NCBI RefSeq assembly: GCF_024584785.1
Contig: NZ_CP074112.1
Location: 496,001 to 560,000 of the forward strand
Source of the DNA: Idiomarina loihiensis
GTDB lineage: Bacteria; Pseudomonadota; Gammaproteobacteria; Enterobacterales; Alteromonadaceae
DNA length: 64,000 bases
Direction: 5' to 3'
Shown: in pieces, positions 1 through 64,000 of the stretch
Numbering within the stretch: the first letter of the stretch is position 1
Layout of the letters: each line of letters begins with the position of its first letter
Translations under genes and position numbers: made by a program
Notes under the pieces: generated by a model
Database searches by the model: none
What the model was told of the DNA's origin: nothing
What the model saw: only the letters and a program-made list of their open reading frames with translations

Positions 1-662
1 AAGCGCTGCCATTAACCGGGGTGGTGCTGACTAAAACAGATGGTGATGCTCGCGGCGGTGCTGCTTTATCGATTCGTCATATTACTGGCCAGCCCATTAA
101 GTTCTTGGGGGTTGGCGAAAAGAATACTGCGTTAGAACCGTTCCATCCTGAGCGGGTAGCTTCGCGAATTTTAGGGATGGGCGATGTGCTCTCCTTGATT
201 GACGAACTTGAACAAAAAGTTGATAAAGCGAAAGCTGAGAAAGTAGCCAAAAAGGTCATGAAAGAAGGTAAGTTTTCGTTAGAAGACTTCCGCGACCAGT
301 TGGCGCAGATGCGTGATATGGGCGGCATGATGGGGCTGATGGATAAATTGCCGGGGATGGGCAATATGTCAGCACAAATGAAAGGCCAACTTGACGATAA
401 AGTAACGGTTCGGATGGAGGCTATCATCAACTCCATGACTCCGAAAGAGCGAGAGCATCCAGATTTAATCAAGGGCTCTCGCAAGCGTCGAATCGCGACT
501 GGGTCTGGTACTCAAGTGCAAGACGTGAACAAATTGCTGAAGCAATTTATGCAGATGCAAAAGATGATGAAGAAAATGAAAGGTGGCGGAATGGCAAAAA
601 TGATGCGCGGCCTAGGTGGCATGGGTGGTAAATTACCGCCAGGCATGTTCCCCAAACGCTAG
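1..662 (+). CDS. ffh: Signal recognition particle protein Ffh, C-terminal part (5' end outside window)
   Basis: Only the end of the gene is present; the frame is open from base 3 and the true start lies upstream of the window. The first residues carry the GTPase TKTDGD (G4) motif and the GVGEK motif of the SRP NG domain. The rest is the methionine-rich M domain that binds 4.5S RNA and signal sequences, visible in stretches such as MGGMMGLMDKLPGMGNM and the Met/Lys/Gly-rich tail ending PPGMFPKR. Ffh with 4.5S RNA delivers nascent membrane proteins to FtsY. It sits just upstream of the rpsP operon, a common gammaproteobacterial order. Identification is firm. Confidence 0.97.
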   Translation, partial: ALPLTGVVLTKTDGDARGGAALSIRHITGQPIKFLGVGEKNTALEPFHPERVASRILGMGDVLSLIDELEQKVDKAKAEKVAKKVMKEGKFSLEDFRDQLAQMRDMGGMMGLMDKLPGMGNMSAQMKGQLDDKVTVRMEAIINSMTPKEREHPDLIKGSRKRRIATGSGTQVQDVNKLLKQFMQMQKMMKKMKGGGMAKMMRGLGGMGGKLPPGMFPKR

Positions 663-669
663 ACAAAAC

Positions 670-697
670 TTGCATTTCGTACAAATTTCGGTAAAAT
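670..697 (+). promoter_or_regulatory. Putative sigma70 promoter of the rpsP operon
   Basis: TTGCAT at 670-675 and TAAAAT at 692-697 are separated by 16 bases and followed by a GC-rich stretch (TGCGCGGC), the discriminator type expected for stringently controlled ribosomal-protein promoters. It lies just after the ffh stop and 70 bases before rpsP. This is inferred from sequence only. Confidence 0.5.
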
Positions 698-703
698 TGC
701 GCG

Positions 704-729
704 GCTCTTCGACCTAGGTCGGAGCTTTT
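704..729 (+). terminator. Hairpin plus short T run between ffh and rpsP (terminator or attenuator)
   Basis: GCTC (704-707) pairs with GAGC (722-725) and CGACC (710-714) with GGTCG (717-721), leaving a two-base bulge, followed by TTTT. It lies downstream of the putative rpsP promoter, so it could end ffh transcripts and attenuate the ribosomal operon. Confidence 0.5.
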
Positions 730-767
730 ATTATTTACTTAACATTAAAACTGTATCGAGGAACGTA

Positions 768-1016
768 ATGGTAACCATTCGTTTACAACGTGGTGGCGCT
801 AAAAAACGCCCATTCTACCAAATGGTAGTTACTGACAGTCGCAATGCCCGCGACGGTCGTTTTATTGAAAATGTAGGCTTCTTCAACCCACTAGCTCGTG
901 GTCAAGAAGAAACCTTACGCGTAGATTTAGATCGTGTTGACCACTGGGTTGGTACTGGCGCGACTTTATCTGAGCGTGTAGCTAAGTTAGTTAAAGACGC
1001 TCGCAAAGCGGCTTAA
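768..1016 (+). CDS. rpsP: 30S ribosomal protein S16
   Basis: An 82-residue protein, the usual S16 length, with the family N-terminus [20 protein letters not shown] and the [14 protein letters not shown] segment. S16 stabilises the 5' domain of 16S rRNA during 30S assembly. The start is set by GAGGA at 758-762, five bases before the ATG. It is first in a tight operon with rimM, trmD and rplS, all concerned with ribosome or tRNA maturation. The gap to rimM is 23 bases. Confidence 0.98.
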
Positions 1017-1039
1017 TTTTTATTTCGCATTAGGTAGCT

Positions 1040-1570
1040 ATGAGCACAACATCTGAAACAGTAGTACTTGGTCAACTTGGTGCCGTATACGGTGTAAAAG
1101 GTTGGCTTAAGGTGCAAAGCTATACCGACGATGCGGAAGCCATTTTTACATACAGCCCTTGGCAAATTGTAATCCAAGGCAAGCAGCAAACAGTCACGGT
1201 CGAAGAATGGCGTCGACATAATAAAGGACTGATTGCGAAGTTGGCTGGCATTGAAGATCGGGACCAAGCTCATTTAATGACTGGTGCTGACATCATTATC
1301 CCAGCAGAACAATTGCCAGAATTGCCAGCGGATGAATTTTACTGGCGCGACCTTATTGGTATGACTGTAGTGAACACTGACGGTTATAACATGGGGGTAG
1401 TTGACCAGATTATGGCCACAGCATCGAATGATGTGATGGTGGTGAAAGCGAACAATAATGATGCGTTTGGTCGCACTGAACGTTTGATTCCGTTTATTCA
1501 GAGTCAATATGTGCAGTCAGTAGATAAAACAGCTCAGCGCATTATTGTTGATTGGCCGTCGGATTTTTAA
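1040..1570 (+). CDS. rimM: 16S rRNA processing protein RimM
   Basis: A 176-residue ribosome maturation factor. The N-terminal half begins with [18 protein letters not shown], the RimM signature. The C-terminal half has the PRC-barrel features, including [17 protein letters not shown] and the closing [15 protein letters not shown] segment. RimM binds S19 and helps 30S head assembly. Its stop codon overlaps the trmD start (TAATG), implying translational coupling. Length and position match the family. Confidence 0.97.
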
Positions 1571-2346
1571 TGACTAAACAATTACAGGTAGGGGTGATTA
1601 GCCTTTTTCCTGAAATGTTTCAAGCCATTACCGACAACGGTGTGACCGGCAGGGCGGTTCGTGACGGGTTATTGGATATTCATCTGATTAATCCGCGTGA
1701 TTTTACCCACGACCGGCATCGTACCGTTGATGACCGTCCCTATGGAGGCGGGCCAGGCATGTTAATGATGGTGCAGCCGCTCACTGATGCGATTGCAGCA
1801 GCCAAACAGCAGCTTGGGGCCGATGCTAAGGTGATTTATTTATCACCTCAGGGTCGCAAGTTGGATCATGCTGGAGTTAAGCAATTAGCTCAGTATAGCC
1901 AACTTATCCTAATCGCCGGTCGCTACGAAGGCATTGATGAACGAGTGATTACTCGTCATGTTGATGAAGAATGGTCGATTGGAGATTACGTGTTAAGTGG
2001 TGGTGAATTACCGGCCATGGTGTTAATTGATGCTGTTGCTAGAATGATTCCTGGAGTTTTAGGACATCAAGATTCAGCTAGCGAAGATTCTTTTGCCACC
2101 GGGTTGTTAGATTGCCCACACTACACACGACCAGAAGTTTTAGATGGTGAGGCGGTTCCTGCTGTATTGCTCAGCGGTAACCACGAAAATATACGCAAGT
2201 GGCGTCTACAACAATCACTAGGTCGTACCTGGTTAAGACGTCCTGAATTAATTAATCACCTAGCTCTGACTGACGAGCAGCGGCGACTTTTAGATGATTT
2301 TATTGATCAACAACAAGTTGCAACTGATAACGAATCGGGCAGTTAA
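1570..2346 (+). CDS. trmD: tRNA (guanine-N1)-methyltransferase
   Basis: A 258-residue SPOUT methyltransferase that makes m1G37 in tRNAs reading CNN and some GGG codons, preventing frameshifting. Visible signatures are [13 protein letters not shown], the trefoil-knot region [25 protein letters not shown], and the C-terminal [11 protein letters not shown] start it at the ATG at 1570, which overlaps the rimM stop by one base. An in-frame TTG 18 bases upstream would lie inside rimM and adds nothing seen in the family. It is third gene of the rpsP operon. Confidence 0.97.
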
Positions 2347-2366
2347 TCTAGGCAAGTGAGGCTATT

Positions 2367-2732
2367 ATGGCAAAAGTTAGTCAGAATTTGATCAAAGCGA
2401 TCGAAGACGAGCAATTAAAAACCGACCTGCCGGCGTACGCGCCAGGCGATACAGTGGTCGTTAATGTTAAAGTAACTGAAGGTAACCGTGAGCGCGTTCA
2501 GGCATTTGAAGGTGTGGTTATCGCAAAACGTAATCGTGGCTTACACAGCGCAGTAACCGTTCGTAAAATCTCTAACGGTGAAGGCGTTGAGCGTACTTTC
2601 CAAGTACACAGCCCAATCATTGATAGCATCGTAGTTAAGCGTAAAGGTGCGGTTCGTCGCGCTAAGCTTTACTACCTACGTGAGCGTTCAGGTAAATCTG
2701 CACGTATCCGTGAGAAGTTGTCAGCTAAATAA
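2367..2732 (+). CDS. rplS: 50S ribosomal protein L19
   Basis: A 121-residue ribosomal protein at the 30S-50S interface. It shows the L19 segments [31 protein letters not shown] and the basic end [24 protein letters not shown] precedes the ATG. It is the last gene of the operon and is followed after about 20 bases by a strong intrinsic terminator. Confidence 0.98.
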
Positions 2733-2752
2733 GCTAGCTCAAGCTTATATCG

Positions 2753-2780
2753 AAAAACCCGCCGCTGGCGGGTTTTTTTA
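2753..2780 (+). terminator. Intrinsic terminator of the rpsP-rimM-trmD-rplS operon
   Basis: The arms ACCCGCC and GGCGGGT enclose a GCT loop, with an A run before and a run of seven T after. The near-symmetry would also allow some function on the other strand. Confidence 0.92.
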
Positions 2781-2834
2781 TGGTACAAATAAGCACATGA
2801 TTCACTCCCCCAATAATGCATGAGGTAGCCTTCC

Positions 2835-3962
2835 ATGTTAGATCCACAGCAGCACTTGCAGCAACTGCGCGAGGCCATTGATAACACCGATAGTGAATTG
2901 GTTCAGATCCTTCTTAAACGCAGACAACTTGCAGCAGAAGTGGGGGTGGTGAAACGCCAATTAGGGCAGCCATTGTATGTTCCCGAACGAGAAGCAAGCA
3001 TGCTGGTAGCGAAGCGCAAACAAGCGGAGCAAGCTGGACTTTCTCCCGATCTTATTGAAGATGTGCTGCGCCGCATTATTCGCGAGTCTTATCAACAGCA
3101 GCAAGCGGCAGATGTGCATTTAAATGACAAGACAGTAGTGATAGTTGGAGGTAACGGGGCGCTGGGGCAACTTTTCGTACGTTTATTTAGCTCTGCTGGC
3201 GCTAAGGTACTCATACTAGATAAAGACGATTGGCAGCATGCCGAGCATTTTTGCGAGCAAGCAGATTTAGTGCTGATATCCGTGCCTATAGCTCATACCT
3301 TGACTGTTATTGAAGCATTACCCAGCTTGCCTCCAGGTTGTATTTTGGCAGATTTAACCAGTGTAAAGCGGCAACCCTTGAATGCCATGTTGGCCAAACA
3401 TAGTGGCCCTGTTGTGGGCCTTCACCCAATGTTTGGCCCCAAACAAGTCACCCTAGCCAAACAGCTAGTGGTGGCCTGCCATGGTCGTGATGAAGACCAA
3501 TACCAATGGCTATTAGCAAGCATTGAACGCTGGGGTGCCCATATTAAGGTACTCACAGCAGCAGCACATGACCAAGCGATGGCGTTTGTGCAGGTACTGC
3601 GACACCTATCTAGTTTTGTCTATGGTTCGCATTTAGCCGCAGAACAAGCTGATCTGCAGCAGTTATTAGATTTAAGTTCACCAATCTATCGCCTCGAGCT
3701 GATGATGGTAGGACGTCTGTTTGCCCAAGATGCCGAGCTGTACGCCGATATATTGCTGGCTGAGCCGAATAATATTGCTATGTTAAGGCGTTATGTTCAG
3801 CGTTTTGAAATGGAACTAAAGCGGCTCGAACAAGGTCGTAAAGATGAATTTTTACAAGAGTTTACTCGTGTTCGCGAGTATTTTGGTGAATTTGCCGAGC
3901 GCTTTTTAAGCGATAGCCAGCGGCTGTTAGATACCGCTGGCGATAGCCATCAAATCAGATAA
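2835..3962 (+). CDS. tyrA: Bifunctional chorismate mutase / prephenate dehydrogenase
   Basis: A 375-residue fusion of the tyrosine pathway, the usual enteric-type TyrA length. Residues about 1-90 are an AroQ chorismate mutase ([20 protein letters not shown], then [14 protein letters not shown] and [10 protein letters not shown]). Residues about 100-375 are prephenate dehydrogenase, with the nucleotide-binding GGNGALG loop beginning at residue 105 and the GLHPMFGP catalytic segment. Its 3' end overlaps by 36 bases the end of a convergent receiver-protein gene. No leader peptide or attenuator was evident upstream. Function is confident from family knowledge. Confidence 0.97.
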
Positions 3963-4319
3963 TTGGGTGGGAGATACCGGTTTAGTCAGCTGATGTTTGA
4001 TTCCAATTGCTTGGCATTCTGCGCTTATTTCAGCTGTGCTATGGCCACTGATCATGGCTGCTAGAGGGGCGTCATCACCTAACTCTGCAACGATTTTGCA
4101 ATAGGCTTCAAGGCCAGTAAAATCTGGTAATTCTTGATCTAGGAGAAGCAAAGCAGGCCGTTCAGCTAGTGTTTTAGCAACAGCCTCGGAGCCAGATTGA
4201 GCGGTAATAATTTCGACAGAATAATGGCTTAACATAGCTTTGAGTACTTCAAGCGAAATAAAGTCATCATCAACTACCAAGACTTTGGCGGGTGCTGAGT
4301 GAGCGTTTGCTGCGGTCAT
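3927..4319 (-). CDS. Single-domain response regulator (CheY-like receiver)
   Basis: 130 residues forming one receiver domain with no output domain. Acidic pocket residues are in VLVVDDDF (D17-D19), the phospho-acceptor is D61 in [11 protein letters not shown], the switch Ser is S91 in MISGHS, and the conserved Lys is K113 in LTKPVSP. All key residues are intact, so it should be phosphorylatable. No histidine kinase lies nearby. It is divergent from the b-type cytochrome gene (57-base gap) and its 3' end overlaps the tyrA 3' end antisense by 36 bases. Partner and output are unknown. Confidence 0.88.
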
Positions 4320-4376
4320 TGGGTACTCCTATGATTGATTGTTGTTACTAGCTATTGAACAAAAGGAAAGAAGAAA

Positions 4377-5009
4377 ATGCAACGGGTAAAAATTTGGGAT
4401 GTATTCGTGAGGCTTAATCACTGGTTGATGGTCGCTTTAGTGGTAGCGCTTTGGTGGACCGCCGAGCAGGGTGAAATGGAACGTCACTTACAGTTGGCTG
4501 GCGTATTGGGCGGTTTAATCGTTGCACGCATACTGTGGGGCCTTTTCGGTAGTGAATCAGCACGCTTTAGTCGCTTTGTAAAAGGCCCTGCTGCAGTCGT
4601 TGAGCACTTCAAAGAATTAGGGCAAGGACAGTATCAACCAGGCAATACTCATAATGCAGCTGGTGGCTGGGCGGTCGTTGCTCTACTGCTAGTATTGTTG
4701 GTGCAATTTACCACAGGGTTATTTGCCGATGATGAGATTTTCTTTAGTGGCCCGCTGGCGAGTGCAGTAAGCGGTGACATGTCAGATTTTTTAACGGGTA
4801 TTCACAAAGATAACTTTAATGTGTTGATTGCTGTTGTGGTGTTGCATGTTGTCGCAATTATTCTCTATCGCTTACGCGGCATTAACTTAGTTGCGGCCAT
4901 GATTCACGGCAAACGAGAAGGGGTAGCAGCGCCGCGTTTGGTCAATGCTTGGTGGGCAATAATAGCGGCAGCCGCACTGGCTACCGCATTTTATTTCTTC
5001 ATTAACTAA
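4377..5009 (+). CDS. b-type cytochrome, cytochrome b561 / Ni-Fe hydrogenase cytochrome b family
   Basis: A 210-residue integral membrane protein with about five hydrophobic segments (near residues 15-35, 40-57, 95-118, 145-170 and 187-208). Candidate haem ligands include H15 in VRLNHWLMV and the histidines in GIHKDNFNV and VVVLHVVAIILYR, the pattern of the cytochrome_B561 family. Such proteins pass electrons between quinones and periplasmic cytochromes. The convergent neighbour eight bases away encodes a cytochrome c', so the two plausibly form one electron-transfer unit. The physiological donor is unknown. Confidence 0.85.
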   Translation: MQRVKIWDVFVRLNHWLMVALVVALWWTAEQGEMERHLQLAGVLGGLIVARILWGLFGSESARFSRFVKGPAAVVEHFKELGQGQYQPGNTHNAAGGWAVVALLLVLLVQFTTGLFADDEIFFSGPLASAVSGDMSDFLTGIHKDNFNVLIAVVVLHVVAIILYRLRGINLVAAMIHGKREGVAAPRLVNAWWAIIAAAALATAFYFFIN

Positions 5010-5017
5010 GTATTGGT

Positions 5018-5494
5018 TTAGTCTTTGTATTGGTCGTGGCAGGCTTTACAGTTTTTCGCCGCGGCCATAAAAGCTTTGCGAATATCACCTTGGTCACCAG
5101 ACTCCGCTGCCGCAGCTAAGGCTGCAGCGTCTTGTTGAAATGACTCGGCGCGCTGCATAAAGTCGTCCCAATTATCCCAAATGGCAGGTAAAGCATCGCT
5201 GTTATTACCTGGCATTGCACCAGTTTGGCTAAAGCCAATCCAAGGCATAGCGCTTAAGGCTGAAAAATCTGCCGCTCGAGCTTTAAAAATTTCACCATCA
5301 AATTCCATATCACCTTTCACCATATCGCCAAGGTAAGCAAAGTTATTTTGCATGAGCGAGAGTGCTTTTTGACGATATTCTACGGCTTTATCGGCATCAT
5401 TAAAGGCATGTTGTGCTTGCACCGGGCTGAAAGATACTGCACCAAACACTACAATGCCGCTTAGACATGACCACAGAGCTGATTTTAAACGCAT
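5018..5494 (-). CDS. Cytochrome c' family protein
   Basis: 158 residues with a Sec signal peptide (hydrophobic core, likely cleavage after VQA near residue 27). A single C-terminal haem site, CKACH at residues 149-153, is in the usual place for the four-helix cytochrome c' fold. Members are periplasmic and bind NO or act as electron carriers. The gene is preceded by AAGGAG (on the minus strand) and is convergent with the b-type cytochrome gene. It is divergent from a secreted amidohydrolase gene. The family is clear; the precise role is inferred. Confidence 0.88.
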   Translation of the reverse strand: MRLKSALWSCLSGIVVFGAVSFSPVQAQHAFNDADKAVEYRQKALSLMQNNFAYLGDMVKGDMEFDGEIFKARAADFSALSAMPWIGFSQTGAMPGNNSDALPAIWDNWDDFMQRAESFQQDAAALAAAAESGDQGDIRKAFMAAAKNCKACHDQYKD

Positions 5495-5623
5495 AATAAT
5501 CTCCTTGATTTTAGCTATTTAACGTTTGCAGTACGCTTTTCATCCCTAAATGGATTGCACACTGATAAGACTCAATTTACTGTAGCATGATAATAATCAC
5601 AAAACCTTATTAAGGGGAACCAG

Positions 5624-8600
5624 ATGAAAGGGAATAATCACCTAAGTAAACTGGCGTTGGCACTATGCGCAGCCTTACCGGCTACTGTCATGGCATCACA
5701 AACAACGCCAGTACAAGGGTTACACGATCACAGTTCAAGTTTTGTGGCACTGCAAAATGCTACAGTTGTTACTGAGCCAGGAAAACAACTTAAGAATGCC
5801 ACATTAGTTATCCGCAATGGTAAAATTGAATCTATCTTAACCAATAATCAAGCTCCTGCTGGCGCTCGGGTTGTAGATGCGAGTGGTCACACGATTTATC
5901 CTGGATTCATTGACGCCTACAGCGACTACGGTTTGCCTAAAGCGAATGGTGGTGAACGTGCGCCTTATCGCAGTCAACCACCGCAATACAACAACAAGCG
6001 TGAAGGTGGTAACGCAGCGAACGATGCAATTCATGCTCAAGTAGATTGGGTGGATTCTTTCGCAACCTCAAGTAAAGATGCTAAAAGCTACATCGAACAG
6101 GGCTTTACGGCGGTTCAATCAGCTCGCTTAGACGGTATTTTCCAAGGGCAAGCGACCACTGTGTCACTAGCCGATACGATTGCTAATAATGCCGTGTACA
6201 ATGCCAAAGCACGACATTTTGGTTCGTTCGATAAAGGCTCATCAAAGCAACAATATCCATCTTCTTTAATGGGCTCTATTGCGTTGATTCGACAAGCTTT
6301 GTCTGATGCTGCTTGGTATGAAGACGCAGCCGGCAAACAAGCTTACAACGGCCCGGTAGAATATAATGCCGCACTGGCAGAATTAGCTCCCATAGAGCAA
6401 GAAGGCATGGTTTTTAAAGTGTCTGACGATAAAGACTTGCTGCGTGCCTATGATGTCTTTAGTGGATTTAAAGTTCCTGTAACTTTTGTTGGCTCTGGTT
6501 TTGAATACGCTCGTTTAGATGCGATTAAAGCAACTCAAGCACCAGTCATTCTTCCTCTTAACTTTCCGGCAGCACCGGAGGTAAAAGGAGTGGATGATGA
6601 TCTTGATGTGAGTCTTGCTGACTTACGTCATTGGGAGCGTGCGCCGGGTAATGCCGCTGCATTAGCGCAAGCTGATATCGACTTCTCTTTTACGTTACAC
6701 CAATTAAAGAAGGCTAGTGACTTCTGGCCTAATTTACGTAAAGCCGTAGCCCACGGGTTATCTAGCGACAAAGCCTTGGCCGCGCTAACAACCGTACCGG
6801 CACAAATTGCTGGGGTTAGCGATAAAGCAGGAAAATTGGCAGCAGGTTATATGGCCGACTTTGTGGTTGTCGAAGGCGATTTGTTCGTTGATGGAACCAT
6901 TAAATCAGTTTGGCTACAAGGACAAGAAGTTGAGTTGGAGCCACTGCAACAAGCTGATTTTGCCGGCAACCTCACTCTCAACCTTGCGGATAGTGAGGTA
7001 AGTCTTGAACTCAAAGATGGTAAGCGGCCATCTGGCAAGCTCAAAGTAGGGGACGAATCCGTTGCCTTGAAAGATCTTCGTCGCACGGAGTCGACCTTAG
7101 AATTCGTAGTCAACACTGCACTGTTGGATCAGACAGGTGCTTGGCGCATTCGTCTCGATCAAACCGCTGCTGATAGCTTTACCGGTGTGGCTATAGCTCC
7201 AAATGGCTCTAGCCTACCAATCAGTGCTAATCGTGCCGCTGCAGCAGAGCCCGCTGCAGAAAAAGCAACCACAACTCAAGCGAATTATGTGAGCCGGTTA
7301 ACCTTCCCGAATGTGGCGTACGGTTTAGATGCTTTGCCTGAGCGTCAGAATGTACATATTAAAAATGCGACCGTGTGGACCGCCGATGAAGCGGGCGTCC
7401 TCGAAAATACTGATGTGTTAATTCGTAATGGTGAGTTTTACAAAATTGGTAAAGATCTTGCGACGCCATCCGGGTATACCCTGATTGACGGCACTGGCAA
7501 ACATGTGACGCCAGGCATTATTGATGAACATTCACACATTGCTATTGAAGGCGGCGTGAATGAGGGATCAGAAGCGATCACTGCTGAAGTGCGAATTGGT
7601 GACGTGGTTAATCCAGATGACATCCACATTTATCGCTCGTTGGCAGGCGGTACCACCATGGCGCAACTACTTCATGGCTCAGCGAACCCTATGGGTGGAC
7701 AGGCGCAAGTTATTAAACTGCGTTGGGGAGCAACGGCCAACGACATTAAATTTGATGCAGCGCCACCAAGCATTAAATTTGCGTTGGGTGAAAACGTGAA
7801 GCAAAGCAACTGGGGCTCGGCTTACACCGTACGTTATCCACAAACGCGTATGGGCGTTGAGGCAGTTATGCGTGATGGCTTTATTGCTGCACGTGAATAT
7901 CAACAACGTCGCGATGCCTACAACAAGCTAAGCCGTAAGGAGAAGGCGCGTACTGCACCACCACGTCCAGATTATCGCTTGGAGACCTTACTTGAAATCC
8001 TCAATAAAGAACGATTTGTTCATGCGCACTCGTATGTGCAATCAGAAATCTTGATGTTATTGCGCTTAGCTGAGGAGTTTAACTTCACGCTAACCACCTT
8101 TACCCACATTTTGGAAGGCTACAAAGTTGCTTCAGAAATGGCCAAACATGGCGCTGGTGCATCGACCTTTGCTGATTGGTGGGCATTTAAGTTTGAAGTT
8201 TATGATGCCATTCCTTACAACGCCTGTCTGATGGCTGACAAAGGCGTGTTAACCAGCATTAACTCGGATAGTAACGATTTGCAGCGGCGCTTAAATACTG
8301 AAGCAGCGAAGTCTGTAACCTACTGTGGTATGTCAGAGCATGAAGCTCTACAAATGGTCACTTTGAATCCTGCTAAGCAACTTAAAATTGACCAATACGT
8401 AGGTAGTATCAAAACCGGTAAGCATGCTGATTTTGTGATTTGGAGTGGTCATCCATTAAGCGCTTACTCGCACCCAGAACAAACTTGGATCAATGCTCGT
8501 AAATACTTTGATCGTGAGTACGACCAGCAGTTGCGGGCGCAGTTGCAGCAAGAAAAGCAAGGCCTGATTCAGAAGGTATTAGGTGCCACTGATGAAGAGC

Positions 8601-8737
8601 GTCAGGGGAGTGCTAATGGTTACAAACCACAGCAGCCAACCTGGCACTGTGATGACAATCATGATGTCTGGAGCGATGCTTATACCGCTCATGGTGAGCA
8701 CATCCACATCAACCATTCGCACACTCAGGCTGAATAA
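5624..8737 (+). CDS. Large exported amidohydrolase with two amidohydrolase-like halves
   Basis: 1037 residues with a signal peptide (MKGNNHLSKLALALCAALP..., cleavage near VMAS). Two imidazolonepropionase-like amidohydrolase units are visible. In the first (about 45-445) the usual HxH metal pair after the PGFID strand is replaced by Y99-S-D101. In the second (about 580-990) the pair is intact as H636-S-H638. Further candidate metal ligands follow in FVHAHSYVQSE, TTFTHILEG and SINSDSNDLQ. The first half therefore looks like a catalytically lost copy and the second active. GGGGAA precedes the ATG. The next gene, 11 bases on, is a second exported amidohydrolase, so both are probably co-transcribed. 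Substrate unknown; related exported proteins are annotated as dipeptidase or imidazolonepropionase-like. Confidence 0.9.
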   Translation: MKGNNHLSKLALALCAALPATVMASQTTPVQGLHDHSSSFVALQNATVVTEPGKQLKNATLVIRNGKIESILTNNQAPAGARVVDASGHTIYPGFIDAYSDYGLPKANGGERAPYRSQPPQYNNKREGGNAANDAIHAQVDWVDSFATSSKDAKSYIEQGFTAVQSARLDGIFQGQATTVSLADTIANNAVYNAKARHFGSFDKGSSKQQYPSSLMGSIALIRQALSDAAWYEDAAGKQAYNGPVEYNAALAELAPIEQEGMVFKVSDDKDLLRAYDVFSGFKVPVTFVGSGFEYARLDAIKATQAPVILPLNFPAAPEVKGVDDDLDVSLADLRHWERAPGNAAALAQADIDFSFTLHQLKKASDFWPNLRKAVAHGLSSDKALAALTTVPAQIAGVSDKAGKLAAGYMADFVVVEGDLFVDGTIKSVWLQGQEVELEPLQQADFAGNLTLNLADSEVSLELKDGKRPSGKLKVGDESVALKDLRRTESTLEFVVNTALLDQTGAWRIRLDQTAADSFTGVAIAPNGSSLPISANRAAAAEPAAEKATTTQANYVSRLTFPNVAYGLDALPERQNVHIKNATVWTADEAGVLENTDVLIRNGEFYKIGKDLATPSGYTLIDGTGKHVTPGIIDEHSHIAIEGGVNEGSEAITAEVRIGDVVNPDDIHIYRSLAGGTTMAQLLHGSANPMGGQAQVIKLRWGATANDIKFDAAPPSIKFALGENVKQSNWGSAYTVRYPQTRMGVEAVMRDGFIAAREYQQRRDAYNKLSRKEKARTAPPRPDYRLETLLEILNKERFVHAHSYVQSEILMLLRLAEEFNFTLTTFTHILEGYKVASEMAKHGAGASTFADWWAFKFEVYDAIPYNACLMADKGVLTSINSDSNDLQRRLNTEAAKSVTYCGMSEHEALQMVTLNPAKQLKIDQYVGSIKTGKHADFVIWSGHPLSAYSHPEQTWINARKYFDREYDQQLRAQLQQEKQGLIQKVLGATDEERQGSANGYKPQQPTWHCDDNHDVWSDAYTAHGEHIHINHSHTQAE

Positions 8738-8748
8738 GGAGAGCAACG

Positions 8749-10035
8749 ATGAAAAAATTAGTAACAGCGGTAGTTGCCGCCAGTTTAAGCGTTGCTGCAT
8801 CAGCACACGATATGGTGCCTGGCAAAGCACAGCAACAGCCCATTTTACTGCAAGGTGGCACCTTGCATACAGTGACCAATGGGGTACAGCAAAATACTGA
8901 TTTGCTGTTTGAAGATGGCAAGATCACAGCCATTGGCAACGATTTAACAGTACCAGCGAATGCTCGTGTGATTGATGTGAGCGGACGTCATGTTTATCCG
9001 GGTTTAGTTGCCCTAGATACCACGCTAGGTTTGATTGAATTAGAGGCAGTGCGTGCTACGAACGATATGCGTGAAGTTGGCCAAATCACTCCTGAAGTAA
9101 GTGGTCATGTGGCTTACAACCCTGATTCGGAAATTACTCCAACGGTGCGTTTTAACGGCATCACTCATGCCCAAATCGTACCACAAGGTAATTTGATTGC
9201 GGGGCGTTCAAGCTTATTGCAAACCGATGGCTGGACTTATGAAGATGCTGCGGAAGCACTCGATGTGGGCGTGCATGTCAATTGGCCACGAGCAGGGCTT
9301 AATAATGCTTGGTGGGAGCGCCGTTCAGCTGATGAGCAGCGTAAAGCCAATGCCGAGGCACTAAAAAAATTAAAGCGTGCCTTTACCGACGCGCGGGCTT
9401 ATTTTGAAGCGAAAAAGGCTGGTCAGCTGAATGGCACAGATGTGCGCTGGGAGGCTATGCTTGGGTTGTTTGCTGGTAGCAGCAAACTGTTTGTGCATGC
9501 CCACGACAAACGCCAAATGGAACAAGCACTTGAATTTGCTAAAGAACAAGGCTTTGACTTGGTATTGGTGGGCGCCCGTGATGCGTGGCGTATCGCTGAC
9601 CAACTAGCGGCAGCTGACGTGACTGTTGTTTACGGCGAACCCTATGGTTTACCAAGCCGTCATGACGAAGCTTATGACCAGGCCTATAGTACGCCTGCAT
9701 TATTAGCAGCAGCTGGCGTTGATTTTGCCTTGGCTTATTCTACGGGCTTCTGGGATGTGCGTAATTTAGCATTTGCCGCAGGTAATGCGGTAGCTTACGG
9801 CCTCGATAAAGAACAGGCGTTAGCAGCTATTACGATAAAACCAGCAGAAGTCATGGGCGTTGCGGATAAAATCGGCTCGTTGGAAGTTGGAAAACAAGCG
9901 TCGTTGATTATTTCGCAGGGCGATGTCATGGATCATTTGGGGCAAAAAATTCAGCATATGTTTATTGATGGTGCTGAAGTAGACCTAAACAATCGACATA
10001 GACAGTTGTATCAGAAATATCAGCAAAAGCCTTGA
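8749..10035 (+). CDS. Exported amidohydrolase-family protein, metal site degenerate
   Basis: 428 residues with a signal peptide (MKKLVTAVVAASLSVAASA). The start of the amidohydrolase fold is recognisable (GGTLHTVTNGVQ, then VIDVSGRHVYPGLVALD), and so is the C-terminal cap with AITIKPAEVMGV and IGSLEVGKQASLII. The metal-binding HxH expected after PGLV is D90-T-T92. It resembles the degenerate first half of the preceding gene more than its active half. It is likely a partner subunit or non-catalytic paralogue. AAGGAGAG precedes the ATG, and a terminator follows the gene. Confidence 0.88.
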   Translation: MKKLVTAVVAASLSVAASAHDMVPGKAQQQPILLQGGTLHTVTNGVQQNTDLLFEDGKITAIGNDLTVPANARVIDVSGRHVYPGLVALDTTLGLIELEAVRATNDMREVGQITPEVSGHVAYNPDSEITPTVRFNGITHAQIVPQGNLIAGRSSLLQTDGWTYEDAAEALDVGVHVNWPRAGLNNAWWERRSADEQRKANAEALKKLKRAFTDARAYFEAKKAGQLNGTDVRWEAMLGLFAGSSKLFVHAHDKRQMEQALEFAKEQGFDLVLVGARDAWRIADQLAAADVTVVYGEPYGLPSRHDEAYDQAYSTPALLAAAGVDFALAYSTGFWDVRNLAFAAGNAVAYGLDKEQALAAITIKPAEVMGVADKIGSLEVGKQASLIISQGDVMDHLGQKIQHMFIDGAEVDLNNRHRQLYQKYQQKP

Positions 10036-10055
10036 TTTTAAAGGGCTGACGCATA

Positions 10056-10094
10056 AAAAAGAGCTCCATCTGTAAAGCTGGAGCTCTTTTTATT
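10056..10094 (+). terminator. Intrinsic terminator after the amidohydrolase pair
   Basis: GAGCTCCA and TGGAGCTC arms (10061-10068 and 10079-10086) around a 10-base loop, with A6 before and T5 after. It ends the amidohydrolase operon. Confidence 0.9.
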
Positions 10095-10186
10095 TAAATA
10101 GCTGTTATGGGTGCGATAAAGTATTGTAATGTGCTGCGCAAGTTGGCAGTATCTTGCTATTCATAACAGTTGAAGAGGACGTGCAG

Positions 10187-10492
10187 ATGCCTTTACATCG
10201 CCAATTTGCCAATGATGGCAAAGAACTCATTATTGCCATCAAAGGCAAATTTGACTTCAGTTTAGTGCAAGAATTTCGCCAATCCTATAGCGATATAGGG
10301 GACCAACAGCCCACCGTATTTATAGACCTGCGTGAAACTGAATATTTAGATAGCTCAGCGTTAGGAATGCTACTGAATATGCGCAAATCCCTTGGCAAGT
10401 CAGTCAAGTCTATCCATGTGATTAACTGTCGACCAGAAGTGCGTAATATTCTTGATATTTCGCGTTTTGATAAGCTTTTTGTAATTGAGTAA
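10187..10492 (+). CDS. STAS-domain protein (anti-anti-sigma factor type)
   Basis: A 101-residue STAS domain. The phosphorylatable serine region is D55-S56-S57-A-L-G, as in SpoIIAA/RsbV-type antagonists. I start it at the ATG at 10187 because GAAGAGGA lies just upstream; a TTG 33 bases earlier is in frame but has no good ribosome site. The next gene, five or twenty bases on depending on its start, encodes a PP2C phosphatase fused to a HATPase domain. Together they form the classic partner-switch trio in two proteins. The likely logic is kinase phosphorylating and phosphatase dephosphorylating this protein. The final target is unknown. Confidence 0.88.
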   Translation: MPLHRQFANDGKELIIAIKGKFDFSLVQEFRQSYSDIGDQQPTVFIDLRETEYLDSSALGMLLNMRKSLGKSVKSIHVINCRPEVRNILDISRFDKLFVIE

Positions 10493-10512
10493 GCTCCTTG
10501 TATACCAAGGTT

Positions 10513-12207
10513 ATGGCACCGTCCTTGTCAGCAACGAGTGAAATGAATAGCCGCACGAACTCAGCTGCAGCAGCTCCTTTGTGGGTACTGCAGGATGGGT
10601 CGGCTAATGCTCAGGCCTTATTGCAGCGTTTACAGCAGCTGGGTTACCACGTGGAGGTCATTCAGCCAGCGCAGTTGTTAACAACAGAGGTTACTGTGGT
10701 TCCTTTGGTTGTTATCGTTAATGAAACGCGCGAAGCATTGCTATCTGAGTGGTGGCAACAGGTATCCAGTTACCTGCGTAACTCGGCTTTATTAGTGTCA
10801 GATAGCCAGGCCTTGGTACAGAATCATGCACACAAATTTGCGTATGTAGCCTCTTATCACGATGTTGATGACGTGTTGCGGTTGAAAATTCAGTTATTAA
10901 CTAACCAGAGTTGTTACCGCCAGCAAATAGTGGAGCTCAAACAGGCACTGTCTTGGCATAAGGCGCGGGTAGACCGAGAACATCAACTGGTTGAGCATAT
11001 CTTTCAGAATGCTCTTAGTCGTAACTACCTGGATTATCCTCACGTAAATACTTATTTAACGCCGGTGTCCAAATTCAATGGCGATCTTTGCTTAATAGCT
11101 CCGGGGCCGTTGGGGAATTTGTACATGTTAATGGCGGATTTTACCGGTCATGGTTTAGCACCAGCAACAGGAGCCTTACCGTTGTCGCAGGCGTTTTTTG
11201 CGATGTCAGATCGCGGTGTTTCGGTCGCAGAGATGGTGACTGAATTTAACTTTCGGTTAAACCGGTTACTCCCTAACGATATGTTTTGTGCCGCAATTTT
11301 ACTAGAATTATCAGCCAATGGTGAACGCGTCACTTATTGGAATGGTGGCATGCCAGCAGCCTTGGTCTGTGATCAAGCAGGAACCGTGTTACGGCGCCTA
11401 GATCCGCAGCATATGGCGCTAGGGGTGTTAGATGATGATGATTTTGATAGCCGTGTCACCACATTTAGAGCAGCACCACATAGTTCCATCGCCATGTTCA
11501 CTGACGGTGTGATAGAGTTACTTGGCCATCAGCAAGAGTTTCTTGGGGCTGATGCGCTTGAAAAAATGCTAAGCCAGTATCCTAACACAGAGCGCTTTAA
11601 TGAGCTGGTCAACGAACTTGAACATTTTCGTGGCGAAACGCCATTACGCGATGACCTATCGTTAGCTATTCTTTATTGCCGTCCCACCGGTTTAGGTGAA
11701 GTTAAGCCAGAGCCGGATGTGCAAAGTTTACCTTTCAAATTAACTAGTGAGCTCCACCCTGAGCAGTTACGAAGCATTGATCCGGTCAGTAATTTAATGG
11801 CGGCGCTAAGCCAATTACCCCTATTACGACGGCATCGTACCACTATCTATCTGTTGTTAGCGGAAGCCTTTAATAACGCATTAGAGCATGGCTTATTGGG
11901 GTTAGACTCGGCACTGAAGAGCCAGCCAGAAGGGTTTGCTGAGTACTATCAACAACGTGCCGATAGGCTCAATGCACTGCAGCATGGCCGTATCTTGGTC
12001 ACCATAGAGCTTCAAGCGAGTACTAAGCAGCTCAAAATCACCGTGGCTGACAGTGGTGATGGCTTTATCGTACCCCCAAGTGAGCCCTGCGTTAGGGTGG
12101 CAACGGAACAGAGTTACGGGCGAGGATTAGAGCTATTACGACAGATGACAACTGATTTACAATGGAACCAGGCGCAGCGCGAAGTCTCTTTTACCTACAG
12201 CATGTAG
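10513..12207 (+). CDS. Receiver-like / SpoIIE-type PP2C phosphatase / HATPase fusion, partner-switching regulator
   Basis: About 564 residues in three parts. The N-terminal 120 residues look like a degenerate receiver (hydrophobic strands around VLQDGS, VPLVVIVNE and NSALLVSD, no clear phospho-aspartate). A short coiled segment leads to a SpoIIE/RsbU-type PP2C domain with metal aspartates in SKFNGDLCL and LMADFTGHGLAP, and RDDLSLAIL at its end. The C-terminus is an RsbW-like HATPase: N box AEAFNNALEHG, G1 DSGDGF and G2 YGRGLELL. Phosphatase and anti-sigma-type kinase in one chain are known from HsbR-like regulators. The start is uncertain: TTG 10498, ATG 10513 or ATG 10540. It is co-transcribed with the STAS gene. 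Confidence 0.85.
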   Translation: MAPSLSATSEMNSRTNSAAAAPLWVLQDGSANAQALLQRLQQLGYHVEVIQPAQLLTTEVTVVPLVVIVNETREALLSEWWQQVSSYLRNSALLVSDSQALVQNHAHKFAYVASYHDVDDVLRLKIQLLTNQSCYRQQIVELKQALSWHKARVDREHQLVEHIFQNALSRNYLDYPHVNTYLTPVSKFNGDLCLIAPGPLGNLYMLMADFTGHGLAPATGALPLSQAFFAMSDRGVSVAEMVTEFNFRLNRLLPNDMFCAAILLELSANGERVTYWNGGMPAALVCDQAGTVLRRLDPQHMALGVLDDDDFDSRVTTFRAAPHSSIAMFTDGVIELLGHQQEFLGADALEKMLSQYPNTERFNELVNELEHFRGETPLRDDLSLAILYCRPTGLGEVKPEPDVQSLPFKLTSELHPEQLRSIDPVSNLMAALSQLPLLRRHRTTIYLLLAEAFNNALEHGLLGLDSALKSQPEGFAEYYQQRADRLNALQHGRILVTIELQASTKQLKITVADSGDGFIVPPSEPCVRVATEQSYGRGLELLRQMTTDLQWNQAQREVSFTYSM

Positions 12208-12249
12208 TCGACAAGTTTGCATGGCTTTGCCATTACATCTTATCCAAAC

Positions 12250-12627
12250 TTAACCACCAGCGAATTTAACCTTGTAGCCCTGTTGTTCTAACCACTGTTT
12301 GGCGCGCTCACGCTGATCGCCTTGCAGTTCGATCGTGTCCTGCTTTACAGCACCGCCAACGCCGCAATGCTTCCGTAAGGCAGAAGCCATATTGGCCAAC
12401 AATTCTGGCTGCTTGGGAAGATCTAGAATAACGGTTACCCCTTTACCTTTACGTCCTTTTGTTTGACGTTGCAAACGTAACGGATAATCGCTCGGTTTTA
12501 CGCTAGTTTCATCGGCTTCTGGATTACTTTCAGCGGCTGTGTCCGTGAGTTTAAACCCCAGCCCCTGTAACTGATCTTGTAAACTACTCACCTTCACCTC
12601 GAACTTGTTACTAGTGAAAACTGCCAA
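12250..12627 (-). CDS. yciH: SUI1/eIF1-family translation factor, YciH-like
   Basis: The C-terminal 80 residues carry the bacterial YciH/SUI1 signatures: LRLQRQTKGRKGKGVTVI, LRKHCGVGGAVK and the end YKVKFAGG. In E. coli YciH binds the 30S subunit and influences initiation fidelity, though it is dispensable. The N-terminal part is divergent and charged. The start is uncertain: the longest frame opens with TTG at 12627 (125 residues), and GTG codons near 12600 are alternatives; no ATG is in frame. It is divergent from cysB. Confidence 0.85.
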   Translation of the reverse strand: MAVFTSNKFEVKVSSLQDQLQGLGFKLTDTAAESNPEADETSVKPSDYPLRLQRQTKGRKGKGVTVILDLPKQPELLANMASALRKHCGVGGAVKQDTIELQGDQRERAKQWLEQQGYKVKFAGG

Positions 12628-12665
12628 GTTGATATATATTTTAGTTATAACGAATGCGGTTATAA

Positions 12666-13664
<999 letters not shown>

Positions 13665-13671
13665 AGCGTCT

Positions 13672-13704
13672 GTGCGCAGCATTAAGTGAATTCATGCTGC
13701 GCAC
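13672..13704. terminator. Strong 11-bp hairpin between convergent cysB and sdaA
   Basis: GTGCGCAGCAT (13672-13682) pairs perfectly with ATGCTGCGCAC (13694-13704) around an 11-base loop. There is no clean T run on either side, so it may be a bidirectional terminator of a weaker kind or an RNA 3' end stabiliser. Confidence 0.55.
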
Positions 13705-13728
13705 TATTGAGCTAGTTAGGTTTGGTCA

Positions 13729-15102
13729 TTAGCACTCGATGATATTTACCGCCAAACCGCCGCGAGCCGTCTCTTTGTATTTGGTTTTCATATCATTCCC
13801 TGTATCCCACATGGTTTTGATGACTTTATCCAAGGACACTTTATGATCGCCGCTACCACGCAATGCCAACCGCGCCGCATTTATAGCTTTTATCGATCCC
13901 ATTGCATTACGTTCAATACAAGGAACCTGCACTAAACCGCCGACCGGGTCACAGGTAAGCCCGAGGTTATGTTCCATGCCTATTTCTGCAGCATTTTCTA
14001 CGGCACTTACGCCGCCACCCATGAGCTCGGCCAAAGCTCCGGCTGCCATCGAACATGCAACACCAACCTCGCCTTGGCAGCCCACCTCGGCGCCAGAAAT
14101 AGAAGCGTTCTTCTTGTATAGAATGCCAATTGCCGCAGAAGTGAGTAAAAAGCGCACCACGGTTTCTTCATCCAAAGGGGCAATGAACTTGTCGGCATAC
14201 TTCATCACCGCCGGAATAATTCCAGCTGCGCCATTGGTGGGCGCAGTCACGACTCGTCCGCCTGCTGCGTTTTCTTCATTCACCGCTAACGCAAATAAAT
14301 CCACCCAGTCCATCGCTTGCATGGGGTCTGTTGATTTTTCATTCTTCAGACGTTGGTAGAGGCCCGGCGCACGCCGACGTACTTTCAAGCCTCCGGGTAA
14401 AATGCCTTCGGTGCGGATGCCGCGGTCGATACAGGCATCCATGGTATGCCAAATGTGCATCAAGCCACTACGAATATCGGCCTCACTGCGAAATACTTTT
14501 TCGTTTGCCAACATCAGCGAACTAATCCTTAGCCCGTGTTCCTGACATAGCTTGAGTAATTCATCACAACTATCAAATGGATACGGAATAGGTTTGCTTG
14601 ATTGCTCAATAGCTTCTTCTAAGCTGTCGTCAAAGTCAGCATCTCGGACAATAAAACCACCACCAATAGAGTAGTAGAGATCTTTGTAGATCACCTCGTC
14701 TGCGCGATACAGCCGTAGTTCCATTGCGTTAGCATGACGTGGCATGGTTTTGCGACGATGGAAAACAATCGCCCCGGTAGCAGGGAACTTCACCGGATAT
14801 TTGCCTAGTAAAGCCAATTCTTGAGTGGTTTCAGTTTGTTGTAAAAACTCATCAACTTTGGTGGTATCTACGGTTTCAGGTTGCTCTCCGGCTAAGCCAA
14901 GGATCACGGCTTTACCTGTACCATGGCCTTTTCCGGTTTGCCCGAGTGAGCCAAATAGTTCCACCACAATGCCATCCGCTTGTTCGAGGCCTACGGCTTG
15001 TTCTGCTGCTAATAAAAATTCGTAAGCAGCCCGCATGGGGCCCACAGTATGAGAACTTGACGGGCCGATGCCAACTTTGTAGATATCAAACACGCTAATC
15101 AT
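13729..15102 (-). CDS. sdaA: L-serine ammonia-lyase (serine deaminase), single-chain iron-sulfur type
   Basis: 457 residues, the standard length for SdaA/SdaB, converting L-serine to pyruvate and ammonia. The N-terminal [12 protein letters not shown] motif is followed by the catalytic C-terminal domain with [25 protein letters not shown] and the last cysteine near the end (NIIEC). These are the cysteines of the oxygen-sensitive 4Fe-4S cluster. It follows nudL and pabB on the same strand with a 22-base gap, the order also found in E. coli (pabB-nudL-sdaA). Whether it behaves as SdaA or SdaB cannot be told from sequence. Confidence 0.95.
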
Positions 15103-15124
15103 AAATAGGTTCCATATTTAAAAT

Positions 15125-15721
15125 TTAATCATTTAAAGGGCGATAGAATAACTTACGTTCAGGGTAAATGTGGTCTGCTAACTCACGTAACATACCTGCC
15201 GTGGCGCCCCAAATATTTCTTTGTTGATAGGGGATAAAGTATACCTGATCGTAAATAAAACGCTGTAGCCGATACACATAATGTTGATGTTGATGCAGCA
15301 CATCTTGTAGCGGCACGGTAAAAATTTCCGCAACTTCGCGTTGCTCAGGGACAAAGGGTCGTTGGGGCGTGATCAAGCCTACATAGGGGCGGATCAGAAA
15401 ATTACTAATGACGGGATAATCTTGTAGTTGCCCCACAATCGTTACATCTTCTGGGTGTAAGCCTATTTCTTCGTGACTTTCGCGTAAGGCGGTGGCCAAT
15501 AAATCTTGGTCTTGAGGGTCTTGGCGGCCGCCAGGAAAGCTAATTTGTCCCGCGTGATTACGCAATTGCGCACTGCGCTGAGTTAAAACCACATGCAATT
15601 GGCCATGCTGTTCTAACAAGGGAATCAGCACCGCTGCCGGGCGTAGTCGTTTGAGCACAGGCCGCTGCAGTGGCTGTCGGTGATGGAGTTGGAAACGCTG
15701 CAAAAACTGTTGCCGATTCAT
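15125..15721 (-). CDS. nudL: Nudix CoA diphosphatase (NudL/YeaB-like)
   Basis: 198 residues. It has the CoA-pyrophosphatase-specific motif [20 protein letters not shown] immediately before a Nudix box whose core is [10 protein letters not shown]. As in other NudL proteins, the first Glu of the general Nudix box is not conserved. The enzyme would cleave CoA and its derivatives to phosphopantetheine and 3',5'-ADP. The start overlaps the pabB stop by four bases (ATGA), indicating coupling in the pabB-nudL-sdaA operon. Confidence 0.92.
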
Positions 15722-17076
15722 GTCTGTGCCTCTGGTTTTGGGAGAGCGCTTAAGACTGGCAAAATTCGCGCAACCTTATCAAAGGTTTCTTGATATTCGC
15801 TGGCGCATTCAGAGTCGGCAACTAAGCCGCCGCCGGCCCAGCAATGGATGGTACCGCTATGACTATTACCGGGCTGTGTATGAGTTGCTACTAAGGTGCG
15901 TATAGCAATACTGGTGTCAGCTTGGCCATGTTGTGAAAAATAACCAAAGCTACCGCAATAGTAACTGCGCCGATGAGGCTCTAACTCTTCAATAACTTCC
16001 ATGGCGCGGATTTTGGGCGCGCCAGTAATAGAACCACCAGGAAAGCATTGTCCCAGTAGTTGCAGGCCTTGATTTGCCTGCGCTAACTTACCAACCACGG
16101 TGCTGACCAAGTGATGCACAGCAGGGTAAGACTCAATGGCGAATAAGCGAGGCACTTTGACCGAGCCTGGCAAACAACAGCGACTTAAATCGTTACGCAA
16201 TAAATCGACAATCATGACGTTTTCTGCTCGATCTTTACTGGCTTGCTGTAGCTGGTCAGCTAAGAGCTGATCTTGAGCAGGGTCTGGATGACGTGGCCGA
16301 GTGCCTTTGATCGGTTTAGTCTCTACGTCACCCGCAGGTGAAATAGCTAAAAAGCGCTCAGGCGATAGTGAGAGTAGAGCTCCCTCAGGCAACTGCATAT
16401 AGGCAGAATAGGGAGCATTATTGTGGCTTCTTAAGGCTTGGTACGCAGCCCAAGTTGAGCCTTGAAAAGAAGCGCTAAAACGCTGAGCTAAATTCACCTG
16501 ATAGCAGTCGCCAGCACGTAGATAAGCTTGTACTTGAGCAAATTTTGTCGCATAGCTAGCGGCGTCCATATTGGCTTGCCAGTCACCCGCCAACCAGAAT
16601 GATGCTGGAGTTTGCTGTTGGCAATGTTGCTGTGCCGTTAGCCAGAAGTCGCTCAATTGCTGTACTTGGGCGGCTGGCGCTAGCAAGTAAGTATCACCAC
16701 TACTGCGCTGTTGCATCAGGGCTTGGTGATAAACGCCAACACTCAGATCTGGTAGTTCAATGTCTGCCGTTGCTAAGCTGGGCAACTGTTCTAAAGCGCG
16801 GCCACAGTCATAACTCCAAGCCCCAGCAAGGCCCCCTTGAAAGGGTAAAAAATCAGGACCAGTATAGGCTGGTACTTGGGCTAACGCTTGCGCCAATTGC
16901 TGCGGCAAAGCCTGGCTATTGGTTACAGTGGTCACCGGTTGACGAAAGATCATATCCCATTGCGCTTGAGCATTATTACAACTATCTAGCAAGAGTGCCC
17001 AAGGCTCGCTGGCGCAGTAGCTAAAAAGCTGCGCTAAGGTTAGTTTAATCGGAATTTTTACGGCAACTAACTTCAA
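15718..17076 (-). CDS. pabB: Aminodeoxychorismate synthase component I
   Basis: 452 residues of the chorismate-utilising family. The [11 protein letters not shown] motif carries the lysine that distinguishes PabB (PIKGT) from anthranilate synthase TrpE (PIAGT). Other family segments are [28 protein letters not shown] and [17 protein letters not shown]. With a PabA glutaminase, not in this window, it makes 4-amino-4-deoxychorismate for folate. It is first gene of pabB-nudL-sdaA. Confidence 0.95.
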
Positions 17077-17303
17077 ACTGATAACTCCTGTAACTTATTC
17101 GCCGCTAGCATAGCATAAAGTCGTAGTCTGCAAGCATTAGCAAAACTGGTCAGAGCCGTGACAAAAGGCTATCATACCGTCAACTTTACGTTACCTGCCG
17201 CAACTCCGAAGAGTTCCTTGCCCGCGTTCTATTAAGCTAGCTCGAGCAAGGATCAGAGAGGTGGCTATTAGGTATCCCATCTAAGTGACAACCTGAGGTA
17301 TCC

Positions 17304-18815
17304 ATGGCTATTATTCGTCAGTCTGATTTTATTGAAAGCATTGAAGATGCGTTGCAATACATTTCTTATTACCATCCACTTGATTTTGTTCAGGCATTAG
17401 AAAAAGCCTATCACCGCGAACAAAGCGAAGCTGCCAAAAATGCCATCGCACAGGTGTTAACGAACTCCAGAATGTCAGCCCAAGGGCACCGTCCAATTTG
17501 CCAAGATACTGGTATTGTTACTTGTTTTGTGAAAGTTGGCATGGGAGTGCAATGGGACAAGACTGATATGACAGTACAGCAGATGGTGGATGAAGGCACA
17601 CGCCGCGCTTATACTAATCCAGATAACCCATTACGTGCATCGATTGTGGCGGACCCAGCAGGCAAGCGAAAAAATACTGGCGATAACACCCCAGCCGTAG
17701 TGCATATTGATATGGTTGCTGGCGATCACATCGAAGTGATGATTGCCGCCAAAGGGGGCGGTTCGGAAAACAAATCCAAAATGGTCATGCTCAACCCTAG
17801 CGATAACATCGCTGACTGGGTAGTAGAGACCATGCCTAAATTAGGCGCAGGTTGGTGTCCACCGGGTATGATTGGGCTAGGAATCGGTGGTACGGCAGAG
17901 AAATCTGCGGTGCTAGCTAAAGAAGCTCTGATGGATCCTGTTGATATTCAAGAGCTATTAGATCGCGGTGCGCAAACTGCCGAAGAAGAACTGCGCTTAG
18001 AAATTTATCATCGCGTGAACAAGTTAGGGATTGGTGCCCAAGGTTTAGGTGGTGTCACCACAGTGATGGATGTGAAGATTAAATCTGCACCAACTCATGC
18101 CGCATCAAAACCGGTGACCTTGATTCCGAACTGTGCAGCTACACGGCACGCACACTTTGTTTTAGACGGTTCTGGTCCGGCGGACTTACAACCACCTAAA
18201 TTAGAAGACTGGCCAGATATTACCTTTGAGCTAGGTGATAACGTACGTCGCGTTAACTTAGATACCGTAACCCAAGCGGATATCGAAACATGGAAGACCG
18301 GTGAGACTGTGCTGTTGTCGGGTAAAATGTTAACTGGCCGCGACGCAGCACATAAGCGAATCAAAGATATGCTGGATCGCGGTGAGCAGCTACCGGTGGA
18401 TTTCCGTAATAAGTTTATCTATTACGTGGGCCCTGTTGATCCGGTAGGTGATGAAGTAGTGGGTCCGGCCGGCCCAACTACTGCAACTCGCATGGATAAA
18501 TTTACCGACATGATGCTAGAGCAGACCGGTATTCTAGGCATGATTGGTAAGGCTGAGCGTGGGCCAGCAACGGTTGCAAGTATTAAACAACACAAGGCAG
18601 TATACTTGATGGCCGTGGGTGGTGCAGCTTACCTTGTTGCTAAGGCGATTAAAAAAGCACGGGTGGTAGGCTTTGAAGATTTAGGAATGGAAGCCATTTA
18701 TGAGTTTGACGTAGAAGATATGCCAGTGACGGTGGCAGTGGATAGTACCGGTGAAAATGCCCACGAGACTGGGCCAGCCATTTGGCGGGTAAAATTGGAA
18801 GCTGCCGATGCTTAA
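17304..18815 (+). CDS. fumA: Class I iron-sulfur fumarate hydratase
   Basis: 503 residues with both the alpha-type N-terminal and beta-type C-terminal regions of class I fumarase fused, as in FumA/FumB. Cluster cysteine candidates are in GHRPICQDTG and LIPNCAATRHAHF. The C-terminal part shows YYVGPVDP, VGPAGPTTATRMD and GMIGKAERG. It interconverts fumarate and malate in the TCA cycle and is probably oxygen-sensitive. TGAGGT lies upstream of the ATG. Its 3' end overlaps the start of rmuC by eight bases. Confidence 0.95.
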   Translation: MAIIRQSDFIESIEDALQYISYYHPLDFVQALEKAYHREQSEAAKNAIAQVLTNSRMSAQGHRPICQDTGIVTCFVKVGMGVQWDKTDMTVQQMVDEGTRRAYTNPDNPLRASIVADPAGKRKNTGDNTPAVVHIDMVAGDHIEVMIAAKGGGSENKSKMVMLNPSDNIADWVVETMPKLGAGWCPPGMIGLGIGGTAEKSAVLAKEALMDPVDIQELLDRGAQTAEEELRLEIYHRVNKLGIGAQGLGGVTTVMDVKIKSAPTHAASKPVTLIPNCAATRHAHFVLDGSGPADLQPPKLEDWPDITFELGDNVRRVNLDTVTQADIETWKTGETVLLSGKMLTGRDAAHKRIKDMLDRGEQLPVDFRNKFIYYVGPVDPVGDEVVGPAGPTTATRMDKFTDMMLEQTGILGMIGKAERGPATVASIKQHKAVYLMAVGGAAYLVAKAIKKARVVGFEDLGMEAIYEFDVEDMPVTVAVDSTGENAHETGPAIWRVKLEAADA

Positions 18816-20187
18816 CTTGCCGTTATGGCAGATACTAGCAAGTGTTGCTGGTATCGCGGCGATTGGTATGTTGTTAGCTTGGCTCGTCTGGGTGCCGCGT
18901 TTGCGCACCCAGCTGCGGCATCAACAACAGCATGCGCAGCAGCAACTGGACTTTGCCCAGCAACAGTTGGCTCAACTGCAACAGCAGTTACAACAGCAAC
19001 AAAGTGATGCGGAGCAGCGGTTAGCCAAGGCTGAGCAACAGCGTGAGTTAGCTCAGCAACAGGCTCATACTGCGCAAGCTAAGCTGGCCGCCTTAACGGC
19101 CGAGTTGCAAGCAAAACTTGCTAGTGCAAAAGAAAAACAACAGCTGCTAGAAGACAGTGAAGAGCGCTTAAAACAGCAATTTGAGCGTTTGGCACAACAG
19201 ATTTTTGAGCAAAAATCTGAGCGTTTACAGCACACGAGTAAGCAAACGCTAGAAACGACTCTGGCACCTTTTAAGCAGCAACTTGAGGCTTTTAAAACTC
19301 AGGTGAGCCAGCAATACGCTGATGAAATAAAGCAACGTTCTGCGTTATCAGAGCAGGTGAACTCGTTGCGTGAACTCAATCAGCAGATGGCGGCCGAAGC
19401 TGAGGCCTTAACTAAAGCATTAAAAGGTGATGTAAAAACTCAGGGTAACTGGGGCGAGGTCGTGCTTGAACGTATACTTACCCAATCAGGTTTACGCGAA
19501 GGCCATGAGTATGAAACCCAAAGTCATTATCGTGATGACGATGGTAAAAGTTTTAAACCTGATGTGATTGTGCACTTACCTCATGCCAAAGACGTAGTGA
19601 TCGATTCAAAGGTCTCACTGGTTGCCTACGAGCGTTATTTTAACAGTGATGACGAGTTAGCCCGCGAACAGGCGCTGAACGAGCATGTCACGTCGCTACG
19701 AAATCACATTAAAGGCTTGGGTAAGAAGAATTATCAACAGTTAGATGGGGTTCGAACTCTTGATTACGTGTTGATGTTTATACCTATTGAACCTGCTTTT
19801 CTATTGGCTGTTGATAGAGATCCTGAGCTGATTCGACTGGCGCTAGACAACAATATTATGTTGGTAAGTCCAACCAATCTGTTGGTGGCATTAAGAACGG
19901 TCAACAATATTTGGCAATACGAGTATCAGAATCAAAATGCTCAGAAGATAGCTACAGATGCAGCAAAATTATACGACAAGTTTGTCGGTTTTATTGATGA
20001 TATGCAGCGAATTGAAGGTAGTTTAGATGCTCTTCGTAAGCATTACGATGGAGCTATGAACAAACTTTCTACGGGGCGTGGCAACTTAGTGGGTAGGGTT
20101 GAACAATTCCGTAAGATGGGAGTGCAAACCAGTAAGCAACTTGATCCTAAATTACTACAAAACGAAACTACCGACGATAATGAGTGA
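18808..20187 (+). CDS. rmuC: DNA recombination protein RmuC
   Basis: 459 residues. An N-terminal membrane anchor (residues about 3-28) is followed by a glutamine-rich coiled coil (about 35-210). The RmuC nuclease-like domain follows, with QGNWGEVVLERILTQSGLREG, FKPDVIVHLPHAKDVVIDSK and DYVLMFIPIEPAFLLA. The DSK and following acidic residues fit the PD-(D/E)xK-type fold proposed for the family. RmuC limits rearrangements at inverted repeats. It overlaps fumA by eight bases and ends at a terminator. Confidence 0.95.
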   Translation: MLNLPLWQILASVAGIAAIGMLLAWLVWVPRLRTQLRHQQQHAQQQLDFAQQQLAQLQQQLQQQQSDAEQRLAKAEQQRELAQQQAHTAQAKLAALTAELQAKLASAKEKQQLLEDSEERLKQQFERLAQQIFEQKSERLQHTSKQTLETTLAPFKQQLEAFKTQVSQQYADEIKQRSALSEQVNSLRELNQQMAAEAEALTKALKGDVKTQGNWGEVVLERILTQSGLREGHEYETQSHYRDDDGKSFKPDVIVHLPHAKDVVIDSKVSLVAYERYFNSDDELAREQALNEHVTSLRNHIKGLGKKNYQQLDGVRTLDYVLMFIPIEPAFLLAVDRDPELIRLALDNNIMLVSPTNLLVALRTVNNIWQYEYQNQNAQKIATDAAKLYDKFVGFIDDMQRIEGSLDALRKHYDGAMNKLSTGRGNLVGRVEQFRKMGVQTSKQLDPKLLQNETTDDNE

Positions 20188-20204
20188 TGGTTCTATTTGG
20201 ATGT

Positions 20205-20240
20205 ACAAAAAAGCCCGCTATAAGTAGCGGGCTTTTTATT
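20205..20240. terminator. Bidirectional terminator between rmuC and rimO
   Basis: AAGCCCGCTA and TAGCGGGCTT arms (20211-20220 and 20225-20234) around a four-base loop, with an A6 run on the left and a T5 run on the right. It serves rmuC and, read on the other strand, the convergent rimO. Confidence 0.92.
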
Positions 20241-20257
20241 TGTGACCGTATTAACGG

Positions 20258-21607
20258 TCAAACCAGAGAACCCCACAAATCGTACTCGTCTGCATGCTCA
20301 ATGAGCACCTCAACACGGTCGCCAGGTTGTACGTTGTGTTCGCCATTGAGGTAGACCAAACCATCAATTTCAGGGGCGTCTGCATAACTACGGCCAATAG
20401 CACCTTCGTTATCAACCTCATCAATCAAAACGGTTAAAGTACGACCAATTTTAGCCTGTAACCTAGCTGCACTGATTTCTTGCTGCACTTGCATAAAACG
20501 TTCATAACGCTCTTGCTTAATATGTTCTGGCACAGGGTCAGGTAGATCATTAGCTTTGGCGCCTTCGACATCAGAGTAGGTGAAACAGCCCACTCGATCC
20601 AACTGTGCATCGCGCAAAAATTGGAGTAGCTCTTCAAATTCTTCGTCAGTTTCACCCGGAAAGCCAACGATAAAAGTGCTACGAATGGTTAAGTCTGGGC
20701 AGATTTTTCGCCAGTTTTGAATACGTTCAAGCGTGCGTTCTGCTGAACCTGGGCGCTTCATTAAGCGTAAAATACGCTTATTGGCATGTTGTAACGGAAT
20801 ATCCAAGTAAGGCAAAATTTTGCCCGCCGCCATCAGTGGAATCACATCGTCTACAGAAGGGTAGGGGTAGACGTAGTGCAACCGTACCCAGATGCCGAGT
20901 TTACCAAGGGCTTCGCACAGAGCAAGCATGCTGGTTTTAACCGGTTGGCCATCCCAAAAACCGGTCTTATGTTTTACATCCACGCCGTAAGCACTGGTAT
21001 CTTGAGAGATCACCAGTAATTCTTTTACACCAGCATTTGCCAGTCGTTGGGCTTCGCTTAGTACATCACCGATAGGACGGCTGACTAAATCGCCACGCAT
21101 GGATGGGATGATGCAGAAAGTGCAGCGATGATTACAGCCTTCTGAAATTTTTAAATAGGCGTAATGACGGGGAGTTAGCTTAACTCCAGTATCTGGAACT
21201 AAGTTCTCAAACGGAACTCGCTCAGGTGTTGGCACGTATTTATGCACATGCCCCATCACTTCTTCATAAGCATGCGGGCCCGTAATAGCTAGCACGTTAG
21301 GATGAACTTCACGAATCTCGTCATCTTTGGCACCGAGGCATCCGGTGACAATTACTTTGCCATTTTCAGCCAAGGCTTCACCGATAGCATCTAACGATTC
21401 TTGTACGGCTGAATCGATAAAGCCACAGGTATTAACGATAACAAGGTTGGCATTATTATAGCTGTTAACGATATCGTAGCCTTCGGTACGCAGCTGCGTA
21501 AGAATGCGCTCTGAATCGACCAAGTTTTTTGGACAGCCTAGGCTAACAAAGCCAATTTTTGCGCCAATATCATTGGCTGTTTCAGGGGTAAAGGTTTCAA
21601 CACTCAT
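20258..21607 (-). CDS. rimO: Ribosomal protein S12 methylthiotransferase RimO
   Basis: 449 residues of the radical-SAM methylthiotransferase family, which methylthiolates an aspartate of S12. The UPF0004 domain begins [17 protein letters not shown], with cluster cysteines also in NTCGFID and TGCLGAKDD. The radical-SAM loop is [11 protein letters not shown]. The end is a TRAM domain. LGCPKN and CNHRC favour RimO over MiaB. I start it at the ATG at 21607; a TTG 15 bases upstream is in frame but not needed. Confidence 0.96.
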
Positions 21608-21675
21608 GCCAACACTCTGCAATTTTCATAAAATAGCCGCAGATTATAGCACCCACGGCTATTTGTTGCCTATGG

Positions 21676-22440
21676 CTACGAACTGATCCGATTAAACTTA
21701 ATATGATCTACCCATAATGCAGTGGCACCACAGACTGCGACTGGAATCATGATTAAGTTAACTAGCGGAATGGTCGCTAAAAAAGCAACTAAACAGCCAA
21801 AAGACAGGCTTTTACCTTGGCGCGCACCCAGTTCTTGGCGCATTGCTTTGAAGCTTATCTTATGATTATCGAACGGGTAATCAGCGTATTGAATGGTCAT
21901 CATCCAACCACTAAACAAAAACCAAAGAACCTGACCAATAATAGGCACAAATAGTAGCAGTAAGCCAAAGGCTAATGCTCGAGGTATAAAATAAATGATT
22001 TTCTGAAACTCGCGACCAATAATGCGCGGGATATCTTTAATCATACCGCTAACGCCGCCATCGACAGGGACAATCCCGGTAAGTTTATATTCTACTTTTT
22101 CAGCCAACAGGCTGTTAAAAGGAGAGGCGATAATATTAGCGACACTGGTAAAGGTGAGAGCAAAAATCAAGACCACGCCAATCACGATGAGTGGCCATAG
22201 TAAAATTTCTAACCAACGTAACCATTCGGGTAGCCAAGCCACCAATTGCGTAACACCGATACTGGTGTAGTGAAAGGTAGCGTAAATGGCCACAGAAAAT
22301 AAGAGAATGTTAATGATTAGAGGAATAAGCACATAACGTCTTACTCCCGGCTGAAAAGCTAATTCAAATCCGCGCGCCACGTAGCTGGCACCAAAATCGC
22401 TGTAGGCAGTCATTCTTGATCCTTGAGTTGAATTATCCAT
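21676..22440 (-). CDS. cysZ: Sulfate transporter CysZ
   Basis: 254 residues with long hydrophobic segments. CysZ features are RGFELAFQPGVRRYVLIPL near the start, FTSVANIIASPFNSLLAEKVE, and YADYPFDNHKISFKAMRQEL in the second half. It mediates sulfate uptake for cysteine synthesis in enteric relatives. It is divergent from smc, with zipA and ligA beyond, the neighbourhood seen around E. coli cysZ-zipA-ligA. A second in-frame ATG at residue 10 (MTAYSDFGASYV) is a plausible alternative start. Confidence 0.94.
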   Translation of the reverse strand: MDNSTQGSRMTAYSDFGASYVARGFELAFQPGVRRYVLIPLIINILLFSVAIYATFHYTSIGVTQLVAWLPEWLRWLEILLWPLIVIGVVLIFALTFTSVANIIASPFNSLLAEKVEYKLTGIVPVDGGVSGMIKDIPRIIGREFQKIIYFIPRALAFGLLLLFVPIIGQVLWFLFSGWMMTIQYADYPFDNHKISFKAMRQELGARQGKSLSFGCLVAFLATIPLVNLIMIPVAVCGATALWVDHIKFNRISS

Positions 22441-22610
22441 TGCAGTATATCTTGCCCAATGGCCGTTCTATAGGTCAAATTGTAAGGGTAAGTTACAAGC
22501 TTGAAAATAAGTAAATAGATTACAAATAACAGGAATATTTGCTAAGGTTTTGCTTGTATCTTTAACGGGGCCATGTGCACTTGTATGAGCTCACAATATA
22601 ACGACAATAA

Positions 22611-25600
22611 ATGCGCTTAAAATACATAAAACTCGTTGGTTTTAAATCTTTTGTTGATGCCACTAAAGTTCCTTTCCCACACCAGATGACTTGTGTGGTT
22701 GGCCCTAATGGTTGTGGCAAATCAAATGTCATCGATGCGGTGCGTTGGGTGCTGGGCGAGAGTTCGGCCAAAAATTTGCGTGGCGATGCCATGACGGATG
22801 TCATTTTTAATGGCTCAACGGCACGTAAACCCGTATCACAGGCTAGCGTTGAGTTGGTGTTTGATAATAGCGCCGGACGGATGCAAGGAGAATATGCAAA
22901 TTACGCCGAGATTTCTGTTAAACGTCTAGTGACTCGCGATGGCCGCTCTGATTATTTTTTAAATGGGAGCAAATGTCGCCGTCGTGATATCACTGATTTA
23001 TTTCTTGGTACCGGTTTAGGTCCGCGTAGTTACGCGATTATTGAACAGGGCATGATTTCGCGCCTGATTGAGTCTAAGCCGCAAGAATTACGTGTTTTTC
23101 TTGAAGAAGCCGCCGGTATCTCTAAGTACAAAGAACGGCGTCGAGAGACTGAAACGCGCATGCAGCATACTCGCGACAATTTAGATCGCTTAAACGATGT
23201 CCGTGAAGAACTGGGCAGTCAATTAGACAAACTGCAACGACAAGCCGCAGCAGCCCGCCGTTATAAAGAACTTAAACAGCAAGAACGACGTTATAAAAGT
23301 GAGCTACAAGCATTACGTTGGTTAGCAACGGAGCGTCAAGCCGAACAGTTGCGTCTACAACAAGCTGAACAAACCACAGAATTAGAGCGCTGGCTAACTG
23401 AGCAACGAGGTAGTGAGCGAGGCAGTACTGAGTTACGCGAGCAAACGGCACAGAGTAAACAGCAGTTAGAACAGGTACAACATCAGTTTTATCAACTAGG
23501 CAATGAGGTAACTAGGCTCGAGCATCAGTTGCAACATCACCAGTTACAACGACAGCAGCGACAACGTCAGCAACAACAGCTACAACAAGAATTAACGCAA
23601 CTGTCAGAAACGCTGGCGCAAGATAACGATCAACATCAGGTATTGGCCGCGCAATTACTTGAACTTGAACCTGAGCAAGCGCTAACTGACGAACAAGTGG
23701 TTGAAGCTCAGCTCCGATTTGAACAACATGAAGAAGCTTGGTTAGCTTGGCAAGATGATTATCAAGCAGCATTGAATCAGGCGCAGCACCAGCTGCAGCA
23801 ACAACAGCAATTACATTTGCAACACGAACGCCAACGAGACCAAGTAGCTAAGTGTGCAGAAGCGATTGATGCTAATCAGCAGCAACAACAGCAACTGCTA
23901 GCTGAACTTGAGCACTATAACCTAGCCGCTACGGATCAACAGCGACAGCAGTTACAGCAGCAGATTAATGCAGCACAACAACAGGTTGCAGCATTATCAG
24001 AACAACTGAATGTGCACCAACAACAGTTTGAGCAAGTTGAACAGCAACGCCAGCAGCAGCAAACTCAGCAGCAACAAAACTTAGGCCTGCAAAGTGCCTT
24101 GCAACAAGCCCTCAAACAAGGCACGCATGAAGCGACCACCATGGACGTGCAACATTGGTTGCAGCAGCACCAATGCCCAGTGTTGGGGCAAGTGCAACAA
24201 TTACTGAAGGTTGAACAGAGCTGGCAGTTAGCGCTAGAACAACTGGTACAGCCCTGGCTGGGGGCATGGGTCATCACGCAGCCGTTGCCAGAGTGGCCTC
24301 TCTTAGCTGGTGCTCAAGTGGTACAGTTACAAGTAAAGCAGCCCCCAAAGGGGAGTGTGGCAGCGCTAGTAAGCGGACCTTTGCAACAATGGAGCTGGTT
24401 GCATTGCATTGCTGCCGTTGATGATGCGGCACAGGCGCAACAGTTGCTACAGCAAAACCAGTGGCTAGGTGCTATCAATCAAGCTGGGCAACTATGGTTA
24501 GCTGGAGGGTATCAAGCCAGCACAATGGATGCTGCTGCTAGTAAGCTCTTGCAGCAGCAACAGTTATTGCAGGTAGAAGCAGATCTAACTCGATTACAAC
24601 AGCAGTTACAAGATTCCAGCCTTCGTAAACAGCAACTTCAGCAGGAGTTAAAGCTCCGGCATCAGGAATTGGATCAGGCCAAACAGACTTTGCACCTCTA
24701 TCAAGCGGATTTACGTTCGATAGACGAGCGTTTTCAATGGCAACAACATCAGCAGCAGCAATTAGAGCAACGTCTACAGCAAGCCAAACAGCAGCACCAA
24801 CAGTTGCTACAACAGCTCGTTACCGGCCAGCAGCAACAGCAGCAATTAGCTGAGCAGTGTGAGCAAGCAACGGAGCAGTTGCAGCCACTTGATGAGCAGC
24901 ATTGGTTAACGCAACGCAATCACTTGCAACAACAACGTCAGCATTTACGTGAGGCATTAACAGCCCTACAACAAAGGCAAATGACGCAAGCAAGTGAGGT
25001 ACAACAACTGCGCCAACAATTAACGCATTATCAGCAGTTAGCTCAACGAGCACGACAGCAACAGCAACATCTCCAAGCGCAGTTACAGCAATTGAAGCAC
25101 CCAGAACAGGATGACGATACTGACGTAGAAGTGTTAGCGCTAACGTTAGAAGAAACCTTAGCGCAACGCGAGTTGATTGACGAGCAACGACGCGACTTAG
25201 CTAATAAAGTGCATGAATACGAAGAGCAATTACGCCAGTTGACCAGCGGTGCTCAAGGAGTGCAGGCAAAGATTGAGCAAGCAAGGATGCGAGTACAAAG
25301 CACGCAAATGGAGCTAGCTGCAGTGCAAGAGCGTAGTCGCAGTATTTTAGCTGTATTAGCTGACCTGCAACAGTCACTTAAACCTATTCTTGAGGGGTTA
25401 GCTGAGGATGCTAACGAAACCGAGTGGCAAAGTAAGTTGGAACGCATCCAGCAGGCTATCAGTCGCTTAGGTGCAATTAACTTGGCAGCTATCGAAGAAG
25501 CTGAGACACTAGCTGAGCGTAAGCAGTATTTGGATCAGCAGAATGATGACTTAGCGGCATCATTAGCAACGCTCGAGGGAGCTATTCGAACCATAGATAA

Positions 25601-26081
25601 AGAAACCCGACAACGATTTAAGGCAACCTATGATGCCGTGAATCATGGCTTACAAGAGCTGTTCCCAAAAGTGTTTGGCGGCGGGAATGCGTATCTTGAA
25701 CTTACTGATGATGATTTACTTGAAACCGGAGTGACTATTATGGCGCGTCCCCCCGGTAAGAAAAATAGTACAATTCACCTGCTTTCTGGTGGTGAAAAGG
25801 CGTTAACAGCTTTATCATTAGTGTTTGCCATTTTTAGACTAAATCCAGCGCCATTTTGCTTGTTGGATGAAGTTGATGCACCTTTGGATGACGCCAACGT
25901 GGGACGCTTTTGTCGGTTGGTAGAAGAAATGTCGCAAAGTGTGCAGTTTATTTATATCAGTCATAATAAAGTCGCGATGGAAATGGCCTCGCATCTTGCC
26001 GGTGTTACCATGCAAGAACCCGGCGTATCGCGCTTAGTTGCTGTAGATATTGAACAAGCTGTAGCATTAACAGAGGCTTAG
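22611..26081 (+). CDS. smc: Chromosome segregation ATPase SMC
   Basis: 1156 residues with full SMC architecture. The Walker A GPNGCGKS is at residues 31-38. Two long coiled coils flank a hinge around residues 500-650. The C-terminal signature LLSGGEKALTAL sits around S1059 and the Walker B LLDEVDAPLDD around D1086. The coiled coils are unusually rich in glutamine, with runs of Q and QQ-R repeats, although the frame is unbroken. SMC condenses and segregates chromosomes with ScpAB, not present here. No strong ribosome site precedes the ATG. It is probably co-transcribed with zipA and ligA. Confidence 0.97.
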   Translation: MRLKYIKLVGFKSFVDATKVPFPHQMTCVVGPNGCGKSNVIDAVRWVLGESSAKNLRGDAMTDVIFNGSTARKPVSQASVELVFDNSAGRMQGEYANYAEISVKRLVTRDGRSDYFLNGSKCRRRDITDLFLGTGLGPRSYAIIEQGMISRLIESKPQELRVFLEEAAGISKYKERRRETETRMQHTRDNLDRLNDVREELGSQLDKLQRQAAAARRYKELKQQERRYKSELQALRWLATERQAEQLRLQQAEQTTELERWLTEQRGSERGSTELREQTAQSKQQLEQVQHQFYQLGNEVTRLEHQLQHHQLQRQQRQRQQQQLQQELTQLSETLAQDNDQHQVLAAQLLELEPEQALTDEQVVEAQLRFEQHEEAWLAWQDDYQAALNQAQHQLQQQQQLHLQHERQRDQVAKCAEAIDANQQQQQQLLAELEHYNLAATDQQRQQLQQQINAAQQQVAALSEQLNVHQQQFEQVEQQRQQQQTQQQQNLGLQSALQQALKQGTHEATTMDVQHWLQQHQCPVLGQVQQLLKVEQSWQLALEQLVQPWLGAWVITQPLPEWPLLAGAQVVQLQVKQPPKGSVAALVSGPLQQWSWLHCIAAVDDAAQAQQLLQQNQWLGAINQAGQLWLAGGYQASTMDAAASKLLQQQQLLQVEADLTRLQQQLQDSSLRKQQLQQELKLRHQELDQAKQTLHLYQADLRSIDERFQWQQHQQQQLEQRLQQAKQQHQQLLQQLVTGQQQQQQLAEQCEQATEQLQPLDEQHWLTQRNHLQQQRQHLREALTALQQRQMTQASEVQQLRQQLTHYQQLAQRARQQQQHLQAQLQQLKHPEQDDDTDVEVLALTLEETLAQRELIDEQRRDLANKVHEYEEQLRQLTSGAQGVQAKIEQARMRVQSTQMELAAVQERSRSILAVLADLQQSLKPILEGLAEDANETEWQSKLERIQQAISRLGAINLAAIEEAETLAERKQYLDQQNDDLAASLATLEGAIRTIDKETRQRFKATYDAVNHGLQELFPKVFGGGNAYLELTDDDLLETGVTIMARPPGKKNSTIHLLSGGEKALTALSLVFAIFRLNPAPFCLLDEVDAPLDDANVGRFCRLVEEMSQSVQFIYISHNKVAMEMASHLAGVTMQEPGVSRLVAVDIEQAVALTEA

Positions 26082-26150
26082 AGTACGATCCAATGCACCT
26101 GAGTGCGAGCAACATACAACAGGAATATCGACATAAATGAGTCACATGTT

Positions 26151-27161
26151 ATGAATACAGTGCTGATTATTGGTGGTTCGTTATTAATTATTGCCATTAT
26201 TGCTCATGGTATGTGGACCATTCGCAAGAATGAAAAACGCCAGCGTGAGCAAGTAGATGCTATTGCCAACAAACGGCGACAGGTGGATTCAGGGGGCTTT
26301 GATGATGATGGCGTAGGAGCGGTTCGGGTTATTGCTAGTGCTAACATGAGCAAGACTACTGCGCCAACAAGCGGCGCCAAAGCGCACCCCAGCGAAGCTA
26401 ATAAACCAGCTCAAACCAATGAAACCACGCCGACTGTAACTCAGTCAGCAGCCGTGGTAGCGACGGCTGCCGAGGATGCGGCTATCCCTGCGGTGGCGTC
26501 CGATACCTCGGCAATTCGTGCTACGGATGATGGATTACCTGACGAGCTGCCTTTGGCGCCGATTCGGCCTGAACATGATGATTTGTTTGCGCGAGGTCAA
26601 CAGCCAGCGAGCTCGGTTGCGGACCAAGCAACAGCTGCGGTTAAAAAATCCCGAGATTCAGCGCCGGCCGAAACACCGCAAAGTATGGAACTACCGTTAC
26701 AACATAGTGAGCAGGAGCCGGTCCTAACTGAAGAACCAGAAGAAGTTATTGTGCTGCATGTGGTCGGTCATATTGAAGGCAGCGTGTTGTTGCAACAAAT
26801 GACCGAGCTTGGATTTAAATATGGAGATTTTGATATTTTCCATCGGCACGTAGATACTGCTGGTACTGGCCCTGTGCTGTTTAGTTTGGCTAATATGTAT
26901 AATCCCGGCACGTTTAACATAGACACCATAGAAACCTTTACCACAGGCGGGGTTGCCCTGTTCTTAGCGTTGCCGATAAAGAGTAATTCGATGACGGCCT
27001 TTACCATGATGCATAACGCCGCAGTCAAATTGGCAGCTGCTATCGATCAAGGCCAAGTGTTAGACGAGCACCGTAATCCGCTCACTCGTCAAGCGACACA
27101 GCACATTCATCAGCGCATTCGAGAGTTTGAACGCAAGCGCCTGATAAGTGGTAAAGCTTAA
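26151..27161 (+). CDS. zipA: Cell division protein ZipA
   Basis: About 336 residues. An N-terminal membrane anchor (MNTVLIIGGSLLIIAIIAHG) is followed by a charged patch, a long Pro/Ala/Thr-rich low-complexity linker, and a C-terminal FtsZ-binding domain from about residue 200 (VIVLHVVGHIEGSVLLQQM, FDIFHRHVDTAGTGPVLFSL). ZipA tethers FtsZ to the inner membrane. The ATG at 26151 gives the anchor at the very N-terminus as expected. A GTG at 26103 would add 16 unlikely residues. It sits between smc and ligA, a conserved order. Confidence 0.95.
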   Translation: MNTVLIIGGSLLIIAIIAHGMWTIRKNEKRQREQVDAIANKRRQVDSGGFDDDGVGAVRVIASANMSKTTAPTSGAKAHPSEANKPAQTNETTPTVTQSAAVVATAAEDAAIPAVASDTSAIRATDDGLPDELPLAPIRPEHDDLFARGQQPASSVADQATAAVKKSRDSAPAETPQSMELPLQHSEQEPVLTEEPEEVIVLHVVGHIEGSVLLQQMTELGFKYGDFDIFHRHVDTAGTGPVLFSLANMYNPGTFNIDTIETFTTGGVALFLALPIKSNSMTAFTMMHNAAVKLAAAIDQGQVLDEHRNPLTRQATQHIHQRIREFERKRLISGKA

Positions 27162-27184
27162 GCAAAATCAGACCAAGACAGTGA

Positions 27185-30861
<3,677 letters not shown>

Positions 30862-30905
30862 CTTGTAGTTATTTCCATTGTTAATGCAAATTGCAGTTTA
30901 CGGTA

Positions 30906-31649
30906 TTAAAAGTTGTCTTTCCAGCGCCTTAATCGAGCAAATTCTGCGACCGACTGAGCTCGCAGAAATGGATTGATTTCCAATTCTTTCCCTAGTTGGC
31001 TTGGTAAGCTGCTTAATCCTTGCTGGCGTTGCTGTTTAACCCATCGCTGGTGCATGAGCACTGCTTGATTATCTGGTTCAGCTGCTCGCGCGAAGCGCAA
31101 ATTTGCCTCGGTGTATTCATGTGCACAATAGACGTTGGTACTAGCTGGTAGTTCAGCTAAAGACTGTAAAGATTGCTGAAATTGCTCAGCGGTACCTTCG
31201 AACATGCGTCCGCAACCAGCTGAAAAAAGGGTATCACCGCAGAATAAGTGACCTAGAGTGTAAAAGCATAGGTGATCTAACGTATGGCCAGGTGTGGCAA
31301 AGACTTGCCACTGGTTATCAAGCTCAGGGAGACGGAAGAGCTGACCATCATGCAAAGGATCGGTAATGCAGGCAATGGGTGTGGTTAAAGGTGCTGCCAT
31401 GGCTGGATCTGGGCCGAAGACTGGGATGGGCTGTCGCGGATAAGCCTCCAGCAAAGCTGCGATGCCATCGGTATGATCCCAATGATGATGGGTGATTAAT
31501 ATGGCTGCCAATGCCACTTGTTGTTCTGCAAGCCACGCAAGGACAGGCTCAGCGTCACCAGGGTCAACAATAACCGCAGCCGACCCCACCCGTGCTTGAA
31601 TAGCCCAAATATAGTTATCATTAAAGGCTGGGATAGCTGAAACTAACAT
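30906..31649 (-). CDS. gloB: Hydroxyacylglutathione hydrolase (glyoxalase II)
   Basis: 247 residues of the metallo-beta-lactamase fold. The dinuclear metal motif THHHWDHTDG is followed by TPGHTLDHLCFY, CGDTLFSAGCGRMFEG and YCAHEYTEANLRFA, all glyoxalase II signatures. It hydrolyses S-lactoylglutathione to lactate and glutathione, completing methylglyoxal detoxification. It is divergent from a methyltransferase gene, with mltD downstream. Confidence 0.95.
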   Translation of the reverse strand: MLVSAIPAFNDNYIWAIQARVGSAAVIVDPGDAEPVLAWLAEQQVALAAILITHHHWDHTDGIAALLEAYPRQPIPVFGPDPAMAAPLTTPIACITDPLHDGQLFRLPELDNQWQVFATPGHTLDHLCFYTLGHLFCGDTLFSAGCGRMFEGTAEQFQQSLQSLAELPASTNVYCAHEYTEANLRFARAAEPDNQAVLMHQRWVKQQRQQGLSSLPSQLGKELEINPFLRAQSVAEFARLRRWKDNF

Positions 31650-31761
31650 AAAGAATCTCCATCAGGTAAGTCGCATAAGATTACGCTTTCACCAGATTAT
31701 CGCTTGAATAACTGTTTGATTAAAGTCTACTCTGAATGGAGCCTAACTTAGGAGTATCAAT

Positions 31762-32487
31762 ATGTGGTTTGAACCGGCGTTGCGACCTGATATCGCAGCA
31801 GGCCCGACTGATTGGCAGCAGCTTGTGCATGGCATTTGGCTGCGCGAACAAATCGAACAGCAACTAGATCCTCATTTGACCAAAATGTTTGGTTACCATT
31901 TTGTTCGTGTCGGCCAGTTAGCGCAGCAATTACAACTGACCCAAATACGCATCGGACACGAACTCCAAGCCGCTAAACAGTTGCCAGCAGAAGTGCTGGC
32001 TGACACCAATCATTGGCCTTTTGCCGAACATAGTCTGGATGCCATTCTCATGGTTGCAGAGCTTGAATTTGAGCGTGATCCGCATCAAGTACTGCGAGAG
32101 ATGAGTCGTAGTTTAATTGCAGATGGGTATCTGATATTGGTAGGGTTCAATCCTTTTAGTCCCGCATTATTGCCAGGTCTTTGGCCTGGGCGAGGTGATC
32201 GTTTTCCGTGGTGTGGACGTTATTTTAGCAAAGCGCGAATTAATGACTGGCTTGCGCTGTTAAACTTTGAAATAATCACCAGCGAGTATTTTGTTCCAAG
32301 TTTATTTATTGAGCGTTTAAACCCAGCTAACAGTGTCTTGCAGCGTCTTTATCAGTGGTTTCCGCAACTGGGTAGCATGTATCTGGTGGTGGCGCGTAAG
32401 CGTGAAATGCCGTTGACGCTAACCCGCCAACGGGCACCCTTAAAAGCGAAACTGAAGCAGATGCCAGTGGCAAATAGAGTGGAGTAG
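31762..32487 (+). CDS. Class I SAM-dependent methyltransferase-like protein (YafS-like)
   Basis: 241 residues related to Methyltransf_11 proteins. It shows WPFAEHSLDAILMVAELEFERDP and EMSRSLIADGYLILVGFNP, the post-I to motif III region. The glycine-rich SAM motif I is not canonical (FVRVGQLAQQL where ExGxGxG is expected), so SAM binding is uncertain. E. coli yafS occupies the same place beside gloB and rnhA. Substrate unknown. The stop is two bases before the next gene, so translation is probably coupled. Confidence 0.8.
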   Translation: MWFEPALRPDIAAGPTDWQQLVHGIWLREQIEQQLDPHLTKMFGYHFVRVGQLAQQLQLTQIRIGHELQAAKQLPAEVLADTNHWPFAEHSLDAILMVAELEFERDPHQVLREMSRSLIADGYLILVGFNPFSPALLPGLWPGRGDRFPWCGRYFSKARINDWLALLNFEIITSEYFVPSLFIERLNPANSVLQRLYQWFPQLGSMYLVVARKREMPLTLTRQRAPLKAKLKQMPVANRVE

Positions 32488-32489
32488 TA

Positions 32490-33233
32490 ATGGCAATTTT
32501 AGCGGCACTAATTATCGGTTTGAGTTTGGGATTGTTTGGTTCAGGCGGCTCTATCCTTACCGTCCCTGTGTTGTTGTATTTACTTGGTTTTGCTCCAGAT
32601 ATGGCGATTGCCGCATCTTTATTAATCGTTGGAGCGATCAGTTTGGGGGCATCGATACCGAACTTAACCAAACGCATTATTAGCTGGCGTCATGTGGCCT
32701 TTTTTGGTATCCCAGGAATGGTAGGAACCTATGCCGGTGCTTGGCTAGGCGGTTTGTTAAACCCAACCATTCAGTTGGTTACTTTTGCGATACTAATGCT
32801 GCTAGCAGCGGTCATGATGTGGCGTAAACGAGCTGCCGTAAATCCTGCGCCAGTAGCAATCAATCCTGTAAAAATCATCATTGAAGGCACCGTGGTTGGT
32901 ATTATTACTGGCTTCGTCGGAGTAGGTGGTGGTTTCTTAATTGTGCCAGCCTTGGTCTTACTTGGCGGACTTAATTTAGTTGCTGCAGTGGCAACAAGCT
33001 TGGTGATTATTGCGCTAAAATCTTTTGTAGGCTTTTTCAAATATTACGAAATCCTAATAGCTAAGGGTTTTGAGTTCGATTGGCCAGCTATTACTGTGGT
33101 GATTATTGGCGGTATTGTTGGTAGTTATGCTGGTGGTTGGTTAGGAAAACGGATTGCCACTGCACCATTGCAAAAGGGGTTTGCTGTGTTTCTAGTGATC
33201 ATGGCAGCTTTTGTGCTCTGGCAAAGTTTGTAG
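32490..33233 (+). CDS. TauE/SafE-family membrane permease
   Basis: 247 residues with about eight hydrophobic segments in two halves, each opening with the family's glycine-rich pattern (LIIGLSLGLFGSGGSILTVP and GTVVGIITGFVGVGGGFLIV). Family members export sulfite, sulfoacetate or other organosulfonates. The rhodanese gene 93 bases downstream makes a sulfur role plausible but unproven. The ATG lies two bases after the preceding stop. Confidence 0.9.
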   Translation: MAILAALIIGLSLGLFGSGGSILTVPVLLYLLGFAPDMAIAASLLIVGAISLGASIPNLTKRIISWRHVAFFGIPGMVGTYAGAWLGGLLNPTIQLVTFAILMLLAAVMMWRKRAAVNPAPVAINPVKIIIEGTVVGIITGFVGVGGGFLIVPALVLLGGLNLVAAVATSLVIIALKSFVGFFKYYEILIAKGFEFDWPAITVVIIGGIVGSYAGGWLGKRIATAPLQKGFAVFLVIMAAFVLWQSL

Positions 33234-33326
33234 GTGACTGAAGCAACTGCTGTTTAGCAAAGACAACAGGGTTCAAAAGAACTCCAAAATAGCTGGTTAA
33301 ACAATGTACATTATGGAGAAATGATC

Positions 33327-33722
33327 ATGATTAATTCCCAAGATTTGTGTGCACGAGCTCGTGCAAATGTTAAAGAAATCGATGTCCATACCTTGCAACA
33401 AAAAATTGCCGAAGGTGCCCGAGTGATTGATGTGCGGGAACCTGCTGAGTATGCCGTTGGCCATATTCGCCAAGCGGTAAACATGCCACGAGGCGTGTTG
33501 GAAATGCAAATTAACCAGCATCCGGCTGTAGCTGGCTACGATGATGCCTTACAACGTATTGCAGCTGAACCCTTGTATTTAATTTGTCGTAGTGGTGGAC
33601 GTTCGGCGCTGGCAGCAGAATCTTTGTTACGGATGGGATTTGATGCCGATAAGGTGATTTCAGTAGCAGGTGGCATGAATGCATGGGAGGAAGCTAAATA
33701 TCCGCAAGTTGCTGGAGAGTAA
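33327..33722 (+). CDS. Rhodanese-domain protein
   Basis: 131 residues forming one rhodanese domain. The active-site cysteine is in LYLICRSGGRSALAAE, preceded by VIDVREPAEYAVGHI and followed by VAGGMNAWEEAKYP. Single-domain rhodaneses transfer sulfane sulfur to thiophilic acceptors. GGAGAA at 33315-33320 fits the ATG at 33327 better than the in-frame ATG at 33321. No signal peptide, so probably cytoplasmic. The stop is 15 bases before the repeat that opens the insertion element. Confidence 0.9.
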   Translation: MINSQDLCARARANVKEIDVHTLQQKIAEGARVIDVREPAEYAVGHIRQAVNMPRGVLEMQINQHPAVAGYDDALQRIAAEPLYLICRSGGRSALAAESLLRMGFDADKVISVAGGMNAWEEAKYPQVAGE

Positions 33723-33737
33723 TAAACGTGAAGGCTT

Positions 33738-33823
33738 AGCAAAACCCGCGTAAACCCTCGCCCAATCGGGCGGGGATATAAGCAAAACCCGCGTAAACCC
33801 TCGCCCAATCGGGCGGGGATATA
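33738..33823 (+). repeat. Two identical 43-bp tandem repeats at the left end of the IS200/IS605 element
   Basis: Units 33738-33780 and 33781-33823 match base for base. Each contains a hairpin with arms CCTCGCCC and GGGCGGGG (33756-33763/33768-33775 and 33799-33806/33811-33818). The same arms occur at the right end of the element, so this is a duplicated transposon end and not a CRISPR. Confidence 0.92.
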
Positions 33824-33844
33824 AGCGGGAAACGCGAAGCGTTT

Positions 33845-34273
33845 CTAGTCAGGTGTGGCCTGACTTTGTACATATTCTTTCAGCGTTTCAATCGTTGCAC
33901 CACCTGCGCTACAGGCAAAATAGGAGCGCGACCAGAGCGCTGCGCTCTTGCTTTGCCGGGGTACGTGGGTATTGAGTCTATGTATCCGGCGAGATGAAAC
34001 CGATTTCAGGTTGTTCACCATAACGCTGATCGCCAGTTTCGGTGGGTAGGCCATCAACAGATGAACATGATCTTCTTCACCGTCCATTTCCAGCAGGTTA
34101 CATTCCAGTTTCTCGCAAGCAGACTCAAATGCTTCACGCAGCTGCTCAATCATAAAGCCATCGAACAGTTTTCGTCGGTACTTGGTGGTAAAGACCAGAT
34201 GAACAACCAGCTTGGTGACGCTGTGACGTTTTCTAAGGTAATCTGATAGCAATTCTTTATGATGCACACTCAC
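33845..34273 (-). CDS. tnpA: IS200/IS605 Y1 (HUH) transposase TnpA
   Basis: 142 residues. The metal-binding HUH motif is H69-V-H71 (GEEDHVHLLMAYPP) and the catalytic tyrosine is probably Y134 in LKEYVQSQ. The opening KLVVHLVFTTKYRRKLF is typical of the family. It cuts and rejoins single-stranded DNA at the element's hairpin ends during replication. All catalytic residues are present, so it looks functional. The stop codon falls within a small hairpin-rich region next to the left end. Confidence 0.93.
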   Translation of the reverse strand: MSVHHKELLSDYLRKRHSVTKLVVHLVFTTKYRRKLFDGFMIEQLREAFESACEKLECNLLEMDGEEDHVHLLMAYPPKLAISVMVNNLKSVSSRRIHRLNTHVPRQSKSAALWSRSYFACSAGGATIETLKEYVQSQATPD

Positions 34274-34316
34274 TTGAAATATGACCTTAATAGCTTATAA
34301 TGAATGAATTATATCA

Positions 34317-35507
34317 ATGAGCGCTGAAATGTTAAAGGCCACGAAAGTACGCATTTATCCCACACCTGAGCAGGCGGAATTTTTAAACCGCCAGTTCGGT
34401 GCTGTGCGCTTTGCGTATAACAAGGCTTTGCACATCATTAGCAGCCAGTACAAGCGTCACGGTCTGAAATTGAAGGCCAAAAAAGACCTCAAGCCGCTGT
34501 TGGCTGTTGCGAAGAAATCTCGCAAGTATCACTGGCTCAAAGATTTTGATTCGATTGCACTCCAGCAGGCATGTATCAATCTGGATAAAGCCTTTCAACA
34601 TTTCTTTGATCCCAAACTGCCTTCTCGTTATCCCAAGTTCAAGCGCAAGCACGGCAGGCAGTCCAGCTATCATTGCATGAGCGTTGATTGTGGTGATGAC
34701 TGGATTAAAGTGCCGAAGTTAAAGCAGCCCATTAAAGCGCGTATTCATCGCAAGGTTGAAGGAAAACTGAAAAGCATCACCCTGTCCCGCACCGTGACAG
34801 GTAAATACTATGCCTCGCTACTGCATGAAGATGGGCAAGAAGCTCCTGCGCCCATTCAAAGCCTGAATGCTGTTCAAGTTCTCGGATTGGATATGGGTTT
34901 AACACATATTGCCATAGATTCAAACGGCACGAAAAAACCGAATCCACGCTTTTTGAAGAAAGCCAGTGCCAATCTGCGCCGTAAACAAAAAGCCTTATCA
35001 CGCTGCAAAAAAGGCAGCAAAGGTCGTGCAAAAGCCCGACTTAAACTCGCTAAGGCGCATCAGCGTCTGGCGAATGCTCGTGCTGATTTTCAGCACAAGC
35101 TGTCTCGACACGTTATTGACGAAAACCAAGCGGTAATTGTCGAGACACTGAAAGTCAAAAACATGCTGAAGAACAGGAAATTGTCCAAGCACATTGCCGA
35201 TGCGAGTTGGTCAGGCTTGATCCAAAAGCTGGAATACAAGGCCAAAGAGCAAGGCAAGCATCTGGTTAAAATTGATCAATGGTTTGCCAGCTCAAAAACC
35301 TGCTTTTGCTGTGGACACAAGCTGGAATACTTGTCACTGAACGTGCGTGACTGGCAGTGTCCATCCTGCTCAACACAGCGTGATCGGGACATCAATGCAG
35401 CCTTAAATATCAAGGCGCAAGGTATTTTAAAATTAAAGGCCGCAGGACTGTCGGTTTCTGCCAATGGAGGCAAGCGTCAATCTGGTCACGTACCAGTTGC
35501 TGCCTGA
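34317..35507 (+). CDS. tnpB: TnpB RNA-guided nuclease of the IS200/IS605 element
   Basis: 396 residues, full length for TnpB. The N-terminal helix-turn-helix region opens ATKVRIYPTPEQAEFLNRQF. The RuvC-like catalytic acids are D192 (LGLDMGLTH), E276 (IVETLKVKNM) and D358 (QRDRDINAALN). A four-cysteine zinc finger (CFCCGH... and CPSC) lies between the last two. All are intact, so the enzyme may be active. In characterised homologues an omega RNA comes from the gene's 3' end and right end, with the guide taken from DNA just past the right end. Here that would begin near 35562, inside the Rhs remnant. Divergent from tnpA. Confidence 0.93.
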   Translation: MSAEMLKATKVRIYPTPEQAEFLNRQFGAVRFAYNKALHIISSQYKRHGLKLKAKKDLKPLLAVAKKSRKYHWLKDFDSIALQQACINLDKAFQHFFDPKLPSRYPKFKRKHGRQSSYHCMSVDCGDDWIKVPKLKQPIKARIHRKVEGKLKSITLSRTVTGKYYASLLHEDGQEAPAPIQSLNAVQVLGLDMGLTHIAIDSNGTKKPNPRFLKKASANLRRKQKALSRCKKGSKGRAKARLKLAKAHQRLANARADFQHKLSRHVIDENQAVIVETLKVKNMLKNRKLSKHIADASWSGLIQKLEYKAKEQGKHLVKIDQWFASSKTCFCCGHKLEYLSLNVRDWQCPSCSTQRDRDINAALNIKAQGILKLKAAGLSVSANGGKRQSGHVPVAA

Positions 35508-35518
35508 GAAGTTGGAAG

Positions 35519-35561
35519 CCTCGCCCGTGGCGCTTTAGCGCTTAGGGCGGGGAGCAGTCAC
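35519..35561 (+). repeat. Right-end hairpin of the IS element, candidate omega-RNA 3' scaffold
   Basis: Outer arms CCTCGCCC (35519-35526) and GGGCGGGG (35545-35552) enclose an inner GCGC stem. The outer arms equal those of the left end. The 3' edge of TnpB guide scaffolds usually coincides with this end. The RNA itself is inferred, not seen. Confidence 0.7.
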
Positions 35562-35572
35562 CAATATAGGTT

Positions 35573-36532
35573 GCCAGCAGTGGGCAGAGCTACGCCTACG
35601 ACGGCCACAACCGCCGCGTTAAGGTGGCGGGCGATGGTGATACCCGTTACTATCTCTACAGCCAGTCGGGGCAGTTGTTATTGAGCGAAGATAACGGCGT
35701 TCAAACGAACTACATTTACCTTGGCAATAGGCTTATCGCTGAAGACCGCCAGGCAACAACCACCTTTATCCATACAGATAGGTTGGGCAGCCCGGTGGCA
35801 CGAACCAACAGCACAGGAAGGGTAGAGAATCGCCGGCATTACCAACCTTTTGGTGACACTTACGAAGCGCCAAACGACGACATCGGATACACTGGTCATA
35901 AGTACGATAATGACTTAGGCCTGAGTTATATGCAGGCACGATACTATGATCCAGTGATTGGGCGGTTTTATTCGAATGATCCGGTTGGATTTGATCCTAA
36001 CAATATCGATAGCTTTGGCAGATATACCTATGGGAATAATAATCCCTATAAGTACAATGATCCTGATGGAAGAACTGCACACCCCGTAATTGAATTGCCT
36101 GACTTAAGTACGATGATGGCTAAAGCATTTGGTTATGAGTCTACTACACAAGGGAACCAAAATTTTGCGAAAGATATGGGAAATGCTGCACAGCAAATAG
36201 GAATGGATGTTGCACACGGAACTACTGATATTTTAACTAGTAAACCTGTCCAGAATCTGGTTGATAAACTAGGCTATGTACCAATACCTCAAGCGCAAGC
36301 AGTTTCAACGGCTATTAACACTGCGGCTCTAGTTTTTGATGGAGATGCGGCTGGTTTATCGGGTGATTTGGCTGGTAATGCTGCTGGTGTTCAGGCTGAA
36401 AAGACTCACGCAGGTAGAGGCGGGAGCCTCAAAGCTCAAGCGTACAATTATGTTGTCGATAAAGCTGTCGGGACTGTTGTTAGTTCAGGGGTTGAAGTAC
36501 TTCAAAACAATGACGACGAAAGGCAAAAATAG
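35573..36532 (+). pseudogene. 5'-truncated Rhs C-terminal tip (core end plus variable domain)
   Basis: Rhs-like reading begins at about 35573, just after the insertion element, with GQSYAYDGHNRRVK; the frame is closed upstream by a TAG. A GTG at 35624 could start a 302-residue product. YD-repeat core remains: YLYSQSGQLLLSEDNG, HTDRLGSPVARTNSTG, YTGHKYDNDLGLSYMQARYYD, GRFYSNDPVGFDPN, then the core-closing NDPDGR near residue 145-149. The following 155 residues are a variable tip unlike anything I recognise: glycine- and alanine-rich, ending in an acidic tail. Rhs tips are usually toxins released by the core. The stop is two bases before a small membrane-protein gene, suggesting an effector-immunity pair. 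No upstream Rhs core exists in this window. Confidence 0.85.
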
Positions 36533-36534
36533 TT

Positions 36535-36762
36535 ATGAGCTCAAAAAAATGGGTTTCACTAATAGCTTCAATTGTATTAGTAGGCCATGCAACTTTAGGA
36601 CTTATTAATGGCGAGTTAATGCTTAAAGGTGGAGAAACCATTGAGTTTGATGCTGAACCATTATCGTTTTTGGCAATTGTAGCAATAGAAATCGCTGTTT
36701 CAATATATGTAGTGTGGGCATTTTTAATCGCAAAAGACGATAGTAGTAAAGAAAAAGAGTAG
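36535..36762 (+). CDS. Small membrane protein following the Rhs tip, candidate immunity protein
   Basis: 75 residues with two hydrophobic helices (about 7-27 and 44-67) and a charged C-terminal tail (KDDSSKEKE). Its ATG is two bases after the Rhs tip stop, so translation is almost certainly coupled, the arrangement of Rhs toxin and cognate immunity genes. I recognise no family. If it is an immunity protein, an inner-membrane location would fit a membrane-targeting or periplasm-acting toxin, but that is inference. Confidence 0.65.
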   Translation: MSSKKWVSLIASIVLVGHATLGLINGELMLKGGETIEFDAEPLSFLAIVAIEIAVSIYVVWAFLIAKDDSSKEKE

Positions 36763-36799
36763 AGCGCAACATTAAAGTTAAAACATTTGAATCCAAAGC
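36760..36799 (+). repeat. 40-bp imperfect direct repeat, copy 1
   Basis: Begins at the stop of the small membrane gene (TAGAGCGCAACATTAAAG...) and ends ...CCAAAGC. Copy 2 at 38257-38296 has the same length with a few substitutions and compensating single-base indels. The pair brackets the ISAs1 remnant and the inverted second module. Confidence 0.85.
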
Positions 36800-36804
36800 C
36801 TCGC
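36786..36804 (+). repeat. 19-bp perfect inverted repeat, left copy
   Basis: TTTGAATCCAAAGCCTCGC here is exactly the reverse complement of 37739-37757. In each orientation it follows the stop of a small membrane-protein gene, so it is probably a shared 3' tail of the two tip modules. Confidence 0.92.
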
Positions 36805-36813
36805 CTCGCGGGG

Positions 36814-37627
36814 CAGGGTAACCGCATGAGTGTACATTAATTCATCATCTCGTTGAAGCCCGCAGATAATACAGCCTCCAGATATTCGGCTTTCATCCAT
36901 GCTCGCTTTTGTTTGGCCGGGATACTGCCTTTTGATGATTCTGCGCGCAGCATGTTTAATGCCATGTGGTGCAACATGGACCAGTTCTCCGCACCATGGT
37001 TCTGGTGGATCTGACAATCATCTTCTCGCAGGGAAACATCCAGGACCCAGTGTAAGCTATTTTCAACAGACCAGTGTGCGCGTACGGCATCGGCCATCTC
37101 CCGCTCCGATAGCTCGGCAGAACTGATATGGTAACGATACGTCAGTTCTTCCTGTTTTCCCTTTACTTGGCGGTAACTTACACTCATCCCCAAGGTCTTG
37201 AGTCCGGGCCACTGTGGAAAATCCTCGACGATTTGGTCGGCGCTGAGCACGTGAAAAAAGGCATTGACCATGTGAATCGTCGAGTGCTTGTCGCCCCGCT
37301 GATATGACCTGCGCAACGTTTTGCCATCAATGGCAATGACCTGCCCCTGAGTGGCTTCGTGTACATCCTGCATCCAGTTCACAAAACATAGTCGGAACTG
37401 CTCTGGGTCAATGCGGGAGATGGTGCGCACAAGGTGATGAACAGAATATCTTCCAGCGGATAGGTGACTTTCGCTGATTGACGTGCGTCCGTTAATGCGC
37501 CAAAGTGGCTTGTGAAAGCTTCGATATACATGATTTAACTCCCGAAAAAGGGAGTATATGATCACAGGTAACCCAGATCGTCAAACCGATCGTTTTTTGC
37601 TCAAAAAACGTTCACGATCTTGCCCTG
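36814..37627 (-). mobile_element. Internally deleted ISAs1-family element
   Basis: Outward CAGGG ends are visible at 36814 (CAGGGTAACCGC) and, inverted, at 37623-37627 (CCCTG). They enclose about 0.8 kb, where ISAs1-family elements are usually about 1.2-1.3 kb. The only gene inside is a shortened transposase. I could not find a convincing target duplication. Exact ends are provisional. Confidence 0.65.
36837..37565 (-). pseudogene. ISAs1-family transposase, internally deleted and probably inactive
   Basis: 242 residues where about 370 are usual. The region before the first catalytic Asp (VIAIDGKTLRRSY) and the C-terminal block (LKTLGMSVSYRQVKGK, AHWSVENSLHWVLDVS with the catalytic Glu, MALNMLRAE) are clear. 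The central part that should carry the second Asp is missing: HMVNAFFH runs almost directly into the WPGLKTLGM segment. The first 50 or so residues also do not match the family and probably reflect a frameshift. It lies between the two Rhs-tip modules. Confidence 0.85.
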
Positions 37628-37726
37628 CTTACCGATATTCTTAGATTATTGTATGCGTATCGTAGTTCATAGGTATTGTGAGCGAAAAACGATTCATCCA
37701 TAGTATAGATGGATCTTTGAATTCAC

Positions 37727-37746
37727 AGCCTCGCCCTTGCGAGGCT
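37727..37746. terminator. Perfect hairpin downstream of the inverted second module
   Basis: AGCCTCGC (37727-37734) pairs perfectly with GCGAGGCT (37739-37746) around a CCTT loop. Its right arm lies within the 19-bp inverted repeat. It follows the 87-residue gene on the minus strand, so it is a likely terminator for that module. Confidence 0.7.
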
Positions 37747-37757
37747 TTGGATTCAAA
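37739..37757 (-). repeat. 19-bp perfect inverted repeat, right copy
   Basis: Exact reverse complement of 36786-36804. It lies directly after the stop codon of the minus-strand 87-residue gene at 37760. Confidence 0.92.
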
Positions 37758-37759
37758 AA

Positions 37760-38023
37760 CTATTTAGCTAGCATATACATCAAAGGAAATACCATTAACA
37801 AACCAATAAAAACAACTCTTAAAGAAGTGCAAACCCAGAGTTTATCGCTCTGATAATATTCATATTTGAATATCCTAAAACCACCGTATATTGCATTTTT
37901 GCCACCATAGAAATTTTCAAACATTTCTTTCTTAACATAGCTTCTCGCCAAAACAAATAAAGTAGCACCAGTTACAATTAGAAGAAATGAAATTACTAAA
38001 AGCGCGATTTCTAAATAGAGCAT
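37760..38023 (-). CDS. Small membrane protein, candidate immunity protein of the second tip module
   Basis: 87 residues with a hydrophobic N-terminal helix (about 2-26), a tyrosine/phenylalanine-rich polar middle (FENFYGGKNAIYGGFRIFKYEYYQ) and a C-terminal helix (about 66-85). The ATG overlaps the stop of the preceding frame by one base (TAATG), so it is translationally coupled to it. No family recognised. Two-helix form, coupling and 3' inverted repeat mirror the 75-residue protein of the first module, though the sequences are unrelated. Confidence 0.65.
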   Translation of the reverse strand: MLYLEIALLVISFLLIVTGATLFVLARSYVKKEMFENFYGGKNAIYGGFRIFKYEYYQSDKLWVCTSLRVVFIGLLMVFPLMYMLAK

Positions 38024-38268
38024 TAGTTACCTCCTGTTTTGGCAAAGCCTTTGTCCTCCTCGATAGCGAATCCAACTATAGGCTTTTCAACTACTGCACC
38101 TGCATTTATACCAGCTCCAGCTTTAATACCAAACCCAGTTACATCACCATTGTTGTTTACTGATACTTGACCACCACCAACACCAGCCATTGCAGATATC
38201 TGATTGTCACTCAACCCATTTTGAACGTCAGCTCTGGATAGGTGTGTTTTAATTAGTAGAGCGCAGCA
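38023..38268 (-). pseudogene. Short glycine-rich fragment, probable effector-tip remnant of the inverted module
   Basis: On the minus strand a frame runs from a stop near 38270 through THLSRADVQNGLSDNQ and then a Gly/Ala-rich stretch (MAGVGGGQVSVNNNGDVTG, GIKAGAGINAGAVVEK), ending KTGGN. A TTG at 38214 would give 63 residues. The composition recalls the ends of Rhs-type tips, but the Rhs core is absent, so I treat it as the surviving 3' end of a larger effector gene. Its stop overlaps the next gene's ATG. Low confidence in identity; the coupling is plain. Confidence 0.5.
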
Positions 38269-38296
38269 TTAAGTTAAAACATTTTGAACTCAAAGC
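38257..38296 (+). repeat. 40-bp imperfect direct repeat, copy 2
   Basis: TAGAGCGCAGCATTAAG... to ...CTCAAAGC, same orientation as 36760-36799. It overlaps the 5' edge of the minus-strand tip remnant, so the remnant was probably cut off by the rearrangement that placed it here. Confidence 0.85.
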
Positions 38297-38333
38297 GCAG
38301 AAAGTCAGTAAACCTAAATTCAGGTCAGTTGAC

Positions 38334-38804
38334 TCAAATTTGAACTGTTTCGAAACCCTCATCAACAGCTAAATCGCTACCACTTGCGGCAGTGCGCGCT
38401 AATTCATCACAGCGTTCATTTTGTGGATGACCAGCGTGGCCCTTAACCCAGTCCCAGCGCACGTTATGGCGAGCTGCCGCAGCATCTATTAAACGCCATA
38501 AATCAGCGTTTTTGACGGGTTTGCGATTGGCGGTTCGCCACCCATTGTTTTTCCACTTGTGAATCCACTCTTCAATGCCTTGTTTAAGGTATTGGCTATC
38601 CGTGGTGAGTACCACATCGCACGGTCGCTTTAACGCGTCTAAGCCGATAATCGCGGCTAACATTTCCATTCTATTGTTCGTGGTTAACCGAAATCCAGCA
38701 GCAAACTCTTTGCGATGTTTACCGTATTCAATAACCACGCCATAACCGCCAGGGCCAGGGTTACCTAAGCAGGAGCCATCCGTATATATATGCACTGTTT
38801 GCAT
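38334..38804 (-). CDS. rnhA: Ribonuclease HI
   Basis: 156 residues with all catalytic acids: D9 in [18 protein letters not shown], the Glu in [10 protein letters not shown], the Asp in [14 protein letters not shown] and the late Asp in NERCDELAR. It degrades the RNA strand of RNA-DNA hybrids. It is divergent from dnaQ, the classic rnhA-dnaQ arrangement, with 207 bases between starts. Confidence 0.97.
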
Positions 38805-39011
38805 GCTAAAACGTTATCTCTAAGTAATGATTTAAGGCGCAGTTTAGCAGACCTGACAAATAAATGCGTCATAGCAAAGTCAGTATACAGTTGTTAAACT
38901 CTAACGATTATTGTTGGTGTGCAGGATTGCTAGCAGTCTTCCACAGGTAAACGTCAGGTTTATCACTGGGCAAGTGATATCAATTTAATTTGGAAAGAAG
39001 CACAAACTCTT
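38805..39011. promoter_or_regulatory. Shared rnhA/dnaQ divergent intergenic region
   Basis: 207 bases between the two start codons. In E. coli the equivalent region holds overlapping promoters. Here it must carry promoters for both genes, but I could not pick out convincing -35/-10 pairs. GGAAAG at 38992-38997 is the ribosome site for dnaQ. Confidence 0.5.
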
Positions 39012-39695
39012 ATGCGGCAAATCGTTTTAGATACAGAAACTACTGGGTTACGCCCAGAAGAAGGCCACCGAATTATAGAAATTGGCGCCGTTGAAGTCAT
39101 CAAGCGCAAGCTAACGGGGCGTACCTTTCATGTCTATATCAATCCGCAGCGGGTAGTTGAGCAAGAAGCGATTGATGTACACGGTATCACCAATGATTTT
39201 TTACAAGATAAACCGGTTTTTGCACAAATTGCGGAAGAGTTCATTGATTTCATCCAAGGTGCAGAATTAGTTATCCATAATGCCCCATTCGATGTGGGCT
39301 TTATGGATCATGAGTTTGCTTTATTGCGCAACGGCACGGGGAAGACTATCGACTATTGTAGTGTGCTCGATACCCTCAAGTTATCGCAACAGATGCGTCC
39401 TGGCCAACGCCACACTCTAGATGCTTTATGTCGTGCCTACGGGGTAGATAACTCAAACCGGACTTTTCACGGCGCATTATTAGATGCTGAATTATTAGCG
39501 GATGTGTATTTGCTTATGACGGGTGGGCAAACCGCATTAGAGTTGCCCGGTAACCGAGCGAACGGAGAACTCAGTAGTGGTTGGACACCAGTGCTCAATA
39601 AACCGGCACTTAAGGTAGTGCAAGCATCAGCAGCAGAGCAACAGGCTCACCAACAAAGGTTAGCGTTAATCAATGATGCATTGTGGCAAGAATAG
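39012..39695 (+). CDS. dnaQ: DNA polymerase III epsilon subunit (3'-5' proofreading exonuclease)
   Basis: 227 residues of the DnaQ/DEDDh exonuclease family. Exo I is VLDTETTGLRPEEGHRIIEIG (Asp and Glu), Exo II is VIHNAPFDVGFMDHEF, and Exo III contains the His and Asp in HGALLDAELLADVYL. The C-terminal tail binds the polymerase alpha subunit. dnaE is also in this window at 50 kb. Divergent from rnhA. Confidence 0.97.
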   Translation: MRQIVLDTETTGLRPEEGHRIIEIGAVEVIKRKLTGRTFHVYINPQRVVEQEAIDVHGITNDFLQDKPVFAQIAEEFIDFIQGAELVIHNAPFDVGFMDHEFALLRNGTGKTIDYCSVLDTLKLSQQMRPGQRHTLDALCRAYGVDNSNRTFHGALLDAELLADVYLLMTGGQTALELPGNRANGELSSGWTPVLNKPALKVVQASAAEQQAHQQRLALINDALWQE

Positions 39696-39788
39696 GCCAT
39701 AGCAGAAGTAAGTGGTAGGGTAAATTGAACAAATTTTGCGGCTTTTGCATTTTTTTTAAGCAAACGATTCAAAAACACAAAAAAAGGG

Positions 39789-39817
39789 TTGACGGAACAT
39801 TCCAGCACTCGTAATAT
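39789..39817 (+). promoter_or_regulatory. Promoter of the tRNA-Asp pair
   Basis: TTGACG (39789-39794), 17-base spacer, TAATAT (39812-39817), followed by a GC-containing discriminator (TCGCTCCGC). It is near consensus and stands about 50 bases before the first tRNA, as expected for a stable-RNA promoter. Confidence 0.85.
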
Positions 39818-39867
39818 TCGCTCCGCATTCAGGGGGACCCAGTCGGGTTGCCCAGAGTTAGGAAAGC

Positions 39868-39944
39868 GGAGCGGTAGTTCAGTTGGTTAGAATACCGGCC
39901 TGTCACGCCGGGGGTCGCGGGTTCGAGTCCCGTCCGCTCCGCCA
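39868..39944 (+). tRNA. tRNA-Asp (GTC), copy 1
   Basis: 77 bases including an encoded CCA. Acceptor arms GGAGCGG and CCGCTCC pair fully. The anticodon loop is CTGTCAC with GTC at 39902-39904, and the T arm has GGTTCGAGTCC. Identical to the second copy. Confidence 0.98.
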
Positions 39945-39973
39945 CTTTCCTGAAATTGGTTTCATACCGCTGC

Positions 39974-40050
39974 GGAGCGGTAGTTCAGTTGGTTAGAATA
40001 CCGGCCTGTCACGCCGGGGGTCGCGGGTTCGAGTCCCGTCCGCTCCGCCA
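39974..40050 (+). tRNA. tRNA-Asp (GTC), copy 2
   Basis: Identical to copy 1 over all 77 bases, 29 bases downstream, CCA encoded. Probably one transcript with copy 1 and possibly with the downstream small cysteine-cluster gene, since no terminator is evident between them. Confidence 0.98.
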
Positions 40051-40090
40051 TTTCAGACAAACTTCTTATTTTCTTTTGGAGTGTCGTGCG

Positions 40091-40438
40091 ATGAGTTTGG
40101 CTGATGCCTGCTTGACGTGTGGGGCTTGCTGCGCGTCTTATCGTGTGTCTTTTTATTGGGGCGAAGCAACAGGCGCACCCCAAGGTCATGTTCCAAGCGA
40201 ACTAACCGAATCTTTTCATCCTCATCTTCTTTGCATGCAAGGCACGAATCAACGTGAACCTCGTTGTATTGCCTTAGTTGGCGCTATCGGGGAGCAGGTT
40301 AGCTGCAGCATTTACCCGGATCGACCCAGTCCATGTCGAGAATTCGCTATGTCGATAGACGGTAGTAATCCCTACTGTGATAAAGCCCGCGCGAAGTATG
40401 GCCTGTTACCACTCATTTCGGTGCATGAAGTAGCCTAA
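40091..40438 (+). CDS. YkgJ-family cysteine-cluster protein
   Basis: 115 residues. The N-terminal cysteine cluster CLTCGACC and later cysteines (VSCSIYPDRPSPCREF and PYCDKAR) match the YkgJ-like CxxCxxCC family thought to bind zinc or iron-sulfur. Function unknown. Start at the ATG at 40091, with GGAG nine bases upstream. A longer frame runs back through the tRNA and is not credible. Confidence 0.88.
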   Translation: MSLADACLTCGACCASYRVSFYWGEATGAPQGHVPSELTESFHPHLLCMQGTNQREPRCIALVGAIGEQVSCSIYPDRPSPCREFAMSIDGSNPYCDKARAKYGLLPLISVHEVA

Positions 40439-40542
40439 CAGGTTAAAACGCAAAGATTGTGCCACGAATAGCTCTTGAGCCTTACTCCTTAGGCAGGTAC
40501 ATTAGTACGGTTAAAGCATTTAACCACAAGGGAGATAAGATT

Positions 40543-42720
40543 ATGCGCAAGAGCCTTATTGCTGTTGCTATCGGTGCGGCCATTTCAGTTGCCGCTTGTT
40601 CTGATAAAGACGCTAGCCAAACCACCGTTGAGTCAGCTAAAACTGAGCAGGTTGCGGCTAGTTCACTAAGCCAAAGCAATCCATTCTACGCTGCAAGTAC
40701 ACTTCCATATCAGGCTCCAGATTTTACCAAAATCCGTTTTGAGCATTATCAACCAGCATTTGAAGCTGGTATGGCAGAGCATAGTAAGGAAATTGAGGCT
40801 ATTGCTAACAACAGCGCAGCACCAACTTTTGAAAACACCATCGTAGCTATGGAAAAAGCAGGTGCTTTATTAAGCCGAGTTTCTTCAGTTTTTTATAACG
40901 TTGCTGGATCGAATGGGAACGATGACACTCGGGCTTTGCAAGGCGAGCTCGCACCAAAAATGGCACAGCATCGCGACAATATTATGCTTAATTCAACCTT
41001 GTTTGCTCGGGTTAAAGCAGTGTACGACAACCGAGCTGAACTAGAAGGCGAAGCGTTGCGCTTGGTTGAAGATACGTACAAAGGTTTTGTTCGTGCTGGT
41101 GCTGAACTAGACGCTGAGGCGCAAACCAAGATCCGTGCAATTAACTCTGAAATGTCTTCATTAACCACAGAGTTTCAGCGTAACCTGATGACGCTAGCTA
41201 ACGAAAACTTGATCGTTGTTGATAGTGCTGACGAATTAGCTGGACTTAGCGAGAGTGAGATTCAAAGTCTGGCCGACGCTGCTGCGGCTGCTGGTCATGA
41301 AGGTAAATATGCCATTCGGATTACCAACACGACCCGTCAACCAGTGTTGGCATCATTAGAGAATCGTGAACTACGTCAGCGTATTTGGGAAGCTTCCGCT
41401 TATCGTGGTACTGGTAACACAGCGACAGATAACCGTCCTTTAGTAAAACGCTTGGCTGAACTACGTGCTCAAAAAGCTGAGCTACTGGGTTACGACACTT
41501 GGGGTGATTACGTATTAGAAACTAGCATGGCCGCTAAGCCAGCAGCAGCACAAGCTATGTTACGTGATTTGGTACCAGCAGTAGTGAGTAACGTGGCCGC
41601 TGAACAAGCTGCAATTCAAGAGATGATTGAGGCAGAAGGTGGCGATTTCGAAGTGCAGCCATGGGATTGGGCATATTATGCCGAAAAAGTTCGGGCAGAA
41701 AAATATGCTTTAGATGCTAACGAAGTGAAGCAATACTTTGAGTTTAATCGAGTGGTTGAAGATGGCGTGTTCTATGCTATGAATCAATTATTTGGTATTA
41801 CTTTCGAAAAACTAGATAACATCCCAACTTATGGTGATGACATCATGGTTTACGAGGTTAAAGACGTTAATGGTGAAACGTTAGGCCTGTTCTATGGCGA
41901 CTGGTTTACTCGTGATGGCAAGCGCGGCGGAGCTTGGATGAGCTCATTCGTGTCTCAGTCACACTTATTAGATAGCAAGCCGGTTATTTTAAATAACCAG
42001 AACATCAAAAAAGCAGCCGAAGGCCCAACGCTGTTGAGTTTTGACGAAGTAAGCACCATGTTCCACGAAATGGGACACGCTTTGCACGGAATGTTCTCTG
42101 ATGTCATGTATCCATCGTTGGCAGGTACGTCAGTATCACGTGACTACGTTGAATTTCCTTCAACTTTCCAAGAAGATTGGATGTTGAACGAGCAAGTATT
42201 AAATAACTTTGCTAAACATTACGAAACCGGTGAACCGATTCCTGCCGAATTACTTGATAAAGTGTTGGCTGCGAAAAACTTCAACATGGGTTATGACACC
42301 TTAGAATATATTGCGTCAGCCTTGTTGGATTTGGAATACCACACGCTATCAGCTGATGCTGCTAGCAGCATTGACGATGTGGCGGCGTTTGAAGCAGCCG
42401 CGCTTGAACGCAATGGTGTAGCAGTAGCTGCAGTACCACCGCGTTATAAGTCGACTTTCTTTGCGCACGTTTTTGCCGGTGGCTATTCAGCTGGTTACTA
42501 CGCTTATATGTGGTCTGAAGTGTTAGCCGCTGATGCCTTTGCCTTTATGCAGCAAAACGGTGGTTTGACCCTAGAAAACGGTCAAGCATTCCGTGACACT
42601 ATCCTTTCTAAAGGGAATAGCAAAGAGCCGATGCAGCAATACATCGATTTCCGTGGTCAAGAGCCTACCGTTGAAGCCTTATTACAACGCCGTGGCTTAA
42701 CTGCTCCGAAAATTGATTAA
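40543..42720 (+). CDS. M3-family peptidyl-dipeptidase, lipoprotein (Dcp-like)
   Basis: 725 residues. The N-terminus is a lipoprotein signal with lipobox VAAC (Cys about 19). The thimet-type zinc motif is H508-E-M-G-H512 (MFHEMGHALHGMFSD), with the third ligand Glu expected in the downstream EFPSTFQEDWM segment. Dcp-like features are SVFYNVAGSNGND, LFYGDWFTRDGKRGGAWM and PPRYKSTFFAHVFAGGYSAGYYAYMWSEVL. It should trim dipeptides from oligopeptide C-termini in the cell envelope. GGGAG precedes the ATG at 40543; an upstream in-frame ATG-like start would hide the signal peptide. Confidence 0.93.
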   Translation: MRKSLIAVAIGAAISVAACSDKDASQTTVESAKTEQVAASSLSQSNPFYAASTLPYQAPDFTKIRFEHYQPAFEAGMAEHSKEIEAIANNSAAPTFENTIVAMEKAGALLSRVSSVFYNVAGSNGNDDTRALQGELAPKMAQHRDNIMLNSTLFARVKAVYDNRAELEGEALRLVEDTYKGFVRAGAELDAEAQTKIRAINSEMSSLTTEFQRNLMTLANENLIVVDSADELAGLSESEIQSLADAAAAAGHEGKYAIRITNTTRQPVLASLENRELRQRIWEASAYRGTGNTATDNRPLVKRLAELRAQKAELLGYDTWGDYVLETSMAAKPAAAQAMLRDLVPAVVSNVAAEQAAIQEMIEAEGGDFEVQPWDWAYYAEKVRAEKYALDANEVKQYFEFNRVVEDGVFYAMNQLFGITFEKLDNIPTYGDDIMVYEVKDVNGETLGLFYGDWFTRDGKRGGAWMSSFVSQSHLLDSKPVILNNQNIKKAAEGPTLLSFDEVSTMFHEMGHALHGMFSDVMYPSLAGTSVSRDYVEFPSTFQEDWMLNEQVLNNFAKHYETGEPIPAELLDKVLAAKNFNMGYDTLEYIASALLDLEYHTLSADAASSIDDVAAFEAAALERNGVAVAAVPPRYKSTFFAHVFAGGYSAGYYAYMWSEVLAADAFAFMQQNGGLTLENGQAFRDTILSKGNSKEPMQQYIDFRGQEPTVEALLQRRGLTAPKID

Positions 42721-42738
42721 TAGCTGATTTCGTACAAT

Positions 42739-42774
42739 AAAAGAGGACAGAGCTGGCTCTGTCCTCTTTTTTTT
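42739..42774 (+). terminator. Intrinsic terminator after the M3 peptidase gene
   Basis: AAGAGGACAGAG and CTCTGTCCTCTT arms (42741-42752 and 42757-42768) around a four-base loop, then a long T run. It is very strong. Confidence 0.95.
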
Positions 42775-42816
42775 GGTATATAAGCAGGTAAATATTTTGT
42801 AACAGCGAGTTTTTGA

Positions 42817-44025
42817 ATGCCTGATGTTTTGTTCGCCTCTCAGCCTATCTACGATCGCCAAGGCAAGGTTTATGCGCATGAGTTACTTTACCGTCACGAA
42901 CATGGCATTACTGCCTTTGAAGTTGGCGACAGTGTGGCTACCAGTGAGGTGTTATTTAACCTTTGTACTGGCGTCTTAGACTATGTAGAACATCACAAGC
43001 AACCAGTTTGTATCAATGTATCCACGGATTTTCTGCTCTCTGGGCAATTTCTGCCGATTGCACCAGAACATGTCATTATTGAACTCGTAGAACGGTTAGA
43101 GCCAACAGCAGAAATTATTGAGGCAATAAAAAATTGGGTCGCTAAAGGGTTTCGGTTTGCTTTGGATGATTTTGAATTTCAACAAAGCTGGGATCCACTG
43201 CTTGAATTTGCTGCAATCATCAAGGTTGATATCGAGCGAACAGGATTAGAGCTGGCGCAGCAACGGTTGCAGCAGTTGCAGCATCTTGATGTATTGTGGC
43301 TAGCCGAGCGGATTGAAGATGAGCTTACGCTTAATCAGTATCGTGAGCTTGGCTTTGATTTGTTTCAGGGGTACTTCCTAGCTAGACCCAAACTGATTGA
43401 GGGCACAAAAGTGCGTTCGCCTGCAGCACAGCAATTAACCTTGTTGATTAATCAGCTGTTTGTCGATGAACCCGAGCTTTATGAGATCGTGGCAGCCTTA
43501 CAAACCGACCCGGTGTTGGTCGTTAACTTGCTCCGAATCGCCAATAGTCCTTATTATGGTTTGACTCGCAAAATTGAATCACTTAAAGAAGTCGTCATGC
43601 TCTTGGGTTTAGAGCCGTTGCGAAAGTGGGTGTTGTTGATTTTATCCGTGCAAGGACATACGCCTGAACAAGCGAAATTAGTATTGACTCGGGCCTATAT
43701 GTGTAGCGAGTTAGTTCGTGCTAAAGACCCTTTTAATCGACTTTCTGGGCCTGCTTTTTTAGCCGGTTTACTGTCTGGTTCTGATATTCTATTAGGGTTA
43801 GATAAAACTCAGTTTATTGAAGGTCTTAATATTGCTGATAATGTCCGCGATGCTGTCCTAAAAGGCAAAGGTGAGTTAGGCGTGGTGCTGGCGGCAGTAG
43901 AGCGCTTCGAGTACGACCTAGCGATGAAACGACCTTTGCAAAGGCAAGAACAACTGTTTGAAATTTATCAACAATGTCATTTCTTAGTAGAACAGCTGCT
44001 AAGCCACGTTGGAGCTAGTCAATAA
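42817..44025 (+). CDS. EAL-HDOD domain signalling protein (YuxH-type)
   Basis: 402 residues. The N-terminal half is an EAL-like domain (FASQPIYDRQGKVYAHELLYR, INVSTDFLL, VIIELVERLEP, FALDDFEFQ, LFQGYFLARP). The EAL motif is ELL and DDFG is DDFE, so c-di-GMP hydrolysis is doubtful. The C-terminal half is an HDOD domain (LLRIANSPYYGLTRKIESLKE, VMLLGLEPLRKWVLL). Such fusions act in regulation of motility or surface behaviour in related bacteria. No operon partner. The gene follows a strong terminator and so has its own promoter. Confidence 0.9.
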   Translation: MPDVLFASQPIYDRQGKVYAHELLYRHEHGITAFEVGDSVATSEVLFNLCTGVLDYVEHHKQPVCINVSTDFLLSGQFLPIAPEHVIIELVERLEPTAEIIEAIKNWVAKGFRFALDDFEFQQSWDPLLEFAAIIKVDIERTGLELAQQRLQQLQHLDVLWLAERIEDELTLNQYRELGFDLFQGYFLARPKLIEGTKVRSPAAQQLTLLINQLFVDEPELYEIVAALQTDPVLVVNLLRIANSPYYGLTRKIESLKEVVMLLGLEPLRKWVLLILSVQGHTPEQAKLVLTRAYMCSELVRAKDPFNRLSGPAFLAGLLSGSDILLGLDKTQFIEGLNIADNVRDAVLKGKGELGVVLAAVERFEYDLAMKRPLQRQEQLFEIYQQCHFLVEQLLSHVGASQ

Positions 44026-44074
44026 CTCTATACTGGCAATATTCCCTACCAGTTACGACCCTTGTATAAGATGC

Positions 44075-44109
44075 AGGCGCTAGTGCACGGCGCCTGATCC
44101 TGCTATAAT
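44075..44109 (+). promoter_or_regulatory. Extended -10 promoter of icd with a palindrome just upstream
   Basis: TGCTATAAT (44101-44109) is a textbook extended -10. No good -35 is seen. An inverted repeat with AGGCGC (44075-44080) and GCGCCT (44090-44095) arms covers the -35 position and could be an operator. It stands about 40 bases before the icd ATG. Confidence 0.65.
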
Positions 44110-44139
44110 CCGCATCACTTTTTAGGCCTGAACTGATGA

Positions 44140-46377
<2,238 letters not shown>

Positions 46378-46398
46378 GTCATAGCAAATAAGAGTCAT

Positions 46399-46437
46399 GA
46401 AGAGCCCCGCACTAGTGTTTAGTGCGGGGCTTTTTTT
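46399..46437 (+). terminator. Intrinsic terminator after icd
   Basis: AGCCCCGCACTA and TAGTGCGGGGCT arms (46403-46414 and 46420-46431) around a five-base loop, followed by T7. Confidence 0.95.
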
Positions 46438-46530
46438 ATGGCTAAACATAGATTAATTTGTGATTATTGCGAGGCAAGGTGTTAATCTTGGTGCAAATCA
46501 ATGACTAACAATGATAAGAGATATTGATTC

Positions 46531-49500
46531 ATGAGCCTGTATCAACACCCTGTACTTGAGGCCTTTCTACGCCAGTTATACATTGCGAACTTAGTTGACG
46601 CTGAAGCAGTGATGCAATACACCAAGCAGCCAGGAGGGCATCGTGATCCCTCTACCTGGGATGTCATAGGCATCGAAGATGTGCAGGTGTTAAGTGCGTT
46701 GTTAAGCACTCCTGTATTAGCGGAACTCTGGGCAAAGCGGTTACGCCGAACGCCCGCTACCTTAGTTTACCCTGCTGTCGTGTATCGCTTTCGCGAAACC
46801 ATGGATACTATCATTCCGCAGCGCAGCTTTCAGGACAAAACCGATACCACCAAGGATTGGTTTCGTTGTGCGTTTGAGGTGGCCGAGCGTTTTAAAAGAG
46901 TGTTTGAGCCCTTTGTGGAGTTTAAGTTAGGCTGTAAATGTAACGCAGTGACCAGCCCAGAGCACTTTATTGATCTACTTATCCAGTATGCAAGCTCGGG
47001 CGACAGTAAATTATTCGCAGAGTTTATAGCGCTTAATCCGCCTCGTAGCTTAGCTGATATAAAAGCTCACATTGAACAACTGGAGCACTACCTCCAAGGG
47101 CGTGTATTGGGGCAATCCCATGCTGTACGAACTGTAGTGAGACATGAGTTAGCAAGCGGTTGTATCGATAATGGCCGACAACGAGCTATTTTCACGTTTG
47201 TGGGGCCCAGTGGGGTAGGAAAAACAGAGTTAGCACGCAGCTACGCCCATGCATTGAGTGATGCTACCGGCTCGGGGTATCGCTTTCGTGAGTTTAGTAT
47301 GGAAGCCTACGCTGACGACAAAGCATACATGAAATTGACTGGGTCTGGCTCGTATTATACTGACTCAGCGTTAGGTGACTTAACTCGCCACGTACAGTGT
47401 TATCCGCGTTCCGTGATTTTATTTGATGAAATCGAGAAAGCTCATCCTAGTGTGATTCAATCCATGCTTAGCATGTTAGATAGTGGTCGCATGACGGATA
47501 TCACCTCGAATGAAGTGGCTGACTTTTCGCAGACGATTGTTATTTTTACTTCCAACCTAGGCCAAGCAGAATTTAATAAAGCCACTGGAATGGGAGAGTT
47601 AGATGTCTTTGATGTTCTGCGTCAAGCCAAACGTCCGGGCGATAGTCAGCCGGCCTTAACACCAGAATTAGTTGACCGATTAAAAAGTGGGGCAGCAATA
47701 CGATTTAAGCCGCTCAGTGCCAGTACGCTCTTAGCCATTGCCGAACTGCGTGTGCGGGACTATTTGCAAGCAGGCTTCTCAGTGGTTGATTTAGATTTTA
47801 CTGTGGATTTTTATGCGGCTTTACTGTTTGCGCAACTACCTAAACCCTCTGCTCGAGGTATTCAGGGTGTTGCCAATAATCTTTTGGCGGGTGCTAAGCG
47901 TGACATGTTTAGGCAGTTAACGAGCGCACAGTTACAACAGATTACTCAGTTGCAATTGCATTTAGATGAGAGCTGTTACGAACGTGTGCGCGGCAGCCAC
48001 AAAGTATTATTAATCAATTGTCCAGCGGCACTGGTTGCACACCTTCAACAGCAGCTGCCGCGTTATGAATGGCAAGCTATATCACTGGTGGCTGCGTTAG
48101 AATTAAAACATCAAGTGAGTCAGTACGCTGCGGTATTAATTGCCGCCGGTGTGAGTGCTGATAGTTCTAGTGCCACACCCGAGCTGGCCGAGTTGGCTGC
48201 TGCTATTCGTCAATTACACAGATTTGCTGATGGCGTACCCTTATTGATGGTGGCGGAACACACGATTGATGATGATGAATTTGACTTACTCGATGAGGTG
48301 ATTTCTGCTGCAAGCCTATTGGCAACCCCGACCCGATTGCAACGCTTGATTGAAGTTAATGCAAGGTTGCAGATTGGCCGGCGGCAAGAACAGCGATTTG
48401 ATTATGACTACCACCTGCAACTCGATAGTAGCCAACTAAAGATAAGTTTAGTAAATCCCAAGTTCACTACCAATGTTAGTTCTTCACGAGTTATCGCTGG
48501 GGTGCCAGGCTTGCTGCGCGAGCGGCCGAGCGTGCGTTTAGCTGATGTGGTGGGATTGCAACGTGCTAAAGCCGAGTTACAACGGGTTTTAGGTTGGCTA
48601 AAACAACCCGAGTTGTTACAACGACGCCAGTTAGCTATGCCAGCAGGCATTGTGTTAACCGGCCCTCCAGGTACCGGAAAAACCATGTTAGCCAAGGCGG
48701 TAGCTGGCGAAACGGAATTACCATTTTTGAATATTAATACCCACGATTTAGTGAGTTCAGTACAACATGGTACCGCCACTAAAATTCAGCAGATTTTTTC
48801 TGCTGCGCGTGATATTGCGCCCTGCATTATCTTTATCGATGAGATAGATATGATTGCTGGCCGTCGTGATCGTGCTGGCGCAGACACCTCGGCGGTGAAT
48901 ACGTTACTGACCAATTTAGATGGCCTACAAGCTGCAGCCGAGCCGGTCTTTGTGATTGCTGCCACTAATTATCCCGAGCGTCTAGATCCAGCACTCCTGC
49001 GAGCTGGCAGATTAGATGAACCTGTGCACTGTGATTTGCCAGATAGAGCTGCTCGGCAGGCTTTTTTTGAAATGTTTGCTCATCGTTATGGGGTGCAATT
49101 GAGCAGCGAGCAATTGGCTGATTTTGCTGAAATGACACAAGGTATGAGTGGAGCGCAGTTAGAAAAAGCAATGCGCTTATGTATGCTCACTGAGCAGGTA
49201 GAACAACATGGCGCTGCTGGTCTTACTATTGCTCAACTGCGTAAGGCTGTAACTGCTGCCCATTATGGGGCGCCGCTTACAAGCCTAGGTCAATCACCGC
49301 AAGAGAAAAAATTAGTCGCCTATCATGAGGCTGGTCATTTACTCGTATCCCGTCTATTGATGCCGCATTATGACGTGCCTTTTGCCACCATTGAACCGCG
49401 CAACAATGCGCTTGGTTTTGTTGTTACCCATAAAGATGCAACTTTAGCGGCAACTACCATGGCAGAGATCAAAGCGAAAATAGCCATGAGTATGGCTGGA

Positions 49501-49842
49501 CGAGAAGCGGAAGCTTACGCTGATTTAGGTGGTGAAGCTAACACTGGAGCAGCGAGTGATATCAGTTATGCCACCCAATTAGCCGAAGCGGCAGTATGTC
49601 AATACGGTTTAGATGAGGTATTCGGACCGGTGACACCTGCGGCTTTGCAACAAGTGAAATTAACCGGAGCACAGGCTGACTTGGTGGCCGAACGGATTAA
49701 GTTTTGGGTGACCGAAGGGCAACAGCAAGCGGCTGCCTTATTAGCACAACAGCAAGAGTTGTTACATAAAATTGCCGCTGCGTTATATCGCAATGAGTCA
49801 CTTTATGGCGATGAAATAGATGAGCTATTTGCTGATGCCTAG
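46531..49842 (+). CDS. Fused ClpB-type AAA+ / FtsH-type AAA+ / M41 metalloprotease
   Basis: 1103 residues with four recognisable parts. Residues about 1-185 are unassigned. About 190-440 is a Clp/ClpB-class AAA+ module: Walker A GPSGVGKT 225-232, Walker B SVILFDEIEKAH with D299-E300, sensor IVIFTSNLG. About 491-620 looks like a receiver-type alpha/beta domain lacking the phospho-aspartate (VLLINC, AAVLIAAG, PLLMVAE). About 670-900 is an FtsH-class AAA+: Walker A GPPGTGKT 711-718, Walker B with D770-E771, IAATNYPERLDPALLRAGR. About 920-1103 is an M41 protease: H932-E-A-G-H936 and D1010 in TGAASDIS. Zinc ligands and both ATPase sites are intact. FtsH's FVG pore loop is replaced by VQHG, and no membrane helix is present. 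No known protein with this order comes to mind. Terminators isolate it upstream. Confidence 0.9.
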   Translation: MSLYQHPVLEAFLRQLYIANLVDAEAVMQYTKQPGGHRDPSTWDVIGIEDVQVLSALLSTPVLAELWAKRLRRTPATLVYPAVVYRFRETMDTIIPQRSFQDKTDTTKDWFRCAFEVAERFKRVFEPFVEFKLGCKCNAVTSPEHFIDLLIQYASSGDSKLFAEFIALNPPRSLADIKAHIEQLEHYLQGRVLGQSHAVRTVVRHELASGCIDNGRQRAIFTFVGPSGVGKTELARSYAHALSDATGSGYRFREFSMEAYADDKAYMKLTGSGSYYTDSALGDLTRHVQCYPRSVILFDEIEKAHPSVIQSMLSMLDSGRMTDITSNEVADFSQTIVIFTSNLGQAEFNKATGMGELDVFDVLRQAKRPGDSQPALTPELVDRLKSGAAIRFKPLSASTLLAIAELRVRDYLQAGFSVVDLDFTVDFYAALLFAQLPKPSARGIQGVANNLLAGAKRDMFRQLTSAQLQQITQLQLHLDESCYERVRGSHKVLLINCPAALVAHLQQQLPRYEWQAISLVAALELKHQVSQYAAVLIAAGVSADSSSATPELAELAAAIRQLHRFADGVPLLMVAEHTIDDDEFDLLDEVISAASLLATPTRLQRLIEVNARLQIGRRQEQRFDYDYHLQLDSSQLKISLVNPKFTTNVSSSRVIAGVPGLLRERPSVRLADVVGLQRAKAELQRVLGWLKQPELLQRRQLAMPAGIVLTGPPGTGKTMLAKAVAGETELPFLNINTHDLVSSVQHGTATKIQQIFSAARDIAPCIIFIDEIDMIAGRRDRAGADTSAVNTLLTNLDGLQAAAEPVFVIAATNYPERLDPALLRAGRLDEPVHCDLPDRAARQAFFEMFAHRYGVQLSSEQLADFAEMTQGMSGAQLEKAMRLCMLTEQVEQHGAAGLTIAQLRKAVTAAHYGAPLTSLGQSPQEKKLVAYHEAGHLLVSRLLMPHYDVPFATIEPRNNALGFVVTHKDATLAATTMAEIKAKIAMSMAGREAEAYADLGGEANTGAASDISYATQLAEAAVCQYGLDEVFGPVTPAALQQVKLTGAQADLVAERIKFWVTEGQQQAAALLAQQQELLHKIAAALYRNESLYGDEIDELFADA

Positions 49843-49896
49843 GTATAATAACCAACGACCCTTCATGGTATTTCAGCCCAGCATAGAGAGAACAGC

Positions 49897-50136
49897 ATGA
49901 GCACAACTGAAGATAACATTGAGCAAAGTCCGTTAACGCAAACTTACTCAGCTAATGAGCAGACAGTTACTATTGATATTTATAAAGGTGAGAGTGGTTG
50001 GATTCTTGAAATTGTTGATGCCGGCAATAATTCAACCCTGTGGGAAGATGAATTTGCAACAGATCAAGAAGCCCTTGATGAAGCCTTAGCCGCTTTGTCT
50101 GAAGAAGGTATCGACTGTTTTATTGGCCCAGCGTAA
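49897..50136 (+). CDS. Small acidic protein of unknown function
   Basis: 79 residues, strongly acidic, no cysteine pair, no signal peptide and no membrane helix. A beta-rich stretch (VTIDIYKGESGWILEIVD, then STLWEDEF) is followed by an acidic helix (DQEALDEALAALSEEGID). The layout suggests a compact alpha/beta domain. I do not recognise the family. It begins 54 bases after the AAA-protease gene with GAGAG upstream of the ATG and no terminator between them, so co-transcription is likely. It could be an adaptor or merely a neighbour. Confidence 0.75.
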   Translation: MSTTEDNIEQSPLTQTYSANEQTVTIDIYKGESGWILEIVDAGNNSTLWEDEFATDQEALDEALAALSEEGIDCFIGPA

Positions 50137-50243
50137 GCAGGCTTAAGTGCAGTAGCGCAAGAGGATGTTGACATGACATTAGCTTGCGCATACGGCACAA
50201 TACCCCCCTTGTTTTTGTTTCGCAGCGGAATATGCCACCAGAT

Positions 50244-53200
50244 ATGACAGCACCTAGCTTTATTCATTTACGAGTTCACAGTGATTTTTCAATGATTGAT
50301 GGGTTGGCTAAGGTCAAACCTATCTGTGAAGCTACCGTGGCTAAAGGAATGCCAGCTTTGGCATTAACCGATCAAATGAATATGTGTGGGCTAGTTCGCT
50401 TTTATCGTGCGGCCCACGATAAGGGATTAAAACCTATCGTTGGTTGCGATTTGTGGGTATTGCCAGCCGGTTGGTCTCCAGACAGCAAAGAACAGCCGTT
50501 CAGATTAACCGCTTTAGCAATGACGAATGAAGGGTATCAGCAACTGACTGTCTTAATTAGTCGTGGCTATTTGGCTGGGCATCGCTGCGGCAAGCCTTGT
50601 ATTAATAAAGAATGGTTGGCCGATCATCAGCAGGGAATTTTGTTACTCTCGGGCGGCCGAGATGGCGATATTGGCCGTGCCTTGCTGGCCAACAAGCCGG
50701 CAGAGGCTGCCCAGCTGCTGGAGTTTTATTCGCAGCATTTTGCCGATCGTTTTTATCTAGAACTGGTACGTACTGGGCGTGCTGGCGAGAATGACTACAT
50801 TCATGCCGCGGTTAATCTCGCAGCGCAGCAGCAGGTGCCAGTGGTAGCGACCAACGAAGTCGTGTTTTTGCGTGCAGAAGATTTTAACGCACATGAAATC
50901 AGAGTTGCCGTATCTGACGGCTATGTACTGAACGACAAGCGCCGACCACGCAATTACAGTGCTGAGCAATATCTCAAGAGCCCAGCAGAAATGGCCGAGC
51001 TATTTGCCGACATACCGGAAGCGTTAGCTAATACGGTGGAAATTGCAAAACGCTGTAATGTGACGGTAAAGCTTGATGAATATGTATTGCCTGAGTTTCC
51101 AACGGGAGGGATGACCCCAGAAGATTTTTTAGTAAAAAAATCGCAGGAAGGTTTAGAACAACGTCTTATCGATCTGTTTCCAGATGAGCAAGAACGTGCA
51201 GTTAAACGCGTGGAATATGACCAGCGTTTAGATATTGAACTTAAAGTTATCAATGATATGGGCTTTCCTGGTTACTTCTTGATCGTGATGGAGTTTATCC
51301 AGTGGTCTAAAGACAACAATATTCCGGTTGGCCCCGGCCGAGGTTCAGGCGCAGGCTCGTTAGTTGCCTATGCCTTAAAAATCACTGATTTAGACCCACT
51401 TGAATTAGATTTGCTGTTCGAACGATTTTTGAATCCAGAACGGGTATCCATGCCCGATTTTGATATTGACTTCTGTATGGATCGGCGTGATGAAGTTATT
51501 GATCATGTTGCTGATCTTTACGGACGTGAAGCCGTTTCTCAGATCATTACTTTTGGCACTATGGCCGCTAAGGCATCGATTCGAGACGTCGGTCGGGTGT
51601 TAGGTCATCCCTATGGTTTTGTTGATAAAATCACCAAGTTAGTACCTGGCGACCCAGGGATGACCCTAGCTAAAGCATTTGAAATTGAGCCGCGTTTAGC
51701 TGAAATGTATCAGCAAGATAATGATGTTCGCGACATCATCGATATGGCTAGGATTTTAGAAGGGGTCACCCGTAATGCCGGTAAGCATGCCGGTGGGGTT
51801 GTGATAGCGCCCAATAAAATCACCGATTTTGCACCATTATATTGCGATGAAGAGGGTAAACAGCCGGTTACTCAGTTTGATAAGAATGACGTAGAAGCAG
51901 CAGGTCTGGTTAAGTTCGACTTTTTGGGCTTGCGCACACTAACCATTATTCAATGGGCATTGGATATGGTGAATGCCAATCGTGCTAAAGCTGATCTTGA
52001 ACCTATTGATATTGCTAAAATTCCGTTGGAAGATCCTGCTTGCTTCGCCTTGCTCAAGAAAGCCCAAACCACAGCGGTGTTTCAATTAGAATCAGCTGGC
52101 ATGAAGCAACTGATCAAGAAGTTGTTGCCCGATAGCTTTGAAGACATTATTGCTTTGGTTGCGCTATTTCGGCCAGGCCCGTTACAGTCAGGCATGGTGG
52201 ACAACTTTATTGACCGTAAGCATGGCCGAGAAGAACTGTCTTATCCTGACAAAGACTATCAGCACGAATCTCTGATTCCGATCTTGGAACCTACGTACGG
52301 GGTTATCCTTTATCAAGAGCAAGTGATGCAGATAGCGCAGGTGTTAGCCGGTTATTCACTAGGTGGTGCGGATTTACTACGCCGTGCTATGGGCAAGAAA
52401 AAACCAGAAGAAATGGCCAAACAACGTGCAGTGTTTGAAGAAGGCGCACGTAAAAATGGTATTGATGGTGAGCTAGCGATTAAAATCTTTGACTTGGTAG
52501 AAAAATTTGCCGGTTACGGTTTTAACAAATCGCACTCGGCCGCTTACGCCTTGGTTTCTTACCAAACGCTATGGATGAAAACCCATTATCCAGCAGAATT
52601 TATGGCCGCAGTGATGTCGGCCGATATGGATAATACCGACAAAATAGTAACGCTAGTAGATGAATGTGAAAACATGGGGCTCACCATTTTACCGCCCGAT
52701 GTTAATGCTGGTCAGTACAAGTTTACGGTTGATCACGAGCAGCGTATTGTGTACGGCATTGGTGCCATAAAAGGGGTGGGTGAGGCTCCTATTGAAGCCA
52801 TTTTGCAGGCGCGCAATGAAGGTGGCGCCTTTACTGATCTGTTTGATTTTTGCTGCCGGGTTGATTTAAAAAAGCTGAATCGCCGAGTGCTCGAAAAACT
52901 TATTAAAGCTGGTGCAATGGATTCGCTTGGGCCTCATCGTGCAGCGCTGATGGCAACCTTAGAAAAAGCGATGCGTCAGGCTGAACAGCATGCGCGTGCC
53001 GAAGCCCAGGGGCAGGCCGATTTATTTGGGGTGCTAACCTCAGCTGTTGATGATGTGACCATTGAGCACGAGTTCGTGCAAGTACCGCCATGGCGTGAAG
53101 TGATTTGGTTGGAGGGCGAACGTGAGACTCTTGGACTATACTTAACTGGCCACCCGATTAATCGTTATCGACGTGAGTTGCGTCATTACGTGCCCTGCGC

Positions 53201-53738
53201 ATTGGCTGATGTGAAGCCAACTGGGCGCGACCAAACCACCACAGTAGCCGGGTTAGTGGTAGATGTGCGTACCATGTTAAATCGTCAGCAACAGCGTTGG
53301 GCTATTGTTACCTTACATGATAAAACCGCACGCTTTGATTTTCGGGTGTATGCGAAAGATTACGAAATTTATCAACACTTGCTCGAAAAAGATCAAATAT
53401 TGGTGGTAAAAGGAGAGGTCAGCTTTGATGATTACTCGTCTGCCAATACAATGACAGCACGTGAAATTATGACCTTGGTAGGTATGCGCGAGCAGTATGC
53501 TAAGGCTTTGAAGCTAACGGTTCGACAAGAACAGTTAGCTGGCGCTGGTTTGCAACGTCTAGTGGAATTGATTGAGCCTTATAAACAAGGTAGTTGCCCG
53601 CTATTGTTGCAATATCAGCAGCCTCAAGTGCAGGCGCAGTTTCATGCTGCCACTGAGTGGTATGTAACGCCCACGGACGAATTATTATACGAGTTGCAGC
53701 AGCAGCTTGGTAAGGATCATGTTGAACTCGAGTTTTAA
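50244..53738 (+). CDS. dnaE: DNA polymerase III alpha subunit
   Basis: About 1164 residues. PHP domain at the start ([19 protein letters not shown]). The polymerase palm has [20 protein letters not shown] and the catalytic aspartates in [44 protein letters not shown] and [12 protein letters not shown] follow, then a C-terminal OB fold. It is the replicative polymerase. Start chosen at ATG 50244, which gives [11 protein letters not shown] like relatives. ATG 50232, with a weak GCGGAA before it, is an alternative. Confidence 0.96.
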
Positions 53739-53756
53739 TGGCAAATAGGAGCCATA

Positions 53757-54713
53757 ATGAGTCTTAAATTTTTAGATTTTGAACAGCCTATCGCTGAGCT
53801 ACAAGCACAAATTGAAGAGCTGAAGGCGGTTGGCGCCAAGGGCGATTTTGATATTTCTATTGAAGAAGAAATTGCTAAATTACAAGAAAAGCGTGAACAG
53901 CTGGTAGCTAAAATCTTTGGCGATTTAGGCGCTTGGCAAGTAGCTCAATTAGCTCGGCATCCGTTGCGGCCCTACACGTTGGATTATATTCAGCATATTT
54001 TTGAAGACTTTGATGAGCTTGCTGGCGATCGTACTTTTGCTAACGATGAGGCCATTGTTGGTGGTACAGCGCGTCTTAATGGTCAACCAGTGATGGTTAT
54101 TGGTCATCAAAAAGGTCGTGAAACCAAAGAAAAAATCCGCCGTAATTTTGGCATGCCTAAGCCTGAAGGTTATCGTAAAGCATTGCGCTTAATGGAGATG
54201 GCTGAACGCTTTAAAATGCCCATCATTACCTTCATTGATACCCCAGGTGCTTATCCTGGCATCGGTGCTGAAGAGCGCGGTCAGTCTGAAGCGATCGCTC
54301 GTAATCTAAAAGTCATGGCCAGATTAAATACTCCAATCATTTGTACCGTTATTGGTGAAGGTGGTTCTGGTGGCGCGTTAGCCATTGGTGTGGGTGATAA
54401 AGTAAATATGCTGCAATACTCTACTTATTCGGTGATTTCGCCAGAGGGGTGTGCTTCTATTTTGTGGAAGAGTGCAGAGAAAGCTCCACTAGCCGCTGAA
54501 GCTATGGGGGTCACAGCCCAACGGTCAAAAGAGTTAGGCTTAATCGACACTATTATTGAAGAACCTATCGGTGGCGCTCATCGTGACCATGTGCAAATGG
54601 CAGAGCGTTTAAAGCAACGCTTAGCAGATGATCTGCAAGCATTGCTAAATCTTGATAGTGCCGAGCGGTTAGAACAGCGTTATCAGAAGTTAATGTCATT
54701 TGGATACTGTTAA
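53757..54713 (+). CDS. accA: Acetyl-CoA carboxylase carboxyltransferase alpha subunit
   Basis: 318 residues, standard length. Family features are [18 protein letters not shown] at the start, [40 protein letters not shown] and [17 protein letters not shown]. With AccD it transfers the carboxyl from biotin to acetyl-CoA, the first step of fatty-acid synthesis. It lies 18 bases after dnaE, with AGGAG upstream of the ATG. dnaE-accA-tilS is a conserved order. Confidence 0.97.
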
Positions 54714-55728
54714 GCATAACCTATCGGATAGCTGGGCAGAGCAACTCTTCCAGCAGTTTAGCCACCAGTTAGTTGAATTGGCTTTAGTGCCAGGACAACA
54801 GCTGGTGGTTTGCCTTGGTGGCGGAGCTGATTCGCAAACCTTATTAGACCTCACCGATCGTTTTCGGCAAACGCATCCGGAATACACCTACCTAGCTATT
54901 CATTTAGATCATAGTTTTCATGAAAAATCAGCCGCTTGGGCCGCTGGTTTGGTGGCAGACTGCCAACAGCGGCAATTTCCGTTTATTTGCGAACCGCTTC
55001 AGGTTGAACTGGGGGCGCGTATTAGCAAAGAGGCAGCCGGCCGCAATGCACGTTATCAACGTCTGGTTGAATTAACTCAACCGGACGCAGTGCTGTTGTT
55101 GGGACAGCATCGCAATGACCAAATTGAAACCTTGTTCTTGCAGCTAAAGCGAGGTGCCGGACCGAAAGGGCTAGCGGCCATGGCTAAATTCATGCAACGG
55201 CATCAACGCTATTGGTGGCGGCCACTATTGGGCATCAGTAAAGCCGAAATCTACCAGTATGCGCACGCTCGACAATTGTTCTGGATTGAAGATGATACCA
55301 ACTACGATGTGAGCATTGAGCGCAATTTTTTACGTCATCAAGTGGTGCCATTATTTGAACAGCGTTGGCCCCATTTTGGCGATGCCGTGCTCCGCAGCAC
55401 TCAACTTTGTGCAGAAAACCAGCAACTATTAGAACTATTACTAGCAGATCGGGTGGCACCTCATATAGATGCTCAAGGACGTTTAGCTAGTCGTTGGATG
55501 GTAGGGCAGAGCGCCGAGTTACAACGCGGTATTCTGCGCTTTTGGTTGCAACAACAACAAGCGCCACTACCTTCTTTTGCACAGCTAGAACAGTTGCGTG
55601 AACAGATGCTTAACACAGATAATAATGCACGCCCTAAGGTGGGTTGGGCCGATTGTTTGGTGAGTCGTCACACTGCCGATAACAAAGATCGTTTATTAAC
55701 TCTTACGCGGGTTAGCAAAAAACGCTAA
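54700..55728 (+). CDS. tilS: tRNA(Ile)-lysidine synthase TilS
   Basis: About 342 residues if started at TTG 54700, which overlaps accA by 14 bases; GTG near 54788 is an alternative and no ATG serves. The ATP-pyrophosphatase loop, normally SGGxDS, reads G40-G-G-A-D-S45, so its first serine is glycine. Other TilS hallmarks are present: [40 protein letters not shown] and [19 protein letters not shown]. The substrate-binding middle domain is present, but the protein is about 90 residues shorter than E. coli TilS and lacks most of the C-terminal domain. It converts C34 of tRNA-Ile(CAU) to lysidine, an essential step. Confidence 0.92.
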
Positions 55729-55754
55729 GCAATCCCCGCAGCACAAGGATAGAG

Positions 55755-56645
55755 ATGAACCAGCGCAAGGCTATTTATCTTGCTTTGATGGCCGTACTGT
55801 TATGGTCAACTGTGGCGACTGCGTTTAAATTAGCACTACGGGACTTGTCGCCGTTGCAGCTACTGACCATAGCCAGTATCACTAGTGTAGTTACCTTTGC
55901 GGTTATTTTAACCATGCAAGGGCGTTGGCGAGAAACCTTGCGCTTAGGCCGGCAACGTTGGTTATTTTATTTGGGCCTAGGGCTGATAAACCCAACAGCC
56001 TACTACTGGGTGTTATTTGCTGCCTACGACCAACTTCCCGCACAACAAGCACAAGCAATTAATTATACTTGGGCTATTACCATGAGTCTGCTTGCGGTGC
56101 CTTTCTTGCAACAACGTCTCACTCGCAAAGAACTGATTGCCATGTTATTGGCTTACGCTGGAGTGTTTCTAATTGCCACGGGTGGCCATTGGGATTTGCG
56201 TCAAACCAACTGGCTTGGCATCGGTTTAGCGTTAGCCAGCACCTTGTTGTGGGCCAGTTACTGGTTAATTAATACCAAAAATACCGATAAACCAGTACCA
56301 GCTTTATTTTGGTGTTTTGCGTTCGGTAGTCTATGGTTAGCCTTATTACATGTGGGCCAATGGTGGTGGCAACCAACTACCAACAGTATCGTTTGGCCCT
56401 GGTTTAGCACGGGCTTTTGGGCCGGAATATATGTCGGCTTATTTGAAATGGGAATCACCTTTTTCTTGTGGCTAACGGGCATGCGGTTAGCTACAAAAAC
56501 CGCACAAATCTCAACTTTAATTTTTCTCAGTCCATTTATTTCGTTAATATTAATTTACTTTGTGTTACACGAGACCATTCAAGTGACCACGCTTATCGGC
56601 TTGTCGTTAATTTGTGTGGGACTTTATCGCTTACGGGAGAGCTAA
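55755..56645 (+). CDS. DMT-superfamily transporter (EamA family)
   Basis: 296 residues with about ten hydrophobic helices and the two-fold EamA repeat (ALMAVLLWSTVATAFKLALR in the first half, LALASTLLWASYWLINTKN in the second). These exporters move amino acids or other metabolites; substrate unknown. ACAAGGA precedes the ATG. The stop overlaps the start of the antiporter gene by one base (TAATG). Confidence 0.9.
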   Translation: MNQRKAIYLALMAVLLWSTVATAFKLALRDLSPLQLLTIASITSVVTFAVILTMQGRWRETLRLGRQRWLFYLGLGLINPTAYYWVLFAAYDQLPAQQAQAINYTWAITMSLLAVPFLQQRLTRKELIAMLLAYAGVFLIATGGHWDLRQTNWLGIGLALASTLLWASYWLINTKNTDKPVPALFWCFAFGSLWLALLHVGQWWWQPTTNSIVWPWFSTGFWAGIYVGLFEMGITFFLWLTGMRLATKTAQISTLIFLSPFISLILIYFVLHETIQVTTLIGLSLICVGLYRLRES

Positions 56646-58606
56646 TGAATAGCGCGTTCACCGATGTACTCTTGTTACTCGCCATTGCGGTTGTACTAGT
56701 GTGGGCATTTCGGCGGATAAAATTGCCGGCTATCTTAGCTTATTTAGTGGCAGGGATTATAGCGGGACCAGATATCACAGGCTGGATCCATGATCCTGAT
56801 GAATACCATTTTATTGCAGAGCTTGGAGTGGTGTTATTACTGTTCTCGTTAGGGCTTGAATTCTCGCTTCCCAAAATGATTGCTATGCGCAAGTTAGTGT
56901 TTGGCTTGGGCGCAGGGCAAGTAGTTCTGTGTACGGCCTTGTTTGCCATCGCTGCTTATTTATGGTTAGGGGATTGGGCTGCAGGTTTCGTGATTGGGGG
57001 AACCTTAGCTTTGTCTAGTACGGCAGTGGTGATTAAACAATTAGGTGAATCAGCCCAGTTAACCAGCCGCAAAGGCCAAATGACCGTCGCAGTATTATTG
57101 TTTCAAGATATTGCTGTGGTACCAATGCTTATTATTATTCCATTGCTGGCAGCAAGTTCTGATGTGGCTATTTGGCAAAGTCTGGCGATTGCGCTGCTCA
57201 AAGGAGCTCTAGTTGTGGCAGTGCTGATGGCAATCGGTAAATGGTTACTGCCGCATGTATTTCGTGAAATTGCTAAGTTAAGAACAGATGAATTATTTGT
57301 TTTGGCTACGCTATTGGTGGCGCTAGTTGCTGGTGGAATGACTCAATTGTTTGGGCTATCGATGGCTCTGGGTGCCTTCTTAGCAGGTATGATGCTGGGT
57401 GAGAGTAAGTACAAACACCAGTTAGAGGCCGATATTCGACCGTTTCGCGATATTTTAATGGGGTTGTTTTTTACTACGGTAGGGATGCAACTCGATCTCC
57501 AAGTATTTGTGAATAACCTCCATTGGATTGCTCTAGGGGTTGTTGCCATTGGTTTAGTTAAACTACTGATTGTGCGTGGTATAGCTGGAGTAATGGGGGA
57601 ACGAGCAGAAGATGCTTGGGGCTCTGGATTAATGCTGTTTCAGATGGGTGAGTTTGGCTTTGTGCTGGTATCGTTGGCGCTGACGTACCAACTTCTGCCT
57701 GCTGAATTAGCTTCGATGATTGTCGGGGTCGGGGTGTTTGGTATGGCACTAACACCACTGGCGATTCAACGTTGCAACTCGATTATTGCGCCATTGCTAC
57801 CTAAGGCTTCAGCAGCTAATGAGACGTTACCGCCACAACCTAACGGCGATAGTAGCCGGGTGTTGGTGCTTGGATTTGGACGGGTAGGACAAACAGTCGC
57901 TCGGTTTCTAGCTACTGAAGGTATTGATTACTTAGCTATTGATCACGACGCTAAGCGAGTTCAAGAAGCTATTGCTGGCGGGGCTAAAGTCTTTTTCGGC
58001 AGTGCTAGCCGCCGCGATATCCTAAAAGCAGTTCATGCCGATGAAGCAGAATTAATTATTATCACCTTTGCTGAAGATGAGCGTGCCTTGGAAGTATTAA
58101 AGGCTCTTCGTGGCATGAATGAGCACGCAGAAATTATTGTAAGAAGTAGAGACGACGTTCGTCTACAAGCCATGATGGAAGCTGGTGCAACTCAAGTAGT
58201 GCCGGATACGTTGGAAGCAAGCTTGATGTTGGTATCACAAATATTGAGCCGCTCCGGCGTTCCTATCCGTAGAATTTTAACCAGGTTAGATCATGCTAGA
58301 CGCAGCCATTACGGCGATATGCATGGCTTTTATCCTGGCGAAACCACGGATATGGATCCGGAAAAACTAGATCGTTTACAGTTTCTTCATGCAGTTGCTT
58401 TACCCGAACATTCGTATGCATGTGGCCAGCAATTAGCACAATTGCAGCTAGATGATTTAAACATCAAAGTAAAATCCGTACGCCGGGCGGAACAAGAGTT
58501 TACTGAGGTACATGGCGACTTCACCTTGCAGCAAGATGACGTGGTATTGCTGGCTGGTAGCCCAAGAGCGATTGAAGCAGGAGAAAGTTATTTATTAAAT
58601 GGGTAA
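56645..58606 (+). CDS. CPA2 monovalent cation:proton antiporter, KefB-like
   Basis: 653 residues. About 12 membrane segments (residues 1-380) carry the family motifs AYLVAGIIAGP, ELGVVLLLFSLGLEFSL, ALSSTAVVIKQLGE and LSMALGAFLAGMMLGES. A cytosolic RCK/TrkA-N domain follows, with the nucleotide loop beginning at G410 (VLGFGRVGQTVARFL). A TrkA-C domain closes the protein. KefB/KefC-type proteins exchange K+ or Na+ for H+ and can be gated by ligands at the RCK domain. Whether this one responds to glutathione cannot be told. ATG 56645 overlaps the preceding stop. Confidence 0.92.
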   Translation: MNSAFTDVLLLLAIAVVLVWAFRRIKLPAILAYLVAGIIAGPDITGWIHDPDEYHFIAELGVVLLLFSLGLEFSLPKMIAMRKLVFGLGAGQVVLCTALFAIAAYLWLGDWAAGFVIGGTLALSSTAVVIKQLGESAQLTSRKGQMTVAVLLFQDIAVVPMLIIIPLLAASSDVAIWQSLAIALLKGALVVAVLMAIGKWLLPHVFREIAKLRTDELFVLATLLVALVAGGMTQLFGLSMALGAFLAGMMLGESKYKHQLEADIRPFRDILMGLFFTTVGMQLDLQVFVNNLHWIALGVVAIGLVKLLIVRGIAGVMGERAEDAWGSGLMLFQMGEFGFVLVSLALTYQLLPAELASMIVGVGVFGMALTPLAIQRCNSIIAPLLPKASAANETLPPQPNGDSSRVLVLGFGRVGQTVARFLATEGIDYLAIDHDAKRVQEAIAGGAKVFFGSASRRDILKAVHADEAELIIITFAEDERALEVLKALRGMNEHAEIIVRSRDDVRLQAMMEAGATQVVPDTLEASLMLVSQILSRSGVPIRRILTRLDHARRSHYGDMHGFYPGETTDMDPEKLDRLQFLHAVALPEHSYACGQQLAQLQLDDLNIKVKSVRRAEQEFTEVHGDFTLQQDDVVLLAGSPRAIEAGESYLLNG

Positions 58607-58608
58607 GT

Positions 58609-58680
58609 GTTAACAACTGCTAACACATTGTTACTAACAGCTTAATAAATGATGCTTCATACTATATAGGTCGATAATTT
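58609..58680 (+). promoter_or_regulatory. Probable promoter/operator region of the RND efflux genes
   Basis: Three TAACA-containing elements (GTTAACA, CTAACA, CTAACA) occur between 58608 and 58650 in a short AT-rich gap, the last two 16 bases apart. An AT-rich ATACTATATAGG follows and may hold the -10. It is suggestive of a repressor site; no regulator gene is adjacent. Confidence 0.35.
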
Positions 58681-58702
58681 CTTAATACGGAAGCAACATT
58701 CC

Positions 58703-59908
58703 ATGGCATTTAAAAAACGAGCGCTGTTACCCCCGCTGATTATCATCATCGCTATTTTGTTGTTAGTGGCTTTAAGTATGCTGCGCCCGCAGCCGCCGCA
58801 ACGCTCTATGGAGCGTCCTGCGATATTGGTGGAGGTACTTGAAGCAAAACCTGAAACCATTAACTTTCAAGTGGCTGGGCAGGGCAATGTGATGCCCAAG
58901 CATATGACTAATATTGTCAGCCAAGTAAGTGGCCAAGTGGTTGAGGTTTCACCTAAGTTTGTCAATGGCGGCTTTTTTACCGCTGGCGAAGTGTTGATCA
59001 AGATAGACCCTGCCGATTACCAAGTAGCCTTACAAACAGCCCAAGCTAATTTAGCTCAAGCAAAAGCAGCTTTGGCAGAAGAAAGTGCACGTGCAAAAGT
59101 GGCTAAAGAAGAATGGGAATCGCTGCAAATGGGTGAAATTCCGGCACTAGGTATTCGTGAGCCGCAAGTAGCCAGTGCAGTAGCTGCCGTGCAATCAGCT
59201 GAAGCTGCGGTGGCAAAAGCCAAACGCGATTTAGAACGGACCCAGATTAAAGCGCCTTTTGCAGGCATTATGCAAAATAAAGGGGTGGATATGGGGCAGT
59301 TCGTTAGCATGAACAGTCAAGTAGCTACGCTTTATGGTTCTGAAGTTGCCGAAATTCGAGTTCCTTTGAGCGATCGCGATCTTGCCTACTTAGATTTACC
59401 TGAAGCGAACCATAGTGGCGCTTATCCTGAAGTTTTGCTTACCAGTAATGTTGCTGGTGAAGAATTCAATTGGCGCGGTTCTTTGGTACGAAGCGAAGGT
59501 ATCTTAGATAGCAACAGCCGAGTGATTTATGGTGTGGTAGAAGTGCCAGATCCATACAATCAAAGTGGCAATAGTCATGCAACGCCTTTACGTTTTGGCC
59601 GTTTCGTACAGTTGAAAATTCAAGGTTTGTCGGCTGAACAGGTGTTTGTGATACCGCGCCATGCCATGACTGTGAATGGCAAGATTTGGGTGGTTGATGA
59701 CGAGCGACGGTTGCAGTCGCGAACCGTTAACGTGCTTCGTAGTGAAGAAAATTCGCTGATTATCAATGAAGGTTTAAAAACCGGCGACCGTGTTATGCTG
59801 ACGCAGCTACCCAATGCTTTGCCAAGCATGAAAGTGCGTTTAGCGGGTGACCCGTTACCTGCACAGCAAGAAGCCCCGGTGGCTGAAACTGCTCAGGTAA
59901 AGGAGTAA
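58703..59908 (+). CDS. RND efflux periplasmic adaptor (membrane-fusion protein)
   Basis: 401 residues. An N-terminal membrane anchor (LLPPLIIIIAILLLVALSML) is followed by a barrel/lipoyl/hairpin arrangement. The lipoyl half-motifs are FQVAGQGNVMPKHMTNIV with VSPKFVNGGFFTAGEVLIKI, and LERTQIKAPFAGIMQNKGVD. The Ala-rich helical hairpin lies between them. It links the inner-membrane RND pump to an outer-membrane channel, which is not encoded here (a TolC elsewhere is expected). It is followed four bases later by the pump gene. Confidence 0.93.
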   Translation: MAFKKRALLPPLIIIIAILLLVALSMLRPQPPQRSMERPAILVEVLEAKPETINFQVAGQGNVMPKHMTNIVSQVSGQVVEVSPKFVNGGFFTAGEVLIKIDPADYQVALQTAQANLAQAKAALAEESARAKVAKEEWESLQMGEIPALGIREPQVASAVAAVQSAEAAVAKAKRDLERTQIKAPFAGIMQNKGVDMGQFVSMNSQVATLYGSEVAEIRVPLSDRDLAYLDLPEANHSGAYPEVLLTSNVAGEEFNWRGSLVRSEGILDSNSRVIYGVVEVPDPYNQSGNSHATPLRFGRFVQLKIQGLSAEQVFVIPRHAMTVNGKIWVVDDERRLQSRTVNVLRSEENSLIINEGLKTGDRVMLTQLPNALPSMKVRLAGDPLPAQQEAPVAETAQVKE

Positions 59909-59912
59909 CACC

Positions 59913-62900
59913 ATGAGTAGTCATTATGATGTAGACCCCAAGAAGGGCTTTATTGCTTGGTGGGCGAATAATAGTGTCGCCGCCAACTTATTGATGGCGC
60001 TGATTATCATCACCGGCTTATTTATGGTGGGGCAAGTGCGCAAGCAAATGTTCCCCGAAATTGAACTCAATATAATTAGTGTACAAGTACCCTTTCCTGG
60101 TGCGGCTCCACAAGAAGTAGAGCAAGGCGTATTGGTGCGTATTGAAGATGCCATCGAAGATGTTAACGGCATTGAGCGTGTCACCTCTACGGCCCGTGAA
60201 GGTAGTGGCTCGGTGTCGATTGAAGTTGAAAGTGGCTACGATGTGCAGGTGGTTATGGATGAGGTGAAAATGCTCATCGATGCCATTCCAAGCTTTCCTC
60301 AACAGATTGAAAAACCAAATATTTATCGTATTCGTCCGCAACGCCAAGTGATCTGGATGAGTATCTATGGTGCTATGGATGAATATTCTCAGAAAGAGTT
60401 AGCCAAATCGATTCGTGACGAGCTCAAAGATATTGGTGGTATCACCAAGGTTGAGGTAGTGGGTGCACGGGATTATGAAATATCGATTGAAATTTCTGAG
60501 GCTGATTTACAACGTTATAACTTAACCTTCCAAGATGTTGTACAGGCGGTTAGAGGCACCTCGATTGATGTGGCTGGGGGCTCAATTCGTACTCCCAATG
60601 GCGATATTCTATTACGTGCTAATAACCAAGCCTACGTGGGAGATGAGTTTGAGCGAATCACCCTAATTAATCGCCCCGATGGAACTCGCTTAACGCTTGG
60701 CGACATAGCTACCGTAAACGATGCTTTTATTGAAAGCAGACGTTTTACTCAATTCGATGGTGGCCCCGCAACCTTTATCCGGGTCGATTCAGTAGGTAAT
60801 CAAAACGATTTAAAAATAGCTGAGGTGGTGCGCAACTACGCCGAACGTAAACAGAAAGAGTTACCACCCGATGTCAATATTGCACACTGGGGAGATGCCT
60901 CTTATTACCTACAGGATCGTTTAGATCTGATGATTGGTAATATGATTTCTGGCGGCTTTTTGGTGTTCATTATGCTGTCACTGTTTTTGCAACTGCATCT
61001 CGCTTTTTGGGTGATGATTGGCATTCCTTTGTGTTTCTTAGGTACCATCGCACTAATGCCGTTACCCATGTTCGATATTTCTATCAACATGATTTCGTTG
61101 TTCGGTTTTATCTTAGTGCTGGGGATAGTGGTGGATGACGCCATTGTCATAGGCGAAAGTGCCTATTCGGAAATAGAAGCCAATGGGAAATCGATTGATA
61201 ACGTGGTGGTAGGAGCCAAGAAAGTAGCTATGCCTGCAACCTTCGGGGTGCTCACCACTATGGTCGCTTTTATTCCGATGTTAATGGTTGAAGGCGGGAT
61301 GGGGGCTATTTGGGAATCCATCGCTTGGGTCGTTATTTTGTGTTTAGCGTTCTCGTTAGTCGAATCTAAGCTGATTTTGCCAGCTCACATTGCCCATATG
61401 AAATTTTCTAAAACGGCGACAGACAAGCAAAATGGCTTTCAGCGGGTACGAAATAAGATCTCAAACGGCTTAAAAGTGTTTGTTGATAAATACTATCGCC
61501 CGTTTTTAGCCAAGTGCCTTCATTATCGCTACACCACCTTAGCTAGTTTTATTGCTATGTTTATTTTGGCGATTGGTCTGATCTCAGGTGGCGTGGTGCG
61601 GTGGGTATTCTTCCCGAATATTCCGGGCGATTTCATTCAAGCACAAGTGCAGATGCAACCTGGCTCGTCTGAAGAAGCTACCATCAGCGCTTTACAACAA
61701 GTTGAGCAGGCGCTGCGCGCAGTTGATGCTCGTGCCGAGGATGAAGGTGGCATGGCTCTTGTTAAACACGTCAATACTTGGATGTCGGGAACCACTGGTG
61801 GTACCGTCATGACCGAGTTGGTGAAGGGCGATGACATTAACATTGATGGCTTTAAGTTCATCAATGATTGGCGCCAACAGGTACCAGAAATTGCTGGAGT
61901 TAAATCACTCAACTTTCAAGGTAGTGTTGGCGGTGGCGGTGGTTTTGATGTGGAATTTCAGCTAACTGGCGAAAATCTACAAGACTTATCGGCGGCTGCA
62001 ACCCTACTCAAACAAGAGTTGGGGCAGTTTGACGGGGTGTTCGATATTGAAGACACCTTTGGTGAGGGCAACGACGAAATAATTCTCGAGTTAAAGCCAC
62101 TTGCGACAGCTATGGGTATCAGTCTGCAAGAACTAGCAGGACAGGTGCGCTATGCTTTCTATGGTGCTGAAGCGCAACGGATTCAGCGGGGCGATGAGGA
62201 AGTTCGAGTCATGGTTCGTTATCCGTTAGATGAACGTCAGTCGGTGGGTAATTTAGAGGACATGAAACTGCGCACCGCTGATGGGTCGTTAGTTCCGTTC
62301 ACTGAATTAGCCAACGTACGTTTTGCTAAAGGCTACAACACGATTACACGTATCAACCGTGAGCGGTCTGTAAACGTTCGAGCTCGTGTCGATAAAGACC
62401 GTGTAGAGCCGTTTCAGATTGTACGCCAAGTGATGGCCGAAAAACTGCCTCCGATTTTAGATCAATACCCAAGTGTGGGGTATAAGCTAGAGGGGGCATC
62501 GCAAGATGAAGCCGAAGCAACTAATTCATTAGCAATTGGCTTTGCTCTAGCTCTATTTGCTATTTATGCCTTGATGGCAATTCCGTTGCGCTCATACAGT
62601 CAGCCGATGATCATCATGTCGGTGATTCCGTTTGGTATGGTCGGTGCGGTGGTGGGCCACTGGGTTATTGGCATGCCTATTTCGATTTTGAGCCTATTCG
62701 GTATCATTGCCTTGGCTGGGGTTGTGGTGAATGACTCCTTGGTTATGGTTGATTATGTGAACCGCGCGCGTGCGGATGGCGTGGAGTTGCGTAAAGCCGT
62801 TGCGGAAGCTGGCGCAGCGCGTTTCAGAGCCATTATCCTAACCTCGTTAACCACCTTCTTTGGTCTGTTACCTATTGTGTTAGAAACCAGTATGCAAGCT

Positions 62901-63092
62901 AAGCTGGTAATTCCAATGGCGATTTCATTGGCGTTCGGTATTTTGTTCGCTACCGTGATCACGCTTTTGTTAATTCCATGCTTGTACCTGATTCTTGATG
63001 ATACCAAGCGTAACATGAGGACTATGTTGAGCTGGTATGGCTTGGCCAAACCACCGGCCCCAAAATCAGCACAACACAATAGTGTCACATAA
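59913..63092 (+). CDS. RND-family efflux permease (AcrB/HAE1-like)
   Basis: 1059 residues, typical RND length with 12 membrane segments and two large periplasmic loops. The proton-relay aspartates are D408-D409 in LGIVVDDAIVIGES, at the positions known from AcrB. The second repeat shows GVVVNDSLVMVDYVNRA. Motifs FPGAAPQEVEQ and FGVLTTMVAFIPM match multidrug-type RND pumps. The substrate range is unknown. AAGGAG lies nine bases upstream of the ATG and the gene is coupled to the adaptor gene. Confidence 0.95.
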   Translation: MSSHYDVDPKKGFIAWWANNSVAANLLMALIIITGLFMVGQVRKQMFPEIELNIISVQVPFPGAAPQEVEQGVLVRIEDAIEDVNGIERVTSTAREGSGSVSIEVESGYDVQVVMDEVKMLIDAIPSFPQQIEKPNIYRIRPQRQVIWMSIYGAMDEYSQKELAKSIRDELKDIGGITKVEVVGARDYEISIEISEADLQRYNLTFQDVVQAVRGTSIDVAGGSIRTPNGDILLRANNQAYVGDEFERITLINRPDGTRLTLGDIATVNDAFIESRRFTQFDGGPATFIRVDSVGNQNDLKIAEVVRNYAERKQKELPPDVNIAHWGDASYYLQDRLDLMIGNMISGGFLVFIMLSLFLQLHLAFWVMIGIPLCFLGTIALMPLPMFDISINMISLFGFILVLGIVVDDAIVIGESAYSEIEANGKSIDNVVVGAKKVAMPATFGVLTTMVAFIPMLMVEGGMGAIWESIAWVVILCLAFSLVESKLILPAHIAHMKFSKTATDKQNGFQRVRNKISNGLKVFVDKYYRPFLAKCLHYRYTTLASFIAMFILAIGLISGGVVRWVFFPNIPGDFIQAQVQMQPGSSEEATISALQQVEQALRAVDARAEDEGGMALVKHVNTWMSGTTGGTVMTELVKGDDINIDGFKFINDWRQQVPEIAGVKSLNFQGSVGGGGGFDVEFQLTGENLQDLSAAATLLKQELGQFDGVFDIEDTFGEGNDEIILELKPLATAMGISLQELAGQVRYAFYGAEAQRIQRGDEEVRVMVRYPLDERQSVGNLEDMKLRTADGSLVPFTELANVRFAKGYNTITRINRERSVNVRARVDKDRVEPFQIVRQVMAEKLPPILDQYPSVGYKLEGASQDEAEATNSLAIGFALALFAIYALMAIPLRSYSQPMIIMSVIPFGMVGAVVGHWVIGMPISILSLFGIIALAGVVVNDSLVMVDYVNRARADGVELRKAVAEAGAARFRAIILTSLTTFFGLLPIVLETSMQAKLVIPMAISLAFGILFATVITLLLIPCLYLILDDTKRNMRTMLSWYGLAKPPAPKSAQHNSVT

Positions 63093-63122
63093 TGTTAAAC
63101 TATTGGCCGTAAACTGATTCTT

Positions 63123-63148
63123 GTGCTGGCAACCGTTGTTGCCAGCAC
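63123..63148 (+). terminator. Perfect 11-bp hairpin after the RND permease gene
   Basis: GTGCTGGCAAC (63123-63133) and GTTGCCAGCAC (63138-63148) around a CGTT loop. Only a weak TT follows, so it may be a Rho-assisted or attenuating end; the next gene begins 22 bases later. Confidence 0.55.
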
Positions 63149-63169
63149 TTCAGCACAGGAAAGCCGGTC

Positions 63170-63901
63170 ATGAACCTAGCGATTATTGATCTCGTCGCAT
63201 TGTTGTTTTTTGTGTCGGTATGGGTAGGCTACACCCAGTTTGCCCGTATTCGCGCACGCAGTACCTATAGTCTTTCGCATATTCTGCGTCAACTCCGAGT
63301 TGACTGGATGCGCACCTTAACCCGTAAAGAACACCAAATCGCTGATGCTGCGCTGCTAGGTAATGTGGAGCGTACGGTGACTTTCTTTGCGTCCTCGACG
63401 GTACTGGTGTTGGCCGGTGTGCTGACCTTGTTAGCATCCGCTGACAAGGTGGTTGAGGTGATGCAATCCATTCCCTTTACGGCGCCAACTGCGCCTGACA
63501 AAGTTCAGTTTAAGCTGGCAACGCTGTCGTTAATTTTTGTTTGGGCATTTTTTAAGTTCACTTGGTCGATTAGACAATTTGGGTTTGTCTCAGTACTGCT
63601 TGGTGCCGCGCCACAATATCGCAGCACTGAGTTTACTGACGAGCAACGTGAAACCTTTGCCCGCCAGGCCGCTAAGGTTTTAGATCAAGCCGGACATGAA
63701 TACAATAATGGGCTGCGTGCTTATTATTTTTCGTTAGCCTTTCTGTGTTGGTTTTTGCATCCCTACTTATTCATTGGGGCCACCACCGTGGTGATTTTTG
63801 TCTTGTACCGTCGCGAATATCGTTCACGCGTATTGCGGGCGTTATTAGCAACCAAAGGTTTAGAGCCAGGCCCCATTACGACAGATGGAGAATCATCGTG
63901 A
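63170..63901 (+). CDS. DUF599-family membrane protein
   Basis: 243 residues with about four hydrophobic segments (near 5-22, 80-98, 115-135 and 180-210). The DUF599 segments ARSTYSLSHILRQLRVDWM, ALLGNVERTVTFFASSTVL and FAFFKFTWSIRQFGF-like text (read as WAFFKFTWSIRQFGFVS) are recognisable. Function unknown. GGAAAG precedes the ATG. Its stop overlaps the next start (GTGA). Confidence 0.88.
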   Translation: MNLAIIDLVALLFFVSVWVGYTQFARIRARSTYSLSHILRQLRVDWMRTLTRKEHQIADAALLGNVERTVTFFASSTVLVLAGVLTLLASADKVVEVMQSIPFTAPTAPDKVQFKLATLSLIFVWAFFKFTWSIRQFGFVSVLLGAAPQYRSTEFTDEQRETFARQAAKVLDQAGHEYNNGLRAYYFSLAFLCWFLHPYLFIGATTVVIFVLYRREYRSRVLRALLATKGLEPGPITTDGESS

Positions 63902-64000
63902 GTTTTGACGTATTACGTTGGAGTGTGAGCGCTGCCTTAGCGGAGCGCCCAGATGCCCCGTTAGCGGCACTATTTCAGGGGCCTGCGCAGACAGATCCCA
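63898..64000 (+). CDS. Start of a further gene, cut by the window edge, product unrecognised
   Basis: A GTG start overlaps the preceding TGA by four bases, the signature of a coupled operon gene. Thirty-four codons are visible, beginning SFDVLRWSVSAALAERPD and then PLAALFQGPAQTDP. Too short to assign. Confidence 0.6.
   Translation, partial: MSFDVLRWSVSAALAERPDAPLAALFQGPAQTDP

Follow-up and report, generated by a model that had tools for sequence, protein, structure and literature searches.

Domain Organization of the Fusion Protein

Positions 46531 to 49842 of the window (the whole 64,000-nucleotide stretch of Idiomarina loihiensis DNA that was analysed) hold a single uninterrupted open reading frame on the forward strand, with an ATG at 46531, a stop codon ending at 49842 and no internal stops. 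The 1103-aa product of this fusion gene is made up, in order, of an N-terminal domain, a Clp D2-type AAA+ module, a linker that appears to be receiver-derived, an FtsH AAA+ module and an M41 protease. A preliminary description of this DNA had proposed two AAA+ engines and an M41 protease in one chain. Pfam confirmed this with three matches above their cut-offs: AAA_2 at residues 219–385 (113 bits, cut-off 27), AAA at residues 707–834 (160.9 bits, cut-off 21.2) and Peptidase_M41 at residues 922–1099 (104.2 bits, cut-off 29.9).

The first AAA+ module is of the Clp/Hsp100 D2 type and occupies residues 176–470 (47056–47940, +). It carries Walker A GPSGVGKT and Walker B FDE, residues that we take to be sensor 1 (N342), the Arg finger (R383) and sensor 2 (R442), and the pore loop GSGSYYTDS (47341–47367, +), whose Tyr pair is Y275/Y276. 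It had been described as ClpB-type; Clp-type it is, but Clp D2-type is the better label, with ClpA scoring slightly above ClpB (134.1 vs. 126.5 bits). Beyond the linker region, residues 471–663 (47941–48519, +), lies the FtsH-type AAA+ module, residues 664–905 (48520–49245, +), in which R824 and R827 are intact, as are both Walker motifs (A and B). The FtsH pore loop is altered, as had been noticed earlier: SVQHGT (48757–48774, +) aligns where the same genome’s own canonical FtsH has MFVGVG. The M41 domain spans 49294–49827 (+), and its zinc site was correctly read as intact, with the motif HEAGH (H932–H936; 49324–49338, +) and the third ligand D1010 at 49558–49560.

Both the order AAA then Peptidase_M41 and the HExxH plus third-Asp zinc site of FtsH are present in the fusion protein. 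The best single NCBIfam model is FtsH TIGR01241, whose 306.1 bits are far under the curated equivalog score of 600. A hydropathy scan of the whole 1103-aa protein found no predicted transmembrane segment or N-terminal membrane anchor; the maximum 19-residue mean was 1.47, under the threshold of 1.6 used for membrane segments. The same genome’s canonical FtsH, which served as the control, has two hydrophobic regions above 1.6. The reported loss of the FtsH anchor is thus confirmed by hydropathy. Two single-sequence structure predictions had mean pLDDT values of 39.6 and 38.1, and both were unusable.

Relatives and Distribution

We found 12 other fusions with the same domain order in the sampled genomes: eight long forms with the linker and four short forms (915–930 residues) without it. 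All family comparisons below use these 12 and the window protein (13 fusions). Three genomes with class-level matches in long frames (G755, G693 and G788) were left out of the family count, the first two having been viewed by eye. A ClpB_D2-small match in one relative (P0013) was just under the cut-off, and two of the 13 members have one borderline hydrophobic stretch (1.63–1.65). In a tree with 21 canonical FtsHs, the FtsH parts of the fusions all fell on one side of a branch (95/86).

Among the sampled genomes the fusion gene is rare and patchy, it sits at changing genomic sites, and its carriers are scattered bacteria. When genome contigs were searched for distant relatives, four loci were returned, each matching all or part of the FtsH half and nothing else. 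No phage record (query P0006) or plasmid record (queries P0001 and P0011) had a single region that covered 80% of the query, and in a scan of viral contigs the patterns of P0001 matched nothing. The GC and GC3 of the fusion gene are ordinary for the window, so composition gives no sign of import. A literature search found no description of this Clp–FtsH fusion architecture.

Pore Loops, Selection and a Proposed Division of Labour

The Walker A, Walker B, sensor 1, Arg finger, HExxH and third-ligand residues were kept in all 13 fusions, as was the pore aromatic of the Clp ring. At the canonical position in the FtsH ring, the alignment places an aromatic in only 2/13 fusions (G012 and G017, which retain a Tyr), whereas 78 of 79 canonical FtsHs have Phe there. 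The FtsH-ring loop is also shorter by 3–6 residues in 5 of the 13. The four short forms have a Phe near the FtsH pore position, beside a six-residue deletion, and it is uncertain whether this residue lines up with the canonical Phe; an aromatic at or beside this position is clearly absent in only 7/13.

These comparisons back, at the level of sequence, the earlier suggestion that pulling has shifted to the first ring. Given an invariant pore aromatic in the Clp ring and an FtsH-ring loop that most members have in eroded or shortened form, we propose that the front Clp ring would grip and pull the substrate. The protein is probably a soluble ATP-dependent protease that is complete in itself, each chain carrying two stacked motors, of which the front Clp ring would be the main puller.

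A different division of labour, in which unfolding remains mainly the work of the FtsH ring and the Clp ring serves to regulate or to recruit substrate, strikes us as rather unlikely. It draws on the FtsH ATPase residues, intact in all 13 fusions, and on the pore Tyr of two members and the nearby Phe of the four short forms. Selection counts in favour of both this reading and the one above. In the G012/G017 comparison, the overall dN/dS was 0.046, with 0.018 for the Clp AAA+, 0.032 for M41 and 0.14 for the linker; the FtsH AAA+ had the lowest value of the five parts, 0.014, which is the point in favour of the FtsH ring. Set against these points are the loss of the canonical-position aromatic in 11/13 members, the loop shortening described above and a Clp pore aromatic that never varies. 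Since the G012/G017 pair retains the pore Tyr, we also compared two pairs that lack it, G091/G277 and G099/G174. In both, synonymous sites of the FtsH AAA+ were saturated (0.80 differing), but dN was 0.125 and 0.150, respectively; dN this low despite synonymous saturation points to constraint on the FtsH motor in these pairs as well.

With the Clp ring as the main puller, which is the reading we prefer, the FtsH ring would still burn ATP, and its role may be that of a relay, gate or coupling ring. A soluble Clp motor placed before an FtsH motor and protease, with one grip eroded, would make a natural test of what a second ring is for: grip, coupling or gating.

The Linker and the N-Terminal Domain

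The preliminary description had placed a receiver-like domain between the two AAA+ modules. Relatives support this and the window protein’s own sequence does not: its middle domain has no match to receiver models, and the phospho-acceptor position, Asp in 9/10 aligned rows, is Ala here. When a family profile of the middle domain was compared with the PDB, all nine matches with E < 0.01 were response regulators. A direct Pfam receiver match was obtained for one of the ten rows (G1017), for which the whole-protein scan gave 21.4 bits against a gathering score of 30.2. With that row removed from the profile, the five best PDB matches were still response regulators (E 0.0025–0.011); the sixth (E 0.069) was not. 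A profile built from five same-genus middle domains found no receiver. The linker appears, then, to be receiver-derived and degenerate in the window protein, recognisable only through its relatives. The G091, G277 and G411 relatives retain both the DD pair and the acceptor Asp. In the receiver-bearing relatives, phosphorylation of this spacer could switch the machine, and the protease would possibly be phosphorylation-switched without a separate adaptor; in the window protein such control has probably been lost.

Residues 1–175 (46531–47055, +) have no significant family match, in agreement with the earlier view of the N-terminus as unassigned, and Pfam found no Clp_N there, although by eye such a domain had seemed plausible. 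Profile–profile comparisons with ClpA, ClpB and joint Clp_N sets gave E-values of 0.3–0.53 for the long forms. For the short forms the values were 0.23, 0.039 and 0.0062, respectively, compared with 0.37 for the best of five column-shuffled controls (short forms) and 0.00057 for the ClpA–ClpB positive control. This is at most suggestive of a Clp_N-like origin of the N-terminal domain, and in the short relatives only.

Genomic Neighbourhood and Proposed Function

The immediate neighbours of the window gene are icd (monomeric IDH) and a 79-aa ORF, followed by a gene that we take to be dnaE. The gene sits among housekeeping genes, and by eye the same holds for G012, G017 and G411. Neither MoxR nor vWA genes are among its immediate neighbours, and no partner gene is common to all fusion members. 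A weakly YbjN-like neighbour gene accompanies 4/4 short forms, and this common neighbour may be a substrate-delivery adaptor in those relatives. Separately, within the genus, four of the five fusion carriers have a YbjN match, as do 2 of 21 other genomes, but the window genome has none; G013 apart, these matches are weak and lie in frames of 163–178 aa, and we do not count them as evidence. BLAST found no similarity between the neighbours in G013 and G065.

We consider a role in anti-phage or other defence unlikely, with the fusion as an accessory AAA+ protease that, once triggered, destroys invader or signalling proteins. The patchy distribution and changing sites would fit such a role; in G013 the fusion gene lies beside a JetD_C gene and another that matches LmuB/JetC weakly, in G091 beside a DUF4062 plus STAND-type NTPase, and the defence system ietAS follows an AAA+ plus protease logic. 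However, the surroundings in the window and in the three genomes viewed by eye are housekeeping, and the lack of a shared partner gene also speaks against defence. The PADLOC matches of the protein (IetA, TRIP13, PDC-M37B, DolB and others) each span one AAA+ module only, and the tested neighbours in G091 and G277 had no PADLOC match.

That the locus arose through faulty assembly or annotation, or is what remains of a decaying gene, is barely conceivable: nothing favours it except the unusual architecture, and against it stand an intact frame within one contig, 12 same-order relatives in other genomes, which make this a real gene with no assembly join, and the strong purifying selection seen in the G012/G017 comparison. 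We likewise rejected the join or frameshift near residues 640–700 that had been raised earlier, as the gene sits inside a single 2.9-Mb contig and the eight other long fusions, from separate genomes, share its domain order and can be aligned across this part of the linker.

The soluble two-motor protease led by its Clp ring would form a coaxial hexamer of Clp ring, receiver collar, FtsH ring and protease ring. Its gene looks like an accessory single-gene insertion, with a probable role in stress-related or targeted cytoplasmic proteolysis. More tentatively, it could represent soluble AAA+ metalloproteases of a new class: the Clp ring grips, the FtsH ring is an ATP-burning relay, the receiver makes, or once made, proteolysis phosphorylation-switchable by a two-component system, and part of the family has an adaptor neighbour.

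Comparison with Known Systems

The fusion shares with FtsH the AAA+ and M41 domains with intact ATPase and zinc residues. It differs in having no predicted anchor, an altered grip loop, an extra Clp ring and receiver-derived spacer in front, and a separate branch in the tree. It resembles the D2 of ClpA/ClpB (Hsp100) in its D2-type AAA+ with a pore-loop aromatic. However, it has one Clp-type AAA+, with D1 and the M-domain absent among the matches, and it carries its protease in-chain rather than using ClpP. CpdR and RssB are receiver-domain adaptors of ClpXP. There, too, a receiver domain is tied to an AAA+ protease, but in the fusion the receiver-derived domain is in-chain.

The FtsH ternary conflict systems have two FtsH-type AAA+ modules, the first inactive, in a MoxR–vWA gene context (PMC7159879). 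The likeness is two AAA+ modules in one protein, at least one of them FtsH-type. In the fusion, by contrast, a Clp-type first AAA+ keeps its motifs intact, the chain includes M41, and the context is icd and, beyond the 79-aa ORF, dnaE.

The pairing of the ClpG disaggregase with FtsH also encodes Clp and FtsH functions close together, but as two separate proteins, with a membrane-bound FtsH and a ClpG that has two AAA+ domains. At one locus on a Roseomonas plasmid (L177), ftsH adjoins an AAA ATPase, beside Hsp20 genes.

Domain architecture and distribution of the fusion

The fusion gene (window positions 46531-49842, forward strand) runs as one open reading frame through 1103 codons and lies in a single-contig genome of 2.9 Mb. 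Its product matches Pfam AAA_2 (residues 219-385), AAA (residues 707-834) and Peptidase_M41 (residues 922-1099), all well above the cut-off, which bears out the preliminary description of two AAA+ modules and an M41 protease in one chain. The top NCBIfam model is FtsH, with 306 bits across residues 664-1096, below its cut-off of 600. The first AAA+ module had been called ClpB-type. It does match the second AAA+ module (D2) of Clp proteins in NCBIfam, but ClpA scores above ClpB (134 vs 126.5 bits). Because the genome also encodes a canonical FtsH (in a frame of 642 aa) and a ClpB-like protein (in one of 863 aa), the fusion is an additional enzyme, not a replacement.

In titles and abstract openings of the open-licence papers that our searches brought up, we found no description of the Clp-FtsH-M41 architecture, in keeping with the earlier claim that no described system has this domain order, though such absence is no proof. 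Passages of PMC7159879, PMC8943139 and PMC8290217 were included in the comparison. The closest case, in the passages of PMC7159879, is a protein in a MoxR-vWA context with two FtsH-type domains, the first inactive, whereas the first AAA+ of the window fusion is Clp D2-type.

We found 13 fusions, nine long and four short (915-930 aa, without the middle domain). All three domains were confirmed by Pfam in the window copy (P0001) and in P0002, P0004, P0006, P0008-P0011 and P0013; P0003, P0005, P0007 and P0012 were taken as fusions by alignment. A full-length relative occurs in 5 of 26 genomes of the genus, window genome (G000) counted, at 39-41% identity to the window fusion. The genome samples overlap, and in those of order, class and phylum two candidates were scored per genome, so misses are possible in the following counts. 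The order sample held the fusion in 8/394 genomes, again counting G000 (long in G000, G091, G277, G411 and G348; short in G065, G099 and G174), and G000 was the sole clear carrier among 369 genomes of the class. Eight of 398 genomes of the phylum matched at threshold: four with fusions (G000, G065, G174, G1057), G1017 with a receiver-FtsH protein, and three with FtsHs (655-656-aa frames). Follow-up samples gave no new carriers, returning G091 and G277 in the genus of G091 (2/24), G1057 itself in its order (1/194) and G1017 itself in its order (1/78).

In a tree built from the FtsH portion, all 13 fusions fall on one side of a branch (95/86; in 96% of bootstrap trees), 21 canonical FtsHs lie on another (100/99), and the five genus members cluster at 100/99; the tree carries a long-branch warning that includes F_G348 and F_G000, and its midpoint root is for drawing only. 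FtsH parts of the genus fusions are 46-49% identical to that of the window fusion, whereas canonical FtsHs of 12 genus members are 93-97% identical to the window genome's own, which suggests that the fusion gene either has been acquired repeatedly or changes fast. The architecture is real, rare and conserved and changes genomic place, and its product is predicted to be a soluble Clp-FtsH double-motor metalloprotease, which would add a new variant to the AAA+ proteases.

Two motors with different pore loops

In 13/13 fusions the alignment retains the residues of the Walker A and Walker B motifs, of sensor 1 and the Arg finger(s), and of HExxH with its third ligand. The Clp pore loop likewise has Tyr or Phe in all 13. 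Canonical FtsHs carry MFVGVG in 76/79 and Phe at the aromatic position in 78/79 (the remaining one has Leu, with Phe as the next residue); these proteins come mostly from relatives and are unthinned for similarity, being the 80 found at 83 loci with G1017 omitted (L005, L113 and L177 gave none by the search pattern). The window fusion has SVQHGT, so the altered FtsH pore loop reported earlier stands. Seven of the 13 fusions, all long, have no aromatic at this place, and two (G012, G017) have Tyr. The loop is shorter by three residues in G348 and by six in the four short forms. Loss of FtsH-ring grip is less sure in the short forms because a Phe adjoins the deletion and two alignment runs place it differently. 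G1017 retains a Trp.

Between the G012 and G017 fusions dS is 0.61 and dN/dS 0.046 (N-terminus 0.062, Clp AAA+ 0.018, linker 0.14, FtsH AAA+ 0.014, M41 0.032). Since both keep the pore Tyr, this pair alone is no proof of a maintained gripless FtsH ring. Two pairs that lack the Tyr were compared over the FtsH AAA+. In G091/G277 as in G099/G174 the synonymous sites are saturated (0.80 of them differing) and no ratio is given; set against this, a dN of 0.125 and 0.150, respectively, indicates that this motor is clearly constrained there as well.

The simplest inference is that the FtsH ring acts as a relay, gate or coupling ring. The D2 ring is the one that faces the peptidase in Clp-ClpP machines, and FtsH likewise has its ATPase ring facing the protease; the chain order would therefore fit a coaxial stack of the Clp and FtsH rings. 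Given the comparative pattern, the division of labour between the motors is now directly testable with two mutant pairs.

Middle and N-terminal domains

A receiver-like domain had been proposed between the AAA+ modules. The middle domain of the window fusion alone matched no receiver model, and a profile of the five same-genus domains found no response regulator in the PDB search; the proposal holds through more distant relatives. A profile of 10 middle domains found PDB response regulators (best E 7.7e-06), which made up all nine matches below 0.01. Without the overt receiver of G1017, the top five matches were response regulators (E 0.0025-0.011) and the sixth a kinetochore protein (E 0.069). 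Four of the 10 rows (G091, G277, G411, G1017) have the acidic DD pair. Nine of the 10 have the acceptor Asp, the sole exception being the window protein, with Ala. Together these results argue for a receiver-derived domain that is degenerate in the window protein; in some relatives it is possibly still regulatable. The four short fusions lack it.

The N-terminus of the long forms had no significant match in Pfam and PDB searches; a resemblance to Clp_N, in the short forms only, is suggestive. AlphaFold2 single-sequence predictions for the middle domain and the N-terminal domain (mean pLDDT 39.6 and 38.1, respectively) were too low in confidence for use. Three long fusions, those of G091, G411 and G348 (loci L041, L103, L104), extend ~190-200 residues further at the N-terminus than the window protein.

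Genomic place

The window fusion gene, of ordinary base composition, lies between a monomeric isocitrate dehydrogenase gene (icd) and an acidic 79-aa ORF without Pfam match (49897-50136, forward strand), upstream of what we take to be dnaE. Within the fetched 1.5 kb, icd was present at 8/24 other dnaE loci of the genus; at the other 16 this stretch shows no icd. Six of the eight (G012, G017, G019, G001, G015, G014) show an empty site, with a relative of the 79-aa ORF directly after icd. The fusions of G012 and G017 share a site elsewhere, near presumed hscA-like and msrA-like genes, and those of G023 and G013 occupy two further sites, giving four sites in five genus members. Relatives of the 79-aa ORF lie upstream of dnaE at seven other genus loci, six directly after icd. 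Gene content of the icd-dnaE interval (window 46378-50183; loci L162-L175) differs between species of the genus, making it a possible gene-turnover spot.

Neighbouring genes

An adjacent gene with one common domain lies beside all four short fusions and in G1017. In a profile-profile comparison, the C-terminal half of the neighbour in G065, G099 and G174 (365-369 aa) resembles the neighbours in G1057 and G1017 (188-208 aa), with E 1.2e-09 against 0.041 for the best of 30 shuffles; the latter two neighbours are 32% identical to each other. The family label YbjN is weak: the G1057 neighbour scored 16.9 bits, short of the cut-off of 22, and no YbjN match was obtained for the neighbours in G065, G099, G174 and G1017. 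A YbjN-matching gene (22.8 bits) lies two genes upstream of the G013 long fusion; the partner profile matched it weakly (E 0.0017 whole protein, 0.03 best domain), and its comparison with the G065-type neighbour gave no match (E 0.2). Among the window ORFs the partner profile had no match at E 1 or better. The long loci of G023, G277 and G348 end at a contig edge on one side, where the neighbour is not judgeable.

A second conserved gene (452-485 aa) comes next in G065, G099 and G174 (pairs at L042:10747-13214, L105:10108-12638 and L106:4221-6781); it weakly resembles a 575-aa gene adjoining the G013 fusion (E 0.005, against 0.065 for the best of 30 shuffles). Where scanned, the pair matched no family above cut-off. 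The 452-485-aa protein has hydrophobic stretches near its start. In G1017 (L110:1-2617), a frame open at the contig start places a receiver-like domain right before the FtsH-M41 module and is followed by a relative of the gene neighbouring the G1057 fusion. The G091 fusion adjoins a 1292-aa DUF4062 plus STAND/NACHT-like NTPase (L041:3997-7875) with no PADLOC match. Downstream of the G013 fusion (L040:11095-16130) are a JetD_C-type protein and a large one that matches LmuB/JetC weakly, a set resembling Wadjet-like defence.
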